Source of the DNA: a virus
Length of the DNA: 25,682 bases
Direction: 5' to 3' (one strand)
IMG/VR virus record: IMGVR_UViG_3300030380_000833
Coordinates: 1 to 25,682 of that record
Shown here: piece by piece, positions 1-25,682 of the stretch
Layout: the number at the start of each line of letters is the position of its first letter
Position numbering within the stretch: position 1 is the stretch's first letter
The notes under the pieces: model-generated
The model's database searches: none
What the model was told of the DNA's origin: nothing
What the model saw: only the letters and a program-made list of their open reading frames with translations
Position numbers and translations under genes: made by a program

Positions 1-1410
1 CCCTGCCGCTGCAAGATAGGGAAAGATACCTGACTGTACAATGTTTGCTGCTGCGTAACCTGTGGCTACTTGGCTGGCAGGGTTCTTTGGTAAGTTTACA
101 CCTGCACGACTAAGATTCTGTCCTGCTCTGGAGATGACCGTATCAAACTCTAATCTACGCTTTTCGTCAACAACGTCCAATGCTCTGTAGGACAGTGCTT
201 GCTTGCGTAGTAAATCTTTTACAGCTACATCAGGCACGTTGTTTGCTATGGCCTCATGTACTGCCTCTGAGATAGCCCTGCGACCTGCCTTAGACGGTGT
301 AGCAATAACATCCTGCTCTGATCTCTGGTCTTTCTTTAGCGCCCTGTCAAGAGCCTGACGAGCCTCTAAGACCTCTATTGCTGTACCTTTGCCTGCTTTT
401 TCCACAAACAAACGTAGCTGTTCCTCTATCTTACGAGCCTTGCCTTTTCTATTGTACACTTCATCTTCAAGACCTGCCATTGCTCTTGTTCTTATGTCCT
501 CCACAAGCGCATCTAGGTCTATCTGAGGATTACCTGCTTTAGATATGCCAGTTTTTAGCTGGTTAGCTTGTCTGCCAATATAGTCCTCAATGACATTGAA
601 GTTGTCAATAAACGTAGCTTTAGGGTCAAACTCAGGTATGCTTGAGACAACATCAATCATCTCAATTTCATCTGCACTAGGATCGTAAGATTTCTTACTT
701 AGCCAGCCTTTTGTGTACGTCGTGCCTTGACCAAACCCGTCCAACGGTTTTAGTGCCTCAGTGACAAGCTCTTTTCTTTTGCCTATCTGCTGCCTGCGGC
801 CACCTCTGACTAGACCCATTCCTGTATTGGCTAGTCCTGAAGATTCTGGCAAGACAGGCTTTATTTTTGTAGGTGGTGCTACAACCGCTGCTACGTCTAC
901 TAAACCTTCTATTTCTCTAGCAAAATAAGCATAATCAGGATCTTCTTCTTTACGTGCTAGATGCGTTGACCAGCTTTTCTGCATTGTGTTGAGGATGTCT
1001 TGAGCTATTTCAGTCTCTCCCACTATTGTAGCTAGTTTAGTCACTGGCTCAGCTACTTTCTTAGCTGCGGGTGTAAGGCCTTCTACTCCACTTCTCACGG
1101 CATCTTTTAGCACATCAGGCGTAAGGTCTTGGAATGCACTAACTAAAATATCACCAGTGCCTCTTATGCCCTCAGACAGCAGCCTAGTTGGTGATACGCT
1201 ATAGTCAGCTTCCGCTATATCTTCAATACGCTGTCCTGTGCGCTCTAATGCGCCTGTAATGTTGGGCAGCATAGGGCCATCAGGCTCTTGCACAGGTGCC
1301 TCTGCCATAGAATCGAGCATCCCGGCTAGCTCATCAGCAGCCTCAAAGTCTTGTGCGGCTATGGCTCTGTTGTGTGCGTCGAGTAGCTGTTGTCTAGTAT
1401 ATTGAGCCAT
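1..1410 (-). CDS. Putative internal virion/ejection protein, 3' end outside the window
   Basis: An open frame of 470 codons starts at the ATG complementary to 1408-1410 and runs without a stop to base 1, so only the N-terminal part is present. The protein begins MAQYTRQQLLDAHN and is alanine-, glutamate- and lysine-rich. It has long predicted helical stretches, for example around residues 310-400 (EEQLRLFVEKAGKG, EARQALDRALKKDQ). I see no catalytic motif or signal peptide. It lies 6 bases downstream of the preceding structural gene, at the end of the tail/internal-protein cluster. In podoviruses the large internal or ejection proteins that travel into the host with the DNA sit there, so that role is inferred from position and composition only. 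A fused lytic domain could lie in the unseen C-terminus. I do not recognise the family. Confidence 0.6.
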   Translation of the reverse strand, partial: MAQYTRQQLLDAHNRAIAAQDFEAADELAGMLDSMAEAPVQEPDGPMLPNITGALERTGQRIEDIAEADYSVSPTRLLSEGIRGTGDILVSAFQDLTPDVLKDAVRSGVEGLTPAAKKVAEPVTKLATIVGETEIAQDILNTMQKSWSTHLARKEEDPDYAYFAREIEGLVDVAAVVAPPTKIKPVLPESSGLANTGMGLVRGGRRQQIGKRKELVTEALKPLDGFGQGTTYTKGWLSKKSYDPSADEIEMIDVVSSIPEFDPKATFIDNFNVIEDYIGRQANQLKTGISKAGNPQIDLDALVEDIRTRAMAGLEDEVYNRKGKARKIEEQLRLFVEKAGKGTAIEVLEARQALDRALKKDQRSEQDVIATPSKAGRRAISEAVHEAIANNVPDVAVKDLLRKQALSYRALDVVDEKRRLEFDTVISRAGQNLSRAGVNLPKNPASQVATGYAAANIVQSGIFPYLAAAG

Positions 1411-1416
1411 GTTAAC

Positions 1417-2745
1417 CTACTGGATATATTGTAAAGATCGTTGACTTGGGCCTGTTCTTTGAGGCATAGGTACAGAGCCTCTGCCTATATCAAGAAGACG
1501 TACTGCCTCTGGAGTCAACAGTCCTGCTTTGACAGCCTCATCAGTCATTCTGCTTGCCTGTCTAAGCTGAAACTCTGCAACTTGCTTTTCTATACGTAAC
1601 ATTCTTTGCAGTGTTTCTACTTCCAACGTAGGCGTACCTGCCTGCGCCAATGCAAACTCACGGTCAGCGTCTGATAGACCAGTACCTGCACCATATGCTT
1701 GTATGATGTCAGCAACTTTTGCTGCTCTTTCTAGTGCAAACGCCTGTGTGTTCTCTAAGGTAGGCGTGTCAATACCGAAGAAAGATCCTAACCTAGCTAT
1801 CTCTACTTTTGCATTAGCTCCCAGCCCACTAAATATACCATCATCAATTAGCTGTTGCGCTCTAGCGTTTTCTGCTAAAGTATCTGATGCTTCGCCTCCA
1901 GCTTTAATTGTGTTAGATACTGTTTCGTTTACAAGCTCTTTCATGTCATCAGGCATCTTACCAAAGATACCGTCTAGTTCTTGTGTCTGCACCTGTTGTG
2001 GAGCAGGAGCTAACCCTGCATCGCTTGCTCTAACCCATTTACCATCAATTAGAACTTTGTTACCCAGTACAGAGTACATCTTAGCACCACCACCAGCTAC
2101 AGGTACATAGGCTTTTATAGCTCCTTTGTCCCCACGCTCTACTACAGTCTTCATTTCCTCAAATGATGGAGGATTGTCACCGTACTGTGCTTTTAAGTCT
2201 GTAGATGTAATACCTGCTGTTGCAGCCAAAGCCTCTACAGCTTTATCATCGTCACCTCTGGTGGCTAGTTCAATCTGCCTGTTTCTAAGTTCTTTAGCAA
2301 TCTCTACAAGTTCTTCAGGAGCAGCGTTTTGTATCTCTGGCCCCATTTCTAAGCCTAAGTTAGCCGACAGTTCAAACAAAGCTAGTCTTTGATTTTCTAC
2401 TCTTTGAGCCTCTTGTCTTCCTGCTTGTATAGTTTGTATCTTACCAAGAGCATCAGCTATTTGTGAAGGTGTGCCATACTTTGCTACAACTTCTAAACTT
2501 TTAATCTGTGCGTTAGGATCTTTAGGGTCAATACCTTGTAACTCTGCCTGTGCTTTCTCCTGTGGAGTCCTCATGTCCCTACCCATCAGGTTGCCAACAT
2601 TACGTGCCAGCATACCACCAAGGCTTGCAGGTTGTACTCCAGCGCCTGTAAGTGTGCTAGTTTGACTAGCGGGGGCTTGTGTCAGGGAAGAACCAAAGTC
2701 TCTTATGGAACTTAAAAGTCCCGGACTAAATCTTAAATTTGCCAT
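1417..2745 (-). CDS. Putative internal virion/structural protein (442 aa)
   Basis: The 442-residue protein begins MANLRFSPGLLSSIRDFGSS. Residues 60-150 are a charged helical region (PQEKAQAELQGI, AQRVENQRLALFEL). Residues about 285-390 contain DDGIFSGLGANAKVEIARLG and then ALERAAKVADIIQAYGAGTG, again strongly helical. The C-terminal 30 residues are basic and Gln/Ser-rich. No transmembrane segment, signal peptide or enzyme motif is visible. It starts 6 bases after the stop of the 347-residue gene and stops 6 bases before the next gene. Together these three form the last visible part of the structural operon, where podoviruses keep the head-internal, ejected proteins. The role is inferred from gene order; it could instead be a tail-associated accessory protein. 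Confidence 0.6.
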   Translation of the reverse strand: MANLRFSPGLLSSIRDFGSSLTQAPASQTSTLTGAGVQPASLGGMLARNVGNLMGRDMRTPQEKAQAELQGIDPKDPNAQIKSLEVVAKYGTPSQIADALGKIQTIQAGRQEAQRVENQRLALFELSANLGLEMGPEIQNAAPEELVEIAKELRNRQIELATRGDDDKAVEALAATAGITSTDLKAQYGDNPPSFEEMKTVVERGDKGAIKAYVPVAGGGAKMYSVLGNKVLIDGKWVRASDAGLAPAPQQVQTQELDGIFGKMPDDMKELVNETVSNTIKAGGEASDTLAENARAQQLIDDGIFSGLGANAKVEIARLGSFFGIDTPTLENTQAFALERAAKVADIIQAYGAGTGLSDADREFALAQAGTPTLEVETLQRMLRIEKQVAEFQLRQASRMTDEAVKAGLLTPEAVRLLDIGRGSVPMPQRTGPSQRSLQYIQ

Positions 2746-2751
2746 TATATG

Positions 2752-3795
2752 TTACCCTAAAAACCCAAAAAGATCTTTTAATGTTTTGTTTTGTAAAAGT
2801 TTTTCAAACAAACCTTCTTCACCGCCACTAGAACCAGCACCTAATAAACCACCATACAAGTCTCTAAGCGCACTGGCTCTGCCTAGCTCAGTTTGTGCTA
2901 ATGCTTCTAAGCCAGATATACCTGCTTCAGCCTGTAATCCTGCACCACTACGTCTGCCCATGTCAGCCAAAGACGCTATGTTAATTGCTGGTGACAAGGT
3001 TGACAATAGCAACTGTTCAGGTGTTGCTTCTAGTCCAAGACCAGCACCAATGTTCTGTAGCTGTGCAGCTTCCAGTAAGGAAGGTAAACCAGCGGCTTGT
3101 CCTGTCAAACCAAAGAGTCCCTGTGCTGCTCCTAAGTTCTGTTGTCTTTCTGCACCTGCTTGCTGTAGTGCTGCTAAGGCTGCTGTGTTCTGTGCTTCTG
3201 CTCTAGCTTTCTCTAGTGCAAACTGCTCTGGAGATCCACCAAACATGGCTGTACGTAATCCCGTACGCCCTTGAGACTGTAACTGCTCTTGTAATGCTAA
3301 GCGTTGTCTTTCTTCTTCAGGTCGCTGTGCTGCACGTATACGCTCGTACACATCAGCTTCTCTAGTAGCTTGGTCACCAGTAGCTGCTGTTAAAGCTGAC
3401 TCAGCACCTGATAAAGCCCCTGACTGAAAAGTGGACACATCTGGAGCTAACCCTGTAAAGTCTGTTAAAAGACCACCAGTAATTCCTGATAAAGCTGTTT
3501 GTCTAGCTGTTTGCTCTGGAGTTAGGGTAGTAGTGTAGCCGCCTTCATCAGTAGCTGTTGTAGTACCAAAACCCGTAGTTACAGTAAAGGGTTCAAACTT
3601 AGTTGCTTTTGCTGCTTCAGTACCTATTGTACTAGCGCCTGAAGCTAAGCCAGAGCCTACGTCGCCTAATCGCGTTAGTAGGTCGTTGTAAGCAGTTAAG
3701 TTTACCCCTGTAGACGCAAGGTCACTTAACGATAGGTTTCCTAAAAAGTCAAGAAGACCGCCTGATTCTTCTGTATGTCCTGCTTCATGTGGCAT
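2752..3795 (-). CDS. Putative internal virion/structural protein (347 aa)
   Basis: The 347-residue protein is rich in Ala, Gly, Leu and Gln. After an N-terminal segment (GGLLDFLGNLSLSDLAS) comes a Thr/Gly-rich stretch at about residues 70-95. A long helical part at about 140-235 follows, with RPEEERQRLALQEQLQSQG, then FGGSPEQFALEKARAEAQ. A Gly/Leu-rich part at 235-330 holds AAGLPSLLEAAQLQNIGAGL and GRRSGAGLQAEAGISGLEAL. I believe similar proteins occur in marine podovirus structural clusters as unnamed virion proteins, but could not check. No catalytic residues are visible. The alternating small-residue and amphipathic helices would suit a protein that unfolds and refolds during DNA ejection; that is inference. 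The start is the ATG at 3795, preceded by the purine-rich GAGAGAAAAAA. Confidence 0.6.
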   Translation of the reverse strand: MPHEAGHTEESGGLLDFLGNLSLSDLASTGVNLTAYNDLLTRLGDVGSGLASGASTIGTEAAKATKFEPFTVTTGFGTTTATDEGGYTTTLTPEQTARQTALSGITGGLLTDFTGLAPDVSTFQSGALSGAESALTAATGDQATREADVYERIRAAQRPEEERQRLALQEQLQSQGRTGLRTAMFGGSPEQFALEKARAEAQNTAALAALQQAGAERQQNLGAAQGLFGLTGQAAGLPSLLEAAQLQNIGAGLGLEATPEQLLLSTLSPAINIASLADMGRRSGAGLQAEAGISGLEALAQTELGRASALRDLYGGLLGAGSSGGEEGLFEKLLQNKTLKDLFGFLG

Positions 3796-3807
3796 TATTT
3801 TTTCTCT

Positions 3808-4029
3808 CTATATCACTATACTTGTTATTACGGTGGCCCCTGTTGTAATCACTACAGTAACAACAAGCCACGCTAAGCGTTCCCACCTAGCGGCATGACT
3901 GTCAGCAACAGCACGTAACTGTTTTAACTCTACAGTACATTCAGCCCATCTCTCACCACATTCCTTCTCATGGTGAGCTATACGTTCCAAAGCCTCTAAA
4001 GCTACTTCCATCTCTGTTTTAACAGTCAT
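3808..4029 (-). CDS. Small coiled-coil protein with C-terminal membrane anchor (73 aa)
   Basis: The ATG at 4029 (MTVKTEMEVALEAL) is preferred over upstream TTG/GTG codons because GGTGAG lies seven bases before it. The first ~50 residues are an amphipathic, charged helix with heptad-like Leu/Ala spacing and two cysteines (HHEKECGERWAECT). The last ~20 residues (WLVVTVVITTGATVITSIVI) form one hydrophobic segment ending at the C-terminus. This is a tail-anchored topology with the helix probably in the cytoplasm. Size and layout fit a holin, antiholin or spanin-like lysis accessory protein, or a small virion membrane protein. The neighbouring 53-residue hydrophobic protein supports a membrane cassette. 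I do not recognise the family; the lysis role is inference. Confidence 0.6.
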   Translation of the reverse strand: MTVKTEMEVALEALERIAHHEKECGERWAECTVELKQLRAVADSHAARWERLAWLVVTVVITTGATVITSIVI

Positions 4030-4044
4030 AAGTGTTCTCACCAA

Positions 4045-4206
4045 CTACTGCTTAGCTTTGCCAATGTTTAATGCAATTACGTCTAGTAGCTTGTATGCCT
4101 TTGCAACCCACAAGTCATCCGTAGGTGTTGGTGTCATAGCAGCTACTGCTGATGCTAAAGCTACAGCAGCGGTGAGTACGTTGAATACGTCAAATAGATA
4201 TTCCAT
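4045..4206 (-). CDS. Small hydrophobic phage protein (53 aa), holin-like candidate
   Basis: A 53-codon frame from the ATG at 4206 to the TAG at 4045. The protein starts MEYLFDVFNVLTAAVALASA, a hydrophobic segment over about residues 4-24. A short TPTPTDD linker follows, then an amphipathic helix (LWVAKAYKLLDVIALNIGKA) with a basic end. It starts 2 bases after the upstream stop and ends 15 bases before the start of the membrane-anchored 73-residue protein. I believe short phage proteins with a hydrophobic start followed by TPTPxDD are common in podoviruses, but cannot verify that. One membrane span plus an amphipathic helix could make a small holin or pinholin, or a membrane-bound virion accessory; neither is shown. 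Confidence 0.65.
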   Translation of the reverse strand: MEYLFDVFNVLTAAVALASAVAAMTPTPTDDLWVAKAYKLLDVIALNIGKAKQ

Positions 4207-4208
4207 AC

Positions 4209-4472
4209 TTACGCCTTTGGATCGTAGTCTGTAGCAGATTTAATTGCTGCGGTGATTGTTGACATATCTTCGCTGCCCCAATCGTCTAAGTCTTTCATAA
4301 ACGACAGATAGCCAGAGCTACGCATAACGCGCTCTTTCTTTTCGGCACTGGTCATGTCGTTACAGAACTCGTCGTCATCGTCAAGACAGTTTGTGATTAC
4401 GCTTACGCTACCTAGCATTGCTGAGTAGTCTTGTGCTTTTTGCTCGTCAGAGCGTGCTTCTGATTCAGCCAT
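4209..4472 (-). CDS. Small acidic protein of unknown function (87 aa)
   Basis: An acidic, soluble 87-residue protein with a DDDDEF cluster near residue 32 and two cysteines (C29, C37). The ATG at 4472 has a perfect AGGAGG ribosome binding site six bases upstream, lying inside the last codons of the tail fibre gene. It is the best ribosome binding site in this cluster and implies high translation. It follows the fibre by two bases and precedes two small membrane proteins. It might be a tail-fibre assembly helper or the start of a lysis cassette; nothing in the sequence decides. I do not recognise the family. Confidence 0.6.
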   Translation of the reverse strand: MAESEARSDEQKAQDYSAMLGSVSVITNCLDDDDEFCNDMTSAEKKERVMRSSGYLSFMKDLDDWGSEDMSTITAAIKSATDYDPKA

Positions 4473-4474
4473 TT

Positions 4475-7400
4475 TTAGCCTCCTGATTTAAGGGTTTCTA
4501 TTTCTGCGGAAAGTTCTTGGATTGCTTTTACAAGCATTGGGATAAGTGCTGCTGGTGCTAACGCTTGAACAGTAGTTTCGTCTGTCTTCCAAACAGCTTG
4601 ACCGTCTTTAACTTCTGCGTGGTTATCAATAACTGTTTTTACTTCTTGAGCAATAAAGCCATGAAGCTCAGTTCCATATTCATGGCCCAAGCACGGATCG
4701 TCTGACCCTTCAACATATTGAGGCAAGTCGCTAGGAACGTCCTTTGCCTTTTTCCAATTATATGTTACTGGGCGAAGGTCGTTTATGAACGAAAGTCCTG
4801 CTGTGCTTTCTACGATATTTTCTTTGAGCCTCTCGTCAGAACTAGCTGCCCAAGAAGTATCAGAGCCATCCAGCGTAAGGGATGCTTTATTAGTACCCGC
4901 GCCTACTGATATTGTGTCATTAGCGGTGGTATTAACATTTATGCCGATGGCAATTCTTCCACTAGCAGCGCCAGTGCCTACATCAGCACCTTTTCCGAGC
5001 GCAGTGTTAAATGAACCAGTGGTACATGAATCCCCAGCATTTTTACCCACAAAGGCATTGTCCTCGCCTGATGAAATAGCAATTCCAGCTTGATGCCCTA
5101 TCGCTGTATTGGAGCCTCCTGTAGCAACATTAAGAGCAAAGCGTCCCATTGCAGTGTTGCTGTTTCCACAGTTTGCAGACAGCGCGTGTGATCCAACTGC
5201 GGTATTTTCTCTACCATCATCAGTACCGTCGCCACAGTTAGAACCCACAAAAGTGTTCTCCGTTCCCGTGGTGACTAACAGACCTGCTTCAAAACCCACA
5301 GCGGTATTAAAAACATCTGTAGCTGTCGTGAAGTTTTGAGTAAATAAAGCGCCTGATCCAACAGCGGTGCTTTTACTTCCAAGAGTGTCGGTACTCAAAG
5401 CAGCAAAACCTATGGCTGTATTACGGTCTGCATCTGTAAAGGCGTCACCAGCCAAGCTGCCTATAAGAGTGTTGCGAACTCCCGTGCTGACTGCCGCTCC
5501 TGCGTCATATCCAACGGCTACGTTGTAAGCTTCTGTGGCCGTAGTGAAGTTTTGTGCTGATAAGGCGGTGCGCCCTACAGCAACCGACTTGCTGCCTAAC
5601 GTATCTGAAGTAAGCGCTGCATAACCGATAGCGACATTAAAATCCGCATCAGTTAAAGCATCACCAGCAAGACCGCCGAGGATGGTGTTCTTTACACCCG
5701 TGGTGATATCACGACCAGCGTGATAGCCCATCGCTACATTGTAAGAATCAGTATTTGTGGTGAAGTTTTGAGTTTTTAACGCATCAACACCCACAGCTAC
5801 AGTTTTTGTGCCAAGCGTATCTGTTGTAAGTGCTTGATAGCCTATTGCTACATTGTTGTTTGACGTAGTAAGTGCATCACCTGCCAGACCACCAAGGAGG
5901 GTGTTGTATTGTCCCGTGGTGACTGCCGTACCTGCTTCGTGTCCAACTGCCGTATTGTAAGCATTTGCTCCTGCATTCAAGTTCCTTAGAGCAGAATCCC
6001 CGATAGCTACGTTGGCTCCATGAGCATCTTCTGTGAATAAAGCCTTGAATCCGATAGCAACATTACTATCGCCTGTAGTCAAAGCCGTACCTGCTTCATC
6101 GCCCACGACCACGTTGTAGTTGCCGCCAGAGGCTATGCTGTTACCTGCGTTGACACCTGCGCGGAAGTTGGAGGTGCCAGCGGTTGATGAAATTAAATCG
6201 CCTGAGTAAGTCACGCTGCCAGTTACGTCGATGCCTGTGGAAGTTGTGGCTAGTTTTTCTGCTCCGTTAAAGTAAAGCTCAACGTCACCATTTTCATTTC
6301 CCTTAATCATGGCCTCGCCATCATCAGAGGTATTAACTCTAAATTCCCCAGCTTGAATAATAAAATTTCCAGTACCGCTATCAACAAGTCTGCTATGGCT
6401 ACCATCGTGATAAATCTGTAGGTCAGAGTCAGCGCCAAAGATGGCCTTAGCGTTGTCTGCAAACGTAGCGTTACCAGCATGTGCAGTTGTAGAAGCAAAA
6501 TCTACAGCACCGTCAATGTCCACAACATCTAGGTTAGTGGTGCCATCAACGTCTATGTCGCCTGAGATGTCCAGAGAAGCCACTACAGCCGTACCTGTGA
6601 GCGTAGGTGCAGTTAGTGATTTATTCGTAAGAGTTTGTGAGCCAGTAAGCGTTGCTACTGTACTGTCAATAGCAAAGGTCACAGCGTTACCAGAGCCACT
6701 GGTGTCAATACCAGTACCACCAGTAAATGTAAGAGTCTCTGAGTCTAGGTCTATGCTCAGTGCGCCACCAGAATCTGCTTGGAAGTCTAAGTCTTCAGCA
6801 GTAATCTGTGCATCTACATACGCCTTAATAGACTGTTGAGAAGCAATACCTGTAGCACTGTTGGAAGACATATCATCTTCATCAAGGAATGCTTTACCGT
6901 CTAAGATGTTTAGTTCTGCCGCTGTGGACGTTACGCCATCCAGTATGTTAAGTTCAGCAGTAGTAGATGTTACACCATCAAGTATATTTAGTTCAGCAGC
7001 CGTGCTTGTGACACCATCTAGGATGTTGAGTTCCGCTGCCGTAGCCGTAACCGCTGTGCCATTAATAGAAAGTGCGTCAGTTTCCAACGTACCGTCAATG
7101 TCAGCGTCACCTGAAATGTCAAGAGATCCCGCATCCAGTTCTCCTGTAAGTGTAATGTTACGGAAGCTGGCTACATCTTTGTTTGCATCTACTGTTACAA
7201 CTTTACTAGCTACTACTGTTCCTACGGCAGATCCAGTGTCGCTGTAGTTCAATTCAGCAGTAGTAGCTGTTACACCGTCTAGTATGTTTAACTCTGCGGC
7301 AGTGCTAGTCACACCGTCTAAAATATTGAGTTCTGCTGCGGTTGACGTTACGCCATCTAGGATATTTAACTCAGCAGCAGTAGCGGTCACTCCGTCCAAA

Positions 7401-7849
7401 ATGTTAATTTCTGCGGCTGTAGAGGTTATAGCTGTACCGTCTAAGTTAATAGCGTCAGTGTATAGTGTACCGTCAAAGTAACCGTCCTTAAACTCTAAGG
7501 AGCTAGTACCAAGGTCTACGTCATTGTCCGTTACAGGCGCAATAGCTCCATCAGCCATTGTAAACTGTGCAGTACCTGCGGAACTAAATGCTAAAGTGTC
7601 CGCTGCGCTAAAGAAAAGACCAGTGTTAGTGTCACCTGTGTTTGTTATGGAAGGATCACCAGCAGTGCCATCAGGAAAAGAGACTACGCCTGTAAAAGTA
7701 GGGCTAGCTGTGTTTGCCTTAGTTGCGGACGCAGTTGCAATATTGTCAAACTCTGCATCAATCTCAGAGCCTTTGACAATCTTATTAGCATCACCAGATA
7801 CTAAAGAGTCTTTAGCTGTAAAGTTGGTTGTCTTTGAGTAATTTGTCAT
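4475..7849 (-). CDS. Tail fibre/tailspike with C-terminal intramolecular chaperone (Peptidase S74)
   Basis: The 1124-residue fibre has an N-terminal, probably tail-attached part (residues 1-140). Two blocks of 13-residue AAELNILDGVTST-type repeats follow (about 144-203 and 269-319), then a beta-rich shaft with an LQIYHDG motif near 478. A left-handed, YadA-head-like region at about 575-990 is built from NxAxG repeats, including three tandem 72-residue units (631-846). The C-terminus from residue 1004 is an endosialidase-type S74 chaperone: SDERLKENI, then LRPVTYNW, HGFIAQEV, and a final coiled coil ending KSGG. In this family the chaperone trimerises the fibre and cuts itself off at the Ser of the SDER motif, here S1004. 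This is the likely receptor-binding protein. Its ATG overlaps the stop of the upstream tail gene by 4 bases. Confidence 0.93.
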   Translation of the reverse strand: MTNYSKTTNFTAKDSLVSGDANKIVKGSEIDAEFDNIATASATKANTASPTFTGVVSFPDGTAGDPSITNTGDTNTGLFFSAADTLAFSSAGTAQFTMADGAIAPVTDNDVDLGTSSLEFKDGYFDGTLYTDAINLDGTAITSTAAEINILDGVTATAAELNILDGVTSTAAELNILDGVTSTAAELNILDGVTATTAELNYSDTGSAVGTVVASKVVTVDANKDVASFRNITLTGELDAGSLDISGDADIDGTLETDALSINGTAVTATAAELNILDGVTSTAAELNILDGVTSTTAELNILDGVTSTAAELNILDGKAFLDEDDMSSNSATGIASQQSIKAYVDAQITAEDLDFQADSGGALSIDLDSETLTFTGGTGIDTSGSGNAVTFAIDSTVATLTGSQTLTNKSLTAPTLTGTAVVASLDISGDIDVDGTTNLDVVDIDGAVDFASTTAHAGNATFADNAKAIFGADSDLQIYHDGSHSRLVDSGTGNFIIQAGEFRVNTSDDGEAMIKGNENGDVELYFNGAEKLATTSTGIDVTGSVTYSGDLISSTAGTSNFRAGVNAGNSIASGGNYNVVVGDEAGTALTTGDSNVAIGFKALFTEDAHGANVAIGDSALRNLNAGANAYNTAVGHEAGTAVTTGQYNTLLGGLAGDALTTSNNNVAIGYQALTTDTLGTKTVAVGVDALKTQNFTTNTDSYNVAMGYHAGRDITTGVKNTILGGLAGDALTDADFNVAIGYAALTSDTLGSKSVAVGRTALSAQNFTTATEAYNVAVGYDAGAAVSTGVRNTLIGSLAGDAFTDADRNTAIGFAALSTDTLGSKSTAVGSGALFTQNFTTATDVFNTAVGFEAGLLVTTGTENTFVGSNCGDGTDDGRENTAVGSHALSANCGNSNTAMGRFALNVATGGSNTAIGHQAGIAISSGEDNAFVGKNAGDSCTTGSFNTALGKGADVGTGAASGRIAIGINVNTTANDTISVGAGTNKASLTLDGSDTSWAASSDERLKENIVESTAGLSFINDLRPVTYNWKKAKDVPSDLPQYVEGSDDPCLGHEYGTELHGFIAQEVKTVIDNHAEVKDGQAVWKTDETTVQALAPAALIPMLVKAIQELSAEIETLKSGG
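4479..4484 (-). promoter_or_regulatory. Perfect AGGAGG ribosome binding site
   Basis: AGGAGG on the minus strand (CCTCCT on plus) lies six bases before the ATG at 4472. It overlaps the last codons of the tail fibre gene (Ser-Gly-Gly), so the fibre C-terminus encodes the site. This fixes the start of the 87-residue protein. Confidence 0.8.
5312..5959 (-). repeat. Three tandem 216-base repeats inside the tail fibre gene
   Basis: Three consecutive coding units of exactly 72 codons (residues 631-702, 703-774, 775-846). Each begins YN(T/V)A(V/M)G and ends QNFTT plus four variable residues; the next unit begins FNTAVGFEAG. Shared landmarks are LAGDA, AIG-ALxxDTLG and AVG. Protein identity between units is high while the DNA has diverged at third positions, so they are old duplications under selection rather than a recent expansion. 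Confidence 0.85.
6893..7045 (-). repeat. 13-residue ILDGVT repeats, block 2
   Basis: Four copies of the AAELNILDGVTST-type unit (39 bases each) at residues 269-319 of the tail fibre. The last copy ends in ILDGKAF. It is the downstream partner of a similar block at 7241-7420. Confidence 0.8.
7241..7420 (-). repeat. 13-residue ILDGVT repeats, block 1
   Basis: Tandem 39-base coding repeats of the AAELNILDGVTST type, residues 144-203 of the fibre. There are four full ILDGV copies and a degenerate last one (AELNYSDTG). The spacing suggests a regular coiled or beta shaft. The DNA copies differ at synonymous sites. Confidence 0.8.
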
Positions 7850-9351
7850 ACTAATTTACCTATGAGTGCTTCAGTCTTTAGTTCCTGTATTGACAAAGAC
7901 CTTCCATTAATTATTGCGTCTACCCCAATAGTAGCAACTGCCCCTGATCCTGTAGATTTTACTTTAGCGTCCTCTACAATAATAGAGGCACTGTACTCTG
8001 CTTCACTTGTGTTGTACTCAGCAACCCCGTACTCTGCTATATTAGAGTTTGATATTGTTAACGCTTGTTTAGTGTACGCCTCTGTGTAGTCGTAGCCCCA
8101 GTTAAGAACAAGACTACTACCTTGACCGCCAATAACCTTAAAAGACAGTTCTTTAAGTATTTTAAGTCTTGAAGGATCACCAAAAGCCAGAGGCTGTGTG
8201 TAATACTTCATTGTGTAGGGGCTGGTATCGTCTAAAAATTCTGAGTATTCGTTGATACCTTTTTCTGTACCTAAAAATACTGTACCGTCTGACCCTATAC
8301 TTCCACAAAGTATTTTAGTAGAGGGCCAAGTAGTAACTCTATTACTACCGTCTTCTAAAGTTCCCCGCATATCGAAACAAAAAACAAGAGAATTAGAAGG
8401 AAAGAACAAAAGATAAAAAGCATTCTCTGGACTATATATAGATTTTATATTACCTGTTTCTGACCCTGTGTTGCGTATAATATCGTCACGCACATTTTTA
8501 GAAACATTCCCAATTGGGTTTGATTTCTCCTGTATAGTTCTTCCTAAGCTACGCACACCAGAGTCGGACAGGAAAATTAAATCAGTTCCTGTGTCCTGTA
8601 CACTGTCTCTAGCTATACATCCAATGCCTGTTATAACATCAGACAATACCATACTTGCAGGAGCAGAAGCGCCTGAGTACAGTAGTATACTTTGCTTGCC
8701 AAAAATAACTAAAAAGTTGTTAAACTCTCTAATAGCTACAATTTCATCAAACCCTGTAGGCCAGACTGTGGTTAAGTCTAAAGATCCTGACGTACCCCCT
8801 GTCCAATCGTCACCATCAAGAGTGTCGGAAAAAAACAAAGTGTACTTGTTGCCTGTGACATCCCCAGCCCAAAGCCTACCAAACGCAGCACATCCTTCAT
8901 TAGCATCAGGAGCATCAGAGGATAATACCCCTATAGTCCCTGCGCTTGTAGTGTACTCTAGTGCGTCATGTCCTCTCTGAAAAAAGTATGCGTCCCCATT
9001 AAACGAAACTATTTTCCAGTTGTTGGCAGTTATCGTCATGCTGTTTGTTACATCAGTCAATGACGTAGTGCCAGTAAAAATTTTGTTGTTGCCTGTTGAG
9101 AATACTATTTTAGTACCATCTCTTTTAGTAAACTCAAACACGCTTTCTATGCCAGCACTAGACCCTAGAGGGGTAGTAGAGCTAGTAAGTTTTTTTATTC
9201 CCTGTCTGGCACCTATCCTACCAAACTTATCAATGACAGCATTTTCTGCAATAGATGCAAAGGATGAGTCTTGGTTGACAGGAGAATCCTGAGTGTTTAA
9301 CCCACGAAACCCCGGCGCTCCTACATATATGCTTTGTCTTTGTTGTGCCAT
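7846..9351 (-). CDS. Tail tubular protein B-like/stabilisation protein (501 aa)
   Basis: The 501-residue protein starts MAQQRQSIYVGAPGFRGLNT and is almost wholly beta-rich. It has repeated short strand motifs (DVTNSMTITANNWKIVSF, GTDLIFLSDSGVRSLG, GSIGSDGTVFLGTEKGINEY) typical of the propeller or disc-like tail nozzle proteins of short-tailed phages. The GFRGLNTQDSPV opening matches what I recall of marine podovirus tail-tube/nozzle proteins. It lies directly after the tail tubular A-like gene (1-base overlap) and before the fibre (4-base overlap), the canonical order adaptor-nozzle-fibre. The role is to extend the tail tube below the portal and carry the fibres. No enzyme motif is seen. Confidence 0.8.
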   Translation of the reverse strand: MAQQRQSIYVGAPGFRGLNTQDSPVNQDSSFASIAENAVIDKFGRIGARQGIKKLTSSTTPLGSSAGIESVFEFTKRDGTKIVFSTGNNKIFTGTTSLTDVTNSMTITANNWKIVSFNGDAYFFQRGHDALEYTTSAGTIGVLSSDAPDANEGCAAFGRLWAGDVTGNKYTLFFSDTLDGDDWTGGTSGSLDLTTVWPTGFDEIVAIREFNNFLVIFGKQSILLYSGASAPASMVLSDVITGIGCIARDSVQDTGTDLIFLSDSGVRSLGRTIQEKSNPIGNVSKNVRDDIIRNTGSETGNIKSIYSPENAFYLLFFPSNSLVFCFDMRGTLEDGSNRVTTWPSTKILCGSIGSDGTVFLGTEKGINEYSEFLDDTSPYTMKYYTQPLAFGDPSRLKILKELSFKVIGGQGSSLVLNWGYDYTEAYTKQALTISNSNIAEYGVAEYNTSEAEYSASIIVEDAKVKSTGSGAVATIGVDAIINGRSLSIQELKTEALIGKLV

Positions 9352-10004
9352 TATGCGGGTCTAAAAATAAATTCTTCAGGGTTCTTATATGCGTCTAATG
9401 CAATCTCGTCTGATAAATGACGATCTGCAATAAGGAAGTAATCTTGTGCAGTTGTACCTCCAGTTTCTCCTCTTTCTCTCGCCAACAAAGCTACAGCCGC
9501 ATGTACAATAGGATTAGATGGTATTGCAGTTGTGTCTGTGTCGTTACTCAGTACGCCTTCTCTAGCTATCAAATCAAAGCGTAAAGAGTAAGAAGCGTCT
9601 GGAGTTGGGTACACAGTAACTTGTGTATCTCCTGAACCGTCTACTCCTGAGTAAGTAAAGTAAGCGGGTGCGCCGCTAGTAGATCCAGCGTTATATACTG
9701 CATTGTTTACCCAAGTAGGTGTTTGGTAAGTAATAAAGAAATTAGATGTGTCGTTAATAACACTATATATTTTAACACGTTCTCCTGCATTTGTCAAGCT
9801 ATATTCTGAAGTTCCTGCTGATGCTGAAACAACTACTGTAGTCCTGAGTGCAGACCAATCGTGTGCATTCTCTACCTGTGTCTTTGCGTCATTTACAAAG
9901 TCACCTACCATCTTAGAGTACGCTGTGTTAGCTACTGCCGACACTTCATCTTCACGTAAGCGTCTAAGTACGCTGTTCACTAATGTTAAGTATTGTGTAC
10001 TCAT
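9351..10004 (-). CDS. Tail tubular protein A-like head-tail adaptor (217 aa)
   Basis: The 217-residue protein is of T7 gp11/P22 gp4-like size. It begins with a helical part (LTLVNSVLRRLREDEVSAV, MVGDFVNDAKTQVENAHDW), followed by a beta-rich centre with TVYPTPDASYSLRFDLIARE. It ends in a helical region (HAAVALLARERGETGG) that leads into LDAYKNPEEFIFRP. The NSVLRRLRE..V...., AHDW and VYPTP features are typical of the podovirus adaptor family that forms the ring under the portal. It overlaps the upstream gene by 4 bases and the nozzle gene by 1 base, implying coupled translation. Confidence 0.82.
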   Translation of the reverse strand: MSTQYLTLVNSVLRRLREDEVSAVANTAYSKMVGDFVNDAKTQVENAHDWSALRTTVVVSASAGTSEYSLTNAGERVKIYSVINDTSNFFITYQTPTWVNNAVYNAGSTSGAPAYFTYSGVDGSGDTQVTVYPTPDASYSLRFDLIAREGVLSNDTDTTAIPSNPIVHAAVALLARERGETGGTTAQDYFLIADRHLSDEIALDAYKNPEEFIFRPA

Positions 10005-12919
10005 CCTATTATGTTCCTAAATAAACTGGGTGCAAACTCTGGTGTTTCGTACATAGTTGCTCTTTGTACTGCTTGCGGTGCTTGATATGTAGGAGTAAAC
10101 ATATAGTCTTCAAATAAAGTTTTAGTAACTCCCTGTGGTCTTAACATACCTGCTGCTAAGCCTATCGCTAATCCTGCTCCAGCGCCTACGCCTGATCCTG
10201 TGCCTGTACCATCTCCACTCCCATCGCCACCGCCTGTGCCGCTTCCTGTGCCTTCTCTTGTGCCTGTGCCTTCGCCTACATCACTAGGGTCACCTATCTC
10301 ACCAGCGCCAGCACCGGGAGTACCAGAAGCGCCTGTACCTGTGCCATCGTCACCAGTTCCGGGCTGTACTGTTTCTCCTGTGCCTGTGCCCGTACCTGTC
10401 GCTGCTCCAGTACCTGCTGTAGCAATAGTCGGATCTTCTGTTCCTGTTTCAGGTTCAACAGGAGTGGCTGATGTGGGGTATTGCTTAAAATAATCTGTTA
10501 AGTTAGCAACCCAAGAAATAGCATCAAGAATATTAAAATCTGAATCAAATACGTCTGGAGCAGGTGGCCCTTGAGGTAGAGTTTCATATACTGCGGGGCC
10601 GCCTGAAATCCATTTATCTAACTCTCCTTGTAAAGCAGCTTTAAGATTAGGATCTGTTTCTAAATTAATAGCTTCTTTTAATTGAGCAGCTATAATATCT
10701 GTAGAACCTGTTTCTTCTCCTAATTCGCCAGCGCCTTCGCTTCCCCCTGCACCAGCACCTCCACCGCCACTACCGCCAGCACTGCTTTCTTCTTCTGTAG
10801 TTTCTGTTACTTCTGTTTCTACAGGTGGCTCTGGAATTTCTGGAGGCGGTACTTCAGGTTCAAAAGGATCTTTATACTCTATATTAACTTCAGATGTTAC
10901 TTCTGGAGGATCAGCTTCAGGAGGTGTTACAGTTTCTGATGGAGTAGCTTCTACTTCTGTATAGGCTGGTGCTTCTTTTTCAGCGGCTGCTGCGGAGGCT
11001 TCGTCTTCTATTATTTTATCTGCTCTAGCTTTAGCTTCTGCAATTGCTTTAGCTTCATCAGTTAATTCTGAAGTAGCTCCTTCAATAGCCTTATTAACAC
11101 TAGAATCTGTAGCGGCTGCATTTGCAGCAGCAGTCTCAGCGGCTTCAGCAGATAAAGAGTCAACAAGTTCTTTCTGAGCATTGTCACCCATACCGTCGCC
11201 ATCAGTGTCTTGCCACTCATTAGCGTCATTAGGAAACAAGTCTACAACATCGTATATACCGTCACCGTCTGTGTCGGTGGTTCGTTCTATGCGTCGTTGC
11301 TCTTTGTCTTCTGCTATTTTTTGTCGTACTGTTGCTTCAGCGGCTCTAGTAGCGTTGACTTGTTCTACTCTGTAAGCGTCTTGAGCGTCTTTATAAGCAC
11401 CTGCTTGTGCCTTTTTAGCGTCTTCCAACTCAGCTTGTGCTACACTAGCAGCGGTTCGTGCTTGATTTACTTTATTCTGCGCGTCTAGTTTAGCAGCGTC
11501 TGCTCTTTTCTTAGCATTTCTATAAGCAAAACTACGTGTTCCGTACCGTCTAGCTACATAACTAGCATAAGAATCTGCGCTAGCTACGGAAGCATCTGTT
11601 TCTTCTATGATAGCTGCTACGTTGTTTGATGCAGCTTGTGCTGTTGTTTCTGCTGCGGTAACCGTAGCGTTAGCAGCCACAACAGTTTCATTATCTTCAG
11701 GTTTAGTTAAACCATCTACAGCAATAGCTACAGCAGCAGCTACGGTTGTATTGTCTTCTTCAGTAGTTTCTTCTGGTTTTTCAGCGTCTGCGTTTGCAGT
11801 AAGGCTGTATATTGCATTAGGGTTAAAACCACCATCAGGGCCAGCGCCGGGGCCGTTGTATGTAATTCCTCCTCCCGGCAAACCGCTAGCTGTAGATAAA
11901 CCTTCTACAACTGCTCCTACACCAGCGGCTACTGTACCTGCTTTAGCTATTTGACCCAAAGTAGGTATTTGTACTATAGGAACTCCTGCTGAAGTTGCAC
12001 TTGCTCCTGTAACGGAAGCAACAAAGTTACTAAGAACTGTACTTGCTGCCTCTGACCCTGCTTTTAACGCACTTGTTAAAGTGCTTACTACGGAAGAACC
12101 GCCTGTCTGAGCTACTGCGGCAGACGGTGAAACTGTTACAAAACCTGTTGTTGTCCCTGATGCAGCAGCGGCTGCTTTTACAGCAACAACTGCGCCAGTA
12201 GCTACTAAAGCTGCTGCTATAAACGGTGCAGCGTCTTCCAGTGGAGAAGTTTTTTCTGGCCCTACAGCATCTCTAGCAAACGTGCCGTAGGTTCCTACCT
12301 CTCCTGTTTGAGTGTAGTACGTATTGCCGCTGCGTTGAGTAGAGTGCAGTATGTTCTTTAACTTACCGCCATCTTCCTGTTCTTGGTAGTAAGCAGGAGT
12401 AGTGCCTAAATTTAAGTATAAAGTTTTACCGCCTACTTGTGTTGTAGTGGGTATGCCTTCCTGCTCAATGTACTGTGTAACTGCATTATTGTGGTCTTGC
12501 ATTGCAAGAGCGTATGCTTCAAAGTTAGAGTAAATAGCGCCGGGAGTTTTCTGTGCTTGGGCTAGTCTCTGCTGTCTGCGGCTTTCTCCACCGTCTCCTG
12601 TTTCTAAAGGGACGTACTTAGGCTGTAAAGCAGAAAAAGTTTTAATCTGCTGTAGCTGTTCATTGGTTAAAGGAGTATTGTTATTCCCGTCAGTAACTTG
12701 ATTAGAGGCTTGCCATGCTGCAAGGAAATCTTGGTCTACGCTAATTACTGCATTAGACGGAGAAAAACCTCCTGCTGCTTCAGTGTACTGGTCAGTAGGT
12801 AACGTAAAGTCAATAGAAAAGTCAGGGGAATTTAAGCGTGCTAAGATTTCTTCCTGAGTAGGAATGTCAAAACCGCCTTCAAATAAATCTGTATCTGGTG
12901 CAAACCCTACTTCAGCCAC
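10001..12919 (-). CDS. Large low-complexity virion protein with calcium-binding TSP3-like repeats (972 aa)
   Basis: A multi-part 972-residue protein. Residues 1-220 look globular. Residues 226-345 are Ala/Gly/Val-rich and hydrophobic enough to interact with membrane. About 380-545 are Ala/Glu/Lys helices. Residues 548-580 carry two DTDGDG-type acidic loops (TDTDGDGIYDVVD and QDTDGDGMGDN) like thrombospondin type-3/EF-type calcium sites. Residues 660-735 are Pro/Glu-rich and 850-935 almost pure Gly/Thr/Ser/Asp. A short conserved-looking C-terminus follows (TKTLFEDYMFTPTYQAP to the end). It lies between the holin-like gene and the adaptor, so it is probably virion-associated. I do not recognise a family. 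The segmented, unstructured layout suggests an internal ejection or tail-elaborating protein; that is inference. Confidence 0.75.
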   Translation of the reverse strand: MAEVGFAPDTDLFEGGFDIPTQEEILARLNSPDFSIDFTLPTDQYTEAAGGFSPSNAVISVDQDFLAAWQASNQVTDGNNNTPLTNEQLQQIKTFSALQPKYVPLETGDGGESRRQQRLAQAQKTPGAIYSNFEAYALAMQDHNNAVTQYIEQEGIPTTTQVGGKTLYLNLGTTPAYYQEQEDGGKLKNILHSTQRSGNTYYTQTGEVGTYGTFARDAVGPEKTSPLEDAAPFIAAALVATGAVVAVKAAAAASGTTTGFVTVSPSAAVAQTGGSSVVSTLTSALKAGSEAASTVLSNFVASVTGASATSAGVPIVQIPTLGQIAKAGTVAAGVGAVVEGLSTASGLPGGGITYNGPGAGPDGGFNPNAIYSLTANADAEKPEETTEEDNTTVAAAVAIAVDGLTKPEDNETVVAANATVTAAETTAQAASNNVAAIIEETDASVASADSYASYVARRYGTRSFAYRNAKKRADAAKLDAQNKVNQARTAASVAQAELEDAKKAQAGAYKDAQDAYRVEQVNATRAAEATVRQKIAEDKEQRRIERTTDTDGDGIYDVVDLFPNDANEWQDTDGDGMGDNAQKELVDSLSAEAAETAAANAAATDSSVNKAIEGATSELTDEAKAIAEAKARADKIIEDEASAAAAEKEAPAYTEVEATPSETVTPPEADPPEVTSEVNIEYKDPFEPEVPPPEIPEPPVETEVTETTEEESSAGGSGGGGAGAGGSEGAGELGEETGSTDIIAAQLKEAINLETDPNLKAALQGELDKWISGGPAVYETLPQGPPAPDVFDSDFNILDAISWVANLTDYFKQYPTSATPVEPETGTEDPTIATAGTGAATGTGTGTGETVQPGTGDDGTGTGASGTPGAGAGEIGDPSDVGEGTGTREGTGSGTGGGDGSGDGTGTGSGVGAGAGLAIGLAAGMLRPQGVTKTLFEDYMFTPTYQAPQAVQRATMYETPEFAPSLFRNIIG
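10180..10400 (-). repeat. Degenerate GGX-ACX hexamer repeats encoding Gly-Thr tract
   Basis: Between about 10180 and 10400 the minus strand is a run of imperfect GGNACN and GGNTCN hexamers encoding GTGTGTG-type residues, the Gly/Thr/Ser-rich part of the 972-residue protein. Variable third bases show it is maintained as protein sequence rather than as a perfect satellite. The tract is also strongly G-rich on the minus strand. Confidence 0.7.
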
Positions 12920-13266
12920 TATTTGCCACCCCAGCTAGACAAGGTTTTAATACCAAAGCTGGCAGCTATTGCACCACCAAGGAATGCTTTGTAGTAATCT
13001 GGCATTGTGGACAATACAGTAAACCCCTGCTCAACGTATGGAACCATTGACGGTATAAATGCACCTATCAATGGCAAACTTAAGATAATAGCAAACCACT
13101 CATCCTTCCAAGAAGACTGAGAGGCAGCGGCTTGTTGAGTTTCCCAATCAGCGTCCGCATCAATACGTCGCATCTTGGAGTCATGTACAGCTTGCTTTTC
13201 AGCAGCTTTGTTTTTAAGGAAAGTACCTGCTAACCCAGCTATAGGCCCAATCAAAGATTGCCACAT
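12919..13266 (-). CDS. Holin-like membrane protein (115 aa)
   Basis: A 115-residue protein with a hydrophobic N-terminus (LIGPIAGLAGTFL, residues 5-17), a charged amphipathic helix (18-50) and the motif WKDEWFAIILSLPLIGAFIP (53-72), which leads into a membrane span. A second span follows (FLGGAIAASFGIKTL, about 95-109). The layout, with W-K-D-E-W before a span and PDYYK before the last one, resembles the GTA-type three-segment holin family. It starts just after the terminator that follows the capsid gene and overlaps the next gene's start by 1 base. With an M15 endolysin at 21399-21749, a holin is expected somewhere in this genome and this is the best candidate. A structural membrane protein is the alternative. 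Confidence 0.6.
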   Translation of the reverse strand: MWQSLIGPIAGLAGTFLKNKAAEKQAVHDSKMRRIDADADWETQQAAASQSSWKDEWFAIILSLPLIGAFIPSMVPYVEQGFTVLSTMPDYYKAFLGGAIAASFGIKTLSSWGGK

Positions 13267-13274
13267 ATACTCAC

Positions 13275-13310
13275 CTTAAAAAGAAAGCTAGGGGCTACCT
13301 AAGCAGCCCC
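13275..13310 (-). terminator. Rho-independent terminator after the major capsid gene
   Basis: On the minus strand GGGGCT pairs with AGCCCC (13305-13310 with 13291-13296) across an 8-base loop, followed by the T-rich tract TAGCTTTCTTTTTAA. It lies 15 bases after the capsid stop and before the holin-like gene. A leaky terminator here would make capsid transcripts more abundant than tail transcripts, as the terminator after gene 10 does in T7. Confidence 0.75.
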
Positions 13311-13325
13311 ATGCTTAACCTACTA

Positions 13326-14294
13326 TTAGCTAGCAGGAACTACCAGAGTCAGACCAGACGCTGGGCGAAGTACAGCTACTCCGTACAAAGTGTCTGAAGT
13401 AAACAAGTTAGAGAGGAACTCTTGCTTGTACTGAGTCTGTGAACGTACACCCATTTGCTCTGCCATGACGATAGCATCACTATGCATCAACAAGCAGCCC
13501 AAAGAGTCTACTGTGCTAGATGAGTTATCGCTAGAGGTTTCAACAGTAGGACAGTTCGTGCTAACGAAAACATCAATACCGTACAGTTGACCAATCTGGC
13601 CGTTTGTAACTTGACCGTTGTTTACGAAGTCAGAGCTAACATAGCGGTCAATACCCATAATGGTGTTGCGGACAACAGGTGGGATAATGAAGCTACGTCC
13701 GTCCATAGGAACGTCAGCATCGTCTAGCTTTTGAATGATACCACGGAATGCTGCATCAGTAAATACGTCAGCAGAAACTACGGTGTCAGCCGTGTAGGTA
13801 GACAGGCCGTTAGAAGCATCTACGAAAAAAGTACCACCGTTGTTTAGGTAGGTCGTAGACGTTGTACCAGAAGCACCCAAGCCAGTAGCCAGAGAGTGCA
13901 GGTCGGTGTCAACTTGCTTAGCCAGTGCATAACCAGCATCTTCAGTGTAGAACTGACGCAAAGAAGACAAGGCTTGTACATCCGTAATATCCTCAATCAA
14001 GCGTGAGTATTCAAAGTGCTTGTTGATGGATACTTGCACTTCGCTTTCCGTAGCGTTCTGCACCGTTACAGCAGTATTCTCTGCTTTAGCGTGTGCATCG
14101 CCACGTACAGGCTTAGGTACATGGATCGTATCACCTTTCTTGCCAGCCATTGACATTTTTTTGACAAGGTTTGCCAAAACAAGGTTTTTCTGGTAAGCGG
14201 CGATAATCTCGTCACTCCAGATTTCCGGGATAAAGGTTGCTGCGCTAGTATTGTCAACAAACCCCCCAGTTGCGGGATATGTAGAATCAGTCAT
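13326..14294 (-). CDS. Major capsid protein (322 aa)
   Basis: The 322-residue coat protein candidate starts MTDSTYPATGGFVDNTSAAT. It has the HK97-fold pattern of an N-terminal arm (FIPEIWSDEIIAAYQKNLVL), an extended-loop-like segment (PKPVRGDAHAKAENTAVTVQ), a spine helix (QFYTEDAGYALAKQVDTDLH, about residues 115-135) and a C-terminal domain with a conserved-looking YGIDVFVSTNCP. It follows the acidic scaffold by about 20 bases and is followed by a terminator. Gene order (portal, scaffold, this gene, adaptor), size and typical coat-like composition (many Thr, Ser, Ala, few Cys) support the call. The N-terminus has no long cleavable prohead delta domain, in line with a separate scaffold gene. 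Confidence 0.88.
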   Translation of the reverse strand: MTDSTYPATGGFVDNTSAATFIPEIWSDEIIAAYQKNLVLANLVKKMSMAGKKGDTIHVPKPVRGDAHAKAENTAVTVQNATESEVQVSINKHFEYSRLIEDITDVQALSSLRQFYTEDAGYALAKQVDTDLHSLATGLGASGTTSTTYLNNGGTFFVDASNGLSTYTADTVVSADVFTDAAFRGIIQKLDDADVPMDGRSFIIPPVVRNTIMGIDRYVSSDFVNNGQVTNGQIGQLYGIDVFVSTNCPTVETSSDNSSSTVDSLGCLLMHSDAIVMAEQMGVRSQTQYKQEFLSNLFTSDTLYGVAVLRPASGLTLVVPAS

Positions 14295-14314
14295 TTAATA
14301 TCTCCTCAGATATA

Positions 14315-15100
14315 CTATTTGACCCTCTTTTCAGCATACGCTCTCATTATTTCATCTTGTAGAGCAGTATACCTATGAGGATCGTCTTTCATAAGTTTAA
14401 TAATGTCTGCGCGTCTATAGATTTTCTTAGGGCTTGATTCAGAGCTACCACTGGCATTGCCTGTACTAGCTGTACGTACTGCTTGCTTACGGCTCTGCTT
14501 TTCAGCATTAGCAGCTTGACCAATCATTTGTTGACGTTCTTTCCAAAGATTGAAAAGTTCATCAGCAGCTTCGTAGTCGTACTGTTTATCCGCTGCTACA
14601 AACAGCTTTGTCCTAATCTTAGATGCTTCAATCCACTCTGCAAATTTAGTATCCTTTAAGATACTTTCCATGTCAGGGTGATTAGTCTTCAGTGCAGATA
14701 ATGCAGTTTGCATTCTGTACTGTTGGCTAACTGATTCAGCTTCCTTAATTTTAGGATGGTTCTGAATAGCCTGTGCTACTGCCTTCTCAGGATCAGTAAA
14801 GAAATCTACTTCTTCGACTTGTTCTTGTTGTTGTTGTTGGGGTTCCGTTGTGAGTTGTGTTTGGATGTAGTTGTCAACAACCTTACGTAGCTCACCTACC
14901 TCAGAACTTTGCCGCCCCAATAGCTTCTCAGCTTCTTGGTGCATCTGTACAAGTTCCTGTGCAGACTTACCTTGGTATTTATCAGGAATCTCAGGTTCAC
15001 TAGGAGTTACCTGTTCTTCCACTTCCGGTTGCTCTTGTTGTTCAGCAAATACGTCTTCAGTAGACGCTTGCTCATCTTCACGCTCAATTATTTTAGCCAT
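14315..15100 (-). CDS. Scaffolding protein (261 aa)
   Basis: The 261-residue protein has a highly acidic, Gln/Glu/Pro-rich N-terminus (residues 1-45), a helical middle and a QQQQQ run at about 90. The C-terminus is basic (SPKKIYRRADIIKLMKDDPH), ending AEKRVK. An acidic helical body with a basic C-terminal tail that binds coat protein is the signature of podovirus scaffolds such as those of P22 and T7. It lies just upstream of the coat gene with a 20-base gap. It probably directs procapsid assembly and then leaves before or during DNA packaging. No protease motif is seen, so no self-cleavage is predicted. Confidence 0.82.
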   Translation of the reverse strand: MAKIIEREDEQASTEDVFAEQQEQPEVEEQVTPSEPEIPDKYQGKSAQELVQMHQEAEKLLGRQSSEVGELRKVVDNYIQTQLTTEPQQQQQEQVEEVDFFTDPEKAVAQAIQNHPKIKEAESVSQQYRMQTALSALKTNHPDMESILKDTKFAEWIEASKIRTKLFVAADKQYDYEAADELFNLWKERQQMIGQAANAEKQSRKQAVRTASTGNASGSSESSPKKIYRRADIIKLMKDDPHRYTALQDEIMRAYAEKRVK

Positions 15101-15150
15101 TATTAAACTCCGTACCTTAGTATTATGGAGAGATTAAAAAAGAGTTCTAG

Positions 15151-15381
15151 CTACGAACTTTGCTTTTTTTCGTATTGGATGTGACTCTGCCTAGCCTTTG
15201 CCCAACGCTTAGTAGCGTCGGGGAAGTCTCCGCTTATTGGGTCAAGAGAAGACCTGATAGGTGAGATAATCCTCTTAGCACTGTACCCGCACTTTTCGCA
15301 CCTAACTGTGCGTTTATCTTCAGGTACTAGCGCCTCAAATACATGCCCATCTAAACACTTAAAATCATACAGCTTGAACAT
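15151..15381 (-). CDS. FmdB-like zinc-ribbon protein (76 aa)
   Basis: A 76-residue protein starting MFKLYDFKCLDGHVFEALVP, with a C-x3-H pair (C9, H13) and a CEKC pair (C28, C31) followed by GYSAKRIISP. This pattern (Y-F-C..GH-FE ... RCxxCG..A.R.IS) is that of the short FmdB-type zinc ribbons seen in bacteria and many phages, whose function is unknown. The first pair is CxxxH here instead of the usual CxxC-like arrangement. The C-terminal half is basic and unstructured. It overlaps the upstream gene by 17 bases and sits before the scaffold, so it is co-expressed with head genes. It may be a small nucleic-acid- or protein-binding factor. Confidence 0.65.
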   Translation of the reverse strand: MFKLYDFKCLDGHVFEALVPEDKRTVRCEKCGYSAKRIISPIRSSLDPISGDFPDATKRWAKARQSHIQYEKKQSS

Positions 15382-15640
15382 TGTCTTCTAAGTCAAGTTC
15401 TTCCTGTGGTTCTTCCAAAGCGTCTTTTTCAGCATTGTTAATTTGAGTTTCTAAGTTAAACAGAGTAGCAAGTATTGCAAGTTGTCCTTTACGGAAGTGC
15501 AAGTTATCGTTATCTGTTGTTAGTTCAACTGAGTTTATTTGCGCTACGTTTTGACCTAGATCCTTCATTAGTTGTTTCCAACCCTCTGAACGAAACATCT
15601 CAAAGTAATTAGCAAAGTAAACTTCTAGTTCCTTAGTCAT
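15365..15640 (-). CDS. Conserved small phage protein upstream of scaffold (91 aa)
   Basis: A 91-residue protein with a helical N-terminus (ELEVYFANYFEMFRSEGWKQ) containing F-x-S-E-G-W-K. A central NLHFRKGQLAILATLFNLE segment and an acidic tail (EEPQEELDLED) follow. I recall the SEGWK plus FxKGQL pattern from small podovirus proteins in the head module without known function, but could not search. It is the first gene after the internal promoter at 15679-15707 and so heads the scaffold/capsid transcript. The start ATG at 15640 has AAGGG about 10 bases upstream, next to a small hairpin in the leader. No cysteine or membrane segment is present. Confidence 0.7.
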   Translation of the reverse strand: MTKELEVYFANYFEMFRSEGWKQLMKDLGQNVAQINSVELTTDNDNLHFRKGQLAILATLFNLETQINNAEKDALEEPQEELDLEDNVQAV

Positions 15641-15652
15641 CTTATGTATTCC

Positions 15653-15667
15653 CTTAATTTAGTTAAG
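15653..15667 (-). promoter_or_regulatory. Leader hairpin before the 15640 start
   Basis: CTTAA-5-TTAAG inverted repeat in the 5' untranslated leader produced by the 15679-15707 promoter. It lies just upstream of the AAGGG ribosome binding site. It matches in position the CTTAG-3-CTAAG hairpin at 22167-22179. Confidence 0.5.
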
Positions 15668-15678
15668 ATACAGTTTAG

Positions 15679-15707
15679 ATTATATCATACTTTTGACAAA
15701 AAGTCAA
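15679..15707 (-). promoter_or_regulatory. Sigma70-type extended -10 promoter for the scaffold/capsid unit
   Basis: On the minus strand: TTGACT (15707-15702), a 17-base spacer, TATAAT (15684-15679), with TGA directly before the -10 (an extended -10). The A-rich tract just upstream (15708-15735) could act as an UP element and overlaps the end of the 36-residue gene. The start of transcription is expected near 15672. Nearly the same sequence lies at 22191-22219. Confidence 0.85.
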
Positions 15708-15714
15708 GTGTTTT

Positions 15715-15825
15715 TTAATACATTTTTCTACCAGTGGTTTTACGCATTGGCTTCTTTTTCATGGCCTTCTTTTTCTTTGCAGGTCTACCAACTTGTTTTC
15801 CGTAAGTTCCTTTTCCCATTGGCAT
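15715..15825 (-). CDS. Tiny, very basic protein (36 aa)
   Basis: A 36-codon frame from the ATG at 15825 to the TAA at 15715. The protein starts MPMGKGTYGKQVGRPAKKKK and ends KTTGRKMY, with 14 of 36 residues Lys or Arg. An AGAGGAAGA ribosome binding site lies about six bases upstream of the ATG, overlapping the end of the upstream gene, which stops one base before it. I recall the MPMGKGTYG..VGRP opening from very short genes in many podovirus genomes, function unknown. The charge suggests nucleic-acid binding or DNA charge neutralisation in the head. It is the last gene of the portal unit: the next promoter's -35 lies just beyond its stop. Confidence 0.75.
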   Translation of the reverse strand: MPMGKGTYGKQVGRPAKKKKAMKKKPMRKTTGRKMY

Positions 15826-15826
15826 A

Positions 15827-16078
15827 TCAGTCTTCCTCTTTTTTTGGTGGTGGGTCTCTAAGTAACAGTTTAGTACCTACGTCAGCCACAGGCACTACTC
15901 TGGGTTCACAGTACGCATCAAAATGTCTAGTCTTAGGCATAACGATAGCGTGTTGCCCTACGTCCTGATGAACTAAGGCTGTTTTATATTCAAGACAGGA
16001 AGTCAACTCTCTAAATGCTAGCTCCATTGTGGGTACATTTTTTTCAAGAATTACCAGCATAAAAACTAACATAGTCAT
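15827..16078 (-). CDS. Small protein with hydrophobic N-terminus (83 aa)
   Basis: An 83-residue protein beginning MTMLVFMLVILEKNVPTMEL. A short hydrophobic stretch of about 10 residues is followed by an acidic/polar part with cysteines (SCLEYKTAL, AYCEPRVVPV) and a charged Pro/Lys/Glu tail (PPPKKEED). The hydrophobic start is short for a stable span but could be a signal-anchor or a buried strand. The ATG overlaps the upstream stop (ATGA), implying coupled translation. I recall small phage proteins of this plan (hydrophobic start, two to three Cys, YC.P near the end) in podovirus structural operons, function unknown. Confidence 0.6.
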   Translation of the reverse strand: MTMLVFMLVILEKNVPTMELAFRELTSCLEYKTALVHQDVGQHAIVMPKTRHFDAYCEPRVVPVADVGTKLLLRDPPPKKEED

Positions 16079-16308
16079 GCTTTAAGATCTACTGTGTACT
16101 TATCTTGATTAAACACTTTTAAGATAGTGACCATTAGTTGTCCGTTTTTGTACTCATAGTAAAACTGTTCAAGATAAGTTATGGCCTGTACAGCACCCTT
16201 AACTGCGTATGTTTTTTGTTTTATAGAGTAAGAATCTTTAACTCTGTCAGTTACTATAAACTCATGTGCGTTAACACTGTTAGGAAAAGGAGCAGCTACA
16301 GCTTCCAC
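16075..16308 (-). CDS. Small protein of unknown function (77 aa), GTG start
   Basis: A 77-residue protein, mixed alpha/beta by eye: SVNAHEFIVTDRVKDSYSIK, then AVQAITYLEQFYYEYKNGQL and a C-terminal TILKVFNQDKYTVDLKA. The start is taken as the GTG at 16308 because AGAAGG lies five bases upstream and no ATG occurs near the N-terminus. It overlaps the next gene by 4 bases. Many Tyr/Phe and Val suggest a compact soluble domain. No motif identifies a function, and I do not recognise the family. Confidence 0.6.
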   Translation of the reverse strand: MEAVAAPFPNSVNAHEFIVTDRVKDSYSIKQKTYAVKGAVQAITYLEQFYYEYKNGQLMVTILKVFNQDKYTVDLKA

Positions 16309-16372
16309 TATAGCCTTCTTTTCTGTTTAACAGCCTGTGTTTTCACAGCAGTAGGTGCCTGTAGCTCCCACG

Positions 16373-16579
16373 TTAACAGCAGTAGTTTTGTGTCCCATGC
16401 GGTTCCAAGGACTCTTGGCGCTTGGTTCCGCACGTACACTGTCGCTCCGTACCCGCATTTTTTGTGGTTGTATTGCAGCCACATCTTTGCGACTCTGTGC
16501 CGCTTTGCTGGAGGGTTGACGTACTGCAACATTCTGTATTCTCGCATATCACAGAATAAGTTTGGTTGTTCTGGGTCAT
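16373..16579 (-). CDS. Cysteine-rich small protein (68 aa), reading frame uncertain
   Basis: Taken from the ATG at 16579, three bases after the stop of the 99-residue gene, with GAAG six bases upstream. The protein has nine cysteines in 68 residues (12, 17, 18, 33, 35, 48, 50, 67, 68), arranged as CENTEC, RCGC, QCTCG and a final CC, which suggests metal binding. An overlapping frame (16308-16547, 79 residues, starting MREYRMLQYVNPP) is also fully open and ends by overlapping the next GTG start, but it has no ribosome binding site. I prefer the Cys-rich frame but am not certain; both could be remnants of one frameshifted gene. Confidence 0.4.
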   Translation of the reverse strand: MTQNNQTYSVICENTECCSTSTLQQSGTESQRCGCNTTTKNAGTERQCTCGTKRQESLEPHGTQNYCC

Positions 16580-16582
16580 ACT

Positions 16583-16882
16583 CTACTTCGACAGAAGTGC
16601 TTGAACTAGCGCGGCTATCTGTTCGTTTGTCTTTTCCTGAATTTTCTCCTGTCGCTCCAAGCTGGAGACTATGGCCTCCACTTTGGCGCTCGTCACTGCC
16701 TGTGCTTGGCCGTTGGCTTGAGCCTTTTTTGCAGTCTCCTCCGCTATCTGAGCTATGCGCTCACGATCTTCTGCGGCATGTGCAGTATTAGCTTGTAGTA
16801 CACCCCAAGCAACTGCTAGGCTTACAGCGGCAGCAGCAATAGGTAACGCCCATTGTGGTATTTTAATAGAGTTTTCAGACAT
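16583..16882 (-). CDS. Membrane-anchored coiled-coil protein (99 aa)
   Basis: A 99-residue protein with a hydrophobic segment at about residues 11-32 (WALPIAAAAVSLAVAWGVLQ). A long Ala/Glu/Lys/Gln helix follows (EDRERIAQIAEETAKKAQ, then LERQEKIQEKTNEQIAALVQ). The TAHA-AED junction after the hydrophobic part could be a signal-peptide cleavage site, but a signal-anchor is equally likely. This layout (short cytoplasmic start, one span, periplasmic coiled coil) fits an inner-membrane spanin subunit or another lysis accessory. The gene lies among small accessory genes between portal and scaffold. No nested second spanin frame was found. The function remains a guess. Confidence 0.6.
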   Translation of the reverse strand: MSENSIKIPQWALPIAAAAVSLAVAWGVLQANTAHAAEDRERIAQIAEETAKKAQANGQAQAVTSAKVEAIVSSLERQEKIQEKTNEQIAALVQALLSK

Positions 16883-16894
16883 TGGTTTTCCTTA

Positions 16895-17116
16895 TTATAC
16901 TGCCCGTAGCGTAGCGGACTTTTTATTTACTATTTTATTGCTGGCTTCCAAAACAAAAGTAGAATGGTTTTTAATCATACGCAACACCTCCATCTGAATG
17001 TCAAGGTCTTGCGCTTCAATCAAAGAACCTCCAAGGTACGAAATTGTCTCTGCATTTAACCTTAGAGTGCTTATTTCAGGATTTTCAATCACAGGTACAA
17101 GTTCAGCATCTATCAT
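16895..17116 (-). CDS. Small protein of unknown function (73 aa)
   Basis: A 73-residue soluble protein. An N-terminal strand-like part (DAELVPVIENPEISTLRLNA) is followed by helices (ETISYLGGSLIEAQDLDIQM, LRMIKNHSTFVLEASNKIVN). It has no cysteine and no membrane segment. The gene lies 9 bases after the basic 85-residue gene and 12 bases before the membrane-anchored 99-residue gene, in the same orientation. I do not recognise the family. Confidence 0.55.
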   Translation of the reverse strand: MIDAELVPVIENPEISTLRLNAETISYLGGSLIEAQDLDIQMEVLRMIKNHSTFVLEASNKIVNKKSATLRAV

Positions 17117-17125
17117 GGTTAGTCC

Positions 17126-17383
17126 TTATTTTTTTCGTGACTTAGCTCCTACACACTTCCAACGCTTTCTTGATAAATTGTTTGGAGTGTTAGGGTCATT
17201 TTGTTTTTTCTTAGGCAGTCTTTTTTTAATACCTAAACTTCTAGCGCAGTAGCTGTCGCCTTTGCTGGTTCCCGGCTTAACTCTAGGGCCACCGCCTTTT
17301 GCTGGGCCAGCTTGTCCGTAAGATACTCTTTTGCCGCTAGAGGTTACTTTTACCTTCGCTTTTCCTTTCCTTGGTTTTGCCAT
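17126..17383 (-). CDS. Basic cysteine-containing phage protein (85 aa)
   Basis: The start is taken as the ATG at 17383, which overlaps the upstream stop by one base, instead of the TTG one codon earlier. The protein is extremely basic. Landmarks are RVKPGTSKGDSYCARSLGIK (about residues 34-53) and, near the end, LSRKRWKCVGAKSRKK. I recall the pair YCARS ... LSRxxWKCxGxKS from a family of short phage proteins of unknown function. Two cysteines at conserved-looking places hint at metal binding or a disulfide. It belongs to the series of tiny Lys/Arg-rich proteins scattered through this late operon. Confidence 0.7.
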   Translation of the reverse strand: MAKPRKGKAKVKVTSSGKRVSYGQAGPAKGGGPRVKPGTSKGDSYCARSLGIKKRLPKKKQNDPNTPNNLSRKRWKCVGAKSRKK

Positions 17384-17535
17384 CAAGCAGCCTCTTGTTG
17401 TTTAGTCTTGCGCGTCTGCGCTGGCCTTTTCGCTTCATTCTTAGATTCTAGTTCCTTAATCTTGTTTTCAAGTTCTTCAAACTTGGCGTTGATTTGGTCT
17501 AATGCGCTTTGAAACTGTACTGAAGTTACTACCAT
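17383..17535 (-). CDS. Short coiled-coil protein (50 aa)
   Basis: A 50-codon frame starting at the ATG at 17535, two bases after the portal stop, and ending in a TGA that overlaps the next ATG by one base. The first part is a clear heptad helix (FQSALDQINAKFEELENKIK); the tail is basic (RPAQTRKTKQQEAA). The tight spacing on both sides supports a real gene. Its position directly after the portal suggests a portal- or head-associated oligomer, but that is only inference. I do not recognise the family. Confidence 0.65.
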   Translation of the reverse strand: MVVTSVQFQSALDQINAKFEELENKIKELESKNEAKRPAQTRKTKQQEAA

Positions 17536-17536
17536 G

Positions 17537-19537
17537 TTACTGTCCTTGTCCTACTGGGGGTTTGTTTTGCTGTACGAGTTTGAGATCAATCTCCTTCTCT
17601 TTCAGCATAGTTTGTGCCATCTTCAGCCTACGTTCAAATTCTTTGTCATCCTCAGAACCCGCCTGTAAGTTGGTTGTGATAGCTTTGATCCTATCAATCT
17701 CTAGCTCCTGTGGTGCCAACTGAGTTTCTACAGCCATCTTCTGCGCTCTGGCTTGTGACTCAGTGGCTTGTCCATTCAACGCTGCTGTCTGTGACTGCTG
17801 GAACTGTAATTGTGCCTGTTGTGCAGCCTGTGCCAACTGTTGTTGCTCTGGAGTAGGTTGTGATTGCTGTGCTGCTTCCTGTAGTCTAGCAGTAAGGTCT
17901 TCACGGTTTGATAGGTTCATGTTGTCAATGATGGACTCTATTAACGTGTTGTACAGAGGTGAGTCCTGTGACATTGTTTGCAGAAGCTGGACAAGCTGAG
18001 TTACTTCGTACTCACGCGCTATAATGCCCAGTGTAGACGTAGCGTCAAACTTGTAGTCAGCTACAGGATAGTTCTCAGGATCAAACTGCATGTAACGGTA
18101 GGCAGCTTTCTTTACAAACGGTATGAGGAAACAGTCTTGGAAGTTTATTAGTGTGCGTTTGTGACGCTTAATAATAGCACCAAGAGACATGCTAATTCCA
18201 GCAGCGGTAGCTTCTCCATTGATACTTCCCGGAATGCCAGCAGAGTCAATCGCCCCTGTAGACATCTGTACCATTCTTTGTAACGCATTTGCTTGCTCAA
18301 AAGTTATTTGGCTTACTTGACCAAAGTTAAAGGGTTGTAGGACTTGCCTTGGGTCACCGTTAGTTAAAACAATCTTGCCGGGACGTACCTCTGGCCTAGA
18401 CCCTCTAGGAAGCCGTGTAGCGTCCATAGCAAGCATTGGATGTACAGTAAGGGATAACGCATCAATACGTGCGCGTAGCTCTGTATCAAGCGCCTTTTGG
18501 CTATTATAGCCTTTCTCACAAACACCTCTACCCCAGAACCTTCCCGGCACAACATCCCAAGGGAATGCTACGATAGGTCGGTCACTCATCATGTAGGGGC
18601 TTTCTTCAGCCTTCAGGAGTATGCCACCGTTGGCAATGACAATGATTGCTTCCACGTAGAAACTTTCAGTTGTTTCGTCATCGTCCTCTACAAGTGTCTC
18701 TATCTCAGATATGTCCTCATCGTCAGCCATCATAAGTTCTTTTTCAGACTTAGTAAGCAGGTGTCGAGGTACTTTACCGTAGTATTTTGTTAAGCGTACT
18801 TTATCGTCATCAAAGCTGGATAGCTCTTGGTCAGGCTCTAGTTCGTAGTCTCTTGGAGCGTTACCAACGTACACATCAGCGTACACTCCAGACTCCTGTA
18901 GTTCCTCCACAAGATGTCGTGACACAAACTCATCTACAGCAACTCCAAGCGCATTGTCTACGTTTGTAGCTACAGGGTCAATGAGAAAGTTTTGAGGAAG
19001 GATGGGTCGCAGTTTGACCATTGTGCGGTCAGTCACATTAACACCCACTGCTGTCAACTCACCACCCATGATAGGCTGGGTGGCGGGAGCCATCTCTTTA
19101 ACTTCCTCAAGCACTACCTCACCAATCCCCGTACCAAAAACGGCTGAGTTGATGAGGCACTCTCCTACTGCCTGACGTAGCTTTGATTTCTCTAGGTCAG
19201 CGTGGAGTTTGGTTCGCAGGTACACAATGTCCTGAGATTCTTGATCGTCCATATCGTCAGTAATACTAAAGTATTTACCGCGACCAAACGTAGCTTCTTC
19301 AATCTCCGCTACACTGGACTCTACAGCTTGCTGCAATGCAGGGCTGATTATTCTACTTCTTTCACTCTTTCTGTCTGAGTCTTGTGCTGCCCAGATACCT
19401 CTCCAGAGCCTATAGTATTCTTCGTTACGCTCTGCGTAGTTTGATTCATAGTGGTCACGCCAAGTATTACACTTGTCCATGACCCAATCTTCAACGTGCT
19501 GCTCAGTGGCAAGGGTGTCGTTGTCACCGTATTCCAT
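17537..19537 (-). CDS. Portal protein, P22-like (666 aa)
   Basis: The 666-residue portal forms the dodecameric ring through which DNA enters and leaves the head. The N-terminal part has HYESNYAERNEEYYRLWRGIW (about 29-49) and SRIISPALQQAVESSVAEIE (61-80), the arrangement found in long P22-type portals. The middle has LRPILPQNFLIDP and a WDVVPGRFWGRGVCEKGYNSQKALD core; SMSLGAIIKRHKRTLINFQD precedes the stem/wing region. The Gln/Ala-rich C-terminal 100 residues (QQLAQAAQQAQLQFQQSQTA) are helical, like the barrel of P22 gp1. Length and position after terminase fit. The start has AAGGT six bases upstream, in the end of the preceding gene. Confidence 0.93.
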   Translation of the reverse strand: MEYGDNDTLATEQHVEDWVMDKCNTWRDHYESNYAERNEEYYRLWRGIWAAQDSDRKSERSRIISPALQQAVESSVAEIEEATFGRGKYFSITDDMDDQESQDIVYLRTKLHADLEKSKLRQAVGECLINSAVFGTGIGEVVLEEVKEMAPATQPIMGGELTAVGVNVTDRTMVKLRPILPQNFLIDPVATNVDNALGVAVDEFVSRHLVEELQESGVYADVYVGNAPRDYELEPDQELSSFDDDKVRLTKYYGKVPRHLLTKSEKELMMADDEDISEIETLVEDDDETTESFYVEAIIVIANGGILLKAEESPYMMSDRPIVAFPWDVVPGRFWGRGVCEKGYNSQKALDTELRARIDALSLTVHPMLAMDATRLPRGSRPEVRPGKIVLTNGDPRQVLQPFNFGQVSQITFEQANALQRMVQMSTGAIDSAGIPGSINGEATAAGISMSLGAIIKRHKRTLINFQDCFLIPFVKKAAYRYMQFDPENYPVADYKFDATSTLGIIAREYEVTQLVQLLQTMSQDSPLYNTLIESIIDNMNLSNREDLTARLQEAAQQSQPTPEQQQLAQAAQQAQLQFQQSQTAALNGQATESQARAQKMAVETQLAPQELEIDRIKAITTNLQAGSEDDKEFERRLKMAQTMLKEKEIDLKLVQQNKPPVGQGQ

Positions 19538-19539
19538 AG

Positions 19540-19794
19540 TTATACCTTACGTGATCGTCTTGTTTTTTTGGCTATCTTTTTAGGTTGTTTACTGTGCTGT
19601 TTCCCTGCCGCTGTGTCTTTTCTTTTCTTACGGGTTGTTGCAGCGTACTCTTTAGATGACAACGACTTTATAGCTTTCTCAGGTAAGTAACGCTCTCCTG
19701 TGGCTTTTGGGCCTTGAGTGCTGGGCTTTCCTGACTTTGTACGCCACTTTTGACTTCCCCACTTTTTTAGTGACCGCTGTGGTTTTTTAAGCAT
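19540..19794 (-). CDS. Basic short phage protein with TGERYLPEKAI motif (84 aa)
   Basis: An 84-residue, strongly basic protein. Landmarks are LKKWGSQKWRTKSGKPS (residues 9-25), TGERYLPEKAIKSLSSKEYA (about 32-51) and a basic tail with KQPKKIAKKTRRSR. I recall this motif order (KxWxxQKWRTKSGKPS, GERYLPxxAI, YAATTRxKR, KQPKKIAKKT) from short proteins in marine phage genomes and some bacterial contigs, function unknown. It lies two bases upstream of the portal start and supplies the portal's ribosome binding site in its last codons. The charge points to nucleic-acid binding, possibly related to packaging. Confidence 0.78.
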   Translation of the reverse strand: MLKKPQRSLKKWGSQKWRTKSGKPSTQGPKATGERYLPEKAIKSLSSKEYAATTRKKRKDTAAGKQHSKQPKKIAKKTRRSRKV

Positions 19795-19795
19795 T

Positions 19796-19969
19796 TTAGT
19801 TTTTGCCTTTTGCTTTCTTCTGTGCGGTCTTACTTAAATCCTTAAAGTGAAATAGGCGTTGGCTTGTTTTACCATGAGACTTGCCTGTGTGCAAAGTTCC
19901 GTTAGGCATTTTGTGTGTATTGCCTTCCCATTTTTTACCTGCTTTTGTGTAGTGCGGTACGCCTTTCAT
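19796..19969 (-). CDS. Small basic His-rich phage protein (57 aa)
   Basis: A 57-codon frame from the ATG at 19969 (ATGA overlap with the upstream stop) to the TAA at 19796. The protein begins MKGVPHYTKAGKKWEGNTHK, then MPNGTLHTGKSHGKTSQRLF and HFKDLS, ending with a Lys-rich tail. The HKMPNGxLHTGKxH and LFHFKDL pieces match what I recall from a short, widely shared phage protein in terminase/portal regions. Several His and a GxLHTG turn suggest a small beta fold, and the charge suggests nucleic-acid contact. No function is known to me. Confidence 0.75.
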   Translation of the reverse strand: MKGVPHYTKAGKKWEGNTHKMPNGTLHTGKSHGKTSQRLFHFKDLSKTAQKKAKGKN

Positions 19970-20145
19970 CTATATCCTCCACCTTTAGCTTTGTACTCTT
20001 TAGCAAGCATTTGGGCTTTACGCGCCGACCACTGTCCCGGCTTACCGCCTTTGCCCCCTGCTTTAATCCTGTTAAATAAATTCTTACGCATAGTGGGCTT
20101 TGTATAGTTCCCAGCTTCATTTACTCTTGATTTTTTTGCAGCCAT
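19966..20145 (-). CDS. Small basic phage protein (59 aa)
   Basis: A 59-codon frame whose ATG at 20145 overlaps the large terminase stop by one base (TAATG) and whose TGA overlaps the next ATG. The protein starts MAAKKSRVNEAGNYTKPTMR, then LFNRIKAGGKGGKPGQWSAR, ending MLAKEYKAKGGGYR. I recall this as a very common short protein of marine and other podoviruses (KAGGKGGxPGQWSARKAQxLAxxYK), function unknown. The strict coupling to terminase hints at a packaging-related role. A GGAGGAT site near its 3' end serves the following gene. Confidence 0.8.
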   Translation of the reverse strand: MAAKKSRVNEAGNYTKPTMRKNLFNRIKAGGKGGKPGQWSARKAQMLAKEYKAKGGGYR

Positions 20146-21398
20146 TAGTACCCCGTTACTGTGTCCAAAACTTCATGGTCATCTATTTCAAAGTCGTATG
20201 TGTACGCTATCTTAGCCAACTGGTCTATGTAAGCTAATGCGTCCACAAGGTCATCATGTGTCAGTGGGTCAGGAAATTGAAATAACTGGTCTAAGAACCG
20301 ACTGTTCCACTCCCCTTTGTCAAGGGTTACGAAACCATTTTCAAACCTGCCCTGTAGCGCCCACATGACCCTATCAGTCTTCTTTTTGTTTCCGTGGGTT
20401 AACTCATCAACCCTAAAAAACATCCCGTATCGCTTCATCATGTCCGTTAGAGGGGACATAACAGCCTGTCTAGCAATACCTTTCTCTATGCCTATCCCTA
20501 CTGGCTTGTAGTCCCTGACAACCTCAAATATCTTTCTGGCTGTCTCAGACAACTCCCAGCGCCCATGAACTATGTTTTCAACATGCCAGTGTCCACTGTC
20601 GTTAACCTTGACAACCGCTATGGCTGTCTCGTCCAATTTACTGTTCTTAGTACGTTGCTTGTTTACTTCCTCAAAACCAGCTAGGTCAATGGCTATGTAG
20701 TAGTCACCGTACTCAGGGGATTCACCAAACTTGACCCAATCCTCCTTGAACATCTCAGAGCCTCTGGCCTCAAAGGAAGCCATAAACTCTTGTCTAAACG
20801 CATAGCTGGACATACTCTTTTTAGCTACGTTTATCTCATCCTCGTCCAACAGAGGATTGTCATAGCTTGTAAAGTGCCATGCTTTGTACGTTGGGTCATC
20901 ATCTAACTCAGCGTACTGATACAACTCATAAAAGTGATTACGTCCCATAGGCGTACCTATGAACAACGCATTCCCCTTTTGGTCAGCCAATGCTGGCCTA
21001 AGAATCTGCTCAAATACTTCAGGCTTCATGTCTGCGTATTCGTCCATGACCAGAAACTTCAAGGACACACCACGCATAGTCTCTGGCCTGTCCGCACCCT
21101 TCAACGATATTGTAGCACCGTTGATTAGTTTTATCTGTAGGTTGTTAATGTGACTGGACACAATCACTGGATTCCCCAATTCAAGCAGTGTCTGCCACAT
21201 GATGTCCCTAGCCTGTCCCTGTGTAGGTGCAACGTAAAACACATTACCCTTACTGGACTCCAAGGCGTTGACAATCAACAACCATGCTGCTAGTCTGGAC
21301 TTACCAGTACGCCTACCAGCGGCTACAATCTTAAACCTTGTATCGTCACTCCAGACCTGTTGTTGCCAAGGGAGTAACTCAATGTTAAGATCAGTCAC
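20145..21398 (-). CDS. terL: Terminase large subunit (417 aa)
   Basis: The 417-residue packaging ATPase and nuclease. The ATPase half has a Walker A motif GRRTGKS (28-34), Walker B FLVMDE (115-120) and motif III GTP (148-150). The nuclease half has the acidic residues of an RNase H-like fold: D238 in IAIDLAG, E305 in GIGIEKG and the HDDLVDALAY cluster (D382-D386). The start is a GTG directly after the preceding TAG (TAGGTGACT), with no ATG nearby, so translation probably depends on coupling to the M15 peptidase gene. It cuts and pumps phage DNA into the procapsid through the portal, with the small subunit encoded two genes upstream. Confidence 0.95.
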   Translation of the reverse strand: MTDLNIELLPWQQQVWSDDTRFKIVAAGRRTGKSRLAAWLLIVNALESSKGNVFYVAPTQGQARDIMWQTLLELGNPVIVSSHINNLQIKLINGATISLKGADRPETMRGVSLKFLVMDEYADMKPEVFEQILRPALADQKGNALFIGTPMGRNHFYELYQYAELDDDPTYKAWHFTSYDNPLLDEDEINVAKKSMSSYAFRQEFMASFEARGSEMFKEDWVKFGESPEYGDYYIAIDLAGFEEVNKQRTKNSKLDETAIAVVKVNDSGHWHVENIVHGRWELSETARKIFEVVRDYKPVGIGIEKGIARQAVMSPLTDMMKRYGMFFRVDELTHGNKKKTDRVMWALQGRFENGFVTLDKGEWNSRFLDQLFQFPDPLTHDDLVDALAYIDQLAKIAYTYDFEIDDHEVLDTVTGY

Positions 21399-21749
21399 CT
21401 AGTAACACCACACCACAGCATCCGTATCTCTAGTATCCACATGGATAAACCCATTAGCCACACCTATCCCCCTAAAGCCCATAATCATTGCAGCTTTAAT
21501 TATCTTATGGCGCTGTTGGCCCCCTGACACCTTAATGTCAGCAGCTATACCTTCAGAGTGTTTCCCCGGCTTAGCCTTCTTTGCCTCTATAGAGTGCTTA
21601 GGTGACCTATATCCGCTAGTGATTACAAAGGGAAAACCACAGGCTTCCCTCAACTCATCTAGCTTAGCAACGAACTCTGGCTTTATCTGATTCTCACCTG
21701 TTTCTTGACAATCAAAATCTTCTATCTTGAAGTATTTGTAGTTAGCCAC
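21399..21749 (-). CDS. M15-family peptidase, likely endolysin (116 aa, GTG start)
   Basis: The GTG at 21749 gives the usual family N-terminus (MANYKYFKIEDFDC) and overlaps the upstream stop by 8 bases. The frame is open further upstream, but a longer product would lie inside the other gene and add only basic, non-family residues. The zinc site is H64 and D71 in KHSEGIAADIKV plus H103 in GFIHVDTR, preceded by ITSGYRSPKHS; this is the M15 D,D-peptidase pattern. The length fits the short, single-domain M15A class, which cuts peptide cross-links in peptidoglycan. No signal peptide is present, so a holin is needed for export. Its place between the two terminase genes is unusual. Confidence 0.85.
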   Translation of the reverse strand: MANYKYFKIEDFDCQETGENQIKPEFVAKLDELREACGFPFVITSGYRSPKHSIEAKKAKPGKHSEGIAADIKVSGGQQRHKIIKAAMIMGFRGIGVANGFIHVDTRDTDAVVWCY

Positions 21750-22155
21750 TTTCTTCCGTAAACTCCCCTTCAATGGTGTTTTCTTCTTGTTCGGTTGTTG
21801 CTTCTTCTTCACTCGTACCAGAGACACTTGTGGCGACTTGCCCAACACCTGAGATAGTAATTGACACAGACTGTCTCCCACCTGTAGAATCCTTTTCAAA
21901 GTAACTTAAAGGCAACATCCTATCCATTACTAGTTTCCATGCTGCCGCTTGATTTTTATGGTCATCGTTAAGAGCAGCATTAAAAATACTATCCAGAACC
22001 TTGTTAGATTTAGGGGAAGCAAGCATTCTAGCCTTATATTCGTTAATAATGCTAGCGTCACCTTTAGGTCGACCTACTTTACCCCTGTTTCCTGTAGTTT
22101 TAGAGACTACATCAGTCTTCCTTGGTCTTCCTCTTTTACGTTTAGGTTGATCCAT
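21742..22155 (-). CDS. Putative terminase small subunit with AT-hook-like motifs (137 aa)
   Basis: A 137-residue protein, first gene of the leftward unit. It begins MDQPKRKRGRPRKTD, containing the canonical AT-hook core KRGRPRK (residues 7-13). A second related element, KVGRPKG, lies at 26-32. The helical middle (LDSIFNAALNDDHKNQAAAW, then VMDRMLPLSYFEKD) resembles the small-terminase pattern of a DNA-binding start followed by oligomerising helices, and the tail is acidic (SEEEATTEQEENTIEGEF). Its position just before terL supports this. DNA recognition by AT-hooks instead of a helix-turn-helix would be atypical. The alternative is a general minor-groove DNA-binding regulator. Confidence 0.6.
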   Translation of the reverse strand: MDQPKRKRGRPRKTDVVSKTTGNRGKVGRPKGDASIINEYKARMLASPKSNKVLDSIFNAALNDDHKNQAAAWKLVMDRMLPLSYFEKDSTGGRQSVSITISGVGQVATSVSGTSEEEATTEQEENTIEGEFTEESG

Positions 22156-22166
22156 AAAGTATTTAC

Positions 22167-22179
22167 CTTAGTACCTAAG
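22167..22179 (-). promoter_or_regulatory. Leader hairpin before the 22155 start
   Basis: Perfect inverted repeat CTTAG-3-CTAAG in the 5' leader of the leftward transcript, a few bases after the predicted start of transcription and directly before AAGGT. It is equivalent to the hairpin at 15653-15667. Confidence 0.5.
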
Positions 22180-22190
22180 AATACTATCTG

Positions 22191-22240
22191 ATTATATCAT
22201 ATTTTGTGTCAAAAGTCAAGGATTATTTTAGATTATTTAG
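22191..22240 (-). promoter_or_regulatory. Leftward sigma70-type promoter with extended -10 and AT-rich upstream element
   Basis: On the minus strand: TTGACT (22219-22214), a 17-base spacer, TATAAT (22196-22191) preceded by TGA (extended -10). Directly upstream is an AT-rich 10-base direct repeat (GATTATTTTA/GATTATTTAG on plus, 22221-22240) that could be an UP element. Transcription is expected to start near 22184, about 30 bases before the putative small terminase gene. It should drive the whole terminase/portal unit. Confidence 0.85.
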
Positions 22241-22301
22241 TTATAAGAGTGTCCTTTTAGTGTGTTTTTAGTAAATTCTAGTTTTCTTTTGTAAACAAGA
22301 G

Positions 22302-22317
22302 GTTAGTAAGCACTAAC
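22302..22317. promoter_or_regulatory. Perfect 6-base dyad, possible operator
   Basis: GTTAGT-AAGC-ACTAAC, a perfect inverted repeat with a 4-base centre, about 85 bases upstream of the leftward -35. There is no T-run on either side, so it is not a terminator. A repressor or activator site is possible but unproven. Confidence 0.4.
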
Positions 22318-22390
22318 TATTGGTCATTTTAACCTAATTTTGGCCTATTTTGTACATGAGCAGGTACTATAATTTATTAAGCAGCACAAG

Positions 22391-22419
22391 CCCCTCCCCC
22401 GTCCCCTCTAGCATACCCC
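22391..22419 (-). other. Potential G-quadruplex (four G-runs on the minus strand)
   Basis: The plus strand has C-runs of 4, 5, 4 and 4 at 22391-22394, 22396-22400, 22403-22406 and 22416-22419, separated by 1, 2 and 9 bases. The minus strand therefore carries four runs of at least four G within 29 bases, meeting the usual G-quadruplex pattern. The surrounding DNA is AT-rich, so the tract stands out. Confidence 0.6.
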
Positions 22420-22425
22420 GGCCCT

Positions 22426-22566
22426 CATGTCAACCATAGACAAACCAGAGGTTGGCATGGTTATTGCATAGGAATCTGGCCCTCTGGCTACCACAGCCAA
22501 CAAGAGAATACAAGAGTTGACATGTGAGAGGCACTCTGGCACCCCATAGGTCAACCCAAGTCAACC
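22426..22566. repeat. Cluster of short repeated motifs (GTCAACC/GGTTGAC and TCTGGC)
   Basis: The cluster includes an inverted repeat CATGTCAACC (22426-22435) with GGTTGGCATG (22450-22459). A single reverse half-site GTTGACATG starts at 22516. Two direct GTCAACC copies lie exactly 10 bases apart (22550-22556 and 22560-22566). TCTGGC occurs at 22475, 22483 and 22535, and its partial complement CCAGA at 22445. CAAGAG is repeated 10 bases apart at 22501 and 22511. The mixture of orientations and helical spacing is typical of multi-site protein binding at origins or operators. Confidence 0.6.
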
Positions 22567-22628
22567 ACAAACACACAACACCACCCATTGCAACTACTAT
22601 ATAGTTATATGCATAGATCAAATAGTTA

Positions 22629-22656
22629 TTGACACCAGTGATCCACACGCTATCAT
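22629..22656 (+). promoter_or_regulatory. Rightward sigma70-type promoter
   Basis: TTGACA (22629-22634), a 16-base spacer and TATCAT (22651-22656) on the plus strand, with transcription expected near 22663. It reads into the first rightward gene at 22695 and so probably opens the early/replication unit. Confidence 0.75.
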
Positions 22657-22694
22657 GGCTGCACAAATTAATTAATAACTACATAGGTAAACAC

Positions 22695-22991
22695 ATGAGC
22701 ACATTTACAACATTACTAGACATCCGTAACGACATAGCCGACTCATTGCATACTGTTGGTTTAGACAACTGGTCGCAGCGCCTAGTCATAGGGAGCGAGT
22801 ACAACAGCATGTCGCGAGCTATAGAGGCCTACTTAGGCATAGACAAGGATACAGAGCATGACATGCCAGAGACGCTGGAACAGATGAAAGCATGGTACTC
22901 CGCAAGCGAAGGTCTGACATGGTTGTTTAACGATGCAGTGCGAGAGTTCAACATACCAGTAACACTAATAGACGAAACAATAGCGGCATAG
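22695..22991 (+). CDS. First early protein, unknown function (98 aa)
   Basis: The ATG at 22695 is preferred to the TTG at 22629 because the TTG is part of the -35 box. The ATG has ATAGGT seven bases upstream and lies 32 bases after the expected transcription start. The 98-residue protein is acidic and helical: TLLDIRNDIADSLHTVGLDN, then MSRAIEAYLGIDKDTEHDMP and a C-terminal EFNIPVTLIDETIAA. No cysteine and no membrane segment. As the first gene of the early transcript it may be a host-takeover factor, but nothing in the sequence shows this and I do not recognise the family. Confidence 0.7.
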   Translation: MSTFTTLLDIRNDIADSLHTVGLDNWSQRLVIGSEYNSMSRAIEAYLGIDKDTEHDMPETLEQMKAWYSASEGLTWLFNDAVREFNIPVTLIDETIAA

Positions 22992-23089
22992 CCGCGAACC
23001 ATCCTAGGCCACGATGTAAAACTTGCCTGTTGCGTCCTGAGCACGACGAGTATAAACTGCTCGCACACTTTAACGACAGAGGTTTACAC

Positions 23090-23326
23090 ATGAAACTACG
23101 ACAAATTGCATCTAACCAGACAGAACTAGAGTTACCCTGTGGCGCTGTGGTTCTATTCAGTTACGAGACACCAGTAGCAGCACAGCTAGCGTCGGGTGGT
23201 TTTATACGCACAGAACAGAAATGGTCTGTAACCACTAGCCGACACATCAACAAATGGTTGCAGGGTATTGACGCGCAGGAAGTACCACAGGCAGACTTGT
23301 ACACTTTGACAGGAGAGGCAGCATAA
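23090..23326 (+). CDS. Conserved small phage protein with TTSRHINKWL motif (78 aa)
   Basis: The ATG at 23090 has AGAGG seven bases upstream; the in-frame TTG at 23030 has none. The 78-residue protein starts MKLRQIASNQTELELPCGAV, followed by VLFSYETPVAA (strand-rich) and EQKWSVTTSRHINKWLQGID. I recall the pattern VLFSYxTPVAA ... TTSxHINKWL from a widespread short phage family of unknown function. It probably forms a small beta barrel with one helix. Its last base overlaps the next tiny gene by one. The 98 bases upstream are open in the same frame (CKTCLLRPEHDE) but have no start with a ribosome binding site. Confidence 0.75.
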   Translation: MKLRQIASNQTELELPCGAVVLFSYETPVAAQLASGGFIRTEQKWSVTTSRHINKWLQGIDAQEVPQADLYTLTGEAA

Positions 23327-23421
23327 TGTTAAAAGACTGGAAATATAAATTAATGATTATTGGCCTAATGTTTATCTTAGTGGTAGACTGGGAACACACA
23401 CTAACACTCTGGGGTTTTTAG
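23326..23421 (+). CDS. Tiny single-span membrane protein (31 aa)
   Basis: A 31-codon frame with its ATG overlapping the previous stop by one base (TAATG). It encodes a basic start (MLKDWKYK), a hydrophobic segment at about residues 9-20 (LMIIGLMFILVV) and a short polar end (DWEHTLTLWGF). The upstream GGAGAGG supplies a ribosome binding site. Topology is N-in, C-out by the positive-inside rule. Tiny hydrophobic early phage peptides often target host membrane functions, but the function here is unknown. It is too short for homology judgement by eye. Confidence 0.5.
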   Translation: MLKDWKYKLMIIGLMFILVVDWEHTLTLWGF

Positions 23422-23422
23422 T

Positions 23423-23521
23423 ATGATTTGGAGCGCGATAAAAGATTTTTGCACTGCCTATGTTGTAATACTGGTGCTGGTTGGTGTATTATTTTTAATT
23501 GAAACTTACTTACTGGGGTAG
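23423..23521 (+). CDS. Tiny single-span membrane protein (32 aa)
   Basis: A 32-codon frame one base after the stop of the 31-residue gene. The protein starts MIWSAIKDFCTAYVVILVLV, followed by GVLFLIETYLLG, with one long hydrophobic span at about residues 10-27. The next ATG follows four bases after the stop. The ribosome binding site is weak (GGGG at 23411-23414), so coupling to the preceding gene is likely. Two consecutive single-span peptides suggest a pair acting together at the membrane, such as exclusion or pinholin-like proteins. That is inference. Confidence 0.5.
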   Translation: MIWSAIKDFCTAYVVILVLVGVLFLIETYLLG

Positions 23522-23524
23522 ATT

Positions 23525-23728
23525 ATGAGCAATGAATATAAAGAAGCGAACGACGAACGTCTTATGGAATCAGTCTATGAGATAGTGGATAGCCTGACAG
23601 AGCTAGCGGCTCGCAGGTTACTAGAGGACATGCTGTTTACACAAGGCATAGAAAGCGAAGCATTCGACTGGACACTACGCAACCAGACTAAACAGTTTAT
23701 CGAACAGGCAGAGAAGGCAGTAGCATGA
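23525..23728 (+). CDS. Small helical protein, unknown function (67 aa)
   Basis: A 67-residue acidic, fully helical-looking protein (MSNEYKEANDERLMESVYEI, then LTELAARRLLEDMLFTQGI and FIEQAEKAVA). No cysteine and no hydrophobic span. Its TGA overlaps the next ATG (ATGA). Its place in the coupled early operon supports expression. I do not recognise the family. Confidence 0.65.
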   Translation: MSNEYKEANDERLMESVYEIVDSLTELAARRLLEDMLFTQGIESEAFDWTLRNQTKQFIEQAEKAVA

Positions 23729-24222
23729 ACATATTTTATATCTCAACTGATCCTGTGCGTGCAGCAGTGTGGCAGTGTGATAAACATGTGGTCAAGATGA
23801 TCCTAGAGTCAGCACAGATGCTATGCACAGCACACCATGAGTTTGGCAACCATGACGTGCCGTACAAAGTAGCGCACAGGAACCACCCCAGCACTATATG
23901 GGCTAGGGAAAGCGCAGCAAACTATAGATGGCTATACAGGCATTTTAAGGCTCTCTCAGAGGAGTACACAGAACGCTATGGTAAGGTACATCTATCGTGG
24001 CAAAAGTGCTCAGAGGCGCTGTGGAATCCTCCTAGAGGCATTCCTAACCCAGAGTTAGGATCAATAGACCATACACCACCACCACAGTGCATGCCTGACG
24101 AGTGCAAACGCGCTAGCAGTCTGGAGGCATACCGTGTATACTATTTCAAATATAAACCACAGGTTATCGACATGCGATGGCCTGAGAATCGACAACCACC
24201 AATGGAGCTATTTGCAGCATGA
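23725..24222 (+). CDS. Conserved phage protein with CDKHVVKM and NHPSTIWAR motifs (165 aa)
   Basis: The 165-residue protein starts MNIFYISTDPVRAAVWQCDK. Residues 18-32 hold CDKHVVKMILESAQM; 52-62 NHPSTIWARES; then NYRWLYRHFKALSEEYTERY (66-85), GKVHLSW and a C-terminal YRVYYFKYKPQVIDMRW. I recall this motif order from many phage proteins annotated only as hypothetical. The arrangement K-M-xx-E-xx-Q..., NHPxxxW and a helix with Y..Y also recalls the pyrimidine-dimer DNA glycosylase-like family (Pfam Pyr_excise), so a DNA base repair or modification role is possible but not shown. It overlaps both neighbours by 4 bases. Confidence 0.75.
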   Translation: MNIFYISTDPVRAAVWQCDKHVVKMILESAQMLCTAHHEFGNHDVPYKVAHRNHPSTIWARESAANYRWLYRHFKALSEEYTERYGKVHLSWQKCSEALWNPPRGIPNPELGSIDHTPPPQCMPDECKRASSLEAYRVYYFKYKPQVIDMRWPENRQPPMELFAA

Positions 24223-24449
24223 GCGATACATTCTCACATGACATAGACGAAACAGATGAATCTGAGCCTGAGAACCTCAGTGTTCGTGAGTTAAAAGAAA
24301 ACGACCTGATTGAATACAGGTTGAACACAATGACTATATCAGAGGTATGCAACGCGGCCTCTAAATGGCTAACGATGACAATAGCCGACCACAGCGATGC
24401 ACAGATTGATGCGTTACATGAAAAACTATTTAACAGGGAGCTACACTAA
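24219..24449 (+). CDS. Small acidic protein, unknown function (76 aa)
   Basis: A 76-residue protein with a very acidic first third (DIDETDESEPENLSVRELKE). A helical remainder follows (LNTMTISEVCNAASKWLTM, then DAQIDALHEKLFNREL). It overlaps the upstream gene by 4 bases and the downstream zinc-finger gene by 1 base. The acidic start could mimic DNA, as many early phage inhibitors do, but this is speculative. I do not recognise the family. Confidence 0.65.
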   Translation: MSDTFSHDIDETDESEPENLSVRELKENDLIEYRLNTMTISEVCNAASKWLTMTIADHSDAQIDALHEKLFNRELH

Positions 24450-24646
24450 TGAGGTGCAGAGCGTGCAACAGCGGCCCACTGGGTGAGATTGAGCTAGCTA
24501 GGAAAGACCACAAAAGCGGGGAGTTCCTAGACCTGTGCAACACTTGCTACACTGTGTCCAATAGAGCCATAATTGCTCAACAATATGAGTCACTCTATCT
24601 GGACGAAAGCCAACTGGATGAGCTAGAATTTGAACTTTTTGACTAG
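24449..24646 (+). CDS. Small zinc-finger protein (65 aa)
   Basis: A 65-residue protein with two CxxC pairs, C3-x2-C6 (MRCRACNSG) and C30-x2-C33 (LCNTCYTV), spaced like a single four-cysteine zinc site. Basic residues lie between them (ELARKDHKSGEFLD). The C-terminus is acidic (LDESQLDELEFELFD). Small treble-clef or zinc-ribbon proteins of this kind in early phage operons often bind nucleic acids or host RNA polymerase; the target here is unknown. Its ATG overlaps the previous stop, and it is the last gene before the promoter of the ssDNA-binding protein. Confidence 0.7.
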   Translation: MRCRACNSGPLGEIELARKDHKSGEFLDLCNTCYTVSNRAIIAQQYESLYLDESQLDELEFELFD

Positions 24647-24652
24647 GAGGAC

Positions 24653-24680
24653 TTGCGTTGATTTGAAAATCCTGTATAAT
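24653..24680 (+). promoter_or_regulatory. Rightward promoter for the ssDNA-binding protein/primase unit
   Basis: A consensus TATAAT (24675-24680) follows a weak TTGCGT (24653-24658) at 16 bases. Transcription is expected near 24687, giving an 80-base leader before the ssDNA-binding gene. The -10 is perfect, the -35 poor, so an activator or modest constitutive use is possible. Confidence 0.55.
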
Positions 24681-24708
24681 ATACCTATGAAGCGAAGGAA
24701 TAAACATA

Positions 24709-24765
24709 ATGGATATTCTTAAAGTTTCATATTTAGTAACCTACAATAACCACAGGAGTCTGTAG
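24709..24765 (+). CDS. Possible 18-residue leader peptide ahead of the ssDNA-binding gene
   Basis: A short frame MDILKVSYLVTYNNHRSL with GAAGGA about nine bases upstream of its ATG. It stops directly at the ATG of the ssDNA-binding protein (TAGATG), and its end carries the AGGAG of that gene (24754-24758). It could couple or modulate translation of the ssDNA-binding protein. It is equally possible that it is chance, since only 19 codons are involved. Confidence 0.3.
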   Translation: MDILKVSYLVTYNNHRSL

Positions 24766-25137
24766 ATGGCTGTAGCAGAGATGAAAGTAGCCTTTAGTAA
24801 CTTGCGTGAGACTGAGACGTATCAGGGTCAAGATACTGGACGGTTTACCTTGACGGGTACTCTGGACGATGCAACGGCAGAGATGTTGTCCGCACAGGGT
24901 GTTAAAATCAAAGCCTACGAGGACATGGCACAACGAAAGTTTGCCAGTAAGTTTCCGGTGAAGATCATAGACGCGAATGACGCGCCCTTCACTGGTGACA
25001 TTCCCAGAGGCTCTCTTGTACGCATTAGCTACAAGACAGGCCCAGCACACCCAGTGCATGGTACGCCGACGTACCTGAACGCTGTGCGGGTGTTGGAACT
25101 TGCTGAAGATGCGTCTGGGATAGATGACGAACTCTAA
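24766..25137 (+). CDS. Single-stranded DNA-binding protein, T7 gp2.5-like role (123 aa)
   Basis: A 123-residue protein with strands and small loops fitting an OB-like fold: MAVAEMKVAFSNLRETETYQ, then GRFTLTGTLDDATAEMLSAQ and a basic patch (EDMAQRKFASKFPVKIID). SLVRISYKTGPAHPVHGTPT follows, and the end is acidic (LAEDASGIDDEL), as in phage and bacterial ssDNA-binding proteins whose tails recruit replication partners. The ATG has AGGAG seven bases upstream. It lies directly before the primase-helicase and overlaps it by 14 bases, the expected replication pairing. Family assignment rests on tail, size and neighbour, not on a residue-level match. Confidence 0.72.
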   Translation: MAVAEMKVAFSNLRETETYQGQDTGRFTLTGTLDDATAEMLSAQGVKIKAYEDMAQRKFASKFPVKIIDANDAPFTGDIPRGSLVRISYKTGPAHPVHGTPTYLNAVRVLELAEDASGIDDEL

Positions 25138-25682
25138 GTTTATTAAGCATGAATCCTGCCCAGTATGCGGCAGTAGTGATGCGCTGGCCCGTTATAGTGA
25201 CGGGTCGGCCCATTGCTTCTCCGCTGGGTGTAACCACCATGAGAATGGTAATGGTGAAGTAGTGAGCATTGCAGAGAAAAGACCGCTAGAGTTCAATGGT
25301 GCCACGGCTTCCATACCAGAGCGTCGAATCACACAGGCTACGTGCGCCAAGTTTGGCGTTACTGTGGAGTTCGATAGGTCAGGTAAGATAAGCCGACATC
25401 ACTATCCATACTATGCTGTGGACACTAACGAGGTGAAAGGCAGCAAGGTACGCATTGTTCAGAACAAAGACTTTTACGCCACAGGCTCGTTGCAGGGTGT
25501 AGGGTTGTTTGGTCAGAACACTTGCAGGGGTAGAGGCAAGTTTATAACGATAACAGAGGGCGAACTGGACGCGCTGAGCGTGTCTGAGATGTTCGACAAC
25601 AAATGGGATGTGGTGTCGCTACGCTCTGGCGCATCCGCAGCAGCAAAGGAAATAAAAGAGCAATTAGAGTGGCTTGAGGGCA
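25124..25682 (+). CDS. T7-like primase-helicase, N-terminal part (runs off the right edge)
   Basis: The ATG at 25124 overlaps the previous gene by 14 bases; 186 codons are visible. Residues 12-36 form a zinc finger: CPVC (C12, C15), then HCFSAGC (C31, C36), with HH following at 38-39. A TOPRIM-type catalytic core comes later, with the EGELDAL motif in FITITEGELDALSVSEMF and VVSLRSGASAAAKEI. This is the primase half of T7 gene 4-type proteins, which make RNA primers on the lagging strand; the helicase half lies beyond the window. The second Cys pair is C-x4-C where T7 has C-x2-C, so zinc geometry may differ or a His may replace one ligand. Confidence 0.92.
   Translation, partial: MTNSKFIKHESCPVCGSSDALARYSDGSAHCFSAGCNHHENGNGEVVSIAEKRPLEFNGATASIPERRITQATCAKFGVTVEFDRSGKISRHHYPYYAVDTNEVKGSKVRIVQNKDFYATGSLQGVGLFGQNTCRGRGKFITITEGELDALSVSEMFDNKWDVVSLRSGASAAAKEIKEQLEWLEG

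Follow-up and report, generated by a model that had tools for sequence, protein, structure and literature searches.

Two near-consensus extended -10 promoters with leader hairpins in the late region of an uncultured marine phage

A near-consensus host promoter before late genes raises the question of how the delay of those genes arises, and two such promoters stand in the late region examined here. The window, a stretch of 25,682 nucleotides (positions 1 to 25,682 of IMG/VR record IMGVR_UViG_3300030380_000833), is part of a 35,540-base virus record of an uncultured marine bacterial virus. Its early genes lie on one strand and its late genes on the opposite one; the early strand encodes primase/helicase, DNA polymerase A, a Cas4-like exonuclease, an endonuclease and ribonucleotide reductase. 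An earlier note on the window described two minus-strand promoters of the form TTGACT-17-TGATATAAT, and both were confirmed by direct reading and exact search:

22191..22219, minus strand: promoter A, TTGACT-17-TATAAT with extended -10 TG; predicted to open the packaging unit and kept upstream of terminase in relatives
15679..15707, minus strand: promoter B, TTGACT-17-TATAAT with extended -10 TG; predicted to open the scaffold/capsid unit and kept in relatives

Read directly, promoter A runs 22219 TTGACTTTTGACACAAAATATGATATAAT 22191 and promoter B runs 15707 TTGACTTTTTGTCAAAAGTATGATATAAT 15679. They have ATGATATAATC in common, the spacer is 17 bases in each, and each scores 11/12 plus TG as a host sigma-70-type extended -10 promoter. 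An exact search of the 35,540-base record for TTGACT-N14-TGATATAAT returned A and B and no other site. In close relatives, the -35 and spacer of promoter B often form a dyad (TTGACTTTTTGTCAA, TTGACATTTTGTCAA), which is absent in others.

A search of related genomes for the cassette at the same two gene boundaries had been proposed in the earlier note, and the promoters proved to be kept at both. Relatives' loci were retrieved via the capsid, the terminase and the 91-aa protein, and the top-scoring extended -10 promoter within the interval where one was expected was counted if it reached at least 11 of 13. On the capsid side, 160 of 174 loci had such a promoter, at a distance of 1.35-1.5 kb before the capsid gene; on the terminase side, 54 of 80 had one. 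The loci are not independent, since several overlap or are closely related; counted by distinct sequence contexts, the figures were 116/130 and 49/75, respectively. A score of 12/13 was reached by 0/1740 capsid-side and 0/800 terminase-side shuffles (0/2540 overall). The hexamers and TG were 93-96% conserved as against a mean of 66% for the spacer, the former value being inflated by the selection of sites scoring at least 11/13. Because the promoters are conserved at both boundaries, a chance origin of the pair is excluded, and the proposal of two late units sharing one type of promoter receives strong support.

Of 13 full-length or near-full-length records, the window's own included, 11 carry the late promoters, invariably on the late strand; the early strand of those 11 gave no promoter hits, and the sole additional hit was a single coding match seen in some window-clade genomes. 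The remaining two of the 13 near-complete records are without the promoters. L079 and L090 (G011 and G012), near-complete genomes that capsid and terminase mark as relatives, have neither promoter. On the minus strand at 9769-9797, inside a 217-aa tail gene, lies a third promoter-like site (TTGACA-17-TAAAAT with TG), which is present in most window-clade genomes. It was put down to coding constraint, which explains it well enough, because 53% of the relatives in which the residue is retained also retain the TTG codon of the -35, compared with a mean of 58% over the gene.

No PF00940 polymerase was found in 15 virus records of the group, including the window record (G000), by a search that detected the HTVC011P polymerase as positive control. 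The phage single-subunit RNA polymerase that defines T7-type late transcription (Autographiviridae) was not detected in the group records. Host sigma-70-type late transcription is hence the natural reading, and such transcription from the two late promoters would be the simplest account of the sequence. The window genome is probably that of a marine podovirus-like phage whose group appears to lack a T7-type RNA polymerase. Five MAG bins are scattered over Bacteroidota, Alphaproteobacteria and Verrucomicrobiota and are uninformative as to the host.

The two promoters precede two blocks of late genes, the second of which is followed by an intrinsic terminator:

21742..22155, minus strand: first gene of unit A, 137 aa, with a basic MDQPKRKRGRPRK start and without PHROG match
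20145..21398, minus strand: terminase large subunit (PHROG 2, E 7e-45)
17537..19537, minus strand: portal protein (PHROG 1216, E 2e-46)
15365..15640, minus strand: first gene of unit B, 91 aa, conserved in relatives, with no assigned function
14315..15100, minus strand: head scaffolding protein (PHROG 19777, E 6e-6)
13326..14294, minus strand: major capsid protein (PHROG 267, E 4e-53)
13291..13310, minus strand: intrinsic terminator GGGGCTGCTTAGGTAGCCCC TAGCTTTCTT, directly 3' of the capsid gene; the same kind in relatives

Unit A extends from 22155 down to about 15715 and contains the 137-aa basic protein, an endolysin/peptidase-like protein of 166 aa, terminase, portal and small genes, and unit B extends from 15640 down to 13326 and contains 91-aa and 76-aa proteins, scaffold and major capsid protein; tail protein genes come after unit B. 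A G+C-rich stem with a T-rich tail was found right behind the capsid gene in 100 of 116 distinct relatives, compared with 2.8% of shuffles; the stems differ in sequence among relatives, and the window terminator's own T-tract is poor. The downstream unit probably ends right after the major capsid gene, and because a conserved terminator follows that gene, unit B is taken to be devoted to scaffold and capsid and not mainly to the tail. The earlier assignment of terminase and portal to A and of scaffold, capsid and tail to B agrees with the gene contents of the units, except that the tail probably does not belong to the core of B, given the terminator at 13310-13291. No strong terminator was found between units A and B. 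A very basic 36-aa open reading frame (MPMGKGTYGKQVGRPAKKKKAMKKKPMRKTTGRKMY; 15715-15825, minus strand) stops 7 bases short of the promoter B -35, and its product could be a nucleic-acid-binding or virion protein.

Behind each promoter, the leader can fold into a hairpin:

22159..22184, minus strand: leader hairpin A, GUAUUCUUAG-GUA-CUAAGG-UAA-AUAC; supported by folds, GTAT-type in the window clade at both boundaries
15645..15672, minus strand: leader hairpin B, UGUAUCUUAA-CUAAA-UUAAG-GGA-AUACA; supported by the fold and by relatives

The inverted repeats CTTAG..CTAAG (A) and CTTAA..TTAAG (B) each start 11 bases past the -10, as expected from the description of a hairpin at equal distance behind both promoters. 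The hairpins had been described as small; the stems are longer, extend outward and begin at the predicted +1, which by the position of the -10 falls at about 22184 (A) and 15672 (B), the first hairpin bases. In both leaders the fold is a stem of two parts, interrupted on its 3' side by a 3-base bulge. The ribosome binding sites AAGGT and AAGGG do not follow the hairpins, where they had been placed, but lie within the 3' arm and bulge: the Shine-Dalgarno (SD) sequence AAGG of A (22169-22166) is inside the 3' arm, with the AUG at 22155, and AAGGG of B (15655-15651) is in the 3' arm and bulge, with the AUG at 15640.

Because MAFFT misplaces the outer stem in short leaders, pair counting was dropped in favor of a structure-based search without fixed stem sequence. 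A hairpin with the SD in its 3' arm was found at 47 of 123 starts behind promoters (38%) and at 69 of 3698 other starts (1.9%), a 20-fold enrichment that counts related sequences. In the window clade, a GTAT...ATAC leader form occurs at both boundaries (32 distinct sequences) and is the same in both leaders of every genome where both were seen; these hairpins have a bulge of 2-4 bases on the 3' side and a variable loop. In the 65-70% relatives, the capsid side has an ACTGTCC...GGAGAAACAGT leader, different in sequence but of the same topology and before a homologous gene, usually with a separate hairpin at the start site. Capsid-side hairpins at +1, unrelated to one another, were present in 10 of 21 sequence clusters versus 3.3 +/- 1.5 in shuffles, with 0/100 shuffles above 8; the terminase side was not enriched for +1 hairpins (2/9 clusters versus 1.6 in shuffles), and the leaders on that side are unstructured in one clade. 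Rfam covariance models gave no match in the window to E 0.1.

Leader energies were computed by nearest-neighbour models at 37 and 20 °C. Folding energies were low, and shuffle z-scores were small. In the SD opening-energy table, from which the window's own A leader is absent, values mostly lay between the 14th and 75th percentile of other genes, which is ordinary for these genomes, and at 20 °C the cost was mostly about 2-3 kcal/mol; three close terminase-side leaders reached the 89th-90th percentile (6.4 kcal/mol). Since SD opening is ordinary and the z-scores are small, the hairpin is not a strong off-switch, and strong SD sequestration, be it as an off-switch or an RNA thermometer, was rejected.

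Taken together, the account that we consider quite probable, with host use, start sites, read-through and hairpin function inferred from the sequence, is one in which host RNA polymerase acts at A and B, the capsid unit is terminated, and a 5' hairpin is protective or tuning. Host sigma-70-type RNA polymerase would read the late genes from two near-consensus extended -10 promoters: promoter A would open the packaging unit, from terminase to portal, and promoter B would serve as a booster within the late region, opening the scaffold/capsid unit. With read-through from A added to initiation at B, scaffold and capsid would be the genes with the highest transcript dose, and tail gene expression would require transcription to run past the terminator. 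The first base of each hairpin is the predicted start of its transcript; the hairpin would close around the SD and end a few bases before the start codon. A weakly paired leader at the 5' terminus would most likely guard that end against decay and set initiation efficiency, and ribosomes would be able to open it; we favor this combination of 5'-end protection and tuned initiation. A 5' hairpin stabilizes mRNA and impedes RppH (PMC3997798). The shielding of transcript 5' ends suggested earlier is plausible as far as stems beginning at the predicted +1 and enriched capsid-side hairpins go, and less so on the terminase side, where no enrichment was found and one clade is unstructured; as a decay shield, the hairpin would have a modest effect.

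The leader hairpin might instead be a translational operator, at which a phage or host RNA-binding protein holds the bulged SD hairpin and represses or coordinates both units until late. A weak hairpin over the SD resembles a possible protein operator; both window-clade leaders share one form, in which the 3' side bulges by 2-4 bases and the loop varies, and the GTAT/ATAC and ACTGT/ACAGT families reach one topology by different sequences before the same capsid-side gene. No candidate RNA-binding protein was identified, however, and because the terminase-side leader is different or unstructured outside the window clade, a common operator would be clade-specific at best. It is unlikely, in our estimate, that the hairpin acts as such an operator, or that a widespread marine phage group lacking a T7-type polymerase times and balances its late genes via host promoters and a shared protein-bound SD hairpin. 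T4 RegA repression (PMC3014915) embodies the same idea, a single repressor that controls several initiation regions; the target sites of RegA lack structure and are rich in A+U around the AUG (PMC3014915), and no RegA-like gene was identified in this genome.

It is equally doubtful that the promoters alone are functional and the hairpins a by-product of A+T-rich leaders with a short start-to-SD space: the low folding energies and z-scores and the clades without hairpins would fit, but the 20-fold enrichment of a specific form at these starts, many of the sequences being related, and the positional enrichment at +1 on the capsid side argue against it. The dyad behind each promoter could also be read as a DNA operator, through which a repressor would stop host polymerase at about +1 to +26 during early infection. 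It is located right at the predicted start, promoters this strong would be active immediately if unchecked, and the A and B spacers of the window clade are alike (identity 0.69 versus 0.59 expected; 40/5000 permutations); outside that clade, A-B promoter similarity within a genome was not above permutation. Yet loop lengths range from 3 to about 10 bases across hairpins and one arm is longer by 2-4 bases, so that the half-sites lack the fixed spacing that a dimeric repressor needs, and in L136-type leaders the element lies about 18 bases further downstream, with a different hairpin at +1. A DNA operator was rejected as highly improbable, the loop length and asymmetry being too variable. An initial place to search for the cause of the late-gene delay is the leader hairpin common to both units.

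In phage T7, the gene 9-10 unit has the phi9/phi10 promoters, a structured gene 10 leader and the T-phi terminator straight after the capsid gene. The window likewise has an additional promoter ahead of the scaffold and capsid genes, a leader predicted to be structured, and a terminator behind the capsid gene; T7 differs in its own single-subunit polymerase, whereas the window promoters are of host sigma-70 type and the SD lies within the hairpin. Having a promoter and a terminator to itself, the capsid unit resembles that of T7 but is built from host-type parts, and the window offers a testable late-transcription map for a large group of uncultured marine phages without detectable T7-type polymerase. 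The Saffermanviridae cyanophage Pf-WMP3 (NC_009551, from Phormidium) similarly divides replication and late genes between the two strands, the late ones in the order terminase, portal, scaffold, capsid, tail that is seen in the window group, and it has neither an annotated RNA polymerase nor a PF00940 match; its capsid is 33% identical over 76%. Unlike the window group, Pf-WMP3 showed no near-consensus extended -10 promoter in the same scan, and its scaffold gene follows portal with almost no gap. Stabilizing 5' stem-loops of the ompA and papA type (PMC3997798) stand at the very 5' end of the mRNA, as is predicted for the window stem, which is weaker and includes the SD.

The L118, L125, L127 and L149 terminase-side leaders are long (about 80-140 bases) and structured and share a TTCGTATAGATCCC block, and GATCCCCT-like and AGGGGACTCATG-like stretches in them pair over the SD; these leaders possibly form a separate leader RNA family.
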